Positions 1-54,337 of a stretch of DNA of 54,337 bases are shown here, piece after piece. This DNA is from Pirellulales bacterium (GTDB lineage Bacteria > Planctomycetota > Planctomycetia > Pirellulales > Thermoguttaceae), in contig JAFGRD010000143.1 in NCBI GenBank assembly GCA_016935315.1, positions 1-54,337 on the forward strand, written 5' to 3'. Below the pieces are notes generated by a model that worked only from the letters and a program-made list of their open reading frames with translations, was not told where the DNA came from and did not search any database. How positions within the stretch are numbered: the stretch's first letter is position 1; each line of letters begins with the position of its first letter. A program made the translations under genes and the position numbers.

Positions 1-86
1 GCGAATGATCCAGGCCGACCAACGGGAGGCCGGAAAAATCGGGCTCCCGTTGGTCGCCCTCGCGCATTGACTGTGCAAGCGTCAAT
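1..86. repeat. Intergenic palindromic repeat, copy 1 (cut by window edge)
   Basis: This is the right-hand part of a 101-nt imperfect palindrome whose full copies are at 5325-5425 and 12248-12348. The core arms GACCAACGGGAG and CTCCCGTTGGTC are perfectly complementary around a short A-rich loop. The element ends in CAAGCGTCAAT, as in copy 2. The left end lies outside the window. Confidence 0.85.
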
Positions 87-188
87 AAACACTGGCCTAT
101 TGTAGGGCTCGGCACAGCACGCCCGCAACCCGTCGGGCTGTGGGATGAACGAGAATCCTCAACACTCCAGCCCAGTGGCGGCCGGGGG

Positions 189-218
189 TTGCACCTCGCC
201 GCCGGCGGGTCTTACAAT
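189..218 (+). promoter_or_regulatory. Candidate sigma70 promoter for the GH50-like gene
   Basis: TTGCAC (189-194) and TACAAT (213-218) are separated by 18 nt. This would start transcription near 225, about 60 nt before the chosen start codon. The -10 box matches the consensus at 5 of 6 positions; the -35 box is weaker. Assigned by pattern only. Confidence 0.45.
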
Positions 219-283
219 GGCGGCGTCGGCTCGTGCCCGATGCTGCCGCCCTTCCTGCCGTCTGCGAAATGAGGAGTCCTGCC

Positions 284-2401
284 ATGTTGCTGAGAACCGC
301 CGGTCTTGTCGTCGCTTGTGCTTTCGCTTGCGTCCTGTTGACGACCAACCATGTCGCCGCCGAGAGAGTTCTCTTCCAGTTCGGCGAGGACTTCGATCTG
401 GCCACCGTCCAGACACAAGATGTCCAACTCAGCCGTCACGGCTCGGCGCTGCGTCTGGCGACCGGCCACGCGGCCGATTGGCCGGGCATTACCCTGAAGG
501 CGCCGCAGGGCCATTGGGACCTGTCGACGTGCGAGTACTTGGCGGTCGACCTGAAGAACGTCGGCACCGGCGATGTGGAAGTCTTCTGCCGCGTGGACAA
601 CCCGGGGGCCGACGGAACGGAGAACTGCATCACCGAGAATCTGGACCTGAGACCGGGCGAGCAAAAGGTCTTGAAGGTGCCCCTGAAGGGCAAGATGCCC
701 GAGGGACTCCGCTCGAAGCTGTTCGGCATGCGAGGCTATCCGGGGGGATGGGACCAGAACCGGGGGATCGACCTTGGCAACGTGACCCAACTGTTGGTGT
801 TCGTACACAAGCCGTCGCTCGATCACGAGTTCGAGATTGCTGGCGTCCGCGCCGGCGGCGAGCGACCGGCCGCCGTGCCCGACGACGACAAGGGGGTTTT
901 TCCGCTGATCGATGCCTTCGGCCAATTCCGGCACGCCGACTGGCCCGGCAAGACCCAATCGCCGGCCGATTTCGCCAAGCACGAAAAGGCCGAGGCTGCC
1001 GACCTGGCCGCCCATCCCGGCCCCGAGGGCTGGAACCGCTACGGCGGATGGCAGGCCGGGCCGCAGCTTGAGGCGACCGGCCGCTTCCGCGTCGAGAAGC
1101 GCCAGGGCAAGTGGTGGTTGGTCGATCCCGAGGGCCGGCTCTTCTGGTCGCACGGGGCCGATTGTGTCCGCTGGACCACCGGCTACACGCCGATCACCGA
1201 CCGCGAGCATTGGTTCGCCGAGCTGCCGGAGCGGAATTCACCCCTCGGCCGGTTCTCCGGCACCTCGGGCTGGGCCCCGCACGGCTACTATCAGGACAAG
1301 GGGCCGTTCGACACCTACAACTTCACCGGGGCCAACCTGCTGCGCAAATACGGCGACGACTGGCAGCGGCAGTTCGCCGAAATCTGTCACCGGCGGCTGC
1401 GAAGTTGGGGGATGAACACGATCGCCAACTGGTCGGATTCGTCCATCTACCTGATGCGCAAAACGCCCTATACGGCCAACGTCGGATTCGGTTCGAAGGA
1501 GCTGGAAGGCAGCCAGGGATATTGGGGCAAGTTTCCCGACGTATTCGATCCCAGCTTTGTTGAAGGCGTCCGCCGCGGCATGGGGGGCCAGCGTGACAAG
1601 GCGGCCGGCGATCCCTGGTGTATCGGCTACTTCCTCAGCAACGAGCTCAGTTGGGGTGACGAGTTGTCGCTGGCGGTGGCCACCTTAGCCTCGCCGCCGC
1701 AGCAGGAAGCCAAGCGTGTGTTCCTCGAAGTACTGGAGAAAAAATACCAGACAATCGAGCGGCTCAACGCGGCCTGGAGGACTGACCACGCCTCGTGGGG
1801 CGCAGTGCGCAACAGCCAGCAGCCGCCCGATCGGAAACGGGCCTACGACGACCTGGCCGCCTTCTACACGCAAACGGCCGAGCAGTACTTCCGCGTCTGC
1901 CGCGAGGCCGTCAAGGCCGCCGATCCGCAAGGGTTGTACCTGGGCTGTCGCTTCGCTTGGGCGAACGATCGGGCGGTCCGGGCGGCGGCCAAGTACTGTG
2001 ACGTGGTGAGCTTCAACAAGTACAGCGACAGTGTGGCCGATTTCCGCTTCCCACCGGGCGTAGACAAGCCGATGGTGATCGGCGAGTTCCATTTCGGCGC
2101 GCTCGACCGCGGCATGTTCCACACGGGCCTGCGGCCGGTCGCCGATCAGAACGCCCGGGCCGAGGCCTACCGCAGCTACGTCCGCGGCGCGCTGGCCAAC
2201 CCCTGGATCGTGGGCACCCACTGGTTCCAGTACGGCGATCAGGCCACCACCGGTCGGGGCGACGGCGAGAACTATCAGATCGGACTGCTCGACGTCTGCG
2301 ACACGCCCTATCCCGAAACGATCGAGGCGGTCCGCCAGGTGGGCTACGGGATGTACGGCGATCGCCTCAAGCGGCGGGACTTGGGGGCGAACGGCCCTTG
2401 A
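284..2401 (+). CDS. Secreted GH50/agarase-like glycoside hydrolase
   Basis: This exported enzyme of 705 aa probably cleaves a galactan-type or related polysaccharide outside the cytoplasm. The ATG at 284 is chosen because GAGGAG lies 7 nt upstream and the protein then begins with a clean signal peptide (MLLRTAGLVVACAFACVLL...AAAE-like cleavage region). Residues about 25-210 resemble a beta-sandwich carbohydrate-binding region. From about 270 onward the sequence has GH50-type features: WWLVDPEGRLFWSHG, then FLSNELSW with the likely acid/base E454, and VIGEFHFG with the likely nucleophile E601, followed by a C-terminal HWFQYGDQ segment. Family assignment rests on these motifs from memory; a GH42-like or other clan GH-A enzyme is the alternative. 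The substrate cannot be read from sequence. It stands alone with its own candidate promoter. Confidence 0.8.
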   Translation: MLLRTAGLVVACAFACVLLTTNHVAAERVLFQFGEDFDLATVQTQDVQLSRHGSALRLATGHAADWPGITLKAPQGHWDLSTCEYLAVDLKNVGTGDVEVFCRVDNPGADGTENCITENLDLRPGEQKVLKVPLKGKMPEGLRSKLFGMRGYPGGWDQNRGIDLGNVTQLLVFVHKPSLDHEFEIAGVRAGGERPAAVPDDDKGVFPLIDAFGQFRHADWPGKTQSPADFAKHEKAEAADLAAHPGPEGWNRYGGWQAGPQLEATGRFRVEKRQGKWWLVDPEGRLFWSHGADCVRWTTGYTPITDREHWFAELPERNSPLGRFSGTSGWAPHGYYQDKGPFDTYNFTGANLLRKYGDDWQRQFAEICHRRLRSWGMNTIANWSDSSIYLMRKTPYTANVGFGSKELEGSQGYWGKFPDVFDPSFVEGVRRGMGGQRDKAAGDPWCIGYFLSNELSWGDELSLAVATLASPPQQEAKRVFLEVLEKKYQTIERLNAAWRTDHASWGAVRNSQQPPDRKRAYDDLAAFYTQTAEQYFRVCREAVKAADPQGLYLGCRFAWANDRAVRAAAKYCDVVSFNKYSDSVADFRFPPGVDKPMVIGEFHFGALDRGMFHTGLRPVADQNARAEAYRSYVRGALANPWIVGTHWFQYGDQATTGRGDGENYQIGLLDVCDTPYPETIEAVRQVGYGMYGDRLKRRDLGANGP

Positions 2402-2514
2402 GAAAACGCATATCCGCTGCGATCCTCACGAGGATTAGCCTTCGGCGGGCCGTGGCGGGCGGGCCGCTACAGTTCGCCTGGTATCCCGGCCGATCAACAG
2501 ACGGGGCGCCGATG

Positions 2515-2542
2515 TTGTCCAGGTGCGTCGCCGAGCTATAGT
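2515..2542 (+). promoter_or_regulatory. Candidate promoter of the 84-aa membrane protein
   Basis: TTGTCC (2515-2520), a 16-nt spacer and TATAGT (2537-2542, 5 of 6 consensus) lie just upstream of GGGAGGA and the ATG at 2561. The predicted leader is only about 12 nt. Confidence 0.5.
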
Positions 2543-2560
2543 TTTCGGGAGGATCCAACC

Positions 2561-2815
2561 ATGTGGCGTTCGCTGTTTCTGGCGCTTGGCGTCTCTGCGA
2601 TCATCCTGGGCGTTGAGTGCTTCGCCGTAGAGACCATTCAATTGAAGGCGCGCGAAGCGCCCCCACCGCCGAGTACGCCTTGGGATACGGCCCCCAAGGT
2701 GGGGCCCCGGAAAATGATCGCCCCGCCGAGTTGGGCGCCCTGGACCCTCGTCTCGGCGGGCGCCGTGGTCTGTCTCTATTCCTTCACGATTCCCGCACGC
2801 GTCAAAAAAGAATAG
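2561..2815 (+). CDS. Small two-helix membrane protein, function unknown
   Basis: The protein has 84 aa. A strong GGGAGGA Shine-Dalgarno site precedes the ATG. It has an N-terminal hydrophobic helix (about residues 3-20), a proline-rich polar middle (APPPPSTPW; PRKMIAPPSW) and a second hydrophobic helix (about 60-76), and ends in a basic tail ARVKKE. The two hydrophobic segments suggest a hairpin in the inner membrane with the middle part in the periplasm. I recall similar short proteins in other Pirellulales but no function. Its stop lies 54 bp from the end of the convergent thioredoxin gene. Confidence 0.7.
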   Translation: MWRSLFLALGVSAIILGVECFAVETIQLKAREAPPPPSTPWDTAPKVGPRKMIAPPSWAPWTLVSAGAVVCLYSFTIPARVKKE

Positions 2816-2869
2816 CCACCGGCCGATCCGAGACAACTCGCCGGGAGAGCCTCCGGGCGTGAGGAGCTG

Positions 2870-3196
2870 TCAGGCCAGGGCGGCGTCGATCGCACTCTGC
2901 AGGCGGCCTTTCGGCTGCAAGCCGACGAACTTGTCGACGACCTGTCCACCCTTGAAGATCATCAAGGTGGGAATGCTGCTGATTCCGTAACCGGCGGCCG
3001 TATTGGGGCTGTCGTCGATGTTGATTTTGACGACGCTGATCTTCTCGGCGTTCTCCGCCGCCAACTCCTCGACCACCGGGCCGACCATGCGGCAGGGACC
3101 ACACCACGGGGCCCAGAAGTCCACCAGCACCGGCTGACTCGATTGCAGCACCTGGGCTTCAAAGTCGGCGTCCGACAATTCCTTCACGTTGGCCAT
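2870..3196 (-). CDS. trxA: Thioredoxin
   Basis: This 108-aa cytoplasmic thiol-disulfide reductase has the usual length for thioredoxin 1. The active site is FWAPWCGPC with C32 and C35, and the cis-proline loop is in GISSIPTLMIFKGG. It would reduce protein disulfides and be recycled by thioredoxin reductase, which is not in the window. AAGGAG precedes the ATG by about 10 nt, and a near-consensus promoter lies about 110 nt upstream. It is transcribed alone. Confidence 0.97.
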   Translation of the reverse strand: MANVKELSDADFEAQVLQSSQPVLVDFWAPWCGPCRMVGPVVEELAAENAEKISVVKINIDDSPNTAAGYGISSIPTLMIFKGGQVVDKFVGLQPKGRLQSAIDAALA

Positions 3197-3312
3197 GGAA
3201 ACGGATCTCCTTCCTGTTGCCTGCTCCCAATCCGGCTCGCGCGATCACTCGCCTCTGCGCCCGCGACGGGCCGAACGGGGTCATGTTGGGGAAAACGATT
3301 GGCTTAGACAGA

Positions 3313-3340
3313 ATTATAGGGTCGGTGCTCGGGCCGTCAA
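3313..3340 (-). promoter_or_regulatory. Near-consensus sigma70 promoter of trxA
   Basis: On the minus strand, TTGACG (3340-3335) and a perfect TATAAT (3318-3313) are separated by 16 nt. This lies in the 305-nt gap between the kinase stop and trxA; the rest of the gap shows no other convincing signal. Confidence 0.7.
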
Positions 3341-3501
3341 CGAGCCTGGGCCGGGAGATTCGTAAGAGGGCAGCAGGGAGTGTGCGGAGGGGCGTCCGAG
3401 GCCGGGTGGGAATGGACCCAGACCGACCCATGGGCGACCGAAGCACGGGCAGCCCACTGCAGCCGCTCGGCGGAGTGTTGGCGCAAGTCGCGGCAACCGC
3501 G

Positions 3502-5013
3502 TCAACGCTTCGCCTTGGAATTGACCAGCTTGGCCAGCGTGACGCGGAGTTGCTTCATGGTGATGGGCATCGGCAGGACCACGCGGTGGTGGTCGGTGCG
3601 AGCCTCGTGCTTCCACTTCCGTTGGCTCTCGTCCAGCAGCAGCACCGCCGGGACGAAAGAGGTCTTCAGGTCTTCGCCGAAACGGTTGAATGCCTCTACA
3701 GCGGAATGGCCGATTTGCTGAGCGTTGATCATCACACAGTCGGCGACCGCCGGCACCTCTTGGCGAAACCGCTCGTGGGCCCGGCCCGGATCGATGGTCA
3801 TCAGCACGCGGTAGCCGGCCCGCTTGAGCCCTTCGCGAAAGACCTGCTGCATCTCGGTGTTCGACTCGACGATCATCACCGACGGCTGGTTCTCGGGGAG
3901 ACCACCGGCGGTCGCCGTCCCTCGGTCATGGTGGCCCGCCTGCGCCCTCGAATTGCCCGATGCAGGCAACGCGTGGGAGGCCCGCGAAGTCTCGCCCACC
4001 CGCTTCAAGGCGATCTCCAAGTCGGCCAGCATGTTGCCCGGCGACTGGTAGCGGCGGGCCGGATCAAGCATCATCGCCTTGTTGACCACCAGCGCCACCG
4101 AATCGGCGATCGTCGGATCGGCCTTGCGGATCGACTTGACCTCGAGGAAGCGGTTCCGGCTGAGCCGCTGGACGCGGTCGCGGACCTCCCGAAGCGGCGG
4201 TCTCCCAATCATCATGTGGTAGTAGATGCACCCGAGAAAGTAGATGTCGCTTCGGGTGTCGTCCTTGCGTACGCCGGTTGCCCGCTCCAGGGCGGCGTAG
4301 TCGATCGTCCGCGTGTTCGGCAGATCGATCAACAGCTCGTCGCTGAGCGTCTCGTCGACGGCTGCCAGCCCGAAATCCACCAGCTTGGCTTGCCCGCGGC
4401 TGGAAACCAACACGTTGTTCATCTTCAAATCGCGATGGGTCAGCCCGTTCTCAAAGGCGTAGCGCATTCCCTGAACGATGTCGATCATCAGCCGGGTGGC
4501 TTCGGGCGGCTCGATCCGCTTGCGGATCTTGACGAACTCCCGCAGGTTTCGCCCCTCGACGAATTCCATCACCAGAAAATGGGTCTTCGCCCGCGAGTAG
4601 ACCTCGTAGATGGGCACGATGTTCGGATGGCGCAGGGAGCAGCCGAGCCGGCCTTCGCGGACAAACTGGCCGTACTGGGTCGTGTTCTCGCTGTAGCGTT
4701 TGCGCAAGACCTTGACCGCGACGACCTGACCGGTGTCCTTGTGCACCGCCCGGTAGACCCGGGCGAAGGTGCCGCTGCCGACCAGATAGAGGATCTTGTA
4801 GTCGCCGAAGAAGAATCCGCTGCGCTCGCCTTTCAGCAGGCGTTCGACCTGGTAATTGGTTAGAAGCTCGCGGCGGACGAGCAGCTGGAGGAACTGCTCC
4901 AGCTTGATGTTGCGGCTGCCGAAGGAGGCCCAGATGTCCTGCAATTGGCGCTCGGTCAACAGGCCCATGTCGAATGCGCGCTGTGCGAGTTCTTCGGCAG
5001 ATGGATTACCCAT
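3502..5013 (-). CDS. Ser/Thr protein kinase with C-terminal degenerate receiver domain
   Basis: The protein has 503 aa. Residues about 1-65 form a helical leader common to planctomycete kinases (ELAQRAFDMGLLTERQLQ). Residues about 70-340 are a Hanks-type kinase: glycine loop GSGTFARV, AVKVL lysine, catalytic HRDLKMNN with D195, and the DFG motif in LVDFGLA. The usual APE motif is replaced by a divergent segment. Residues about 378-503 look like a response-regulator receiver (VMIVESNTEM...FREGLKRAGYRVL), but the acidic pair is E-S, the phospho-acceptor position appears to be N (CVMINAQ) and the K-P motif reads LPMPIT. This domain therefore probably cannot be phosphorylated by a histidine kinase. 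No transmembrane segment is seen, so it is probably cytoplasmic. An inverted repeat lies about 50 nt upstream. Confidence 0.92.
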   Translation of the reverse strand: MGNPSAEELAQRAFDMGLLTERQLQDIWASFGSRNIKLEQFLQLLVRRELLTNYQVERLLKGERSGFFFGDYKILYLVGSGTFARVYRAVHKDTGQVVAVKVLRKRYSENTTQYGQFVREGRLGCSLRHPNIVPIYEVYSRAKTHFLVMEFVEGRNLREFVKIRKRIEPPEATRLMIDIVQGMRYAFENGLTHRDLKMNNVLVSSRGQAKLVDFGLAAVDETLSDELLIDLPNTRTIDYAALERATGVRKDDTRSDIYFLGCIYYHMMIGRPPLREVRDRVQRLSRNRFLEVKSIRKADPTIADSVALVVNKAMMLDPARRYQSPGNMLADLEIALKRVGETSRASHALPASGNSRAQAGHHDRGTATAGGLPENQPSVMIVESNTEMQQVFREGLKRAGYRVLMTIDPGRAHERFRQEVPAVADCVMINAQQIGHSAVEAFNRFGEDLKTSFVPAVLLLDESQRKWKHEARTDHHRVVLPMPITMKQLRVTLAKLVNSKAKR

Positions 5014-5062
5014 GCCGATGCCACTTCTCTAGCTAGGGTAAAATGACGCGGTGAGGATGATC

Positions 5063-5086
5063 AAGGTAGGAAGGTCACCATACCTT
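5063..5086. promoter_or_regulatory. Inverted repeat upstream of the kinase gene
   Basis: AAGGTAGG and CCATACCTT pair with one bulged base around a 7-nt centre. Its position just upstream of the kinase start suggests an operator, but no promoter boxes nearby are convincing. Confidence 0.25.
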
Positions 5087-5324
5087 TAAGCTATCCTATG
5101 TCCACAAAGCGTTGCCCGCAATACCCCTTCGGGTCGGGTTGCCTTTGCTGACACAACAGCCATGCACACCTCGCTGGAATGGACTCAGGCCCCCTTGTCG
5201 GATGTTTGTCGCCGATGGTGTCCGTGGTTCCCCCCGGACTTTCGCCTCGTGGCGAGTCGGGGGCCTCTCGCAGATGTCCGGCTCCGAGCCGGTCCCAAGA
5301 GCCGGCCGTCGTCGATGCAAGTCT

Positions 5325-5425
5325 ATTGATGTTTGCATTGTCAATGATCCAGGCCGACCAGCGGAAGGCCGGAAAAATCGGGCTCCCGTTGGTCGCCCTC
5401 GCGCATTGACTGTGCAAGCGTCAAT
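5325..5425. repeat. 101-nt imperfect palindromic repeat, copy 2 (complete)
   Basis: Two 46-nt arms (5325-5370 and 5380-5425) are inverted copies with 35 of 46 positions matching around a 9-nt loop GGAAAAATC. The ends are ATTGATGTTTGCA and TGCAAGCGTCAAT. Several mismatches would be G-U pairs in RNA. It lies in the 424-nt gap between the kinase start and the 94-aa gene; the rest of that gap shows no gene. Confidence 0.9.
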
Positions 5426-5437
5426 AGGTCATGCAGG

Positions 5438-5722
5438 CTACGACGGCTCTTCCAACTTTCGGCGGTAGTCGTCGCGCTCGCGTCGCGTGGCCTCCAGATC
5501 GAACGCCAGGTACTTCATGTCGAGTCGGAGCTGACTCAGGGCGTCCTGGACCAGCGAGAGGATCCGACGGCGGCGTTTGGTGCTGTCGATCACCTTGCCG
5601 AGAACCGGATCGATCTTCTCGCGTTGCTCGTCGGGCAGTTGGCCGATGGCGGCGGCCAGATCGAGGATTTCTCGGGGGATGTCATCGTTATTCGGCTTCA
5701 CGACGCGGGCTTGGTTGCTCAT
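5438..5722 (-). CDS. Small charged coiled-coil protein, function unknown
   Basis: The protein has 94 aa and follows AAGGAG with 7-nt spacing. It is helical and highly charged: a short N-terminal tail, then DIPREILDLAAAIGQLP, a basic cluster KRRRRIL near the middle, and a C-terminal heptad-like helix ending in TRRERDDYRRKLEE. The layout suggests a dimerising or nucleic-acid-binding small protein. I do not recognise a named family. It diverges from the large secreted protein at 6008, with a 285-nt gap in which I see no clear promoter. Confidence 0.75.
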   Translation of the reverse strand: MSNQARVVKPNNDDIPREILDLAAAIGQLPDEQREKIDPVLGKVIDSTKRRRRILSLVQDALSQLRLDMKYLAFDLEATRRERDDYRRKLEEPS

Positions 5723-6007
5723 GGGTGGCTCCTTCGATGAGTTGGACAGGCCTCAGTAAAGCACGCGGCATGCCAGAGACGACCGTGCCCGCCCCGCAAT
5801 TACCTAAGTTGCCTTGCGGCAATCAGTTGCGATTTCTCGCCGATCTTCGCTGCCGGTCCGGTGTGTGACAAAACACCACGTTTGATCTGGATGCTGTTCG
5901 CAAATCCTGATACAAGCACACGTTACGTTGAAGACGCTCCCAAGCCCGAGATGTTGCCATTCCGCCACCTGGGCGCAGCGCAGCGGAAACACCGTGGACC
6001 GCCGTCG

Positions 6008-8737
6008 ATGCCTGGCCTGATCCCGAGGATGATCGCCGCCGTTGCCATGCTGGTCGTGGCCGCGCTGGCCCAACCGGCCCGCGGGCAATCGGCCTGGTAC
6101 GAAGGCTTCGAGGGCCCGGAGCCCTCCTGGCAGGACGCCGGCGGAAACGCCCGCTACCGGATTACCGACCACCGGCGCACCCAGGCGGAGGCACACACGG
6201 GCGATGGCTGCGAGCAGTTGACCGTGCTCGGCGATCAAGGGACCCACGTCTACATCAGCCACCAGGTAGGGCGGCCGCGAGTCATCGAAGAACTGCTGCC
6301 TACCGTTTGGGTCCGCTCGGATCGGCCCGGGCTGCAGCTGCTGGCCCGCGTCGTGTTCCCGAGAACCGAGGATCCCCGAACCGGCCGGTCCGTTTCGGCG
6401 ATGGTCTGTGGCTCCACCTACCGCGACGTCGGTCGTTGGCAGCAGCTCCGCATCGACGATGTGCCCCAGTTGGCAACGCGACAGGTCCGCATTCTGCGCT
6501 CCGAGCTGGGCTCCGACGTCGACGGGCGAGAGGCTTATGTCGATCGCATCTTGTTAAACGTGTACGGCGGGCCGGGCACAACGCGCGTGTGGATCGACGA
6601 CCTCGACGTCGGCGGCTACGTCGAGGCCCCGGCCGGCTCGCGCAGGCTCACGCCGGCCAGAGCTCAAGGTGTCGGCTCGCCGGCCGGCCGCCCGGGAATC
6701 GATTCCGGCGGCCAGGCGGCGGCCGCGCGCCGGGTCGAGTTGGCCGGATCGGTGTTGCTGGTCGCCGGGCGGCCGATGTTTCCCCGCATCATTCGCCATC
6801 AAGGCGAGGCGTTGGCGTTTCTGCAGCGGCTGGGCTTCAACACGGTGTGGCTTGATCAGCCCGCCTCACCGGGGCTGCTCCATGAGGCGCAGCGGCTGGG
6901 TCTGTGGCTGGTGTGCCCGCCGCCGTTGCCGGCTTCGCCCTACACGCGCGACAGCCAGGTCGCGGCGCCTGTCCAAATCGGCTCGGAGTACGATTCGGTC
7001 TTGGCGTGGGACCTTGGCCGGGACATATCGGGCAACGATCTCGATACGATTCGGGGTTGGTCGGACCAGGTTCGGACGGCCGACCGGCGTCTGGCCCGCC
7101 CTCGCATCTGCCTGCCCAGCGCCCAACTGCTCGAATACAGCCGCCATGTCGACCTGTTGCTGATCGACCGGCGCCCGTTGGGGACGAGCCTGGAGCTGGC
7201 CGACTACGGGCGTTGGATTTTTCGTCAGCCGCTGCTGGCTCGGCCGGGGACCAAGGTCTGGACGACCGTTCAAACGCAGCCCGCCGCGGCGCTGCGGCAA
7301 CAACTGGCGGCGCTTCAACCCGATCGGCCGGTGCCGCTGGCGCTGCCCAGCGAGCAGGTCCGCCTGCTGGCCTACACGGCGGTGGCTGCCGGCAGCCGCG
7401 GCTTGCTGTTCGAGTCGCGGTCGCCGCTTCACGCGGGGGATCCGGAAACGCGTCAGAGGGCGATGACCCTGGAGCTGCTCAACTTGGAGCTGCAGTTGAT
7501 CGAGCCCTGGGCGGCCGCGGGCAACGTGGTGACGACCGTCGAGGGAAGCCGGCCGGAGGTGCTCGGCTCGGTGTTGCGGACCGACCGCTCCCATCTGCTG
7601 CTGCCCATCTGGTCGACGTCCGGGGCCCAGTGCGTTCCCGGCCAATCGGCCGTCGCTGCCCTCTCGCTCGTCGTGCCCGGCGTGCCCGAGTCGAGCAACG
7701 CCTACGAGCTGCAGCCCGGCGGATTGCAGCCGCTGCTGCACAAGCGGGTGACGCGGGGCCTGAACGTGACGCTGGACGAGTTCGGGCTGACCAGCCATGT
7801 TGTTTTTGCTCAAGACCCGCTGGTGATCAACAGCCTGACGCAGCGTGCCGCCGAGGTCGCTCCCCGGGCGGCCCGCTTGTACCGCGACCTGGCCGCCGAC
7901 AAGCTGCAGACCGTTCGCGAGATCGACGCGCAGCTCGGCGGACCGGCGGCGTTGCGGGGCCGTTCGGCCGCCTGGATGCAAACCGCCTGGAAGAACCTCC
8001 AGATGTGCGACGGAGCGCAGGCGGCCCGCGAGTATCGCGCCGCCTGCACCCACGCCCGGCGGACCATGCAGGCGTTGCGGCTGATCGAACGGGCGCATTG
8101 GGAAGCGGCCGTCGCGGGGCTCACCTCGCCGCTGAGCAGCCCGGCCGCGGCGAGCTTCGCCACGTTGCCATGGCACCGCGGGCTGGTCGAACGCATTGCG
8201 GTCTTGCGACCGGGCCCCAACCAGTTCGCCGGCGGCGACTTCGAGGATTTGGGGACGATGCTCCGCGCCGGCTGGAACCACTTCCAGCACGCTTCGAGCG
8301 GGCTGGCGACGGCGGCCGATCTGGTTTCCGAAGCGGCCCACTCGGGCAACACCGGGCTGAGGCTGGTCGTCCGGGCCGCCGATCCGGAGAGCCCGCCCGC
8401 CGTCGTCGAAACGCCCCCGGTCTGGATCACCTCGCCCGGCGTGCCGGTCGAGGCCGGGCAGCTCGTCTGCATCCGCGGCTGGGTCCACGTCCCTTCGACG
8501 ATCACCGGCAGCGTCGACGGGCTTCTGATTCTCGACTCCCTTTCCGGGGAACCGCTGGCCGATCGCATCGGCCGCACCGAGGGCTGGCAGCCGTTTGTGC
8601 TTTACCGCGCCGCGCCGCAGTCGGGACGGATGAGTGTTACCTTTGCCCTCTCGGGCCTAGGCGAGGTCCGCCTGGACGACGTGACGCTTCAGCCACTGGT
8701 TGCCGCCGCGCCGGGCCCGCTGACCGCGAGGCACTAG
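6008..8737 (+). CDS. Large secreted protein with carbohydrate-binding-like ends and TIM-barrel-like middle
   Basis: The protein has 909 aa from the ATG at 6008, which gives a signal peptide MIAAVAMLVVAALAQPARG just inside the N-terminus; frame-wise starts at 5861 and 5951 would put a long polar stretch in front of it. Residues about 35-215 and about 750-905 look like beta-sandwich domains (YEGFEGPEPSW; GGDFEDLGTMLRAGWNHF; VRLDDVTLQPL), as in carbohydrate-binding modules. The middle, from about 255 (MFPRIIRHQGEALAFLQRLG), resembles a glycoside-hydrolase-like barrel, but I cannot name catalytic residues. It is probably an exported glycan-active or glycan-binding protein of a planctomycete-specific family. 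The stop codon is embedded in a strong hairpin. Confidence 0.8.
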   Translation: MPGLIPRMIAAVAMLVVAALAQPARGQSAWYEGFEGPEPSWQDAGGNARYRITDHRRTQAEAHTGDGCEQLTVLGDQGTHVYISHQVGRPRVIEELLPTVWVRSDRPGLQLLARVVFPRTEDPRTGRSVSAMVCGSTYRDVGRWQQLRIDDVPQLATRQVRILRSELGSDVDGREAYVDRILLNVYGGPGTTRVWIDDLDVGGYVEAPAGSRRLTPARAQGVGSPAGRPGIDSGGQAAAARRVELAGSVLLVAGRPMFPRIIRHQGEALAFLQRLGFNTVWLDQPASPGLLHEAQRLGLWLVCPPPLPASPYTRDSQVAAPVQIGSEYDSVLAWDLGRDISGNDLDTIRGWSDQVRTADRRLARPRICLPSAQLLEYSRHVDLLLIDRRPLGTSLELADYGRWIFRQPLLARPGTKVWTTVQTQPAAALRQQLAALQPDRPVPLALPSEQVRLLAYTAVAAGSRGLLFESRSPLHAGDPETRQRAMTLELLNLELQLIEPWAAAGNVVTTVEGSRPEVLGSVLRTDRSHLLLPIWSTSGAQCVPGQSAVAALSLVVPGVPESSNAYELQPGGLQPLLHKRVTRGLNVTLDEFGLTSHVVFAQDPLVINSLTQRAAEVAPRAARLYRDLAADKLQTVREIDAQLGGPAALRGRSAAWMQTAWKNLQMCDGAQAAREYRAACTHARRTMQALRLIERAHWEAAVAGLTSPLSSPAAASFATLPWHRGLVERIAVLRPGPNQFAGGDFEDLGTMLRAGWNHFQHASSGLATAADLVSEAAHSGNTGLRLVVRAADPESPPAVVETPPVWITSPGVPVEAGQLVCIRGWVHVPSTITGSVDGLLILDSLSGEPLADRIGRTEGWQPFVLYRAAPQSGRMSVTFALSGLGEVRLDDVTLQPLVAAAPGPLTARH

Positions 8738-8759
8738 CTGGATTCGCAGGAATCCAGCT
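8736..8759 (+). terminator. Perfect 10-bp hairpin at the stop codon
   Basis: AGCTGGATTC and GAATCCAGCT pair perfectly around the loop GCAG, beginning inside the TAG stop. There is no T-tract after it, so it may act as a 3' stabiliser or a factor-dependent terminator rather than a classical intrinsic terminator. The sequence resembles short palindromes that recur in genomes of this kind. Confidence 0.5.
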
Positions 8760-9048
8760 TGCCGTGATACCGAGAGGCCCGACATCCGGAGTCTTGCGAC
8801 CAGCAGTGGATTCTGCGGAAAATGCGTTGCCATCGGTCGTGGTCGTTTCCGAAGTTTGTCGGTGTTGCGCGAGCCACACGAGGATAGCGTCGCGTCCGAG
8901 ATCCTCGTACGCCCCCGTCCCTCCAAACGTTTTTCCGAAAATGCCGAAACCGATGGCCCGGGCCGTTTTTGAAACATGCCCGGGTTGCCCGCGGCGGAGG
9001 GGGCCGGGTGTCTGAGAAAAAATCTTGCCCTTCCTGACGAGTAATTGG

Positions 9049-9077
9049 TTGACATCGCCAGCGGCATATTGCAGAAT
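9049..9077 (+). promoter_or_regulatory. Promoter of the tail-collar gene
   Basis: A perfect TTGACA (9049-9054), a 17-nt spacer and CAGAAT (9072-9077) lie 57 nt before the ATG at 9134. It is the clearest signal in the 396-nt gap after 8737; the remainder of the gap shows no gene. Confidence 0.65.
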
Positions 9078-9133
9078 GGGCGAAGCTGCATTTCTGCGAC
9101 GACTGATCCAGTGATTACCCAGGGGGGGTTGGC

Positions 9134-10549
9134 ATGTATTTCAAAGTTACTTGTGCTTTGCTGCTCGTCGTGTGCTGCCTGCTGCCGACTGCCGCGCCCG
9201 CCGAGGTGATTACCGGCGTCGCCGGCGGTGGCCAGCCTCACACCAATATTCAGCCCTCCCTGGCGCTGAACCACATCATCGCGCTGCAGGGGATCTTTCC
9301 GTCGCGAGACAAGGACTGCAAAGGCGAGCCCTATCTCGGTGAGGTCAACATCTTCGCGGGCAATTTCGCGCCCCGCGGATGGGCCTTCTGCGAGGGGCAG
9401 TTGCTGCCGATTAATCAGAACCAGGCGCTATTTGCCCTGCTGGGAACCACGTACGGCGGCGACGGCCGGACGACGTTTGCCTTGCCCGATCTGCGCGGGC
9501 GGGCGGCCGTGCATCCGGGGACGGGACCGGGACTGTCCAGTTGGCAACTCGGGCAGAGAACGGGCGCCGATCAGTTCGCGTTGACCGAGGCTCAGATGCC
9601 GGCCCATGAACACACACTGCCGCAGCCGGGCAGCGCGACGGAACTTACCGGAGGCGGCCAGTCTCACGCCAATATCCAGCCGTCGCTGGGCTTGAACTAC
9701 ACGATCGCAATGGAGGGGATCTATCCCAGCAGGCCCAAAGACGACACGGAGTTCATTGCCGAGTTGGGCATGTTTGCCGGCAATTTCGCGCCTCGGGGCG
9801 AGGCCTTTCCCAACGGCCAATTGCTGCCCATTTCGCAGAACACGGCGTTGTTTTCTCTGTTGGGAACTACGTATGGCGGCGACGGCCGAACGACGTTCGG
9901 CTTGCCCGACCTGCGGGGGCGCACCGCAATTCACGCGGGCCAGGGACCAGGGCTCACCCTTCGGCTTCTCGGCCAGCGCGCCGGCGTCGAGGACGTCACG
10001 TTGACCGAGGCCCAACTTCCGGCCCACCGCCACACGCTGCCGCCGAGCAGCGACCTGACCGACGCGACCGGCGGCAGCCAGCCCCACACCAACATGCAGC
10101 CGTCGCTGGCCTTGAACTACATGATAGCATTGCAGGGGGTCTATCCCTCCAGAAACAAGGACGACAAGGGGGTCGAGCCGTTTATCGGCGAGATCAGTCT
10201 GTTTGCCGGCAATTTCGCGCCCCGCGGCTGGGCCCTCTGCGACGGCCAGTTGCTGCCCATCCCGCAGAACACGGCGTTGTTTTCGCTCTTGGGCACCACG
10301 TACGGCGGCGACGGCCGAACGACCTTCGGCTTGCCCGATCTGCGAGGGCGCGTTCCCGTCCACCCGGGGCAAGGCGTGGGGCTAGCGGAGACTTGGTTCC
10401 TCGGCGAGGAGGGCGGCGTTGAGAGCCTCAGTCTGACCGTCGCCCAAATGCCGGCCCACACGCACGTGGTCCCCGAGCCGTCGTCGCTGGCCCTGCTTGC
10501 CTCGGGGCTGCTGGCACTGGCGTGCATCATCCGGCGCCGCCGAGGTTAG
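9134..10549 (+). CDS. Secreted triple phage-tail-collar domain protein with PEP-CTERM anchor
   Basis: The protein has 471 aa and begins with a signal peptide (MYFKVTCALLLVVCCLLPTA) after a G-rich ribosome site. It then holds three tandem copies of about 145 aa (about residues 25-170, 171-318 and 319-460). Each contains IQPSLALN..IALQGI(Y/F)PSR, FAGNFAPRGWA, GQLLPI.QN.ALF.LLGTTYGGDGRTTF, LPDLRGR and a final MPAHEHTLP-type motif. This is the signature of the phage tail collar domain (microcystin-dependent-protein family). The C-terminus VVPEPSSLALL...RRRRG is a PEP-CTERM sorting signal: PEP motif, hydrophobic helix, arginine cluster. It would be exported, processed by an exosortase-like system and displayed at the cell surface or in the matrix. 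The role of collar domains outside phage tails is not established. Confidence 0.93.
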   Translation: MYFKVTCALLLVVCCLLPTAAPAEVITGVAGGGQPHTNIQPSLALNHIIALQGIFPSRDKDCKGEPYLGEVNIFAGNFAPRGWAFCEGQLLPINQNQALFALLGTTYGGDGRTTFALPDLRGRAAVHPGTGPGLSSWQLGQRTGADQFALTEAQMPAHEHTLPQPGSATELTGGGQSHANIQPSLGLNYTIAMEGIYPSRPKDDTEFIAELGMFAGNFAPRGEAFPNGQLLPISQNTALFSLLGTTYGGDGRTTFGLPDLRGRTAIHAGQGPGLTLRLLGQRAGVEDVTLTEAQLPAHRHTLPPSSDLTDATGGSQPHTNMQPSLALNYMIALQGVYPSRNKDDKGVEPFIGEISLFAGNFAPRGWALCDGQLLPIPQNTALFSLLGTTYGGDGRTTFGLPDLRGRVPVHPGQGVGLAETWFLGEEGGVESLSLTVAQMPAHTHVVPEPSSLALLASGLLALACIIRRRRG

Positions 10550-10629
10550 GCAGGACGCGTGTCTGCTTCCGCTGCCGGGCGTTACGGACAGAATCGCACG
10601 TGCATTCGACGGCGAATCCTCGCCCGCGC

Positions 10630-12039
10630 CTACCATCCGGGATCCGGCCGCACGGTCGCCTTCAGCCCGACGGGGCCGACGATGTAGATCGGGCTCTCGC
10701 CCAGGGGGACCGGCAGGCTGCGGGTCCGCACCGGATCGGTGGGCACACGGCGGCGCGTGCCGAAGACGTCGTAGAACGTCATCTCCTTCTCGTTGTTGAC
10801 GCGCACGTAGGCATAGGGCTTGTTGGCCCAGGCCACGATCAGATCTTGCCGGCTCTGCCGGTCCGTGAAGACGACGGCGTAGACCTCGGGGCCGAAGGCG
10901 TCGTTGCGCAGCCACTGCTTCTCCTCCAGCATCCGCGTCATCCATGCGAAGGCGTAATAGCCGTACTTCGGCGACAGATCGTCGCGCATCAGGCCGACCA
11001 TGTCCGCCTGGTCGAACTGCCGGCTGCCCGTGTCCTTCAGGGTCCACCAGAAGACCTTCTCGATGCGCCCCGAGGCGATGGCCAACAGGTAGAATCGCAC
11101 GGCCAAGTCGGCCTGTCGCAATTCGGAGGTGCCGTAGGGATGGATGTGCGAATTCCAGCAGATCTCGGTGATCCAGATCGGTTTCGGCGGACCGAACCTC
11201 TCCATGGTCTTGACCAACTCTTCCGTCTGTTCAAGGAAGCTTTTGCGGACCATGGGGTAATCGGGCTTCAGGTCGTGCCGGTGCCAACTCTTGACGTACT
11301 GGTCCAGTTCCCACCAGTCGAATCGCTCCTCCGGAGCAGACGGCGGGCGGTAAGGGTGGAAGCAGACCACATCGAAGCAGTCGGGCGGGACCGCCCCGAG
11401 AACCTCCTCGGCCCAAAGCAGGTCGCAGAAGGCCATGTTCAGCCCGAGCACTTTGGCCTCGGGACTCGACTCGTGAATCGCCTTGCCGGCGGCCGTCAGC
11501 AGACGCGCGTATTGCTCCGGCGTCCCCTGCCAGAAACCCCCGTTCGGCTCGTTCCAGATCTGCCAGTGATCGATCCGGCCCCGGTACCGTTTCGCCGCTT
11601 CCCGCGCAAAGGTGGCATAGGCTTCCACGCCCTGCGGCGTGCGCGGATCGTGAAACTCCGGTGCGTAGGCGAGGTCGCCGAACAGCAGAATGCCGTGTCG
11701 GCGAGCGGCGTCCACCAGCCCATCGTACGGCGCCCAATCGTAGACGCCCGGCTGGCGCTCGATCCGTCGCCAGGTGAAATCCTGCCGGCCCCATTTGATG
11801 CCCGCTTGCTGCATGGCTTCCAGGCGACGCTCCAGATCCGGGGCATCCGGCCGCAAGGCCATGTTGATCCCGAACGGGGAGTCGGGCAGCAGGTCGCCGG
11901 CGAAGCGATGTTCCGGCAGATCGACGTGAAAGCGGTTCTCGGCCATTGGCGGCTCGGCCGCGCCCGCCACGGAGCACGCCAGAATCACGGAGCACGCCAG
12001 AATGACGACCGGCCCCACCACATGCAATTGGAAGTTCAC
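10630..12039 (-). CDS. Secreted GH39-like (clan GH-A) glycoside hydrolase
   Basis: The protein has 469 aa from the GTG at 12039, chosen because GGAAGG lies 7 nt upstream; a TTG at 12057 is the alternative. A signal peptide is followed by a TIM barrel. FGINMALRPDAPDLERRL and the barrel strand IKWGRQDFTWRRIE match GH39-type or related xylosidase/glycosidase sequences. The likely acid/base is E164 in WQIWNEPN and the likely nucleophile is E292 in WITEICWNS. The last 100 residues look like a small beta domain. It acts outside the cytoplasm on an unknown glycoside. A perfect 18-bp tandem duplication lies inside the signal peptide. The gene diverges from the GH99-like gene, with a palindromic repeat in between. 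Confidence 0.82.
   Translation of the reverse strand: MNFQLHVVGPVVILACSVILACSVAGAAEPPMAENRFHVDLPEHRFAGDLLPDSPFGINMALRPDAPDLERRLEAMQQAGIKWGRQDFTWRRIERQPGVYDWAPYDGLVDAARRHGILLFGDLAYAPEFHDPRTPQGVEAYATFAREAAKRYRGRIDHWQIWNEPNGGFWQGTPEQYARLLTAAGKAIHESSPEAKVLGLNMAFCDLLWAEEVLGAVPPDCFDVVCFHPYRPPSAPEERFDWWELDQYVKSWHRHDLKPDYPMVRKSFLEQTEELVKTMERFGPPKPIWITEICWNSHIHPYGTSELRQADLAVRFYLLAIASGRIEKVFWWTLKDTGSRQFDQADMVGLMRDDLSPKYGYYAFAWMTRMLEEKQWLRNDAFGPEVYAVVFTDRQSRQDLIVAWANKPYAYVRVNNEKEMTFYDVFGTRRRVPTDPVRTRSLPVPLGESPIYIVGPVGLKATVRPDPGW
11968..12003. repeat. Perfect 18-bp tandem duplication in a signal-peptide coding region
   Basis: CACGGAGCACGCCAGAAT occurs twice back to back. It adds six residues in frame, giving VILACSVILACSV in the hydrophobic core of the signal peptide of the GH39-like enzyme. 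Confidence 0.95.
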
Positions 12040-12247
12040 TTGGGCACCTTCCCGCAATCATGAGCCCCACAACCAGAAGCACTGTCCGCAGGCCCGACCG
12101 GCGCCGGGCCCGTTCGATTCTAACCGGTCTCCCGCGGGATGGCGAGTCAACCGGGATTCCCCGGGCGGTCCCCGGCCAGCCGGATCGTCGACGGCCCGGG
12201 GTCGCCGTGGTAGGATGGTCCCGTGACGCGGGGTCGAAGTAACACCG

Positions 12248-12348
12248 ATTGATGTTTGGATTGTGAATGATCCAGGCCGACCAACGGGAGGCCGGACAAG
12301 TCGGGCTCCCGTTGGTCGCCCTCGCGCATCGAGTGTGCAAGCGTCAAC
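12248..12348. repeat. 101-nt imperfect palindromic repeat, copy 3 (complete)
   Basis: Same length and layout as the copy at 5325-5425, with loop GGACAAGTC. The central stem GACCAACGGGAG/CTCCCGTTGGTC is intact, but part of the outer stem has decayed (GTGAATG opposite CATCGAG). It occupies the 357-nt region between two divergent secreted-enzyme genes; the rest of that region shows no gene. Confidence 0.9.
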
Positions 12349-12396
12349 AGGACTCGCAAGGCATTGGCAGAAACGCATTGACCGGAGGGCACAACC

Positions 12397-13500
12397 ATGC
12401 GTGCGACATTGTGGATACGGGGGCTGGTTGCGGCCGCGATGGTCGGTCTTGCGGGCACCGCGCGGGCCGAAGGCAAAGCTGTGCAGGGAGCCGCCGAGAA
12501 CGGCAAGCCGTTGGTCACCGTCGGCGCGTATTACTTCGACGGCTGGGCGGGCGCGAGCCAGCGGCGAGGCGACCCGGACGAGCCGTGGGCCGACACGGCG
12601 CCGACGCATCTGACCCGCCGGATGCTCGAAGAGTTTCCCCAGCGCAAGCCGCTCTGGGGCTGGCGCGACGACTCGCTGAAGATCATGGAACGTCAGATCG
12701 ATTTGGCGGCCGATCACGGCATCGCGTTCTTCGCCTTCTGTTGGTATTTCCACCCCACCAAAGCGGAGATCGAGCAGGATCCCAAACACACCGGCCTGAA
12801 GCTCTTCTTGCAGGCCCGCAACCGCCACCGCATGCGATTCTGTCTGTTGGTGGCAAATCATCAAGGCTTCCTGCTCGATGGAGCCCAAGACTGGCAGCAG
12901 GCGGCCGAGCACTGGATGCCCTACTTCACGCACAAGCAGCACATGGCCGTCGGTGGCCGGCCGCTGGTGATCATCTTCAATCCGCAAAACGGCAGCCAGC
13001 AGGGTTTCGAGTTGCTCCAGGCCGCGGCTCGGAAGGCCGGTCTGCCGGGGTTGACCATCGCGGCCTGCGGTGGCGGCGATCCGGCGGCCGGCTACACGCA
13101 CACGACGCACTACAACATCGTTCCCGGCTACGCGGGCGGATCGCAAGCCCGCAAGTACGCCGAGTTGGTCGAGGCCCACACGCGGGCGTGGCGCGGCAGC
13201 CGGCGGCAGCCCTGCATCCCCGAGGTCACGGCCGGCTGGGACAAGCGCCCCTGGGAGGGCCCGGCCGGGCTTGGCCAACCGCCCGGCTCGTACTATCCGG
13301 ATCGCAGCCCGGAGCAGTTCGCCGGCTTTCTGCGGGCGGCCGTCGACTGGATGGACCGGCATCCCGAGCAGACCACCGACGAGCGCGTCGTGCTGATCTA
13401 CGCCTGGAACGAGTACGGCGAAGGCGGATACCTTGCGCCGACCCGCGGTGACCCGGACGGGCAGTATCTGAAGGCGATTCGGTCGGTCGTTGCGCCTTGA
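12397..13500 (+). CDS. Secreted GH99-like / WbsX-family protein
   Basis: The protein has 367 aa, with CGGAGGG before the ATG and a signal peptide ending near ARA. The sequence PLVTVGAYYFDGWAG, AFFAFCWYFHP, the GYAGGSQARKYAEL stretch and the terminal IYAWNEYGEGGYLAPT are characteristic of the GH99-like/WbsX family. That family is annotated both as endo-mannosidase-like hydrolase and as glycosyltransferase WbsX. The signal peptide favours a secreted hydrolase here. It is followed after 51 bp by the beta-helix protein on the same strand, so the two are probably co-transcribed. Confidence 0.85.
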   Translation: MRATLWIRGLVAAAMVGLAGTARAEGKAVQGAAENGKPLVTVGAYYFDGWAGASQRRGDPDEPWADTAPTHLTRRMLEEFPQRKPLWGWRDDSLKIMERQIDLAADHGIAFFAFCWYFHPTKAEIEQDPKHTGLKLFLQARNRHRMRFCLLVANHQGFLLDGAQDWQQAAEHWMPYFTHKQHMAVGGRPLVIIFNPQNGSQQGFELLQAAARKAGLPGLTIAACGGGDPAAGYTHTTHYNIVPGYAGGSQARKYAELVEAHTRAWRGSRRQPCIPEVTAGWDKRPWEGPAGLGQPPGSYYPDRSPEQFAGFLRAAVDWMDRHPEQTTDERVVLIYAWNEYGEGGYLAPTRGDPDGQYLKAIRSVVAP

Positions 13501-13551
13501 TCCCCGCCCGGGGGCCGAAGATTCCCGGAAAGCAACCGAAGGAGCCACTCG

Positions 13552-15903
13552 ATGCGTTTTCCCTTGCCTATTGTCAGTCGACGGGTCTCTCTTGCCGTCT
13601 TGGTGACGGCCATCTTATCCTCATCAATGCCGGGCGCCGGCGCGGCGTCCGAGGAGTTCGCCGGCCCGTTTGCCAGTTGGCGCGACTTGCGACGCGACTA
13701 CGGCGCCGTCGGCGACGGCAAGGCCGACGACACGGCGGCGTTGCAGCGGGCGATGGACGAACTGGTCAAGCATGAGAAGGCCTGCGTGCTCTATGTCCCG
13801 GCCGGAACCTATCGAATTACCGCGACGGTGAGCACGGTCCGCGAGGCCCATACCGATTGCCAGGGCGTGTCGATTGTGGGCGAAGACCCCGCGCGGACGG
13901 TGCTTCGCTGGGACGGGCCCGAGGGCGGCACGATGCTCGGGTGGGACGCCTGGTACTCGAAGATCTCGCGACTGACGCTCGACGGCTCACGCCGCGCCGC
14001 GGCGGGGCTCGTCTATGGGCCCGCGTTCTCGACGTACAACGAAACCAGCGATCTCGTCTTCCGCGACTGCCAGTCTGGGCTGGTCTTCGGCGGGCCGGAG
14101 ACCCAGGGGCAGGCGGAAAACGAAGTGTTGCGCTGCCGCTTCCTGCGCTGCGAAACCGGGATCCAAACGGTCAACTTCAATTCGATGGACATCTGGGTCT
14201 GGTACTGCCGGTTCGAGGATTGCGGTCGCGGTATCTACAACGTGATGGGAAACTGGCACGCCTGGCACAATCTGTTTCTGCGCTCGGCGACGTGCGATCT
14301 GGGGACGCAGAACCTGATGGCCTTTTCGGTGGTCGGCAATACCAGCGCCGGCTCGCGGTGCTTCTTCGACTTCCGCTCCGGCCATAGCTGGGGCTCGCCG
14401 GTGAGCCTGACCGGCAACCGCGTGCTGGACCCAACCGGCGACTGGGGCGTGCTGCTGGACAACGCCGGGCCGTATCTGGTGGTGGACAACGTGTTTCGCC
14501 TGGCCGGCAAGGCCCGCGGCGTGCGAATGACCTGGGCGGACCAGACGCTGGTGGGCAATACCTACACGAAGGACGACGCGGTCCAACAGCGAGGCCGCTT
14601 CCGGCGGATCGCCGAGCGGGTCGTTTCCGCGGACGAGATCCCGGATGCGCTGCCCTCGCTCCCACCCGCTCCACCGCAGCGGCAGCGCACGGTTCTCGAA
14701 GTGCCCGCCGGCTCGGACTCCCATCGCATCCAGCAGGCCATCGACGAGGCGGCTAAGGCCCCGGGCGAGCGACGGGTGGTCCATCTGCCAATGGGCGAGT
14801 ACCGGATCGATCGGACGCTGGTGATCCCGCGGGACTGCGATCTGCAACTGGTCGGCGACGGCGCCGGTGAAACGGCCACGCGGCTAAGTTGGGCGGGCCC
14901 GGCCGACGGCGTCGTGCTGAGGCTCAGCGGGCCGAGCCGGGCGACGCTGCGCGATTTCTACGTACATGCTCCCAACGCCCGAGGCGTGGTCGTCGAGAAC
15001 GCCGACCAGCCGGGCGGTCGGATCTTCGCCGACCAGCTCAACGTCAACGGGCCGCGGGACCGGCAGAGCGGTCGCACGGCGGCGCTGCGCATCGCCGGGC
15101 TCGATCGGACCGACGTTCTGCTGCGGGCGCTGCAAGGCAGCGGTAACGCTGGGGCCTGGGTCGAAGTGCTCGGCGGGCCCGCGGCGGCTGATGCGGAGGG
15201 CCAGGTCTCCGTCTTCACCGGCGCGACCGGCTCGGCGGCAGGCCAGTACGACGTCCGCCGCGGCGGACGGCTGGTGGTGCGCGGCGTCTACCACGAGCGG
15301 AGCTCCGACTCGCTGACGGGGCTGCACTTGCGGGGCGAAGGCACGCTGAGCATCGATGCCACGCGTTTCTCTTACGCGACGTCGGCCGAATCGCCCACCG
15401 TGGCGGCCGACGATTTCCGCGGGTTGTTCACCCTGGCCACTTGCATGCTCTTGCCCGTCGAAACCCGCCAGACCTGCCGTTTCGAGATCCGTGGCGACGG
15501 CAGCCGTGCGAGCGTGCTGGCGCTGAACAACCAGTTCTGGGTCCACGAGCCGGGCACCACGTCGGAGACGGTCTGGCTGAACAAGGCGACCCCGCCCGCC
15601 CGCGGCGGGCTGCTGGGGTGCAACATCAACACCAGCAACAAGGAGGCCGCCCCCAAAGGCTTCGAGTTCCTGGCCAATGTGGGCGACACGACCGATCCGG
15701 CCCGCCTGCCGTTCGGCTCCGGCCCGTTGGCCGACCGCGGCGGTGTGGACGACGCGACGATCCTTCGCCATCTCGCGCCGCTGCGCGCCGCCCGCGTCTG
15801 GCTGCCCGCGGAGACCAAGGCAGGGCTCACGGATGTCCGGATCCACCGCCTGATGGTCAGCGGCGGGCGCGACGCGGCGGTGGAGTTTCGCGGCGAGCCC
15901 TGA
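13552..15903 (+). CDS. Secreted pectate-lyase-superfamily right-handed beta-helix protein
   Basis: The protein has 783 aa. GAAGGAG lies 8 nt before the ATG, and a signal peptide ends near AGAAS. After it, residues about 45-85 carry the entry motif of the Pectate_lyase_3 superfamily (DYGAVGDGKADDTAALQRAM ... LYVPAGTYRI), followed by many short beta-helix turns. A second such motif occurs near residue 385 (IQQAIDEAAK...VHLPMGEYRI), so the protein is a tandem of two beta-helix domains. Such proteins bind or cleave acidic polysaccharides; lyase or GH28/GH55-like hydrolase activity cannot be told from the sequence. It is probably in an operon with the GH99-like gene. Confidence 0.85.
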   Translation: MRFPLPIVSRRVSLAVLVTAILSSSMPGAGAASEEFAGPFASWRDLRRDYGAVGDGKADDTAALQRAMDELVKHEKACVLYVPAGTYRITATVSTVREAHTDCQGVSIVGEDPARTVLRWDGPEGGTMLGWDAWYSKISRLTLDGSRRAAAGLVYGPAFSTYNETSDLVFRDCQSGLVFGGPETQGQAENEVLRCRFLRCETGIQTVNFNSMDIWVWYCRFEDCGRGIYNVMGNWHAWHNLFLRSATCDLGTQNLMAFSVVGNTSAGSRCFFDFRSGHSWGSPVSLTGNRVLDPTGDWGVLLDNAGPYLVVDNVFRLAGKARGVRMTWADQTLVGNTYTKDDAVQQRGRFRRIAERVVSADEIPDALPSLPPAPPQRQRTVLEVPAGSDSHRIQQAIDEAAKAPGERRVVHLPMGEYRIDRTLVIPRDCDLQLVGDGAGETATRLSWAGPADGVVLRLSGPSRATLRDFYVHAPNARGVVVENADQPGGRIFADQLNVNGPRDRQSGRTAALRIAGLDRTDVLLRALQGSGNAGAWVEVLGGPAAADAEGQVSVFTGATGSAAGQYDVRRGGRLVVRGVYHERSSDSLTGLHLRGEGTLSIDATRFSYATSAESPTVAADDFRGLFTLATCMLLPVETRQTCRFEIRGDGSRASVLALNNQFWVHEPGTTSETVWLNKATPPARGGLLGCNINTSNKEAAPKGFEFLANVGDTTDPARLPFGSGPLADRGGVDDATILRHLAPLRAARVWLPAETKAGLTDVRIHRLMVSGGRDAAVEFRGEP

Positions 15904-15908
15904 CACTT

Positions 15909-15952
15909 GGGGACTGTTGCGATTCTCGCGCAGCGAAAATGGGACTGTCCCC
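15909..15952. terminator. Putative bidirectional terminator-like hairpin between convergent genes
   Basis: GGGGAC (15909-15914) pairs with GTCCCC (15947-15952), and GGGACTGTCCC inside is itself self-complementary. It sits between two converging genes. There is no clear T-tract. Confidence 0.35.
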
Positions 15953-15971
15953 CTCGTTCGCGCCACGCCGG

Positions 15972-18900
15972 CTATCCGAGCAGCATTCCGGCGTAGCCGA
16001 CCACGCGGCTGGTGTCGCCGCTGGCATCGGCGCTGGTGGCGTAGCCGACCGACTCGCAGCGGTTCAGGCCCTCCAGCCGCCGCAGCGTTTCCATGACGAT
16101 TACCGCCGGCATCACGCCGCACATGCTGATGCCGTGGTCGCGGACCGTCTCGTAGAGCTGCTCCGGGTCGAGGCTTTCGATCGCCTCCAGGGCCATGCGG
16201 TCGAGCCGCCGGGTTTCCTGATCGCCGGCGAAGTGGTTCATGTCGCTGGAGATGACCAGCAGCGGCCGCGGCCGCAGATCGCGGAGCAACTCGGCCATCT
16301 GCTCGGCAAAACGCCGCAGCCCGGCCAACTGGCCCCCGCCGACGGTGATGCCCACCACGCGGGCTTGGGGCGCCAGCCGGGCCAGGATCGGCAAATGGAC
16401 TTCGATGGCGTGCTCCTGGCGATGGGCGGCCGCGTCGAGCTCCAGGCCGGTCACGGCGCCGGCGAGCCGTTGGGCCAACTCGGGATCGGAGGGCACGCTG
16501 CGGCCCGGCAGGTCCCAGGTGCCGTGCGGGGCCACGGCCCACTCGCTGCCACCGGGGCGGTGCTTCGGGCAGAGGACGATCACCTGCTCGGGAATCTCCA
16601 CACGGCTGAACACCTCGGCCGCCAGCCGGCCCGAGTATTGCCAGCCCGCGTGGGGCACCATCACCGCCGGCCACGGCTCCGGTTGGGGTTTTTCCTTTGG
16701 CAACATAGCGTCCAGCTCGTGGTCGATCTGTTGCGCAGTTGCGGGATAGAAGGCCCCGGCGACCGCAGTCGGGCGAACCTCCGGTCCTGCCTGGGGACGC
16801 GGCACGTGGGCGATCGCCACCCGCGGATCGGTCGAAATCGCCGCCAGGCTGATCACGCTGGCCCGGGCCGGGTCGGTGAAGCCGCCGCGTTGCAGCGCTT
16901 CGTCAAACAGCGCCTGGGGCGTCTTCTGCGGATCGAAGACCCAGGCCGATCGCGAGGCGTCGATCACCAGCACGGCGCGGCGCCGCGGGTCGATGCCTTG
17001 AAGCTCCGGCTGGGCCGCCGTGCCGTGCATAGCCGGGTCTCGCAAGACGGTCAGGCCGAACGGCAGCGAAGCGGTCTCGGTTGGGTGCATGTGGCGTGCG
17101 CGCAGGGCCCGAGCGGCCGCCTCGGTCAGGCCGAACAACGTCGTCTGCAATGGGATTTCCGGGCGGACCGAAAGCCGGCTCACCTCGATCCGTTGGGGGC
17201 TCTGCGGCTGGCCAACGGTGACGGCCAGCCCGGCGATGCCGCCGTCGTAGCCACCCGGCAAGTAGAAGCTGGGCGTGGCCCCCTGGACCAGGGCGATCAC
17301 GTTGCGGCGCGAGAAGTCGGCCAGCGCGGCCACCTCGTCCGGCGTGGGCCTCAAGGCAGCAGCCTCCAGGGGTGTCTCCTCGCCGGCGACCGTGCCGAGC
17401 TTTCCGCGAACCGCGTAGCCCTCGAACGTCCAGAGCGAGGTGTCGTCCTCTCGCCAGGCGTCGGGCGGCAAGCCGGCCTTCAGACAGACCTGCTTGAGGA
17501 AACCCTTCGCGTCGAGATCGTGATCGACCGCCACGCCCGGCAGCAACAGTCCCCGCGAGGCGCCCCGGGCGATTTGCAGACCGTGCTTGCCGATGGTTAC
17601 CGCCTGGACCCGATCTTCGCCGCGGGCGGTTACCAGCTGCAGGCCCCAGAGCAGCCAGACTTCCATGTCGAGGTGGGCCAATTCGCTGGCCGAGATGGGC
17701 GGAAAACGGGGATCGTCCGTGGCCGTGCGAAAGGCTGCCCGGTCCAGGGCTTCCGATAGCGGGACCGACTCGCCCATGAAGCCGCAACAACTCCGCAACT
17801 GGCCGCCGCGTTTCAGGCTGACGAACGCACCGTAGACGGGCGTCTCAGCGATCTCGGCGAGCAACGATTCCATCGATTCGGGCGTCTGCGCATGCACGGC
17901 TGCCGCCACGCGCCGGCCGGCCGCCTGGAAGATCGACGACTCCTGCTGCTCGGTCAGCTCGGGCCGCTGGGTCGCACCGGCACCGACCGGGGACGGTCTG
18001 GAGAGGCTTTCCATCTTGGTGTTCTCCTTGGCAAGAGGCGTCGGATTGTTGGGCCGGGCGTAGGTGTCGATCCTCACCGGCAGCCGCCGTCCACCCCAAT
18101 GGCCGGGCCCGTCGTCGAAGCGTCCGGCGATCGGGGCCTGGCAATGCCGGCAGCGGCCCGCCACCACGTCGTACACCCCCAGCACGTACCCGTCGCGCCC
18201 GATGACCACCCGACCGCACTCGGGGCAGCTCGTGCTCTGATGCATGCGGTCGCTGACGTTGCCCGTGTAAACGTAACGCAAGCCGGCGCGTCGGGCAATC
18301 TCGTGGGCCGCGGTCAGCGTTTGCACCGGCGTGCGGGGTCGGTCGGTCAGCTTGAAATCGGGATGGAACGCCGAGAAGTGCAACGGCACGTCGGGTCCCA
18401 GCTCCTCGACGATCCAGCGGCACATCCGCTCGATTTCCTCCGGCGAATCATTCGCCCGGGGTATCACCAGATTGGTGATTTCCACCCATGTGTCGGACTG
18501 GTGGGCCAACCATCGCAGCGTATCGATCACCGGCTCGAGGTGTCCGCCCGTGTAGTCGCGATAGAACTCCTCGCTGAAGGCCTTCAGATCGACGTTGGCG
18601 GCGTCCATGTGCCGGTAGAAGGCCTCGCGGGCAGCCGGCTGCATGTAGCCGGAGGTGACGGCCACCGTCTTCACACCCTGACGATGGCACGCCCGGGCCG
18701 TGTCGATCGCGTACTCGGCCCAGATGATCGGATCGTTGTAGGTGAAGGCGACGCTGCGACAGCCAAGCTGGCGGGCGGCCGTGGCAATCGTCTCCGGATC
18801 GGCCAGCTCACAGGCGGCATCGACATCGTGGGAACGCGACATCGTCCAGTTCTGGCAGAACTTGCAGCCCAGATTGCAGCCGGCCGTGCCAAACGAAAGG

Positions 18901-19175
18901 ACGGCCGTGCCGGGATAGAACTGGTTGAGCGGCTTCTTCTCGATCGGATCGACGCAGAAGCCGGTCGAGCGACCGTACGTGGTCGAGACGACCTGCCCGT
19001 CGCGGTTTTCCCGAACGAAACAGAACCCGCGGTCCCCCGATCTTAACGAGCAGGCACGGGGACACACGTCGCAGACGACCCGCTGCCCGTCGTCCGACTC
19101 GTGCCACCAGCCGCCGGGCATGGAACCATCGGGAAGCGATTGACCCTCGGGAGGGGTGGTAACGACTCTCTCCAT
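15972..19175 (-). CDS. AmmeMemoRadiSam triple fusion: radical SAM + AMMECR1 + MEMO
   Basis: A single 1067-aa frame joins the three proteins of the AmmeMemoRadiSam system. Residues 1-387 are the radical SAM part: an N-terminal Cys cluster CDVCPRACSLR, then the cluster motif C100-NLG-C104-KF-C107, and a C-terminal CPECG...CRHC zinc-ribbon-like tail. Residues about 400-600 are AMMECR1-like, with LRSCCGFMG (C463, C464) at the place of the usual LRGCxG. Residues about 600-795 match nothing I can name. Residues about 800-1067 are MEMO/dioxygenase-like: VPHAGWQYSG (H842), EHAIEVHLP, SSDMNHF and ISMCGVMP. The ATG at 19175 is chosen because the radical SAM domain starts just after it. At residue 388 an internal ATG (18014) has its own AAGGAG 9 nt upstream. 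The system is widely conserved, but its reaction is not known to me. No partner gene adjoins. Confidence 0.9.
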   Translation of the reverse strand: MERVVTTPPEGQSLPDGSMPGGWWHESDDGQRVVCDVCPRACSLRSGDRGFCFVRENRDGQVVSTTYGRSTGFCVDPIEKKPLNQFYPGTAVLSFGTAGCNLGCKFCQNWTMSRSHDVDAACELADPETIATAARQLGCRSVAFTYNDPIIWAEYAIDTARACHRQGVKTVAVTSGYMQPAAREAFYRHMDAANVDLKAFSEEFYRDYTGGHLEPVIDTLRWLAHQSDTWVEITNLVIPRANDSPEEIERMCRWIVEELGPDVPLHFSAFHPDFKLTDRPRTPVQTLTAAHEIARRAGLRYVYTGNVSDRMHQSTSCPECGRVVIGRDGYVLGVYDVVAGRCRHCQAPIAGRFDDGPGHWGGRRLPVRIDTYARPNNPTPLAKENTKMESLSRPSPVGAGATQRPELTEQQESSIFQAAGRRVAAAVHAQTPESMESLLAEIAETPVYGAFVSLKRGGQLRSCCGFMGESVPLSEALDRAAFRTATDDPRFPPISASELAHLDMEVWLLWGLQLVTARGEDRVQAVTIGKHGLQIARGASRGLLLPGVAVDHDLDAKGFLKQVCLKAGLPPDAWREDDTSLWTFEGYAVRGKLGTVAGEETPLEAAALRPTPDEVAALADFSRRNVIALVQGATPSFYLPGGYDGGIAGLAVTVGQPQSPQRIEVSRLSVRPEIPLQTTLFGLTEAAARALRARHMHPTETASLPFGLTVLRDPAMHGTAAQPELQGIDPRRRAVLVIDASRSAWVFDPQKTPQALFDEALQRGGFTDPARASVISLAAISTDPRVAIAHVPRPQAGPEVRPTAVAGAFYPATAQQIDHELDAMLPKEKPQPEPWPAVMVPHAGWQYSGRLAAEVFSRVEIPEQVIVLCPKHRPGGSEWAVAPHGTWDLPGRSVPSDPELAQRLAGAVTGLELDAAAHRQEHAIEVHLPILARLAPQARVVGITVGGGQLAGLRRFAEQMAELLRDLRPRPLLVISSDMNHFAGDQETRRLDRMALEAIESLDPEQLYETVRDHGISMCGVMPAVIVMETLRRLEGLNRCESVGYATSADASGDTSRVVGYAGMLLG

Positions 19176-19282
19176 GATCGAACCTGATTGAACCGCCGCC
19201 GGAACCAGTCTCTGGTAAAGATACCATGTTGCCGGCCGACGGGATATCACTCGGTCGGGCGTACGGAGACGAAAATGGGCCG

Positions 19283-22200
19283 CTACCGCGCCGAACGTCT
19301 CTTTTGAACCTTTGCCGACAGCGCCGCGGCCGCCAACGCCCCGAGCACACCGGCCAGCAGCATCAGCAGGGAGTTGGGTTCGGCAGCGGTGCTGGTCGGC
19401 CGGCCGATGGGCGTGTTGGTCGCCATGTTTGCCGGTGGGGCGTAGGGTCCCTGGCTGAAGAGGTTGGCCGCCAACATGGCCTGGACGTCGCTGCCGTTGA
19501 ACCGCCGATCGCCGGTGAAATCGCCTTCGGTCCAGTCGGTGTCGACGTCGAGGCCGAACTTGTTGGCCGCCAGGATCGCCTGGATGTCGAGGCCGTTGAC
19601 CACGCGATCGCCGTTCGTGTCGCCGGCCGCCGCCTGGAATACGTCGATTTCCACGGCGTGACTGGTGTAGGTGACGCCTTGGCCGTGGGGGCCTCGATCG
19701 CTCAAGAAAAGACCCAGCCCGAGTTGTTCGCCCGCGGCCGGCCCGCTGCTGAAGGTCCCGACGAGGCCGCCGGGACCGCCGGTCGTGATGAGAGTCAGGG
19801 ACTGATCGCCGATGGTTTCCAGCATGGCGGCCGCTTGCAGGGCCAGCACGCCGTCGAGATACACGTCGCCTTCGACCGCAATCAGCTCGTCGGTCAACGC
19901 CAGGCGGACCGAGCCGCCGCCGAAGACGACGCTGCCCTGGCCGCGGACGGCCGTGCCGCCGTCGAACGTGTAGGCGTCGCCAGCGAGTTGAAGCGTGGCG
20001 TCGGCGGCGACCTGGAACGCTCCGCTGCTGGAGCCGCCGCCGAGACGCAAGGTCCCGCTCTGCACTTCGACCGTGCCGGAATTGCTGAAGGTTGCATCGA
20101 GATGGATCACGCCATCGTTGCCCTCGACGATCGCATCGCCGGCGTTGTGGAGCACAGCCGTGTCGTCCAGAGAGGGATTGCCGGCCAGGTACATGCCGCC
20201 TCGGGCGTTGATCACCAGGCCGCCACCGATGCGCCCGCCGGTCCACTGGGTTTGGCCAGCGACATCCAACGTGCCCTCTCCTACGAGGAATCCGGACGTG
20301 ACGGTCAGCGAGCCGGTATCGGCGGCCGCATGGAAGTCGTGCGATCCGCCGGAGACGGCCGTCTCGGCGACCTGATACATTCCCTCGATCACGGTCTGCC
20401 CTCCGCTGAGCCGCACCGAAGCGACCTGGACGGCGGAGGCGGCCTCAAGGCGGTGGATCCCGCCAGAGAATTCGAGGGTCCCGCTGCCGGTGAACTCGCC
20501 GAGGTGAGTTCCGCCGCCGCCGAGACTCAGCGTGCCGCCCTGCACTTCGACGGCACCGGCGCTGTTTAGCGCGGTCCGATCGAGCCGAGTCACGCCGTCG
20601 TCGCCGCCGGCCTGTTTGACCAGCGTCGCGTGGTTGTTCAGCGTGCCGCCTTGGAGGTCGCCGTCGCCGGCAAACGTCAGGGATCCGCCGGCGAGGTTGT
20701 TTAATACGGCCGCAATGGCGATCGTCAGGTGGCCGTCGTCGCCGTCGAAGGTAGCGTCGCCCGCGTTCTCCAGTGTTCGCGAGTCTTCCAGCCGCAAGGT
20801 GCCGCTTAGGTGCATGCCTCCGCCGGCGTGGGTGAGGCCGTTGCCGCCCATGGAGCCGCCGGACCAGGTCATGGCTGCCGCAACGTGGACGGTTCCGCCG
20901 CCCTGGAGATTGCCGGCGATCAAGCCCAGCGTGCCGATGTCGGCCGTGGTGCCAAAGTGGTGGCGCCCCCCGGAGACGGTCGTTGCGGCCAGGGCATAAG
21001 GGCCGTTGAAGTGGGTCGTGCCGCCGGTCAGCTCGATTGCCCCGTTGCCGCGGAAGGATCCGCTGTGGGCGCCGTCGCCGAAGAGGCGCAGCGTCCCGCT
21101 TTGGACCTCGACGGAGCCGGAGTTGCGGAAGGTGGCCAGGATTCGGCTGACGCCGTCGCTTCCGCCGGCCCGCTTCACGAGCGTTCCTGCGTTGTTGAGC
21201 GTTCCCGCCTGAAAGTCGCCGTCGCCGTCGAAGACCAGCTGGCTACCGGCGAGGTTGTTCCACGTTGCCTCGGCGCTGTTGTTGAGGAAGGAGCTGTCGC
21301 CGTGGAAGGTGGCGACTGCGGCATTGTCGAGCCTGACGGAGTCGTGAAGATCGAGGAACCCGCCGAGATCGATTCCGCCGCCGGCATGGAGCACGCCGCT
21401 GCCGCCGATGGCCCCGCCCGTCCAGACGACCGGCCCGCCGACGAGGAACACGTCGTTGGCCAAAAGCGACCCGGCAGAGAGGTTCAGCGCGTTGGTGTCG
21501 GCCACCATGTCGAAACGGTGCGACCCGCCGGAGACGTTGGTGGTTTCGACGTGATAGTAGCCGTCGCAGCGACTGCTGCCGCCGGCCAACCTCACGGTTC
21601 GCGTGACGACCCGGGCGTCGGCCTGGAACTGGTGCGAGCCGCTGAACTCGACGGCGCCGTTGCCCAGGAAGCTGCCGCTATGCGTGCCGCCGCCGGCCAG
21701 TTGGAGCGTGCCGCTGCCGACTTCGACCGTGCCCGCATTGTCCAGCGCGACGCCCTGCCACCGCGTCACGCCGACCGAGGCCGACTTGACCAGCCGGCCG
21801 CCGTTGTTGAACACGGCCGTGCCCGACTCGCAAGACAGTGTGGCGTCGCCCCGAACGTCGAACGTGCCGGTGCTCTGCAGCACGGCTCCGGCAGAGACAG
21901 ACACGGCCCCGGCGCCTTCCCAGGTCGCGTTTCCGATCTCGGCGGCGGGGGCCGCCAGCAGTTTCGGTTCGTTGCCGCCGAGCATCAGCCGGTCGTCGAT
22001 CCGCAGCGTGCCCCGGCTGCAAAGCTGGCCGCCGCGGAGTTCGAGGGCTGTCAGCACGAGATCGCCCGGCGCGTGGAAGTTCACGCTGCCGCCGACAATC
22101 GTCAGCATGGGCGAGGGCGTGGCCAGGGGTTGGTTGAAGTGGACCGTCGCCCCGCTGAAGGTGGCATCCATGCCGAGGTCGAATCCGAGATTCACGTCGA

Positions 22201-23497
22201 CCGTGCCGCTGCGGAAGTCGACCCGCCCGGTGCCCCCGAGCGTCATGCCCGGTTCCAACGTGTGTGTGCCCCCAGCAAATTCGAGCGTGGCGCCGTCGTC
22301 CACCGTGAATGCCCCACGGTGGCTGCCGCCGCCGGCGAGGCTCAGCGTACCGCTTTGCACGTCGGCCGTTCCCGGATTGTCCAGGAAGGCGTCCAGCGAA
22401 GTGACCCCGTCGTCGTACCCGTTCTGCTTCAGCAGCGTGCCTTCGTTGCGGAACGTCCCGCCGCTGTAGTCGGCGTCGCCGGCAAACGTGAAGCGGCCGC
22501 CGGTCAGGTTATTCAGCGTGGTTCCGGGCGCGTTGTGCAAGAGGGAATCGTCGCCGCGGAAGACGGCCTCGGCGGCATTGTTCAGGGTGCGGGTATCGTC
22601 CAACACCAGATAGCCCTGCAAGATCATGCCGGCGTCGACATTGGTGCTGCCGCTGCCGGCCATGGTGCCGTCGGTCCAGAGGAAGATGTGCGAGAAGCCC
22701 AGCGCGGCGGAACCGGTCACGGTTGCCCCGGCCAGCCACGAGGCACCGTGGCCGGTGATCGTCGTTTCGGTGTCGAACAGGTACGTTCCCCCAGAGAGCT
22801 CGAGCATCGCCGCGGCGGCCACCTGGAACTGGCCGCTGTTGGTACCCCCGCCGCCAAGTTCGAGTCGGCCGCTCTGCACGTCGATGATGCCCGTGTTGTG
22901 CAGCGTAGCATCGATTCTCGTCAGAAGTTCCGCGGCCCCGGCCTGCTTGATCAGCGTCCCGTGGTTGTTCAGCGTTCCGCCCAGGAAGTCGGCGTCGCCG
23001 GCAAAGACGAACTCCGCGCCGGCCAGGTTGCTGACCACGGCTCGGCTGTCGTTGCGAAGGGCAGTCGTGTCGCCGACACAGATGGCCGTGGCAAGGTTTT
23101 CCAACGTGCGGGTGTCCTCCAACGTTAACTGACCGTTGAGACTCATGCCGCCGGCTGCCCGCGTGACGCCGCCACCGCGCAGCGTGCCGCCCGTCCAGTC
23201 GAAGTTGTCGTGGACCACGAGCGTCCCCGAGCCGCGGAGCGTACCGCTGGCGAGCGTGAATGCCTCGACATTCGCTTCACTGCCCAAGGTGACCGTTCCG
23301 CCGCCGATTACGACGTCGAAGCTGAGTCCGCCGTTGCCGTTGTTGGGAAACAGCGGATCGGAGTCCCAGAGGATCGAGTTGCTCCAATCGCCGGAACTGC
23401 CGCGGAACGTCGCGATGACGTCGGCCGCGCCGGCAATACCCGCGGTCAGCAGAACCCCGCAGAACGTGGCCGCCAGAGACAATACCGCTGAGCGCAT
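19283..23497 (-). CDS. Giant repetitive secreted protein with dockerin-like repeats and PEP-CTERM-like end
   Basis: The protein has 1404 aa from the ATG at 23497, which follows AAAGGA and starts a signal peptide (MRSAVLSLAATFCGVLLTAG). The body has about six degenerate modules of about 190-210 aa built around GTLNNHGTLVKQAG, EVQSGTLRLGGGGTHSG and FSGGTH motifs, typical of autotransporter-associated beta-helix repeats. Near the C-terminus come two dockerin/EF-hand-like units (DTNGDRVVNGLDIQAILAAN and GDFTGDRRFNGSDVQAMLAAN). A degenerate PEP-CTERM follows (AEPNSLLMLLAGVLGAL...KRR). It is probably a surface or matrix protein held outside the cell. A promoter lies 80 nt upstream. The same C-terminal architecture occurs in the protein at 38603. 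Confidence 0.9.
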   Translation of the reverse strand: MRSAVLSLAATFCGVLLTAGIAGAADVIATFRGSSGDWSNSILWDSDPLFPNNGNGGLSFDVVIGGGTVTLGSEANVEAFTLASGTLRGSGTLVVHDNFDWTGGTLRGGGVTRAAGGMSLNGQLTLEDTRTLENLATAICVGDTTALRNDSRAVVSNLAGAEFVFAGDADFLGGTLNNHGTLIKQAGAAELLTRIDATLHNTGIIDVQSGRLELGGGGTNSGQFQVAAAAMLELSGGTYLFDTETTITGHGASWLAGATVTGSAALGFSHIFLWTDGTMAGSGSTNVDAGMILQGYLVLDDTRTLNNAAEAVFRGDDSLLHNAPGTTLNNLTGGRFTFAGDADYSGGTFRNEGTLLKQNGYDDGVTSLDAFLDNPGTADVQSGTLSLAGGGSHRGAFTVDDGATLEFAGGTHTLEPGMTLGGTGRVDFRSGTVDVNLGFDLGMDATFSGATVHFNQPLATPSPMLTIVGGSVNFHAPGDLVLTALELRGGQLCSRGTLRIDDRLMLGGNEPKLLAAPAAEIGNATWEGAGAVSVSAGAVLQSTGTFDVRGDATLSCESGTAVFNNGGRLVKSASVGVTRWQGVALDNAGTVEVGSGTLQLAGGGTHSGSFLGNGAVEFSGSHQFQADARVVTRTVRLAGGSSRCDGYYHVETTNVSGGSHRFDMVADTNALNLSAGSLLANDVFLVGGPVVWTGGAIGGSGVLHAGGGIDLGGFLDLHDSVRLDNAAVATFHGDSSFLNNSAEATWNNLAGSQLVFDGDGDFQAGTLNNAGTLVKRAGGSDGVSRILATFRNSGSVEVQSGTLRLFGDGAHSGSFRGNGAIELTGGTTHFNGPYALAATTVSGGRHHFGTTADIGTLGLIAGNLQGGGTVHVAAAMTWSGGSMGGNGLTHAGGGMHLSGTLRLEDSRTLENAGDATFDGDDGHLTIAIAAVLNNLAGGSLTFAGDGDLQGGTLNNHATLVKQAGGDDGVTRLDRTALNSAGAVEVQGGTLSLGGGGTHLGEFTGSGTLEFSGGIHRLEAASAVQVASVRLSGGQTVIEGMYQVAETAVSGGSHDFHAAADTGSLTVTSGFLVGEGTLDVAGQTQWTGGRIGGGLVINARGGMYLAGNPSLDDTAVLHNAGDAIVEGNDGVIHLDATFSNSGTVEVQSGTLRLGGGSSSGAFQVAADATLQLAGDAYTFDGGTAVRGQGSVVFGGGSVRLALTDELIAVEGDVYLDGVLALQAAAMLETIGDQSLTLITTGGPGGLVGTFSSGPAAGEQLGLGLFLSDRGPHGQGVTYTSHAVEIDVFQAAAGDTNGDRVVNGLDIQAILAANKFGLDVDTDWTEGDFTGDRRFNGSDVQAMLAANLFSQGPYAPPANMATNTPIGRPTSTAAEPNSLLMLLAGVLGALAAAALSAKVQKRRSAR

Positions 23498-23583
23498 CTT
23501 GGGGCGTCCTTTCCCATTGGCCGGCTGTCCGGCCGTCAGATTCGCCAAACAGCCTGCTTGAAGCTATTTTTACCAATCCGCAG

Positions 23584-23613
23584 ATTTTACCGAAAACAGG
23601 CATTCTTGCTCAA
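23584..23613 (-). promoter_or_regulatory. Promoter of the giant repeat protein
   Basis: On the minus strand TTGAGC (23613-23608), an 18-nt spacer and TAAAAT (23589-23584). Transcription would begin about 80 nt before the ATG at 23497. The rest of the 23498-23852 gap shows no gene. Confidence 0.55.
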
Positions 23614-23852
23614 GCACAACTTGCCGGCGCGACTCCGGAGCTTCCACAGCCCACCTGTCGGTCCGAGCTGACTTGATCAACGTGCCCCAGCCGTTTCCTT
23701 CGTGTCGTTCGCGAAAATTCAGAAAAACGGTGCGACCGCTACAGGTCGACTGTCGATATTGCGTATGTGCGTCCGCACGCCGCCCTGCGCGGCCGAACTG
23801 ACCCGCCAGCGGGGCGTACGCAGGGCCACCGGTTCAACTTTTCAGGAGCCAA

Positions 23853-24188
23853 ATGATGCAAGTGAAAGTCTACGTTCCCAAGATCATTGAGGTCCCCAGC
23901 GAGTATCTACCGGCGCTGGCCAAACGGGCGGCCGACAGCCTGGGTGATCGGGCCAGCGAGGTCTCCGCGACCCGGGGACATCTGGTCCGCCAAGCCGTTC
24001 AGGACGGGCTGTTGCGCGAGTTCGACGAACTGGTAAGCGACGACGGCACGGTCGACCTGGTCTGCGACCCGGGCATGGAGATCCCACTGGAGTTGGAGAA
24101 CAAGACGCTCAGCCTTACGGAGCTGCTCGAGGCGCTTCAATACAAGCGTTCGTGGTCCGAAGTCAAGACGTCGTCCGAAGCGGCCTGA
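23853..24188 (+). CDS. Hypothetical 111-aa acidic protein
   Basis: CAGGAG lies just upstream of the ATGATG start. The protein is soluble and mostly helical, with no signal peptide or membrane segment. It begins VKVYVPKIIEVPSEYLP, has an arginine-containing helix (ATRGHLVRQAVQDGLLREF) and ends in an acidic, leucine-rich stretch (LELENKTLSLTELLEALQ). I do not recognise a family. Only 46 nt separate it from the next frame. Confidence 0.55.
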   Translation: MMQVKVYVPKIIEVPSEYLPALAKRAADSLGDRASEVSATRGHLVRQAVQDGLLREFDELVSDDGTVDLVCDPGMEIPLELENKTLSLTELLEALQYKRSWSEVKTSSEAA

Positions 24189-24234
24189 TCGCAGTCCGCT
24201 GACCGGGGGGGGAAGATTGGGAAGAAACACGCCC

Positions 24235-24870
24235 ATGACCGCATACCCGGAAAAGGTCGACGTGGAGTCGGTTTTCCACCAAATGCAGACGCCCCAGGCC
24301 CAGGCTCCGCGGCGGCAGCAGCGTTGCGCCGAGGGTGCCACCAGGCCATGGCGAGTGGTATCGGCCGACGGCTCGACCAGTGTTCTCGACCCAGCAGCCT
24401 GCACGGAGCGGCTGGACGAGCGGCCGCCCGCTGAATCGAGGCAGCGGCTCTTCTGCCTTCGACCCGAGCCGTCCGAGGAGGACCTGCGGTCGCCGCCGGC
24501 CTCGGCCCGTGCGAACATCGGTATGCCGATCGCCGCGCCGCGGGTATCGCAAGTGCTATTGGCCGTCGGCGGGAACGGCTTGCACCAAGCGACCGGCAGC
24601 AGTGGTCTCTGCGGGGCTCGCAGGCTGGGCGCTGCCATGGTTGTCCAAAGCGGCGGCAGTTGCCGATCCACTCCCGGGGCGACGCGGGGCCCCGACTCCG
24701 CGCCGGCACGTGGCCCGACAAGCGGCCCCGTAATCCCTCCCCAGCAAGGCACGCGCTGTCGCGAAATCGACTCGCAATTGGCGCGGATCATCGGCATCTG
24801 GCCCAAGCTGCCGCGAAGCATCCAGGCCGCCATCCTGGCCATGGTCGACGCCGAGAAGTCGAACCGGTGA
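24235..24870 (+). CDS. Doubtful 211-aa reading frame with a recognisable C-terminal helix
   Basis: Most of the frame is low-complexity, rich in Ala, Arg, Pro and Gly, and not protein-like. The last 35 residues (LARIIGIWPKLPRSIQAAILAMVDAE) resemble a short C-terminal segment (x-WPxLPxxxxAGILAMV) that I recall at the end of many planctomycete proteins, some near recombinases. The frame may be a real but poorly conserved gene, or the remnant of one whose 3' end survives. GGGAAG precedes the ATG by 10 nt. The 213 nt after it show no gene. Confidence 0.35.
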   Translation: MTAYPEKVDVESVFHQMQTPQAQAPRRQQRCAEGATRPWRVVSADGSTSVLDPAACTERLDERPPAESRQRLFCLRPEPSEEDLRSPPASARANIGMPIAAPRVSQVLLAVGGNGLHQATGSSGLCGARRLGAAMVVQSGGSCRSTPGATRGPDSAPARGPTSGPVIPPQQGTRCREIDSQLARIIGIWPKLPRSIQAAILAMVDAEKSNR

Positions 24871-25083
24871 CGGTGATCGGCTTCATGCCGGTTGTTTTCT
24901 CTGCCCGGCATCTTCCGGATGTGTCGGCTGTAGTGGATGAAGCCGATTTTCGAGTGAGCCACCCGAGGATGACCGATCTCTGGTTGTAGGCCCCGTGCGG
25001 CAGATGAGGGATTTGCCGGGCTTTCGGGCTAGTCAGTCCAACCAAGGACTTCGGGGCACGGTCCCAATCGGGGGCAAGTTGGC

Positions 25084-27087
25084 ATGGAGAGGTTCCCCGA
25101 GGCAAGAGGAACCGGTCTGCCGGGAGCTGCCGGCTGCGAATACCGGGCGCTGGGCACGGAGAGGCGCTCCGTCGCCGCGCGCTGCCCGCTTTGCCAGCGG
25201 GAATTCAGCGTGCTGGCCAAGCTGGGGCCGGCCCTCGCGACCTGCCCGTCGTGTGGGTTGCGGCTGGCGTGCGACCAGCCCGCGCCGGCCGGACCCGACG
25301 AGTTGGATCGATGGCTGGCCGGCGAGCCGCTGTGTCCGCGCCAACTCAACGATCGGCAGCGCGCCTGGCGTTGGTGCCGACGGCGGCCGTATTTGTGCGG
25401 GCTGCTGGCGACCAGCGCGGTGGTGCTTCTTGCCTTGGCCGTCTTCAGTCTCGCCGGGTACTGCTACACTTCGACCAAGTTGACCCGGACGGATCTCCAG
25501 CGCAGGCGGGCCGAACAACGGCAACAGCAGGCTGAGTCGATAGCGGCCGGGAGGGCCCGGCTGGCCGCCGAGAAACAGCGCCAGGCGGACCGCGAGTCGG
25601 CCGCCCGACGCGCCGCCGAGGAGCGCCTCGAGCGGGCCGAAGCCGATCGGATGAAGGCAGAGCGCGATCGCCGTCGGGCCGAACAGCAGCAGGCCGTCGC
25701 CGCCCGGGAAGCCCGGCTCGTGCTGGCCCGCCAATTGGCCGACGATTCGCAGCAACTGCTGACCAACCGTCCGCATCATAGCCTGTTTCTGGCGGGCGAA
25801 TCGCTCCGGGCCCAATTGCAGGAAGGGCTCGCGCCGAATCGCACCACCGAACAGGTCTTGCGCGACGCCTTGGCACGGATCGGCCAGCGGGGGCTTGCGG
25901 GTCACCGCGGACCCGTGCGGGCGGCGGCAATCAGCCCCGACGGCTGCTGGCTGATCAGTGGTAGCAACGACGGAACGGCTCGCCTTTGGGACCTTTCGGC
26001 GGAAGATCCGGAGGCCTCTGCCATCGTCTTGCGACGGCATCGCGACCGCGTCGTCGCCCTGGCGGTGAGCCCGGACGGAAAGCGGCTCGTTACGGCCGGG
26101 GACGACTCGATCGTGATTCTCTGGGACCTGACGGCCGACGATCCGTCGATGACCGCCGTGGTGCTGGAGGGGCACCGCGGACCGGTCCACGCTGTGGCGA
26201 TCAGTGCCGACGGCTGCCGAATGGTCACGGCAGGGGGTGGTCACGGCATCTCCGACTACGCGGCCCGGCTATGGGACCTCGGCCGGGCCGGGCCGATCGC
26301 GGAACCGACCGTACTGCGGGGACACGAGAAACCGATCCTCACCGTGGTGATCAGCCCCGACGGCCGTTGGGTCGCCACCGCCGGCGAAGACGAGACGATT
26401 CGGCTGTGGAACCTGTCGGCGCGATATCCGGCCGCCGAGCAGATTGTGCTCCAGGCCCACGAAGGTCCAATCCACGCACTCGCCGTCAGCCCGAATTCCC
26501 AGTGGCTGGGTTCCGGCAGCTACGACGGCACGGCCCGCCTCTGGGATCTCCGGACGATCGATTCGTCGTCGGAGCCGATCGTCCTGCGGGGACACCAGGG
26601 TTGGGTGGCGACGGTCGCGATCAGCCCCGACGGCCGCTGGCTGGCAACCGGCAGCTTCGACAACACGGCGCGGCTCTGGGATCTGACTGCCGGAGATCCG
26701 TCGGCCGATTCCGTTGTATTGCGGGGCCATAGGGGTCGCATTCGGGCAACCGCGTTCAGTCCCGATGGCCGTTGGCTGATCACCGGGAGCCTTGACAAAA
26801 CGGTGCGGCTCTGGGATCTCAGCGCCGAGGATCCGTCGGCCGTTGCGATCGTCTTGCGGGGACATGCCAGCCCGATCAACACGTTGGCGGTCAGCCCCGA
26901 CGGGCGCTGGCTGGCCACAGGAAGTGGAGAGACCATCGGCAGTCAGGACAACACGATCCGGCTGTGGGACCTTCGCTTGGATGCACTTCTGGAGACGGCC
27001 CGACTCGCCGCGGCGCGCAGTCTCACGACCGGGCAGCGCCAACAGCTATTGATGGAGGCGTCCAAACGCAGCGAGTCGCTGCGGTAG
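25084..27087 (+). CDS. Membrane-anchored WD40 protein with N-terminal zinc ribbon
   Basis: The protein has 667 aa. Residues about 34-58 form a zinc ribbon (CPLCQREF...CPSCGLRLAC). A membrane helix follows at about 100-125 (LLATSAVVLLALAVFSLAG), then a long arginine- and glutamine-rich coiled coil (about 130-225), then eight WD40 repeats (about 270-640), each ending in ARLWDL or IRLWDL. The repeats are close copies (GHRGPV..AVISPDGRWLATGS.D.TARLWDL), so the propeller may be a recent internal amplification. This architecture is common in planctomycetes, often beside or fused to Ser/Thr kinases; none adjoins here. It is probably a scaffold for protein contacts. Which side of the membrane the propeller faces is not certain. 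Confidence 0.9.
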   Translation: MERFPEARGTGLPGAAGCEYRALGTERRSVAARCPLCQREFSVLAKLGPALATCPSCGLRLACDQPAPAGPDELDRWLAGEPLCPRQLNDRQRAWRWCRRRPYLCGLLATSAVVLLALAVFSLAGYCYTSTKLTRTDLQRRRAEQRQQQAESIAAGRARLAAEKQRQADRESAARRAAEERLERAEADRMKAERDRRRAEQQQAVAAREARLVLARQLADDSQQLLTNRPHHSLFLAGESLRAQLQEGLAPNRTTEQVLRDALARIGQRGLAGHRGPVRAAAISPDGCWLISGSNDGTARLWDLSAEDPEASAIVLRRHRDRVVALAVSPDGKRLVTAGDDSIVILWDLTADDPSMTAVVLEGHRGPVHAVAISADGCRMVTAGGGHGISDYAARLWDLGRAGPIAEPTVLRGHEKPILTVVISPDGRWVATAGEDETIRLWNLSARYPAAEQIVLQAHEGPIHALAVSPNSQWLGSGSYDGTARLWDLRTIDSSSEPIVLRGHQGWVATVAISPDGRWLATGSFDNTARLWDLTAGDPSADSVVLRGHRGRIRATAFSPDGRWLITGSLDKTVRLWDLSAEDPSAVAIVLRGHASPINTLAVSPDGRWLATGSGETIGSQDNTIRLWDLRLDALLETARLAAARSLTTGQRQQLLMEASKRSESLR

Positions 27088-27111
27088 GTTCCAAGCGATA
27101 AGGCCGTGGCA

Positions 27112-27252
27112 CTAGCCGTGGAGCCCAGCCCCGCGCCGCCGGCCGGGGATCCCGCGCTTCCCTTTCCGCTGTCGAACCAGGATTTCGCCGGAGAGGAGGC
27201 AAACGGCGAGAAACGCCAGGACGATAATGGTTTGCGTCAGTTCGAGTGGCAT
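27112..27252 (-). CDS. Possible 46-aa single-span membrane protein
   Basis: The frame MPLELTQTIIVLAFLAVCLL... gives a short N-terminal tail, one hydrophobic helix (about residues 8-24) and a strongly basic tail (RQRKGKRGIPGRRRG). This is the expected pattern for a small inner-membrane protein. No Shine-Dalgarno site is visible, so it may be a chance frame. It lies antisense in the 363-nt gap after the WD40 gene; I see nothing else in that gap. Confidence 0.35.
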   Translation of the reverse strand: MPLELTQTIIVLAFLAVCLLSGEILVRQRKGKRGIPGRRRGAGLHG

Positions 27253-27450
27253 GGTGGCTGTCGTTCGGGTGCGAGAGAGCTGAGCCGCTGCTCGGTGTCT
27301 GGCGATGTCATCGACCGTCCCGACGATCGCTCATCAGGTTCGGCGGCGGCGACGGCCCAGCACGGCGAAACGCCCGTGTCAACGTATCCGACAGACTTGC
27401 CGCGATGCGTTTGGACAAAGGCAACGGCAGGGTCCGTCGGATAGCACACA

Positions 27451-27708
27451 TCAATAAACGTCTTTCCCCGCCAAGGCCCTGCGTTTGGCGCGTGCCTGGC
27501 GGATCTTCACCTCCAAGTCGGCCCGGGCTTTGTGGGCCCAATCATCGAGTCGGCCGCACCACTCGTCGGCTTTCTTGTCGTGCAGGCTCAGGTCCGTGAT
27601 CTCGTGCTCCCGGCATGTCTGGGCTACTTCCCGCATGACGGCCGCCAGATCCAGCAGTCGCAGGGCGAACTGATCCAGCTTCTCGGGTCCGTAGGGCTGA
27701 AGTGTCAT
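27451..27708 (-). CDS. Small helical protein of a planctomycete type, function unknown
   Basis: The protein has 85 aa from the ATG at 27708 (MTLQPYGPEKLDQ); a longer start at 27780 with AGGA 5 nt upstream is possible. I recall similar proteins in Pirellulales starting at the equivalent of this inner methionine. It is entirely helical and charged: LLDLAAVMREVAQTCREHE, then LHDKKADEWCGRLDDWAHKARADLE and a basic end RQARAKRRALAGK. No known domain. It may be a small nucleoid- or RNA-associated protein. Confidence 0.6.
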   Translation of the reverse strand: MTLQPYGPEKLDQFALRLLDLAAVMREVAQTCREHEITDLSLHDKKADEWCGRLDDWAHKARADLEVKIRQARAKRRALAGKDVY

Positions 27709-28109
27709 GCTTTCTGCTGGTCTCTCCACCAAAAAAGTGTCCAAAAAACGGCCTGACGATCGGGCCTCCTCAGCCTTCATTCTAGTCCTGTTTCCGCCGA
27801 AATTCTACCGTCCCCGCCCCAGATGGGGTGGGAGATCAGCCAGAAATCCGGAATCTGGCTTGGCAGGAACCGGAATATTCTGGCCAAAACTCTGGTTGTA
27901 TTTATGTACAGTTCTTGCTACGGTTAGGGGCACCGTCCGGTAGTCAAATTCGCCCCTTGGCCCCAACGGGAGGATTCCGGCAGGCACCGCGTCGCGGAGA
28001 AAGAAACAGCAGAAGTCGGTGGTTTCTGGGGCGTGATCCCGACGATTAGTAACTCATTTTGGGGGTCGCTCGTCATGAGCTTGTCGATGGCCCAGATAGG
28101 AGAAAGACA

Positions 28110-28430
28110 ATGATCGCAGCGGTAGTTGTAGCCAAAATCCGCGGCCTGTTAGCCGAAGGGACCCTCTCCCAACGAACGATCGCGCGACAGCTCGGCGTCA
28201 GCCGGGGTACGGTTGGGGTGATTGCCCGGGGGAAACGTCCTAATTATGCCGACCGTGTCGACCGGGCGAGCGTCGCTGTCGTCGCACCTGCGGACCCGCC
28301 ACAGCGGTGTCCCGGATGCGGCGGTATGGTCTGGATGCCGTGTCGGCTGTGCCGAATTCGGGCGGCCAAGCAGAACCGTCGATTATTCGGCGACGACCAG
28401 CAACCGATAGCTCCCGCAGCCTCCGCCTGA
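28110..28430 (+). CDS. Small HTH/zinc-ribbon regulator
   Basis: The protein has 106 aa. AGGAGA lies 6 nt before the ATG at 28110. Residues about 5-42 form a resolvase/transposase-type helix-turn-helix (LLAEGTLSQRTIARQLGVS RGTVGVIARGKRPNY). Residues about 70-90 form a zinc knuckle (CPGCGGMVWMPCRLCR). I recall this pair in many planctomycete genomes in several copies; it is probably a DNA-binding regulator. The 329 nt upstream contain only weak promoter-like sequence. Confidence 0.8.
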   Translation: MIAAVVVAKIRGLLAEGTLSQRTIARQLGVSRGTVGVIARGKRPNYADRVDRASVAVVAPADPPQRCPGCGGMVWMPCRLCRIRAAKQNRRLFGDDQQPIAPAASA

Positions 28431-28559
28431 GGTATTGTTCAGTTAGTTGGTTGGTTCTGGCAGTCGGACCGGGTGGCGGCCTTTTGACGCATTGGCCGCT
28501 GAGATACAGGTGAGATCGGGCCCTTGGCGAGGGCGCCCCTAACCCGGGGGAGGTGAGGC

Positions 28560-31500
28560 ATGATGCGAAACCCATGGGCCGGCAGGATGGTCAGGGTCGC
28601 AGGGCTGGTATTCGGGTTGGCCTGGTCCGGGTTTTCCGGCGGCGGCGAGATTCCCCGCCCGGAGCATCCCCGCCCCGACTTCCGTCGCGAAGCGTGGCTG
28701 AACCTCAACGGCGTGTGGCAGTTCCGCTTCGATCCGGAGGATCGTGGCCTGGAGGAGCAGTGGCAGACGGCCAGCCGTTTCGAGGATCGGATCGCGGTGC
28801 CTTTTGGATGGCAGAGCAGGCTGTCGGGCGTTGGCGACACGACTGGGCAGACGATCGGTTGGTATCGCCGGACGGTTCGCGTCCCGCAGGCGTTCGAAGG
28901 CAAGCGCCTGTGGCTCCGCCTTGGTGCGGTCGATTGGGAAGCGCGGGTGTGGGTCAACGGCCGGGAGGCGGGGCACCATGAGGGGGGATACACGCCGTTC
29001 TCGTTCGATGTCACGTCGCTCGTCGGGCCGGATCGGGAGGCCGCGATCGTGGTCCGGGCGCTCGATGCGACCGATCCGGAACTACCGTTGGGCAAGCAGG
29101 TCTCCGGCTGGTATACGCCCACCAGCGGCATCTGGCAGACCGTCTGGCTGGAAGCCCGCCCCGCCTGTTACCTCAACACCTTGCGTCTGACGCCGTATCT
29201 CCGCGGTCGGCAATGGCTGTTGCGGGCGGAATTGGAGGCGGCGGGCCCCGACGGCCGGCTGGCGGTTGAGATGGCGTCGCCGCAGTCGAGCGTTCAGGAA
29301 TATCGCGGGTCGCTCGATCTGCAAGGCGGCCGGGGCCGGCTGTTGGCCTCGCTGGACGTCAACTCGCCGAAGCTGTGGACGCCCGAAAGCCCGTTTCTGT
29401 ACGACCTGACAATTCGGCTGACGGATGCCGGCGGCGCCGTCGACACGGTCCACACGTACTTCGGACTACGCACGATTGCAAGGGGCACGTTCGGCGACCT
29501 TCCGCACGAGGTGATCCTGTTGAACGACGAGCCGGTCTATCTGCGCGGCGCGCTGGACCAATCGTTCAATCCGAAGGGCGTTTACACGGCGCCCAGCGAC
29601 GAGTTCATGCGTCGCGACATGGAGATCGCCAAGAGGGCCGGCTTCAATTTCCTGCGGATTCACGTCAAGTCGGAGGAGCCGCGACGGCTGTATTGGGCTG
29701 ACCGGCTGGGCCTGTTGGTCATGGAGGACATGCCGTGTACGTTTGTGCAAAGCCCCCGCGCAAGGCAGGCGTGGGAGGAGACGATGCGGGCGACGATCGA
29801 GCGAGATCGGAACCATCCGTCGGTGATCGCCTGGTGTCTGTTCAACGAATCGTGGGGTCTTGGCGGCCGCCGTTTCCGGGAGGATCGCGACACGCAGCGT
29901 TGGGTCCTGAGACAGTGGGAAGAGGCCAAGAACGTGTTGGATCCGTCCCGGCTGGTCGAGGACAACTCGCCTTGCCTGTACGACCACGTGCAGACCGATC
30001 TGAACTCGTGGCACTTCTACTTCGACGACTACGCCCGGGCGCGGGACCACATCGAACAGGTGGTGGCGGCCACCCGGCCGGGTTCGGCGTTCAACTACGT
30101 TCCGGGCCGGCAGCAGGGGACGGAGCCGCTGATCAACTCGGAGTATGGAGCGGTTTCGGCCCGAGGCGGCGATCGCGACGTTTCCTGGGGGTTTCGCTAC
30201 CTGACCACGCAACTGCGGCGGCACGAGTTGATTACGGGCTACGTCTATACGGAACTGACGGACGTTGAATGGGAGCACAACGGCGTGGTGGACTACGACC
30301 GTTCGGCGAAGGATTTCGGCTACGAGGCCTTCGTGCCGGATATGACGTTGGCCGATTTGCAGGGCGCGGACTTCGTCGGCTTCGACGCCCCGCCGGCCAT
30401 CGAAGCAGCCCTCGGCGAGGAATTCACGCTGCCTCTGTTCGTCAGCCATTTTTCCACCCGGAGTGAGGCGCCGAGCCTGCGGTGGCAGATCGTCGGCGTC
30501 GACGACGTCGGGCAGCCGGTCAGCACGCCTCCGCGGACCGAACGGGTGACGTGGCAGCGTTGTCGCGTGAGGTTCCAGAAGCCGTTGCACGTTCACGTCC
30601 CGTCGGGCCGCTCCTTTGTCGGGGCGTTGTCGTTCGAGTTGCTCGACGAGCGCGACGAGCGCATCGCGGCCAACTTCGTCAACCTGATCGTGCGTCCGCC
30701 GCCTCCCGGCCTGGAGACTGACCAGCAACCTTCGAAGCACAGTCCGCGCGTCGAGGTGCTCGCTCCCCGACTGGTGGCGATCCGGTTCGATCCGGACGAT
30801 TTCGCGTCGTATCGAGCCGACGAGATGCAGTGGGATTGGCTAAATCGGGAGGGGAAATTCTGCGCCGTCGGCACCAGCGAAGTGGAGTATCGCCTGAAGC
30901 TGCCGGCATTCGTCCGCCATGCCATTCCCAGCCAGGTGGTATTGATGGCCGAATTGGCCACCAAGGCCGACGCCCAGCGGCTGGATTGGCCCTCGGTTCG
31001 CCAATTGTCCGACTACCCGCAGACCCAATCGCACAAGCACCCCGGAACGGTGAAAGTCCGCTTGCTGGATCGCACGCTTTGGGAATTCGAGTTGCCCGAC
31101 GATCCGGCCGATGCCCGGGGTGTGTTGTCTCACCAGGCGCTCTACCACGGCGGCAGCTACGGCTACCTGGTCCGCAGGAAGGCCGATCTGACGAAGTACG
31201 TCACGCTGCGCGAGGCGTTGCTCGGCGAGTCGACCATTTCCCTGGTGTTCAGCACGGCGAGCGAAGGCTGCGGACTGTCGCTTTACGGCCGGCAATTGGG
31301 ACGCTACCCGATCGATCCGACGATCATTATCCAGACGGCGCGGGACCTCTCGCAGCCGGTCGGTTGGACCTCCGATGACAAGGTGACCGTCGCTCGGCTT
31401 TTGGACCGGAGCCGAACGGTCAACGGGGTGGAGACGGGCGACAACGGCGGGCACGACTGGCGCTTGACGACCGAGAAACCGGCAGCCGATTGGACCACCC

Positions 31501-31892
31501 CGGCGTTCGACGATTCGAGTTGGGAGACCGGCACGGGCGGCTTTGGCCACGACGCGCCGCCGTGGCTCTACGTTCGCACGGCCTGGAAAACACGCGACCT
31601 CTGGCTTCGCACCGAGGTGCAACTCGCCTCCCCGCCGCTGGCAATGCTGCTGCGATACGGCCACGAAGGCGACAGCGAGGTTTACGTCAACGGCCGACTC
31701 CTTCTGCAAGCGACGGGTGGTTCACCCGACTATCAACACCGTCCCCTGTCGAAGAACGAGGTCGGTCTGTTCGCCGTGGGGCGCAATACAATCGCCGTCC
31801 ACTGTCGCCGAACCGGGGATCGACAAGGGATTGACCTGGGGCTGCGCTGGCTAGAGGTCGAGCCCGAGATGGCCGAAAAGGGCGCCCCGTAG
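28560..31892 (+). CDS. Secreted GH2-family glycoside hydrolase (beta-galactosidase/glucuronidase type)
   Basis: The protein has 1110 aa, after a very strong GGGAGGTGAGG site; a signal peptide precedes IPRPEHPRPD. The N-terminal jelly-roll (LNLNGVWQFRFDPED; WYRRTVRVPQAFEGKRLWLRLGAVDW; VWVNGREAGHHEGGYTPF) is classic GH2. An immunoglobulin-like domain and a TIM barrel follow, with the acid/base E430 in WCLFNESWG and the likely nucleophile E528 in INSEYGAV. The C-terminal 250 residues add a further sugar-binding-like beta-sandwich (WRLTTEKPAADWTTPAFDDSSW ... VYVNGRLLLQ). It releases a terminal sugar from a polysaccharide or oligosaccharide; galactose, mannose and glucuronic acid are all possible. 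Confidence 0.92.
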   Translation: MMRNPWAGRMVRVAGLVFGLAWSGFSGGGEIPRPEHPRPDFRREAWLNLNGVWQFRFDPEDRGLEEQWQTASRFEDRIAVPFGWQSRLSGVGDTTGQTIGWYRRTVRVPQAFEGKRLWLRLGAVDWEARVWVNGREAGHHEGGYTPFSFDVTSLVGPDREAAIVVRALDATDPELPLGKQVSGWYTPTSGIWQTVWLEARPACYLNTLRLTPYLRGRQWLLRAELEAAGPDGRLAVEMASPQSSVQEYRGSLDLQGGRGRLLASLDVNSPKLWTPESPFLYDLTIRLTDAGGAVDTVHTYFGLRTIARGTFGDLPHEVILLNDEPVYLRGALDQSFNPKGVYTAPSDEFMRRDMEIAKRAGFNFLRIHVKSEEPRRLYWADRLGLLVMEDMPCTFVQSPRARQAWEETMRATIERDRNHPSVIAWCLFNESWGLGGRRFREDRDTQRWVLRQWEEAKNVLDPSRLVEDNSPCLYDHVQTDLNSWHFYFDDYARARDHIEQVVAATRPGSAFNYVPGRQQGTEPLINSEYGAVSARGGDRDVSWGFRYLTTQLRRHELITGYVYTELTDVEWEHNGVVDYDRSAKDFGYEAFVPDMTLADLQGADFVGFDAPPAIEAALGEEFTLPLFVSHFSTRSEAPSLRWQIVGVDDVGQPVSTPPRTERVTWQRCRVRFQKPLHVHVPSGRSFVGALSFELLDERDERIAANFVNLIVRPPPPGLETDQQPSKHSPRVEVLAPRLVAIRFDPDDFASYRADEMQWDWLNREGKFCAVGTSEVEYRLKLPAFVRHAIPSQVVLMAELATKADAQRLDWPSVRQLSDYPQTQSHKHPGTVKVRLLDRTLWEFELPDDPADARGVLSHQALYHGGSYGYLVRRKADLTKYVTLREALLGESTISLVFSTASEGCGLSLYGRQLGRYPIDPTIIIQTARDLSQPVGWTSDDKVTVARLLDRSRTVNGVETGDNGGHDWRLTTEKPAADWTTPAFDDSSWETGTGGFGHDAPPWLYVRTAWKTRDLWLRTEVQLASPPLAMLLRYGHEGDSEVYVNGRLLLQATGGSPDYQHRPLSKNEVGLFAVGRNTIAVHCRRTGDRQGIDLGLRWLEVEPEMAEKGAP

Positions 31893-31917
31893 GACACGGA
31901 CTGCGCACGGCTCGGAT

Positions 31918-31972
31918 GGCCGCGAGCGCACTGTTCAGACGGCCGCGGGCGCACTGCTCAGACGGCTGCGGG
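31918..31972. repeat. 23-bp tandem repeat at the end of the response-regulator gene
   Basis: Two adjacent 23-bp units (31918-31940 and 31941-31963) differ at two positions, and a third, 9-bp partial unit follows. The stop codon of the REC-CheX gene lies within the second unit. Confidence 0.8.
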
Positions 31973-32845
31973 TACGGAGGCCGGTTGATCGACCAATCCG
32001 ACTTCGACCGTCACGTCGCCCAGAGGGCAATCGAACGGGATGCAGACGGGCGAGACACTGGAGGGGAAGTCGACCGAGAGGTTCTTTCCCGTAATCACCG
32101 TGGGAAGGCTCACGCGCAGTGCCAACTGCTCGAGCTGTGCCTTGGCGCCGCCGGCAATCATGTTGGCCAGTTCACCGACCGCGTCTACGACGTCCTCGTC
32201 GATCGCCAGGGGCCGCTGGCCGAGCAGGACCTCGGTGGCGGACAGCGCCGTGGCTCGGCTCAGACTGAGCACGACGGTTCCCTTGGCCTTTCCCGACAGG
32301 CCGATCATGCCGCTGATGTCGTGCTCCGGCGTGTGACTGCCTTTGGAGAACGGTTGCCCCCGAACCAGCTCGGTGCTTAGCATGGTATCGAACACGGAGA
32401 TGACCGAGGTGATGAACGGGTTGATGTACTCGACCTTCATGATCGCCCCGGTGCTCTGTTTGTACTGTTTGAGCACGTCGACGTGTTGACAGAACCTCTG
32501 CAGCTTCTCGCGGAGCACTTGGGCGTCGAACGGTTTGACCACGTAGTCGGAGACGCCGGCCTGGATCGCCTCCAACACGTTATCTCTCTCGGTCCGAACG
32601 GTGATCATCAGGATGGGGATTTGGGAACCCGTCTTGCGGATTGCCCGGGTGACCTGCACGCCGGTCCTTGCCGGCATTTCCCAATCGACGACGGCCAGAT
32701 CGTAGCGGTCCTGGGCGAAGCATTTGAGGGCCTCTTCGCCGTCACATGCTTCGACGACGTCGGTCACTCCCACGACCTCCAGTAGCCGTACGATTAGCTG
32801 CCGCATGGACTTGTCGTCGTCGGCAATCAGGACTTTCGTGCTCAT
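31958..32845 (-). CDS. Response regulator with C-terminal CheX-like phosphatase domain
   Basis: The protein has 295 aa. Residues 1-120 are a complete receiver: acidic D10/D11, phospho-acceptor D54 in AVVDWEMP, a conserved TVRTER switch region and K104-P in YVVKPF. Residues about 138-285 match the CheC/CheX/chemotaxis-phosphatase fold, with the E-x-x-N catalytic pair E225 and N228 in VGELANMI. CheX-type domains dephosphorylate CheY-type receivers, so this protein may switch itself off or dampen another receiver. It starts 4 nt after the hybrid kinase stop, so the two are one operon. Motility genes are not present in the window. Confidence 0.9.
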   Translation of the reverse strand: MSTKVLIADDDKSMRQLIVRLLEVVGVTDVVEACDGEEALKCFAQDRYDLAVVDWEMPARTGVQVTRAIRKTGSQIPILMITVRTERDNVLEAIQAGVSDYVVKPFDAQVLREKLQRFCQHVDVLKQYKQSTGAIMKVEYINPFITSVISVFDTMLSTELVRGQPFSKGSHTPEHDISGMIGLSGKAKGTVVLSLSRATALSATEVLLGQRPLAIDEDVVDAVGELANMIAGGAKAQLEQLALRVSLPTVITGKNLSVDFPSSVSPVCIPFDCPLGDVTVEVGLVDQPASVPAAV

Positions 32846-32849
32846 CGCG

Positions 32850-34877
32850 TTACCTTTCGCGCTGCGGTTGTCTCGACGCGTACTTGGCGACGATCGCCAA
32901 CAGTGCCCCGCGGTGAATCGGTTTGGCCATATAGTCGTCGCACCCGGCTTCGAGGCATATCTGCCGGTCTTCGGCCATCGCGTGGGCCGTGAGTGCGACG
33001 ATTGGCTGAGTCAGCCCTTCCGCACGCAGCCGCCGGGTGGCGTCGTAGCCGTCGAGAATCGGCATCTGCATGTCCATCAGGACGATGTCGAACGACTTGC
33101 CGTCTCTCTGGGCGGCCAGGGCAAGATCCACGGCCGCCTGGCCGTTGTCGGCCAGCGTGACCTCGGCTCCCGCCTTGCGCAGCACGAGCGAGATCAGCCG
33201 TTGATTGTCGGGGCCGTCTTCAGCCAGCAAGAGCCGGCAGTCCAGGGCGACCTGCTGCACGGCGTTCTCGGCCTCCGTCGGCCTGGTGCCGTAAGGGGCT
33301 TCCGACGGGTGCTCGAGCAGGCTGACTCCCTCGAGCGGCCCGGTGACGATCGTCAGCGTAAAGCTGCTGCCTTCGCCGAGAGTGCTGCGGGCGTGAATAT
33401 CGCCGCCGAGCATTTCGGCCAGCCGCTTGCTGGTGGCTAGCCCCAGCCCCGTGCCCCCGAATTCCCGGGTGCTTGACGTATCGGCCTGATAGAACGGCGA
33501 GAAGAGCCGGGCCATCTGTTCTTCGGCGATTCCGATGCCGGTATCGATCACTTCGATCTGCAGTTGCGGCTGGTCCTGCCGGTCTGCCAGCAGGCGAACC
33601 ACCACCCGCACACCGCCGAGTTCGGTGAACTTGATGGCGTTGCCAATGAGGTTGATCAGAATCTGGCGCAGCCGGGCCGGGTCGGTGTGGATGGTCTCAG
33701 GGATCGGCCCGTCGTGCTCGACCTTCAAGTCCAGCCGCTTGTCGACGGCCCGGACCCTCATCAACGAGACGACTTCGGCCAGGATTCCGCAGGGGGAGCA
33801 CGGCGTCGATTCGGTCCTGAGCCCGCCCGCCTCGATCATGGACAGGTCGAGGATGTTGCCAAGGATTTGGAGCAGATGGTCGGCGTGCTGAGAGATGGCC
33901 TGGAAGTGGTCATCCATCTCGCCCTGGCTGATGGGGCACTGCCGGGGACAGCTCTCGTTGAGCAAGTCGAGGTGTCCCAAAATGGCGGTCATGGGGGTGC
34001 GGATTTCGTGGCTCATGTTGGCCAGGAACTCGCCCTTGGCCCGGTTGGCGGCTTCAGCGTCGAGCCGGGCCCTGGTCAGGGCGATCTCGGTCAGCTTGCG
34101 TTCCGTGATATCCTGGTGGACCCCGATCATTCGCAAGGGCCTGCCGTCGGGGTCGCGTTCGACCACCTTGCCCATGCACTGAATCCACACCCAATCGCCC
34201 GTCTTGGTCCTCATGCGGAATTCGGGACGGTACGGCGTGCCGTGCTCCAGCTGCGCATGGAGGGCCTCGATCGTCCGCTGGGCATCGTCCGGGTGGATGT
34301 GCTCTTCAAAGAAACGAAAGTTTTCTTCCACCTCGTCGAGCCGATATCCCAACACTTCCGCCCAGCGCCGGCTGACGAAGTGCTCTCCGGTCTGCACGTT
34401 CCAGTCCCAGAATCCCAGGTTCGCGCTCTGCAGCGCGAGGTCGAGCCGATCCTTGCTCTGCCGCAATTCCTTTTCGGCCCTGCCGCGCTGGACAACGTAT
34501 TGCCACTCGCGCAGCACGCGCTCGGCGATCCGAGGCATCTCGGCCATGGTCGTCGCCGACTTGACCACATAGTCCATCGCCCCGGCCTTGATCGCTTCGA
34601 CGGCGGCTTCCTCGTTGCCGAAACTGGTCATCACCACGCTCGGAAAGGAAGGGGCGTCGACTCCCGACAGCAACTCGGTGCCCCTGCCATCGGGCAGGCG
34701 CAGGTCGACAATCAACAAGTCGGGCGGAGACTGCCGCACGCACGCACGTGCTTCTTCGAGCGTGCCGGCCACCGTCAATCGGACCCGGTCACCGCGCGAC
34801 GTGAACGCGCGCTGGATCAGGCCGGCGTGGGCCGGATCGTCTTCGACCAGCAAGATGCACAGAGGCGGCGTGACCAT
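32850..34877 (-). CDS. Hybrid sensor histidine kinase: REC-PAS-HisKA-HATPase-REC
   Basis: The protein has 675 aa from the ATG at 34877, where the receiver begins directly ([14 protein letters not shown]). Residues about 5-125 are a receiver with D58. Residues about 150-275 are a PAS/PAC domain ([11 protein letters not shown] ... [18 protein letters not shown]). HisKA has H290 in [13 protein letters not shown]. The ATPase has N and G boxes ([30 protein letters not shown]). The second receiver has D602 in LMDMQMP. No membrane segment or signal peptide is seen, so it is a cytoplasmic kinase of relay type. It passes its signal at least to its own receivers and probably to the REC-CheX protein encoded 4 nt downstream. 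Confidence 0.94.
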
Positions 34878-35197
34878 CGTTCCAGAAGTCTTCGTGCCGT
34901 GAAGTTTCGAGGGCAGCGTCCACGCAGCCTGCCCCCGTATGTGCCCATCCGGCTTACGGGGTACCTTGGCCCCCGAAGTCCGGCCCCAAGCGCTCACTAT
35001 AAAAGATAGCTCGTGCAACAGGCACGGTGACGAAGTAAATGTGGTAGGCCTGTAGCAGTTGCACAGCTTGTAGCACGTCGAACGCGAAAAGCAGCCCGCC
35101 GGCTTGCTCGCTCGACGACACGGCTGCCCGCGAAACTCCTCTTGCAAATTCAGCGGCAGTCGTTCACCATGGCACGGCCCGCACGAGGATCGAGTTG

Positions 35198-37180
35198 ATG
35201 TCGCTGGAAAACCCTCTCTTGCCGTCCGAGCTCGCGCCGCGTGAGGCCCGGTACCGCGAGTCGACGGTGGCCGCGATTGTGTTCGGCTTGGTCGTCGGCT
35301 CGATCATGAACGCTTCGATCGCCTACGCCGGCTTGAAGATCGGCTTCACCATTGGCGGCTCGGCCATCGCCGCGGTGCTGGGGTTTGGCGTGCTGCGGGG
35401 ACTGCTCCGGCGGGGCACCATCTTGGAGACCAATATCGGGCAAACGGTGGCCTCGGCCGTCAACATTCCCAACTCGGGCATCATCTTCACCGTGCCCGTG
35501 TTGCTGCTGCTCGATCCGGCCCAGAAGAAATACCCTCTGAGGGCCGACGACAGCCTGTTCTGGATGATGACGCTGGCGTGCGTGGCCGGGGCCGTACTGG
35601 GTTGCGCCTTCATCATCCCGGTGCGCAAACAGATGATCGACATTGATCGGCTGCGATTCCCCACGGGAACGGCCGTGGCGGCGATCCTCAAGAGCCCGGG
35701 GGCGGGCGTCACCAAGACCTTCGTGCTGCTGGCGGGGGTGGCGGTCGCCATGCTGGTCTTTCTGCCTGTCATGTTGCCGGCGATCAAGATCGGACCGAGG
35801 CCTGTCGCCGGCGCCGAAGACCGGCGGGAGCCGCTTTGGGGCTACGGTGATCTCCATTGGCGGATGCCCACTCCACGGCTGGCCAACCCGAACGATCCGA
35901 GCGATGTGCAACGCGAACGGCAAGCGTGGGCGCGGGTCGATCGCGACGGCGACCGTCGGCCTGATCTGATCCTCACGCACGAAACGATCGACGTCGGCCG
36001 CCTGTTCCATTTCCCCGATCAGGTGCTGTTCGTGTTTGCGATTACGCCGCTGTCGCTGGGAGCTGGCTACGTGACCGGGCGGGCCGGTCTGTTGGTCTTG
36101 GCAGGCGGTATTCTGGCGTATTTCGTGCTCAATCCGTTCGTGTTCGCGATGGGTTGGACGCCCGAGAGTATTACCGCCGCCGCAGTGCCCGAGTATGCCC
36201 ACGGGGCGTTCAACCGCCCGTTGGGGATCGGCATGCTGCTTGGCGGCGCCCTAATGGGGCTGGTGGTCTCTCTGCCTTCGATCCGGGAAGCGCTCAAGAG
36301 TCTGATGGCGGCCCGCCGGGATAATGCTTCGGGGGGCAGTGAGCTGGGTTTGCGCGTTCTGCTGCTGGCCGGGGGAGCGGCGGTCGCCGGCCTCTTCGTC
36401 GCGGCCGATGCCTTCGTCGGAAGCGACGGCGGCTGGCTGGGAGGGCTCAACCCGCACCTGCGGAGCCTGATCGTCGCTCTGGTCGGCGCCGTCTGGATCT
36501 GGTTCGGCGGCATCATCATCGCCCAATGCACGGGTATGACGGACTGGTCGCCGATTTCCGGCATGGCGCTGCTAACCGTGGTGCTGGTGATGCTCCTGGT
36601 CGGCGTGCAGGAAGTAGCCGGGGCCGTGCTGATCGGGGCGGCCATGTGCGTGGCCATCAGTTGTGCCGCCGACATGATGCAGGACCTGAAGACCGGACAT
36701 CTGGTGGGCGCTCAGCCCAAACGGCAGCAAATCGTGGAGTTGGCGTGCACCGGTTTGGGGCCGGTAATCACGATGGCCACGCTGCTGTTGATCGTAGCCG
36801 CCAACGTGCAGAGCGTGGGAACCCCCATCGGGCCGGGAACGCCGACGCCCGCCCCGCAAGCCGATGCTCTCAAGACGGTGGTCGAAGGCGTGCAGGGCGG
36901 CGAAATACCCTATGCCCTCTACGGGTGCGGGGCCGTGCTCGGAGTGTTGCTGGGGCTGGGATCGTTCGCCGGACTGGGTGTGCTGGTGGGACTGTCGATG
37001 TACCTGCCCTTCGAATACGTCCTCACGTACGGCGTCGGTTGCCTGATCCACATGGGTGTCTCGGCCGTGAAGGGAAAGACCTGGGCCGAGGAATGGGGCG
37101 TGCCATTTTGCGCCGGGTTGATCGTGGGGGAAGCCGTGCTCTCGTTGATCATCAACGCCGTGGTGCTCGGCTATGGTTAG
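35198..37180 (+). CDS. OPT-family oligopeptide/metal-chelate transporter
   Basis: The protein has 660 aa; the ATG at 35198 follows GAGGATCGAG. It has many membrane helices and the family's typical N-terminus (ESTVAAIVFGLVVGSIMNASIAYAGLKIG; AAVLGFGVLRGLL; ILETNIGQTVASA). OPT transporters take up oligopeptides or metal-chelator complexes with protons. Between helices, residues about 205-270 form a polar insert holding VDRDGDRRPDL (about 247-257), which looks like a calcium loop. The downstream gene starts 22 nt later and is probably co-transcribed. The gap to the divergent kinase gene (320 nt) shows no convincing promoter boxes. Confidence 0.92.
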   Translation: MSLENPLLPSELAPREARYRESTVAAIVFGLVVGSIMNASIAYAGLKIGFTIGGSAIAAVLGFGVLRGLLRRGTILETNIGQTVASAVNIPNSGIIFTVPVLLLLDPAQKKYPLRADDSLFWMMTLACVAGAVLGCAFIIPVRKQMIDIDRLRFPTGTAVAAILKSPGAGVTKTFVLLAGVAVAMLVFLPVMLPAIKIGPRPVAGAEDRREPLWGYGDLHWRMPTPRLANPNDPSDVQRERQAWARVDRDGDRRPDLILTHETIDVGRLFHFPDQVLFVFAITPLSLGAGYVTGRAGLLVLAGGILAYFVLNPFVFAMGWTPESITAAAVPEYAHGAFNRPLGIGMLLGGALMGLVVSLPSIREALKSLMAARRDNASGGSELGLRVLLLAGGAAVAGLFVAADAFVGSDGGWLGGLNPHLRSLIVALVGAVWIWFGGIIIAQCTGMTDWSPISGMALLTVVLVMLLVGVQEVAGAVLIGAAMCVAISCAADMMQDLKTGHLVGAQPKRQQIVELACTGLGPVITMATLLLIVAANVQSVGTPIGPGTPTPAPQADALKTVVEGVQGGEIPYALYGCGAVLGVLLGLGSFAGLGVLVGLSMYLPFEYVLTYGVGCLIHMGVSAVKGKTWAEEWGVPFCAGLIVGEAVLSLIINAVVLGYG

Positions 37181-37202
37181 GACTCGCAAGAGGCCGAATT
37201 CA

Positions 37203-37949
37203 ATGAAGACGCTCGGACAATTCGTGGTGTGGCTCTCGCTGGCCGGTGGCGTGCTGGCCGCCGCCACCGGATACCTCGCCGCGTTGGATCAACCGGACGA
37301 GCAACTCCTCGGCCTGACCCTGGCCGCGCCGGCCGGCCTGATCGAGAAGCCCGACGGAACCACGCTGCCGATCGTCGATACCGAGGACGGCCGCCAGCCA
37401 CGAGTCACCGGCCCGTTGCTGGGCGAGCTCCGCGCCGCCGGCGTGAAGAACGTCCGCGTCAAGCAGTTCAGCCTCCGGCGGTGGCGAGGCAAATGGTGCT
37501 TCCTTCTGGCGCTGGTCGGATTGCTGATCGGCGGATTGTTGACGCGCCGCGCGGACCGGCCCCGGCGAGCCGCCGTCGCCGACCAGGCCGATTCCCCGCA
37601 ACGAATCCTGAAGGCCGTGCAGCGGGCGATCGGCCAGTTGCGGCAGCAATTGCCCGAGTTGCCCGACCGGGCAACGCAGCTGCTGGCGATCGTCGAGCAG
37701 CTCGACGCCCTGGCAAAAACCCACATGGCCACGTTTGTCGATGCCCGGTCGGCGCTGGTCGCTTCGCTGGGCATGGCAGGCTATGCGAGCTTGATGGACT
37801 CCTACGCCGCGGGCGAACGGCAGATCAACCGGGCCTGGTCGGCTGCCGCCGACCAGGCCTACGCCGAGGCGGTCGGTTGCCTCGCCGAGGCGGCCCGATG
37901 GATGGAAGACGCCCGAAAGAAGCTCCATGGTTCTGCCCGGGGTTCGTAG
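37203..37949 (+). CDS. Membrane protein partnered with the OPT transporter, function unknown
   Basis: The protein has 248 aa from the ATG at 37203, which has AAGAGG 9 nt upstream; an earlier ATG at 37173 overlaps the transporter's stop. Residues about 5-28 and about 98-116 are membrane helices enclosing a domain of about 70 aa, probably periplasmic. The C-terminal 130 aa form a helical cytoplasmic domain (LKAVQRAIGQLRQQLPELP). I do not recognise a family. Tight spacing to the transporter gene suggests a shared task. A small palindrome CGTGCCTCGGCACG follows at 37981-37994. Confidence 0.7.
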   Translation: MKTLGQFVVWLSLAGGVLAAATGYLAALDQPDEQLLGLTLAAPAGLIEKPDGTTLPIVDTEDGRQPRVTGPLLGELRAAGVKNVRVKQFSLRRWRGKWCFLLALVGLLIGGLLTRRADRPRRAAVADQADSPQRILKAVQRAIGQLRQQLPELPDRATQLLAIVEQLDALAKTHMATFVDARSALVASLGMAGYASLMDSYAAGERQINRAWSAAADQAYAEAVGCLAEAARWMEDARKKLHGSARGS

Positions 37950-38122
37950 GGCGGCCGTCGGCTACAAGCAGAGGAGGGTTCGTGCCTCGGCACGCAGAAG
38001 TCGCCGCGTACGGTCCTCGGGCACTAGAACTTTCCGCGGCCGGAAGATAGACTAACACGACAGGGCAAGACAGGGGACCGCACTGACCCCCACCACCTGT
38101 TTTGCGGGAGAGGGAGACGACC

Positions 38123-38563
38123 ATGCCGTGCCGTGGAGTTCGCGGAGCAACCACCGTTGACGACAACAGCAGTGAGGAGATTCTCAGGGCCACCCGGCAA
38201 CTGTTGGCGCTGATGATCCGCCAGAACGACATCCGGGAAGCAGACGTCGCCAGCGCGATCTTCACGACGACAACCGATCTGGACGCTGAGTTTCCGGCCC
38301 TGGCCGCCCGGCAGTTGGGCTGGCTCGATGTGGCCATGGTGTGTCTTCACGAGTTGGACGTTCCCGGCTCGTTGCGCTGCTGCATCCGCATCCTGCTGCA
38401 ATGGAACACCGAGAAACCGGCCGACCAGATCGTCCACGTGTATATTCGGGAAGCGGCCGCCCTGCGGCCCGACCGATCCGATTTGCCGCCGGTCGACTGG
38501 AACGAGCTGGAGGAGTGGATCGCCGACCACCTCAACAACGAGGCGAAACCGAGCCGGCGGTAG
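38123..38563 (+). CDS. aroH: Chorismate mutase, AroH class
   Basis: This enzyme of 146 aa converts chorismate to prephenate for phenylalanine and tyrosine synthesis. GAGGGAG precedes the ATG at 38123. The start [32 protein letters not shown] and the [17 protein letters not shown] and [14 protein letters not shown] stretches match the monofunctional AroH type, a small trimeric enzyme known from Bacillus. It has a slightly long C-terminal tail ending in EAKPSRR. No other aromatic pathway gene is in the window. Confidence 0.95.
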
Positions 38564-38602
38564 CCTTCTCCCTTCTTTCTCTGGTTAACGGGAGGGCTCG
38601 AC

Positions 38603-41092
38603 ATGTTGCGCACAGCGATTCTCGTCTTGGTGGCCTTGTGTTCCGTGTTGGTCGTGTGTACCGCAAAGGCGACTCGTGCCGCCGCGGTCCTCATCGACCA
38701 TGAAAGCACGGACCTGACGACGCTGTCTCAGGCAGTGATCGAACGCGCCAAGAACAACCTGCACATCGGCTACGGCCACACGTCCCACGGCAGCCAACTG
38801 ACCACCGGCATGAGCGGACTGGTGGGCTTCATCAACGGCGGCGGCCTGGGGCTTTCCTGTCCGGAGAACTTCTTCGCCTACAACAACGGCGGCAGCGACG
38901 GGGCACTCGATCTGCACGACTGTTTTCAGCCGGGTGACCTGGGCAATCCCGACCGAACCACCTGGGCAGCGCGCACCCGCACTTACCTGGACGACCCCGC
39001 CAACTCCGACGTGAACGTGATCATCTGGTCGTGGTGCGGGCAGGCCGACACGACCGAATCCAACATCGACCTTTATCTGAACACGATGAGCCAATTGGAG
39101 GTCGACTATCCCAACGTCCGTTTCGTCTACATGACCGGGCACGTCAACGGGTGCAGCACGACAGGGAATCTGTTCCTGAGGAATCAACAGATTCGCGACT
39201 ATTGCATGGCCAACGACAAGATTCTCTACGACTTCGCCGACATCGAGAGCTGGGACCCCGACGGCAACTACTACGGGGACAAGCTCGTCGACGACGCCTG
39301 CAACTACGACTCGGACGACAACGGCTCGCGCGACCGCAACTGGGCCACCGACTGGCAGAGCAGCCACGCCGAAGGCGACGATTGGTACAGTTGCTCCTCG
39401 GCCCACAGCCAACCGCTGAACGCCAACCGCAAGGCCTACGCCGCCTGGGCGCTTTGGTCGGAGATCGCCGCGCTGCCGAAGACCTTGACCTGGGACAACG
39501 ACGCTGGCGACAGTGACTGGTTCAACCGGCTGAACTGGGACCCTGACGACGAGCCCGACGCCTCCGATCACCGGATTGTCCTCTCCGGCTCGCCGGCGGC
39601 CGCGTCCGACGTGTCGGCCGATTCCGGGGGCTCGATCACGGTCGACGGCGCCGGTTGCACCCTGACCGTCGGCGGCAGTCTGTCGGTCGGCACGCAGGGC
39701 GCCGGTAGCCTCCGCATCGGTAACCAGGCGGCGCTGCACGTCGGCGGGACGGTGGCCATTGGGACGGGCGGCACGATGGAAATCGGCCCCGGCGACGCCG
39801 CGATGTCGGCCCCGCTGGAAAACTCCGGAACGGTCAACGTCCAGCGGGGCAACACGCTGACGCTCTCCGGCGCGGTGACCGGCCCCGGCAGCTACACCGG
39901 CCGGGGAACATTGGTGTTTGAGGACTCGGTTTCGCCCGGCAACGGCACCGCGCTGGTCCCGTTTGCGGGCGACGTGCGGTTCTCGGCAACCGCGACCTAC
40001 GAAGTGGAGACGGCCGGATGGGATTTGGACGAGGTTGCCGATCCGTGGGATCCCGTTCCGCCGACCGGGCCGATCAACGACCGGATCCATCTTGAGCAGG
40101 GCGATGCGACCCTCGGCGGCCGACTCGATCTGATCGCCCGCGAAAAGCTCGCGCCGCCGCAGCCGTCTCCGGCACGTCCCGAAATGGATCGAGAGTGGTT
40201 CGGAGACCAGGTTCGCACGCTTGTCAGCACGGAGGCCGCCGGCATGATCCACGGCCGCTTCGATGCCATCCCCCAAGCCCAGCCGGAACGGTGGTTTTCT
40301 GACAGGATCGATCCGCTTACGGGCGAAGTCCAACCAGGTAACTGGGACCAGGGCCACCTGGGGCACGGCGTGTTCCTGACCCGCGGCGGCCCGGACGCAG
40401 CGGGCGTGGAGTATACGCCCCGTGCCACGCTGGTGCATTTGTTCCAGGCGGCCGACGGCGATACCAACGGCGATCGCCTCATCTGCGGGACCGATATCCA
40501 GCAGATCCTGGCGGCCAACAAGTTCGGCAAGACGCGGGAGGAGCTCGAGGCCCAAGAGGTCTGGCCGGCCGCCTGGTCCGAAGGCGATTTCGATGGCAAC
40601 GGAGTGGTCAACGGTTCCGATATTTCGGCGATCCTGGCAACGAATCTGTTTGGCGCCGGCCCTTACACGACGCCCGAGACGGTCGCCGCCAAGGGCGCCG
40701 CGAAACCTGTGCAGTTGATCGTCACGCCCGAGGGGCTGCTCCTCGACGCCGGCGCGGTGACCATCAACGGCTACGTGCTCACCTCCCGGGCCGGTGTCTT
40801 CACTGGCGAGGCGGCGGAGAACCTGGGGTTGTTCCGGGAAGACACCGACACGCTGATCAGCGGCAACCTGGCCTTCGAGCTTCGCGGCAAGCACTGGTTG
40901 GGCGGCGTGATCGGCGAGGAATTCTCCGGCGTCGATCCATGGAAGGACCTCATGCTTCTGTACACGGTCGACGGCAATCCCGGCCTCTATCCGGCAAACC
41001 TCGTGGTTCCCGAACCTGACTCGCTGGTGCTGCTGGGGGCCGCCTTGTTGGCCGGGCTGGCCGGCCGCTTCAGACGCCGCAGACGCCCGTAG
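38603..41092 (+). CDS. Secreted dockerin-like/PEP-CTERM protein with hydrolase-like N-terminus
   Basis: The protein has 829 aa; GGGAGG lies just before the ATG and a signal peptide ends near TRAA. Residues about 30-290 form a globular domain with HIGYGHTSHGSQL, VNVIIWSWCGQ, VRFVYMTGHVNG and ILYDFADIES, suggesting an SGNH/GDSL-like esterase fold, but the family is not certain. A beta-rich stretch (about 310-460; TVGGSLSVGTQG) is followed by two dockerin-like units (DTNGDRLICGTDIQQILAAN and GDFDGNGVVNGSDISAILAT, about 615-690). A classical PEP-CTERM ends it (VVPEPDSLVLLGAALLAGL...RRRRRP). It probably sits outside the cell in a matrix or cellulosome-like layer. Its stop is 4 nt from the stop of a convergent gene. 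Confidence 0.88.
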   Translation: MLRTAILVLVALCSVLVVCTAKATRAAAVLIDHESTDLTTLSQAVIERAKNNLHIGYGHTSHGSQLTTGMSGLVGFINGGGLGLSCPENFFAYNNGGSDGALDLHDCFQPGDLGNPDRTTWAARTRTYLDDPANSDVNVIIWSWCGQADTTESNIDLYLNTMSQLEVDYPNVRFVYMTGHVNGCSTTGNLFLRNQQIRDYCMANDKILYDFADIESWDPDGNYYGDKLVDDACNYDSDDNGSRDRNWATDWQSSHAEGDDWYSCSSAHSQPLNANRKAYAAWALWSEIAALPKTLTWDNDAGDSDWFNRLNWDPDDEPDASDHRIVLSGSPAAASDVSADSGGSITVDGAGCTLTVGGSLSVGTQGAGSLRIGNQAALHVGGTVAIGTGGTMEIGPGDAAMSAPLENSGTVNVQRGNTLTLSGAVTGPGSYTGRGTLVFEDSVSPGNGTALVPFAGDVRFSATATYEVETAGWDLDEVADPWDPVPPTGPINDRIHLEQGDATLGGRLDLIAREKLAPPQPSPARPEMDREWFGDQVRTLVSTEAAGMIHGRFDAIPQAQPERWFSDRIDPLTGEVQPGNWDQGHLGHGVFLTRGGPDAAGVEYTPRATLVHLFQAADGDTNGDRLICGTDIQQILAANKFGKTREELEAQEVWPAAWSEGDFDGNGVVNGSDISAILATNLFGAGPYTTPETVAAKGAAKPVQLIVTPEGLLLDAGAVTINGYVLTSRAGVFTGEAAENLGLFREDTDTLISGNLAFELRGKHWLGGVIGEEFSGVDPWKDLMLLYTVDGNPGLYPANLVVPEPDSLVLLGAALLAGLAGRFRRRRRP

Positions 41093-41096
41093 CCGG

Positions 41097-42725
41097 CTAC
41101 TCGGGCAAGCGCACCGGCTGGCCGCACGAGCGGGCCCAGCGCAGGGTGGCCGTCAGCTTCGGCGACTTCGCCGGGTCGTCGTCGTAATACTGCATGATGC
41201 CCCAGCTTCCCCACTTGCTCCACCGGCCGACCGAGGAGAAATAGCAGAACAGGTCGCCGCCGGCCTCGGTCCACGCGCGATAGTACTCGTCGTAGATGTT
41301 TCCCATGCGGGCGTGGGCGTTGGCCTCGTGGAAGAGCCGGGTCATGGGCTGGCTGTTTTCTCCGCCGGCCACGCCGACCATGTGCTGGCCGCCCTCGTAG
41401 GCAATCAGCTTCAGCCCGTATCGGTCGGCCGTCTCCTTGGTCGCGCGGATGGCGCGGATCGATCTGGGCAGCGATTCGTTCTCCAGGTGATCGAGCGCCT
41501 GTTGGACCGTCCATTTCTCCACTTCGCCGGAGGTCAGCTCCTTGCCCTCCCGCGGCACGTTCATCGAGACATACGGGGCGATGGCCAGGGCGTCGGCGTG
41601 CCGGTAGGCATCCTCGTAGGGCAGCACGATCTGCTCCATCCACCAGGTATTGCCCGACTGCCACGCCAGCACGCGCACCAGCCGCTGGCACCCGCCGAAC
41701 GCCTCTTCCCAGATCTTGAAGATCTCGACCGACCGCCGGGCGTAGAACTTGCCGCCGCCTTCCCAGGGGCGCTCCGACGAGCCGATGCCCAACCGCTTCG
41801 CCCGGTCCCAGCTATAGCGGGTTTGCGGAAACATCGTGTTCCAGACCTCGTTGGAGTATTCGATGTAGACCTTCCGCTTGGGATCCAGCTCGCGGCAGAC
41901 CAGCTCGGCAAGGCGGCGAACGTACTCGTCGTCGGCCAAGTGCGGCATGCAAAACCAGGCGTCGGTCTCCAGGCGGTTGCACAGGTCGATCATTACCTCG
42001 GGCGCCACGCCCTTCTGACAGAACGTGGCGTCGTCGGGCTTGGGCCGATCGGACCAGGCGCGGATCTTCGAGCCGTTGGTGTGCATCCAGTCCATGAACC
42101 GCAAACAGGCCACGCCTTGCCACCGCTGGAAGAACACGGGGTGGAACGGGTTGTCGCGATAGGTCTGCTCGAACCCGGGCATGATCACGCGGATGTTGCG
42201 GACGTAGTCCTCCGGGTCGGTCGCCTTCAACTGCAGAAAGAAGCCGCCCCGGGAGGGATCGACCTCGATCACGATCCGACCGGGCCGGCCGGAGACTTCC
42301 GTGGCGGCGCCCGAGAAATCCAGCTCGCCTCGACCGTCGTAGAGCACGGTGTAGCGGCCGCCCGGATAGTGGCCCGGCTCGATCGTGCACAGCGGCGTTT
42401 CCGCGAAGCAGCCCGGCTCCAGTCGCTTGACCCAACCGTGCACGTCCAGTTCCAGCTCGGGCCCCTTGCCCCACGGCTGCCCCTCCCGCTGGCTGATCCA
42501 GGGGCGCGAGAGGCGAAAGACGTCGACAAACGGCAGCTCGCTGTTCCAGTCGGCCGGGCCGTTGAGGTTCATGCCCAGCCGCGGCCGGGCCGGTCCCGGC
42601 TTGGGGGCTAGCGGCTGTGGGTCGCCGGCCATGGCGACGGCTGAGAGCGCGGCGGCGACCGAGAGTGCGGCCGTGACGACCAGGGTCGCGACCACCGCGG
42701 GAATGCGCGCGAAGGTGAAGGACAT
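41097..42725 (-). CDS. Secreted clan GH-A-like glycoside hydrolase
   Basis: The protein has 542 aa with a signal peptide. The N-terminal 200 residues (LGMNLNGPADWNSELPFVDVFR; ...GRYTVLYDGRGELDFSGAA) precede a TIM-barrel with the acid/base candidate E293 in YIEYSNEVWN and the nucleophile candidate E444 in LIAYEGGQH. I recall similar planctomycete proteins annotated as cellulose-binding; the family number is uncertain. It is the last gene of a five-gene minus-strand run, 64 nt after the DUF1080 gene. Confidence 0.8.
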   Translation of the reverse strand: MSFTFARIPAVVATLVVTAALSVAAALSAVAMAGDPQPLAPKPGPARPRLGMNLNGPADWNSELPFVDVFRLSRPWISQREGQPWGKGPELELDVHGWVKRLEPGCFAETPLCTIEPGHYPGGRYTVLYDGRGELDFSGAATEVSGRPGRIVIEVDPSRGGFFLQLKATDPEDYVRNIRVIMPGFEQTYRDNPFHPVFFQRWQGVACLRFMDWMHTNGSKIRAWSDRPKPDDATFCQKGVAPEVMIDLCNRLETDAWFCMPHLADDEYVRRLAELVCRELDPKRKVYIEYSNEVWNTMFPQTRYSWDRAKRLGIGSSERPWEGGGKFYARRSVEIFKIWEEAFGGCQRLVRVLAWQSGNTWWMEQIVLPYEDAYRHADALAIAPYVSMNVPREGKELTSGEVEKWTVQQALDHLENESLPRSIRAIRATKETADRYGLKLIAYEGGQHMVGVAGGENSQPMTRLFHEANAHARMGNIYDEYYRAWTEAGGDLFCYFSSVGRWSKWGSWGIMQYYDDDPAKSPKLTATLRWARSCGQPVRLPE

Positions 42726-42789
42726 GTTGCAGGTCTCCTCTCTACGGTTCTCTGCCCGTCAGAATGCCAAACTCGTTCCCCGTTGAGGT

Positions 42790-43440
42790 CTACGGCTTCA
42801 GCTCGCGCAGGCGGATGTTCCGCCATTGCGCCCGCAACGGATCGGTGCGGTTTCCGACGCCGTGGACCTGCAGGCCGATGAACCCGCTGGCCGTCATGTC
42901 GTCCTTCAGGTCGGTCACCTGCACGCCGTTGACCCACGTCTGGATGTGGTCGCCGCGGCAAACGACGCGATAGGAGTTCCAGGCGTCCTTCTTCAGCAGC
43001 CCGCGGGCCTTTTCTTGCTGGCCTTCGGGGTTGAGGAACTTGCCCCGCCGCGCCTCGTCGTAGATGCCACCGGAGAAGCCGCTCACAGCAATCTCCACCT
43101 GGTAGCCGTGGACGCGGCCGTTTTGGTAGTCCTTCTTGCTGTGGCTGCGGATTTGCACGCCGGAATTCAGCTCCGCATCGACCATCACCTCGAACTGCAG
43201 TTCGAAATCGCCGTAGTCTTTCTTGGTGCAGAGGAAGGAGTTCGGGCTGTTGGGCACGGACGTGCCGAGAATCGTGCCGTCCTTGACCTCGTACTTGGCC
43301 TTTCCATTGTGCTGTTGCCAGCCGTCGAGGCTCTTGCCGTCGAACAGCGAGCCCCAGCCGTTCTCGGCTGCGGCGGCCGCGCAACAAACGGCAAGGATCG
43401 AAACAAACGCCAGTGTCTTCGCCAAGTGACTGATGGTCAT
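42790..43440 (-). CDS. DUF1080 protein (3-keto-disaccharide hydrolase family)
   Basis: The protein has 216 aa with a signal peptide. After it comes the standard DUF1080 fold: WGSLFDGKSLDGWQQHNG, FLCTKKDYGDFELQFEVM, SGVQIRSHSKKDYQNGRVHGYQVEI, ending TDPLRAQWRNIRLREL. Members of this family split 3-ketoglycosides after a sugar is oxidised by a dehydrogenase, outside the cytoplasm. The Gfo/Idh/MocA gene upstream in the same run could supply such oxidation, although it is itself exported. Confidence 0.9.
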   Translation of the reverse strand: MTISHLAKTLAFVSILAVCCAAAAAENGWGSLFDGKSLDGWQQHNGKAKYEVKDGTILGTSVPNSPNSFLCTKKDYGDFELQFEVMVDAELNSGVQIRSHSKKDYQNGRVHGYQVEIAVSGFSGGIYDEARRGKFLNPEGQQEKARGLLKKDAWNSYRVVCRGDHIQTWVNGVQVTDLKDDMTASGFIGLQVHGVGNRTDPLRAQWRNIRLRELKP

Positions 43441-43482
43441 GGCATTCTCCTGTGTTGGGGGACGTTCCAGTATGCAATGTCT

Positions 43483-43507
43483 GAATTCTTGCGAAGTCAG
43501 CTACAAG
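43483..43507. repeat. 25-nt dispersed repeat, copy A
   Basis: Matches 21 of 25 positions of the sequence at 52403-52427, sharing GAATTCT and TCAGCTACAAG. Both copies lie upstream of minus-strand genes in the same orientation. Confidence 0.4.
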
Positions 43508-43555
43508 TTGCCTCAGCCGCCGTTTGGCCGAGGTGTTACGTTTCGTGGCAGCTCC

Positions 43556-46500
43556 TTACTGCAACGCCGCGAGCTGGTGCTTCGCCCAAACGTGGCTGCG
43601 GTTGAGCTTGACGGCCTGCTCGAACTCCTGTTTGGCCTTGTCGGTTTGCCCCATGCCCAGCAGTCCCAGCCCCGAGGTGAAGTGGGCCGAGGCCTCCCGG
43701 GCTTGTCTGGTGGACTGCTGGCCGAACTTGGCAAAGAAGTCGGCCGACTCGCCCTCGGCCAGGGCTTTCTGTCCCTGTTCGATCAACCGGCGAAACGCCT
43801 TCTCCGCCTCCCGTGGCTCGCCGAGCTTGCGGCGGCACAGTGCCTGATAGAACCGGGCCTGCGGCCAGTCCTGCGTGTCTGGCTGGTCCGCCACTTGGCG
43901 GTAGAGTGTTCGGGCTGGCTCCGTTTCATCCATCGCCTCGTGCGCCGTGGCGATATGATAAGCCACTTGCGCCGCCCGCGGGTCGTTCTTGGGCCTTCCC
44001 ACGGCGAGGTTTTCGGGATACTCGGAGGCTTTCCGGAAATAGTCGAGGGCCTGGGCAAACTGCCTGGCGTGCATGCAGCGGAGACCTTCGAGCAGATGCG
44101 CGTCGACGTAGACGTCGTGGATTTCTCCGCCGCCCTCGCGGGCGTGGAAGGTATGGTTCTCGAGGTAGTCGATCGCCTGGGCGTATTTCCCGGCCGCCAC
44201 CGACACCGTGATCTCGCGGACGAGGCTGTCGTCGCGCCGGGCTAGCACGTCATGATTCTCCTCCAGCGCCGCCAGCCGTCGTTCGGGCGTCACGTTGCCC
44301 AGCTCGTAAAGGACGTCCAACTCGTAGAACAGCCGCGGATCGAGCCGGTTGCAGGCGACGGCCCTTTCATAGGAGTCGATTGCCGCGGCAACATCATTCT
44401 TGGCGTGATAGCTGGCCCAGCCCAGGTTGCGATGGACAAGGGCCAGCCCGTCGTCGAGAGACCGGGAACACTCCCAGCACGCGATCGCACTGTCCGGCTG
44501 AATCTCGTAGAGCAGATTGCCCAGGTAGTAATACGCGCGGGCGTCGACGGGATTGGCCTTGATGGCGGCCCGGAGCACGTCGATCGTCTCCAGCCGGAAC
44601 GGGAAGCAGAAGTCGCTGGGCATTTGCGACGCCCGGCGATAGTGCTCGGCGGCCTGGTCCGTCTTGCCTGCCTGCTGCTGCACGTATCCCAGATAGTAGT
44701 GGACCAGCGGAAAGGTGCCCGCCGGCGAGGTCTTCGCCTCGATCGGCCGTTGTAGGACGCCGGTAGCCTCGTCCCACATGGCGCAGTGGACGTAGTCGGC
44801 GGCCAGCTCGAGATAGGACTGCACGTCGTCTCGCATCAGTCGCATCAGCTCGGACCGCGTGGCTTCGGCGGCCGAGCCGTCTCCCCGGGCGGCCTGCACC
44901 AGAGACAGCTCGTTCCGGGCCAGGAAGTCGAGCGGGTCGCCGGCGAGCATCGCCCGGGTCGCGGCCTCCGCTTCCCGTAGGCGGCCCAGCCTTCGCAGGA
45001 TGGCCGTCCTGAGGTTTCGGGCCCTGGTGTCGGGTGCGTTGGTGGCCAGGCAACGGTTGACGTGCTTCAACGCCGTGGCGAAACCTCCGTTGCAGCAGTC
45101 GAGCTCGGCCAATTGGTAGTGGGCCGCCGCATGCAGCGCGTAATCCCAGGTTGCCCGATAGAAGCAGTCGTACGCCTGCTCGGAATTCCCCCGCGCCCGT
45201 AGAGCCAGCCCCAGTTGGTAGTAGGCTTCCGTGTCTGCCGGTCGGGTGTACTCGGCCGAGATCCGCTCGATCGCCTTGCGAAGATGCGTCTCGGCCTCGT
45301 CGTACAGGCCCCGCTGGTTGTAGTGGACGCCCATGATCGTGTTGGTGCGGGAGTCGCCCGGGTCGCGCCGGAGGGCCTCTTGGAAATAGTCGACCGGGTC
45401 AACTCGCGGGTTGTGAATCTGCTGCACGCGAAGGCCCGTCAGGTAAAGCTCTTCGATGGTCTTGACGTCCTGCGGCTTGGGCGGGGCCTGGACCGGCTCG
45501 GGCAGCTTCTCGACCGGCTTCTGCTCGACGGACTGATAGGCGATCAGTTCCCGCCCGTCGGCCGAAATCAGCGCGACACGAAGATCAGTGGTCTTCGTGT
45601 CGGGCGCCAGGGCGACTTCCGTGCGGAAGGGCTTCTCCGGGGCGATCTCGATCGTCTGCTGGAAGACGGGCTGCCCGCGCAACTCGACCGTCGCTTCGGC
45701 GCCGACGTGCCTCGATGTCGTGTGCAGACCGAGCAGGGCCGTGCCGTTCGGCTTCAGTTCCAGGTTCACGGCGCCGTGGAGATTGGCGTTCTTGAAGCCG
45801 CCGATCGCCCGGACCGGATACCAGTATTGTTTGAACGTCTTGACCTCGTGCGGTTTGATCCAACTGTAGTCGGGCTGGTTGTCGGACCAGGCGCCGACCA
45901 TCAACTCGGCATAGGGGCCGTCCTCGTCGGTGAGGATCTGGTCCCAGGCGCGGCCGTACGAGCCGGTGCCCCACTCCCAGAGCTTGGCCCCGCAGACCAC
46001 GTGGTGATTAGCCACGTGGACCACGCCGGCCTGCTTGCCGTGGTCGTATCCGCCCATGAAATCCTCGGGCAGGTGCCAGGCGAAGAAGGAATTGGAGACG
46101 GGCGAGTTCTTCCACCAGCTCACGTCCACGCCGTGGTAGTCGTAGCCCCGGTAGCGGCCGTCGGCGATCGGCCAGCGGGTGAAGTCGATCTTGGAGTGGT
46201 AGGTGGCCACCTGCACGCTCGGCGGGAAGATCACCTGGTAGTCGTCGTTGACGTGCACGGCCACGTTGGCCCAGTAGAGGATCGAGTGGGGCATGGGCGT
46301 GCGGTTGACGAGCTTGACCGTCGTCTCGATGTACGACTTGCCCGGCCGAAGCGTCAGCCCGATCAGCCACTTCATGCGGTGCCGCCGCTCGATCTCGCCG
46401 ATCCAGATGGTCTTGCTGCCGTCGGGGTTCTCGACCAGGGCATGGTCGACAGGCATGAAGGTCGTGTTGCGGTGGTGGTGGAAGGCACACCACTCGATCC

Positions 46501-46957
46501 CGCCGGAGATCCAAGCTCCCAGCATGCCGATCAGCGCGGGCTTGATCACGTGCTGGCGATAGAAGAAGTCGTAACCGTTGGTCTTATCGACCGCGGAGAA
46601 CAGCCGCCCGCCCAGCTCCGGCAGCACCGACAGCTTGACGTATTCGTTTTCGAGGTACAACGCGCGATAGGTCTTCGACCGGCGGACGTGCAGCAGGTGG
46701 TCCTGCAGGGGATACGGGTAGATGCGTTTTTGCGCCCCCTGATACGACTCGTGGAGATAGAACATGGGATTGGGGTCGGCCGGTCCGATCTCGTAGGTGG
46801 CGATCTCCAGCGGCTCTTCCCAGACCTTGACCGGCGACGGCGCTGCGTCGGGGTGGGCCGCGCTTTCCGCGGCCACGGCTTTGCCGACGCCGGCAAGCAG
46901 CACGGCCAGCACGCAGAAACAGTATCGGGCATGTTTGACAGGTCGGGATGATCTCAT
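43556..46957 (-). CDS. Secreted DUF5107 protein with TPR repeats
   Basis: The protein has 1133 aa with an N-terminal signal peptide. Residues about 50-380 are DUF5107, a galactose-mutarotase-like beta-sandwich (YLHESYQGAQKRIYPYPLQ; LENEYVKLSVLPELGGRLFSAVDKTN; GGIEWCAFHHHRN). Residues about 500-1130 are tetratricopeptide repeats (ALRRDPGDSRTNTIMGVHYNQRG and many more). This pairing is known in Bacteroidetes and planctomycetes. The first domain probably binds sugars; the second binds proteins. It is central in the sugar-handling run, 36 nt after the oxidoreductase. Confidence 0.92.
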   Translation of the reverse strand: MRSSRPVKHARYCFCVLAVLLAGVGKAVAAESAAHPDAAPSPVKVWEEPLEIATYEIGPADPNPMFYLHESYQGAQKRIYPYPLQDHLLHVRRSKTYRALYLENEYVKLSVLPELGGRLFSAVDKTNGYDFFYRQHVIKPALIGMLGAWISGGIEWCAFHHHRNTTFMPVDHALVENPDGSKTIWIGEIERRHRMKWLIGLTLRPGKSYIETTVKLVNRTPMPHSILYWANVAVHVNDDYQVIFPPSVQVATYHSKIDFTRWPIADGRYRGYDYHGVDVSWWKNSPVSNSFFAWHLPEDFMGGYDHGKQAGVVHVANHHVVCGAKLWEWGTGSYGRAWDQILTDEDGPYAELMVGAWSDNQPDYSWIKPHEVKTFKQYWYPVRAIGGFKNANLHGAVNLELKPNGTALLGLHTTSRHVGAEATVELRGQPVFQQTIEIAPEKPFRTEVALAPDTKTTDLRVALISADGRELIAYQSVEQKPVEKLPEPVQAPPKPQDVKTIEELYLTGLRVQQIHNPRVDPVDYFQEALRRDPGDSRTNTIMGVHYNQRGLYDEAETHLRKAIERISAEYTRPADTEAYYQLGLALRARGNSEQAYDCFYRATWDYALHAAAHYQLAELDCCNGGFATALKHVNRCLATNAPDTRARNLRTAILRRLGRLREAEAATRAMLAGDPLDFLARNELSLVQAARGDGSAAEATRSELMRLMRDDVQSYLELAADYVHCAMWDEATGVLQRPIEAKTSPAGTFPLVHYYLGYVQQQAGKTDQAAEHYRRASQMPSDFCFPFRLETIDVLRAAIKANPVDARAYYYLGNLLYEIQPDSAIACWECSRSLDDGLALVHRNLGWASYHAKNDVAAAIDSYERAVACNRLDPRLFYELDVLYELGNVTPERRLAALEENHDVLARRDDSLVREITVSVAAGKYAQAIDYLENHTFHAREGGGEIHDVYVDAHLLEGLRCMHARQFAQALDYFRKASEYPENLAVGRPKNDPRAAQVAYHIATAHEAMDETEPARTLYRQVADQPDTQDWPQARFYQALCRRKLGEPREAEKAFRRLIEQGQKALAEGESADFFAKFGQQSTRQAREASAHFTSGLGLLGMGQTDKAKQEFEQAVKLNRSHVWAKHQLAALQ

Positions 46958-46993
46958 GTCTGCACGGCCTTTCGATGCATCACAATACCTGAC

Positions 46994-48322
46994 TCACACC
47001 TCGGGCAGCTCGTAGGGTTTTCTTCTCGGCCGGGCCAGCAGTTGGGCCGCCTTGCGGTCACCGGGGATGGTCTCGGTCGGGCCGTCCCAGCGGATCTGCC
47101 GGCCAACGCGGTAGGCGATATTGGCCAGGTGGCAACAGACCGTCGCCCGATGGCTCTCTTCCAGGCTCAGCGGCGGTTTCTTCTGCTGCTTCACGCAATC
47201 GACAAACAGCCGCTGCCACGGCCCGTCCACTTCATTGCCTGGCTTGCCGTCGCCCCAATAACGCGGGTTGTCGGCTTTCTCGACCGACTTGTTCGGATCG
47301 GAGTCTTCCCAGATCTCAAACCCGCTGCGGTCCAGCACCATGGTGGCCTTGTTTCCGTGGAAGCAGATGCCGTGGTGTTGGGGGCGGCTCTGCACGACGT
47401 GGAAGTTGTTGAAGCCCCGATAGCAATACTGCATAACGAAGTCCGGGAACTGCCAGGAGGCCTCCATGGTGTCGGGCGTGTCGGCCAGGTCGTCGACGAC
47501 GAACTTCCCGCCGGGGCAAGCCACGCTGGTCGGCACGCTCGCGCCCATCGCCCAAAGAATAATGTCGATATGGTGGATGGCCCAATTGGTCATCATTCCG
47601 CCCGCATAATCGAACCACCAGGAGTTGTTCAACCGCGACGTGTTGAAGGGCACCTTGGGGGCCGGGCCCAGCCAGCGATCCCAATGGTAGCCGGGCGGCG
47701 GCTCGGAGTCGGCGGCCCGGCCGACCCGGTTCCGCGTGTTGTGGTAGTTCCAGCATTCGACCAGGGCGATCTTGCCGAGGCGGCCCGAGCGGAGGATCTC
47801 CAGGGCTTTGGGGTAGTGCACGTAGTTTCGCTGCTGGGTGCCCATCATGGCGATGACGCCTGTCTTGTTCGCGGCTTCGACCATCGCGCGCCCTTCGGCC
47901 ACCGTAAGGGAAAGGGGCTTTTCGACGTAGACGTGCTTGCCCGCCTGGGCCGCCTGAATGAAAGGCAGCCCGTGCCAATGTTGCGTGGTGGCGATGACGA
48001 CTGCGTCGACGTCGCGGCGATCGAGGATGCGCTGGTGGATCACGACTTGCTCCGGCTTCTGGGGCCGGGGCCCTTCGGCGAGCAGTTTTGCCGCCTCCTG
48101 CATGCGCGGCTCGATGACGTCGGAGATCGCCGCAACGTCCACGTCGGGATACTCCCGAAGCACCTGCAGCAGTTGCCGCCCCCTGCCGCCGCAGCCGATC
48201 AACCCCACGCGCACGCGGTTCCCTGCCGGTTGCCCGCCGGAGGCGCGAATGGCGGGCGCCAGGGCGGCCGTTGCACAGGCCGCCGATTTGACGAATTGAC
48301 GCCGGTTGACTGGTTGGGACAT
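46994..48322 (-). CDS. Exported Gfo/Idh/MocA family oxidoreductase
   Basis: The protein has 442 aa from the ATG at 48322, which gives a twin-arginine signal (NRRQFVKSAACATAALAPA). The Rossmann fold follows (VRVGLIGCGGRGRQLLQVL), with the conserved EKP motif in VYVEKPLSLTVAEG. The Tat signal means it is exported folded with its NAD(P) cofactor bound. In this family, exported members oxidise or isomerise sugars. It starts 2 nt after the stop of the DUF1080-PHP gene, so the two are translated together. Confidence 0.93.
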   Translation of the reverse strand: MSQPVNRRQFVKSAACATAALAPAIRASGGQPAGNRVRVGLIGCGGRGRQLLQVLREYPDVDVAAISDVIEPRMQEAAKLLAEGPRPQKPEQVVIHQRILDRRDVDAVVIATTQHWHGLPFIQAAQAGKHVYVEKPLSLTVAEGRAMVEAANKTGVIAMMGTQQRNYVHYPKALEILRSGRLGKIALVECWNYHNTRNRVGRAADSEPPPGYHWDRWLGPAPKVPFNTSRLNNSWWFDYAGGMMTNWAIHHIDIILWAMGASVPTSVACPGGKFVVDDLADTPDTMEASWQFPDFVMQYCYRGFNNFHVVQSRPQHHGICFHGNKATMVLDRSGFEIWEDSDPNKSVEKADNPRYWGDGKPGNEVDGPWQRLFVDCVKQQKKPPLSLEESHRATVCCHLANIAYRVGRQIRWDGPTETIPGDRKAAQLLARPRRKPYELPEV

Positions 48323-48324
48323 CG

Positions 48325-49785
48325 CTATTCCTTCAGCTCGCACTGCCTCGGCATGAACATGTCGCGGGGAGTCAGGCCGCACCGCTCGATCATCTCCAGA
48401 CCGTATTCCAGCCGGTCGAGATCCCGGCCACCGTTGTTGGTGCCGAACGAGAACTTCACGCCCGCCTGCTTGGCCCGCTTGATAAACGCGGGGCTGGGCA
48501 GACGATACCGGGCGTTGATTTCGATGGCCACGCCGTTGCGCACCGCCGCGTCGATTACCTTCTGCATCCGCTGCTCGGTCCAGAGCGCGTCGTACTCTCC
48601 GGCGATGCACTCCGGCAGGAACGTGGGGTTGACGTAAATGTCGATCGGCTCGTTGTTCAGCACGGAGAGGATCCGGTCGACGTACATTTCCATAAACGCC
48701 TGCTTGTCGTCGATCTGCACCTCTTCCTTGATCCACAGGCGGGTCCGCTTGCCGCGATCGTCGGTGAAGGTCATGGCGTCGGTAAAGACGTAGTCGAACT
48801 TCTCAATGGCCTCCTTGGAGAAGAGGTTGACCCATTCGCGTCCCTCGGCCTGCATGCCCACGAAGGCCGGCTGGCCCTGCATGCCTGCGAGAAACTCGGC
48901 GACGCCCTCGTCGTCGGTGATCGGGAAGCCCAGACCGCAGTTGGGGGCGATCCCGTAGTTGATCCCCGTCTTGCGGGAGTTGGCCAAGGCTTCCTCCAAC
49001 GTCAGGCCGCCCTTCAGGTGCACGTGGAAATCGACCAGCGGGAAGTTGCCCTGATGCAGGTTGAGGATCTCCGCGTAGGTCGGATCCACTGCCGACTGCG
49101 GCAGCGGCGGGGCATCGAGGTCGTCCGGCAAAGGCCTCACCATCACGTCCTTGAAATAAACCGTGCCTTGCGGATCGTGGCATTGCAGGGCGAAGGTTCC
49201 CCGCGACAGCAACCGCTCTTGGCGCCGCCGATCCCGCACCGGCTCGGCGGGCTCGGTGTAGTCGACCACCGTCACGTCGTTGACAAGGACGCGGATCCGC
49301 TTGCCGGTGACCACCACGTGTACCGTAAACCACTCGTTGTCGGCGACGAGGCTCTTGTACTGGTTGCGCACTCCGTCGAGGCTGCCGGTCTTGCTGAACC
49401 GGTCGCGCTCGCCCGAGCCGGGGAAGGTGTTGTCAATCTGGATCTCGTATCCCTTGCGGGGGACGCCGCGCCGTTGGAACGCCGTGTGGAAGAAGAGGCC
49501 CGAGTCGGCCCCGGGCGCCGTCTTGATCGTCGCCTTCAGCTCGAAGTTGCGAAAATCGGCGTCCGCGACCTCGCCACGGTAGAACAGGTGGGCCCGCGGG
49601 CCGTTGCAGACGATCGCGCCGTCGCGGACCGAAAACGACTCGGGGTGCTCGGCGGCCTGCCATCCCGAGAGGCTCTCTCCGTCGAACAGCACAATCCAAT
49701 CATCCGCCGCGGCCGCTTCCCGGGCAGAAATCGACGCAACGAGCGACAGCAACGACGCGGCAGTCAAGGCGAGCACGTGTTTCAT
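48325..49785 (-). CDS. DUF1080 + PHP-like metal hydrolase fusion, secreted
   Basis: The protein has 486 aa from the ATG at 49785, with AAGGAA upstream and a signal peptide. Residues about 28-225 are DUF1080 (IVLFDGESLSGWQAAEHPE; DSGLFFHTAFQRRGVPRKGYEIQID). Residues about 245-486 are PHP-like: an HxH metal motif in VDFHVHLKGG, then VAIEINARYRLPSPAFIKRAKQAGVKFSFGTNNG. The fusion pairs a 3-ketoglycoside-hydrolase-type domain with a phosphoesterase- or amidohydrolase-type domain. It is the first gene of the run, behind an extended -10 promoter. Confidence 0.88.
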   Translation of the reverse strand: MKHVLALTAASLLSLVASISAREAAAADDWIVLFDGESLSGWQAAEHPESFSVRDGAIVCNGPRAHLFYRGEVADADFRNFELKATIKTAPGADSGLFFHTAFQRRGVPRKGYEIQIDNTFPGSGERDRFSKTGSLDGVRNQYKSLVADNEWFTVHVVVTGKRIRVLVNDVTVVDYTEPAEPVRDRRRQERLLSRGTFALQCHDPQGTVYFKDVMVRPLPDDLDAPPLPQSAVDPTYAEILNLHQGNFPLVDFHVHLKGGLTLEEALANSRKTGINYGIAPNCGLGFPITDDEGVAEFLAGMQGQPAFVGMQAEGREWVNLFSKEAIEKFDYVFTDAMTFTDDRGKRTRLWIKEEVQIDDKQAFMEMYVDRILSVLNNEPIDIYVNPTFLPECIAGEYDALWTEQRMQKVIDAAVRNGVAIEINARYRLPSPAFIKRAKQAGVKFSFGTNNGGRDLDRLEYGLEMIERCGLTPRDMFMPRQCELKE

Positions 49786-49891
49786 GGGGCTTGTTCCTTC
49801 GTAAGGGGACGGCTTCCCGGAGTCGGCATGCTGGTTGGCGGGTGGTGTCCGGGCGGGACATCCAGACCGGGGCTTCATCGAGCGTCGGGCC

Positions 49892-49900
49892 ATTATAGCA
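49892..49900 (-). promoter_or_regulatory. Extended -10 promoter for the sugar-handling run
   Basis: On the minus strand TGCTATAAT (49900-49892) is a perfect extended -10 element with no matching -35 box. It is about 107 nt before the start of the DUF1080-PHP gene. The rest of the 365-nt gap to rtcA holds no gene; on the plus strand TTGCCG (49988) and TAGATT (50011), 17 nt apart, are only a weak rtcA promoter candidate. Confidence 0.5.
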
Positions 49901-50150
49901 CGCGGCCGGCCGGAAAGACACAACCGGCACGGCGGCCCTTGCCCGAGTGGAGAACGGCCCGTTTGTGCAGCACCGCGCTGGGCAGGATTGCCGGATTTCA
50001 GCGGAATTCATAGATTTGTAGGATCGGTCCAGGAATGAGATCCGCCATAGACGCTCTCGGCTTCACGTCACGCTCAAGGTGGGGCTCGTTCCTCGACCCA
50101 CCCTACATCGCATACCGCGCCACCTTGCACCGTTCTTGAAAGGCCCTTTC

Positions 50151-51176
50151 GTGATCGACACTATCACGCTGGACGGTTCCGCGGGCGAAGGCGGCGGGCA
50201 GGTGCTCCGCAGCGCGCTGACGCTGTCGCTGGCCACCGGCCGGCCGTTTCAGATTGAGAACATCCGCGCGCGCCGCTCCCGGCCGGGCTTGCAGCAACAG
50301 CATCTGACGGCCGTACGCGCGGCCGCGGAAATCGGGCAGGCCAACGTCGAGGGGGCGGCCAAGGGGTCCCAGCGCCTGAGGTTCGTTCCCGGCAACGTTC
50401 GGCCGGGCGAGTACCAGTTCGCCGTCGGCACGGCCGGCAGTGCCACGCTGGTGCTACAGACGGTCCTGCCCGCGCTGATGACCGCCGCGGGCCCGTCGCA
50501 ACTGACGCTCGAAGGCGGCACCCACAATCCCTGGGCGCCGCCCTTCGATTTTCTGCAAGAGACGTTCTTGCCGATCGTCCGCCGCATGGGGCCGGACATC
50601 GAAGCCTCGCTACAGCGGCCCGGCTTCTATCCGGCCGGCGGCGGGCTGTTCCGCGTCGGCGTCGTGCCCGTGCCAACGCTCCGCCGCGTCGATCTGCCCG
50701 AGCGCGGCCGACTCGTCCGCTGCACGGCCAGGGCCGTGGTCTCCCGGCTCCCGGCGCACATCGCCCAGCGCGAAATCGACGTGATCCGCAAGCGGATGTC
50801 GCTGGGCGACGAATGCGTGAGCGTCGAGACCGTCGACGCCGCGGGGCCCGGGAACTGCCTGATGATCGAAGTCCAGAGTGAGCGCCTCACCGAGGTCTTC
50901 ACCGGCTTCGGCAAGAAAGGGGTTCCGGCCGAACGGGTCGCCGACGGGGCCGTTCGCGAGGCCAAGCAATACCTGGGGGCCGAGGCGGCCGTCGCCGAGC
51001 ACCTCGCCGATCAATTGTTGATTCCCATGACGCTGGCCGGCGGCGGCACTTTCACCACGCTGGCCCCGTCGTCGCATTTGCGCACGAACATCGACGTGGT
51101 GCGCCGCTTCCTCGACGTCGAGATCACCGCCGAGCAACGGTCGCGCTACGTCTGGCAAATCGCCATCCGGGCGTGA
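50151..51176 (+). CDS. rtcA: RNA 3'-terminal phosphate cyclase
   Basis: The protein has 341 aa from the GTG at 50151 (GAAAGG upstream), close to the Escherichia coli length of 338. It turns an RNA 3'-phosphate into a 2',3'-cyclic phosphate using ATP, in RNA repair and processing. Motifs: LDGSAGEGGGQVLRSALTLS, RPGLQQQHLTA, GTAGSATLVLQTVLP and the terminal HLADQLLIPMTLAGGG. H309 in APSSHLRTN lies at the position of the adenylated histidine in the E. coli enzyme. No RtcB or RtcR is nearby. It converges on the peroxiredoxin-like gene with 43 nt between the stops. Confidence 0.95.
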   Translation: MIDTITLDGSAGEGGGQVLRSALTLSLATGRPFQIENIRARRSRPGLQQQHLTAVRAAAEIGQANVEGAAKGSQRLRFVPGNVRPGEYQFAVGTAGSATLVLQTVLPALMTAAGPSQLTLEGGTHNPWAPPFDFLQETFLPIVRRMGPDIEASLQRPGFYPAGGGLFRVGVVPVPTLRRVDLPERGRLVRCTARAVVSRLPAHIAQREIDVIRKRMSLGDECVSVETVDAAGPGNCLMIEVQSERLTEVFTGFGKKGVPAERVADGAVREAKQYLGAEAAVAEHLADQLLIPMTLAGGGTFTTLAPSSHLRTNIDVVRRFLDVEITAEQRSRYVWQIAIRA

Positions 51177-51219
51177 TCTAACAGAATACCGGGTGTCATC
51201 AGAAACCAGCCACGCGGCC

Positions 51220-51762
51220 TCAGTCGAGCGACTCCAACAGGGCGACGATTTCCTGGTAGGAAGGGGCCTCGGCCTGGTGCGACGGGTAGTGCGTGTAGCG
51301 GACGATTCCCTGCCGGTCGACCACAAACGCGCCGGGCATTTGCCTGACGTCGCCGATCGGTTTGCCCACGCCCCCGCGAGCCATCCCCTTCAACAGCCCC
51401 AGCCAGACCCTCGGCCCGAGCACCTGCCCCATGGTCCCCCGTTCCAGGCCGAAAGCCCGATACGCCTGGCGCTGGGCGTCGGCCAGAAAAGTCGCCTCGA
51501 ACTGGAACTTGTCGCGAAACATGGCTGCCTGTTGGGGCGTGCCCATGGTAACCAGCAGCAACTCGCCGCCGGCCTGTTTCAGGCGAGGGTATTCTCGATG
51601 CACGTCGACCACGTGCCCGCGCATGCACGGTCAACCCAGATGCCGCAGAAACAGCAGCACCACCGGCTGCCTGGCCCAGATCTCGCCCAACCGGATCAAG
51701 CGGCCTGTGTGGTCAAGCAGGGTGAGGTCCGGAGCGGCGTTCGCAACACGAAGCTTCGACAT
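51220..51762 (-). CDS. Peroxiredoxin-like selenoprotein candidate (SelL/AhpC-TSA-related), UGA at active site
   Basis: Read through an in-frame TGA at 51633-51631, the frame gives 180 aa from the ATG at 51762 (GGGAG 7 nt upstream). Its first 43 residues (APDLTLLDHTG...VVLLFLRHLG) are the start of an AhpC/TSA-type redoxin. The TGA is codon 44, exactly where the catalytic Cys sits (RHLG-U-PC-MRGH). The rest continues without a break (ELLLVTMGTPQQAAMFRDKF; FGLERGTMGQVLGPRVWL; GAFVVDRQGIVRYTHY). Directly after the TGA a stem-loop of bacterial SECIS type is present. The protein would reduce peroxides or act as a thiol oxidoreductase in the cytoplasm. If the TGA is not decoded, only a 43-aa fragment is made. 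It follows moaB by 34 nt. Confidence 0.85.
51600..51633 (-). promoter_or_regulatory. Predicted SECIS stem-loop after the in-frame UGA
   Basis: Downstream of the TGA (51633-51631) there are 14 nt, then a perfect 6-bp stem GCACGT/ACGTGC (51616-51611 and 51605-51600) with the loop GGTCG. The loop begins 21 nt after the UGA and starts with GG, as in known bacterial SECIS elements such as that of fdhF. Confidence 0.7.
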
Positions 51763-51796
51763 GATAATTCTCCCTCTTGGGCATTCCCCCGACATT

Positions 51797-52306
51797 TCAT
51801 CGCCTGGCTTCGCGCACCAAGTGGCCAAGCTCCGGCAAAATGATCTTCTCCATGGCCAGCCGCACGGCATTGCGCGAGCCGGGCATGGTCAACACCACCG
51901 TGCGTCCGATCAGCCCGCCGGTGGCGCGGCTGAGCATGGCCGCCGGGCCGATCTGGTCGTAGCTGAGCATACGAAACAGCTCGCCGTAGCCGGGCAAGGG
52001 CTTGCTCAGCAACTCGGCAACCGTCTCGAACGTCTGGTCGCGGCTGCCCAGGCCCGTGCCGCCGGTCAGCAGTATCACCTCAACCTCCGGTCGGTCGCCA
52101 AGCTGCAGCAACAACTGCCTCATCGCCTCCGGCTCGTCGGCAATGATCTCCCGCAAAAGCACCTGATGGCCCGACTGGCCGAGCAGATCGACGATTGTCT
52201 GGCCGCCGGTGTCGGTTTCCGGTGTCCGCGTGTCGCTAACGGTGATCACGGCGCACCCGACCACTTGGGGGGCCTGCCGGCGGTGTTCGTCGGGAACTTC
52301 CGTCAT
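51797..52306 (-). CDS. moaB: MoaB/Mog-family molybdopterin protein
   Basis: The protein has 169 aa from the ATG at 52306 (TAGAGG 8 nt upstream). It matches the MoaB/MogA fold: CAVITVSDTRTPETDTGG, VILLTGGTGLGSRDQTFETV, LSYDQIGPAAMLSRATGG and VVLTMPGSRNAVRLAMEKIILPELGH. It adenylates or binds molybdopterin in molybdenum cofactor synthesis. The selenoprotein candidate follows 34 nt downstream and is probably co-transcribed. Confidence 0.94.
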   Translation of the reverse strand: MTEVPDEHRRQAPQVVGCAVITVSDTRTPETDTGGQTIVDLLGQSGHQVLLREIIADEPEAMRQLLLQLGDRPEVEVILLTGGTGLGSRDQTFETVAELLSKPLPGYGELFRMLSYDQIGPAAMLSRATGGLIGRTVVLTMPGSRNAVRLAMEKIILPELGHLVREARR

Positions 52307-52402
52307 CGTTTGGGCCTCTAACCCGATGTAACGCCTCACCGAAATGGTCGCTGAGGTCGCAAGACTCCAGATTGGGGGCGGCGTTCACTCGCGCAGCGAC
52401 CC

Positions 52403-52427
52403 GAATTCTCGCCAGTTCAGCTACAAG
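52403..52427. repeat. 25-nt dispersed repeat, copy B
   Basis: Partner of the copy at 43483-43507. It lies about 100 nt upstream of the moaB start. Confidence 0.4.
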
Positions 52428-52483
52428 CCGGCCTTGGCTGGAGCCGGAAAACCCGGGAAAACCGCTCCCCGGGAGGATTTGCG

Positions 52484-52513
52484 TTGCTCGGCCGCCGCCA
52501 ACGCCCGTATACT
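52484..52513 (+). promoter_or_regulatory. Candidate promoter of the HEAT-repeat protein gene
   Basis: TTGCTC (52484-52489), an 18-nt spacer and TATACT (52508-52513, 5 of 6 consensus). It places transcription just before the ATG candidates at 52533 and 52560 and argues against an earlier start. Confidence 0.45.
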
Positions 52514-52559
52514 AAATGGAAGCCCATACTCGATGGAAGCACGGCTTACGGCAATTTCC

Positions 52560-53855
52560 ATGATTTCCCGCAATTTCCATAGTCTGTGGCGATCTCCCCG
52601 GCCGCCTCGACCCGTCGCGGCAGAGGCCCTCCGGCCGGTTTGCGGCGGGCCGGCGGCCGCACTGCTGTCGGTCGCGTTGCCGGCGGCCGTGCTGCTTACG
52701 GCCATGTGTGTTCCCGCCGCCGGCGAGGTCTTCGTGCTGGCCAACGGCGGCCGCGTGGAAGGCACCCTGCTCAACGCGGATGAGTTGATGTCGGAGAAGT
52801 ACGTCATCGAGGTCTCGCCGGATGTGCGGGTAACGCTGAACCGATCGCAGGTCTCCGAGGTGCTCCGCCTTCGCCCGGAGGAGGAGGAGTACGAGCGGAT
52901 CCGGGCCACGTTCGCCGACACGGCCGCCGGCCAATGGGAGGCGGCCGAGTGGTGCCGCCAGAAGAGACTCTCGCAGCAACGCGATGCGCACCTGGAGCGG
53001 GTGATCGAGCTCGAACCCGACCATGCCGAGGCCCGCCGGGCGTTGGGCTACGGCAAGAGCAACGGGCGTTGGGTAACGCAAGAGGAGGTGATGGTGCGGC
53101 GCGGCCTGAAGTACTACAAGGGCCGGTGGCGAACGTCGCAAGAGATCGAGTTGATGGAGACGCAGCGGAAGACCGAAGTGGCCGAAAAGGAATGGGCCCA
53201 GAAGATCGCCCGCTGGCGAAAATGGCTGGGCTCCGACCGCGACGTCACCGCCCGGCGAAGCCTGCTGGAAATCGACGACCCCCTGGCGACCGCGGCGCTG
53301 ATCCGGGCGTTGGACACCGACGAGGTCGAGCAGGTCCGGCTGTTGTACGTCGAGGCGCTGGCCAACGTGGGCACCCCGGAAGCGATCCGGGCGTTGGCGG
53401 CCTGTTCGCTCTTCGATCCGGCGGAAGAGGTCCGCTTGACCTGCCTGGACCATCTGAAGAAGCAGAAGCGTCCGGAAGTGGTGGCCTACTACGTGGGCGA
53501 GTTGCGCTCGAAGGATAATCGCATCGTCAATCTGGCGGCCTCCGGCTTGAGCCACATGCGCGATCCCTCGGCGACCGGCCCGCTGATCGACGCCCTGGTG
53601 ACCACGCACAGGTTCAAGATCGTTCCCCGCAACCCGGGCAGCACCAGCGCCACGTTCGGGTCGGGCCCGGGCGCGCCGGGCGGGCTGTCGGTCGGCGGCG
53701 GCCCGAAGATCGTCGAGCGGCGATTGACCAACCGTTCCGTGCTCGACGCCCTGGTTGCCATCACCGGCCAGAACTTCAACTTCGACCAGCAGGCATGGAA
53801 GTACTGGTACGCCTCGCAGCGGCGTCGCAAGGCGATCGACATGCGGCGCGACTAG
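52560..53855 (+). CDS. Secreted HEAT-repeat protein, function unknown
   Basis: The protein has 431 aa from the ATG at 52560; an ATG at 52533 is also possible, and both follow the candidate promoter. The N-terminus is basic, then hydrophobic (AALLSVALPAAVLLTAMCVPAAG), which fits a signal peptide. Residues about 60-110 contain EVFVLANGGRVEGTLLN, a short beta module common in planctomycete secreted proteins. A charged helical region with GYGKSNGRWVTQEEVM and RGLKYYKGRWRTSQEIEL repeats follows, then about five HEAT-type repeats (LLEIDDPLATAALIRALDTDE; LANVGTPEAIRALAACSL). The end is Gly-rich and aromatic. Enzyme activity is not expected; it probably binds proteins outside the membrane. Confidence 0.85.
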   Translation: MISRNFHSLWRSPRPPRPVAAEALRPVCGGPAAALLSVALPAAVLLTAMCVPAAGEVFVLANGGRVEGTLLNADELMSEKYVIEVSPDVRVTLNRSQVSEVLRLRPEEEEYERIRATFADTAAGQWEAAEWCRQKRLSQQRDAHLERVIELEPDHAEARRALGYGKSNGRWVTQEEVMVRRGLKYYKGRWRTSQEIELMETQRKTEVAEKEWAQKIARWRKWLGSDRDVTARRSLLEIDDPLATAALIRALDTDEVEQVRLLYVEALANVGTPEAIRALAACSLFDPAEEVRLTCLDHLKKQKRPEVVAYYVGELRSKDNRIVNLAASGLSHMRDPSATGPLIDALVTTHRFKIVPRNPGSTSATFGSGPGAPGGLSVGGGPKIVERRLTNRSVLDALVAITGQNFNFDQQAWKYWYASQRRRKAIDMRRD

Positions 53856-53872
53856 GGCCCTCGCCCGGCACT

Positions 53873-53902
53873 GGCCGACCAACGAGCGGCCGGACAAGTC
53901 GG
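53873..53902. repeat. Fragment of the palindromic repeat (copy 4)
   Basis: Thirty bases match the left core arm and loop of copy 3 (12272-12301) at 28 positions, reading GGCCGACCAACG...CGGACAAGTCGG. The right arm is absent. It lies 17 nt after the stop of the HEAT-repeat gene. Confidence 0.6.
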
Positions 53903-54022
53903 TCGTCAGGTCGGTAGTGAACAAATACTGGCCAGGAACTCTCCCAGCGGATCGCGAACCAGCACCACCAGGCAACTCTGGAATTGTTTCGCATACTTTC
54001 GGCCCGGTGAGAAACAGGCCCG

Positions 54023-54294
54023 TTGACGCAAACCGCTTTGGCATATGGGGTTGCGTCGAGTTTCGGCCACCTGGGTTGCTCCCCAAACGGCCGAAAACGG
54101 GGCTGAAAACTCGTCGTAAGTCTTGTGGTGACAACCGGTTGGAATTATTGAGCCTCGGCGGCGGGCGGAAATCGTGTGAAAATGGGCTGCTGTTCATCGT
54201 AACGTCTTGTGTGGCAATGGGTTGTGTTTTCGCTCCCGGGGCGATTTGGCCCATCTCGGCGCACAGCGGGCCCGTGGCGTGCCCGTCTGGGCAC
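54023..54294. other. Gene-free tail with several strong hairpins
   Basis: The last 480 nt hold no convincing protein. They contain: stem A, 11 bp with one bulge (54023-54034 with 54049-54059); stem B, TTTCGGCC/GGCCGAAA (54061-54068 with 54089-54096) with inner TGGG/CCCA pairing; a palindrome CAACCGGTTG; and stem C, GTGCCC/GGGCAC (54279-54284 with 54289-54294). It could be a structured RNA or a regulatory leader of a gene beyond the window. Confidence 0.35.
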
Positions 54295-54337
54295 ACGACG
54301 CCTGGACGACCTTTGGACTTACGTGCCCGGGCGTAAC

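Follow-up and report, generated by a model that had tools for sequence, protein, structure and literature searches.

Does the single in-frame TGA of a redoxin-like gene in a planctomycete genome encode selenocysteine (Sec), or does it mark a stop, an error or some other form of recoding? The question is raised by a locus on contig JAFGRD010000143.1 of a Pirellulales bacterium (GenBank assembly GCA_016935315.1), the whole stretch of which, 54,337 nucleotides, was analyzed and is referred to here as the window; it is contig C23 of a genome of 7.1 Mb in 172 contigs that is 95.28% complete. With UGA taken only as a stop, a gene caller would truncate the gene at codon 43 or place its start at Met47 and, because this breaks the frame, such a gene is easily lost in annotation. 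The use of Sec in planctomycetes is itself already published (available text of PMC4807772). An earlier note, made from the letters of the window alone, had proposed a Sec codon at the catalytic Cys of a peroxiredoxin-like protein, followed by a SECIS-like hairpin. Following this up by computational analysis, we consider it very probable that this is the gene of a thioredoxin-fold selenoprotein, a member of the SelL-related family, in which UGA-44 is read as Sec.

Results

When read through, the redoxin frame (51762..51220, minus strand) comprises 180 residues and is closed by another TGA at 51222..51220. A renewed reading of the frame agreed with the earlier description of a TGA at codon 44 (51633..51631), open on both sides over 180 codons, and the active-site motif FLRHLG-U-PC-MRGH was found as it had been given. 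In the alignment with relatives, codon 44 was the sole interruption of the frame. The features of the locus are collected in Table 1.

Table 1. Positions of the redoxin gene, its recoding signals and its upstream neighbor in the window.
Feature	Position	Strand	Evidence
SelL-related redoxin gene, 180 aa with predicted Sec44, terminal TGA included	51220..51762	(-)	NF040769 and Pfam AhpC-TSA matches, 47% identity to G331
In-frame TGA, codon 44, probably read as Sec	51631..51633	(-)	Column is TGA in 74 other loci, Cys in 19/30
Candidate resolving Cys46 codon at U+2 (usual family position U+3)	51625..51627	(-)	Motif comparison
Shine-Dalgarno-like AGGGAG, 7 nt before ATG	51770..51775	(-)	Sequence
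Putative bacterial SECIS apical hairpin, 6 bp, loop GGUCG	51600..51616	(-)	Relatives' pairing and compensatory changes
Upstream neighbor, MoCF_biosynth domain (MoaB/Mog-like)	51797..52339	(-)	Pfam PF00994, 106.7 bits

The ATG at codon 47 gives an open frame of 134 amino acids, as would be needed if UGA served as a stop in a pseudogene or in a truncated gene restarting at Met47. The restarted product would be without the strand that precedes the active site and without the Sec/Cys residue, and the sequence flanking the TGA on either side aligns to relatives with up to 47% identity and no further interruption, so that we regard either version as extremely unlikely. The upstream MoCF_biosynth gene ends 34 nt before the redoxin start codon, and the two genes may possibly share one transcript. 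A functional link would be putative; no MoCF_biosynth neighbor was recognized beside the family gene in seven relatives, as judged by eye from ORF lists of flanks of about 1.5 kb with the first 60 residues of each ORF. On the other side, a gene for an RNA 3'-terminal phosphate cyclase (RTC, 269 bits; 50079-51176) lies convergent to the selenoprotein gene.

The read-through redoxin matched the NCBIfam family NF040769, "SelL-related redox protein," over its whole length with 148.5 bits (cut-off, 120 bits), as the only gene in the whole genome to do so, and the Pfam families AhpC-TSA and AhpC-TSA_2 with 61.4 and 57.8 bits, respectively. Its identity to the relative in genome G331 was 47% over residues 2-177, a range that spans the TGA. 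The best matches among solved sequences were peroxiredoxins and prostamide/prostaglandin F synthase, with E values of 1e-5 to 1e-4. In an AlphaFold2 model built with Cys in place of Sec from a 15-row alignment (mean pLDDT, 89.8), residue 44 was placed between a strand (34-38) and a helix (45-63), at the N-terminus of the latter. A Foldseek search with this model gave best PDB matches that were nearly all peroxiredoxins (probability, 1.00), headed by the Bcp/PrxQ and AhpE peroxiredoxins with TM scores of about 0.66 to 0.76 by query length.

The classical active-site motif of peroxiredoxins is PxxxT/SxxC. This motif is absent from the window redoxin, in which residues 37-44 read LFLRHLGU; its Sec form is given as PxxxTxxU in a 2026 review (available part of PMC13188914). 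Thus, the earlier proposal that the TGA stands at the peroxidatic Cys held in that the column aligns with the peroxidatic Cys of peroxiredoxins, but not in the motif, which is missing, the pattern of the family being UxxC/CxxC. Because PxxxT/SxxC is absent, a UxxC/CxxC-type redoxin would be the better description than a peroxiredoxin.

Sec stands at the RHxG[U/C] position that is occupied by Sec or Cys in the NF040769 family and, on the evidence of this position and the whole-length match above the cut-off, the gene is assigned to the SelL-related family and not to SelL proper; it differs from the usual members in having its partner Cys at U+2 (UPC-M) instead of U+3. The Sec spacing of SelL is UxxU. 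SelL proper, which requires both Sec residues, was considered and rejected, as the window gene has one in-frame TGA before its stop, in the motif U-P-C-M. SelL is likewise a Prx-like selenoprotein (PMC2398784, in the text available), but it has two Sec residues (PMC3541580, likewise in part), whereas the window gene has one together with a downstream in-frame hairpin. The human enzyme prostamide/prostaglandin F synthase (9us9, 9usa), of the PRXL2 type, resembles the redoxin in a weak sequence match (E value, 8.7e-05) and a fold match at 23% identity; its active-site pair is C44/C47 according to the entry title, with Cys where the window redoxin has Sec, and no shared substrate is implied.

The protein query matched 223 of 396 sampled genomes of the order at E <= 0.001, and the family profile exceeded its cut-off in 51 of 392 sampled genomes of the phylum and, among 119 genomes of the family-level group to which the window belongs, in 3 (that of the window, G089, and G185), the genus of the window being represented by one genome only. 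We assembled 75 Sec loci, including the window, from 34 of the 35 TGA rows listed in the protein search of the order and 41 rows of the profile search of the phylum, excluding the fifteen weakest other TGA rows of the latter. In all 75, the TGA falls in one and the same column and, in a comparison of 30 loci, the 19 without TGA have Cys there, so that the alignment of Cys or TGA with codon 44 that had been proposed as a check was found in the homologs examined. The relative with the best score carries TGA. Among named loci, the protein query found 16, at identities of up to 41%, 9 of which have names with Planctomycet- or Phycisphaerales. In plasmids, a distant DNA search gave no match.

The whole-genome search detected neighboring selB (369.5 bits) and selA (557.8 bits) genes on contig C55, a tRNA-Sec on C58 (74.8 bits) whose anticodon ARAGORN reads as TCA, and selD on C112 (360.4 bits), itself with one in-frame TGA at SGUAAK. 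A further tRNA-Sec match, on C159, scored 48 bits against a cut-off of 47 and is read as tRNA-Ser by ARAGORN. The set of selA, selB, selC, and selD is therefore complete in the genome and, as the earlier note had said, lies outside the window, with matches above the cut-off on C55, C112, and C58 and none on C23. In a formate dehydrogenase alpha gene (839.3 bits), an in-frame TGA is located at ARLUHAP; another Fdh-like frame (L179, G000:C123) has one at ARIUHSA, although the Fdh-alpha profile matches it in pieces and under the cut-off. Among the genes looked for, the genome thus has two, and probably three, other predicted selenoprotein genes. The open frame, and nothing else, would also fit a UGA read as another residue such as Trp, by general recoding or leaky read-through. 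We find this hardly credible, given that the column holds Cys rather than Trp in relatives lacking the TGA, that the same gene also ends in a TGA stop, and that the Sec system is complete.

Bacterial SECIS elements are limited in their spacing from the UGA to the loop. The hairpin GCACGU-GGUCG-ACGUGC (51616..51600, minus strand) spans the 15th to the 31st base downstream of the UGA, with the first loop base 21 nt after it, confirming the perfect 6-bp stem with the loop GGUCG that had been reported to start at the 15th base. A bacterial SECIS is described as a hairpin immediately after the UGA whose small apical loop contains a guanosine (available text of PMC1088965), a description that the window hairpin fits in its loop as well as its conservation and covariation. 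Taken alone, the hairpin is unremarkable: folding of the 56-nt stretch gave z = -0.62 relative to dinucleotide shuffles, and synonymous-codon shuffles of the window keep all six pairs in 17%. Because single-sequence folding is not significantly stable, the argument for a SECIS rests on comparison with relatives, through which the hairpin becomes more than chance.

All six pairs are formed at the register of the window in the nine best-scoring TGA relatives (L017, L020, L022, L023, L028, L029, L031, L032, and L035), which were ranked by protein score in the 396-genome sample of the order and hence blind to the hairpin; the tenth (L044) forms four of six. The window shares all 17 bases of the hairpin with both L017 and L020. 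None of the 42 Cys rows (38 distinct, with four second copies) has all six pairs, nor does any of the other 64 Sec rows, which, having fewer than six pairs at this register, would therefore use another hairpin or none. By a looser rule (a stem free of mismatches, G within the first two bases of the loop, and a loop start 16 to 37 nt after the UGA), a stem of at least 6 was found in 58 of 75 Sec rows compared with 10 of 42 Cys rows.

Covariation was evaluated in a set of 11 rows, consisting of the window, the nine relatives and L103 (a fragmentary gene, located at a contig end, which in the tree clusters with L022 and L023); these are exactly the rows with six of six pairs and were picked after the pairing had been seen. 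All 11 loops begin with GGU. Pairs 1 to 3 are invariant, pair 4 is C-G in 6 rows, G-C in 4, and A-U in 1, pair 5 is G-C in 6 and A-U in 5, and pair 6 is U-A in 8 and U-G in 3, with compensatory changes at two of the six pairs. Paired cells amounted to 100% compared with 86.9% in shuffles (0/500 shuffles), partly by the choice of rows. The cells changed on both sides numbered 10 (mean in shuffles, 3.9), and the score for covariation was 0.461 compared with 0.205 in shuffles (0/500 shuffles for each), although the rows are related. Sliding the partner arm lowered the pairing to 51.5% or less. The number of pairs with two-sided changes (2 vs 1.8) and of pair types (4 vs 4.3) did not exceed the shuffles. 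Because part of the stem change tracks the amino acids (HV.DV vs QM.DL), synonymous codons were also drawn, giving probabilities of six of six pairs of 0.02 to 0.30 per sequence, which are jointly small, although the sequences are related. The case thus documents a conserved and covarying putative bacterial SECIS among relatives of one order.

A sequencing or assembly error, with TGC or TGT as the true codon of a plain Cys redoxin, would be in keeping with the Cys found in both relatives of the family-level group that exceed the profile cut-off (L019 and L021) and with an exchange between Sec and Cys that occurred at least five times on the tree of 46 chosen rows. Such an error would, however, have had to fall in a gene that shares its hairpin with two Sec relatives and with none of the Cys rows, and whose best-scoring relative has TGA; we judge it to be very unlikely. 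Taken together, Sec at codon 44 appears to be well supported.

As for the partner residue, 69 of the 75 Sec loci have UxxC, the +3 position is A, S, or F in 5, and the window alone has Cys at U+2, so that the U-x-C spacing, previously remarked on as unusual compared with U-x-x-C, is unique among the Sec loci examined. The five without the partner Cys at U+3 (L125, L128, L139, L152, and L155) are possible one-Sec members, and a further Sec form, UxxT, was observed in a named MAG (L177), outside the 75-locus counts. By eye, CxxC is present in 36 of 38 distinct Cys relatives, the other two being those of G089 and G185, in the family-level group of the window, with CPC-T-G. Compared with UPMCREH in L017 and UPLCREH in L020, UPCMRGH in the window is of equal length with, in the Met/Cys order beside the UGA as assembled, the Cys and its neighbor swapped. 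In the 46-row tree, the sister group of the window was unresolved (support, 37/53), and a constrained topology joining it to the pair of CPC proteins withstood the AU test (p, 0.423), which shows neither a common nor a separate origin of xPC. It is a tentative and rather doubtful idea that, within one family-level group, the resolving Cys moved from +3 to +2 and that xPC persisted through the Sec/Cys exchange, as UPC in the window and CPC in genus g8. If this shift is true, a strained, smaller selenenylsulfide ring would result, with a redox potential unlike that of the UxxC members.

Discussion

The conserved parts of this system suggest a route by which SelB and Sec-tRNA(UCA) would bind the hairpin just downstream of UGA-44 and insert Sec. 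Located at the N-terminus of the first long helix, Sec44 could then act as the attacking selenolate and would most likely be resolved by Cys46 as a selenenylsulfide, a role that in most relatives presumably falls to the U+3 Cys; the redoxin may then be reset by a reductant of the cell, for example thioredoxin. The substrate would belong to the class of peroxides or disulfides. Because PxxxT/SxxC is missing, a thiol-disulfide or PRXL2-like reductase is mildly favored over a classical peroxiredoxin.

The redoxin belongs to a family that has been described before, its one unusual feature being where the partner Cys lies. Prx-like selenoproteins with Sec two residues before Cys have been published, as one UXC sequence in Table 3 of the Sargasso Sea paper (PMC1088965) and as a UGC-containing group in the GOS paper (PMC2398784); in the available text of both, they are listed by motif only and are compared with the window by motif alone. 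The available part of the 2026 review (PMC13188914) gives, for TlpA-like and thioredoxin-like families, the motifs UGC and UxC and tabulates Prx-like UxxC/UxxU forms and a cd02970 UxxS form, and parts 1-2 of its section 7 do not name NF040769. Our literature search, in which subscription journals were outside the scope, found no report on SelL-related/NF040769 selenoproteins or on planctomycete AhpC-type selenoproteins. The picture of Sec coding is unchanged, and the natural series of UxC, CxC, UxxC, and CxxC in one family offers a test of the effects of ring size and Sec on redox properties.

Apart from the redoxin gene, the window contains a dispersed element of about 100 bp at 3-86, 5323-5425, and 12249-12347, which is 88-93% identical to L159 2186-2288 and is also present in 5 of 12 other stretches of the genome (L161, L048, L178, L007, and L014; 78-91%), and which looks like an intergenic repeat family. 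Near the end of the window contig, a further repeat, of 194 bp (53978-54171), matches the end of contig C55 (L159 14541-14734) at 90% identity.
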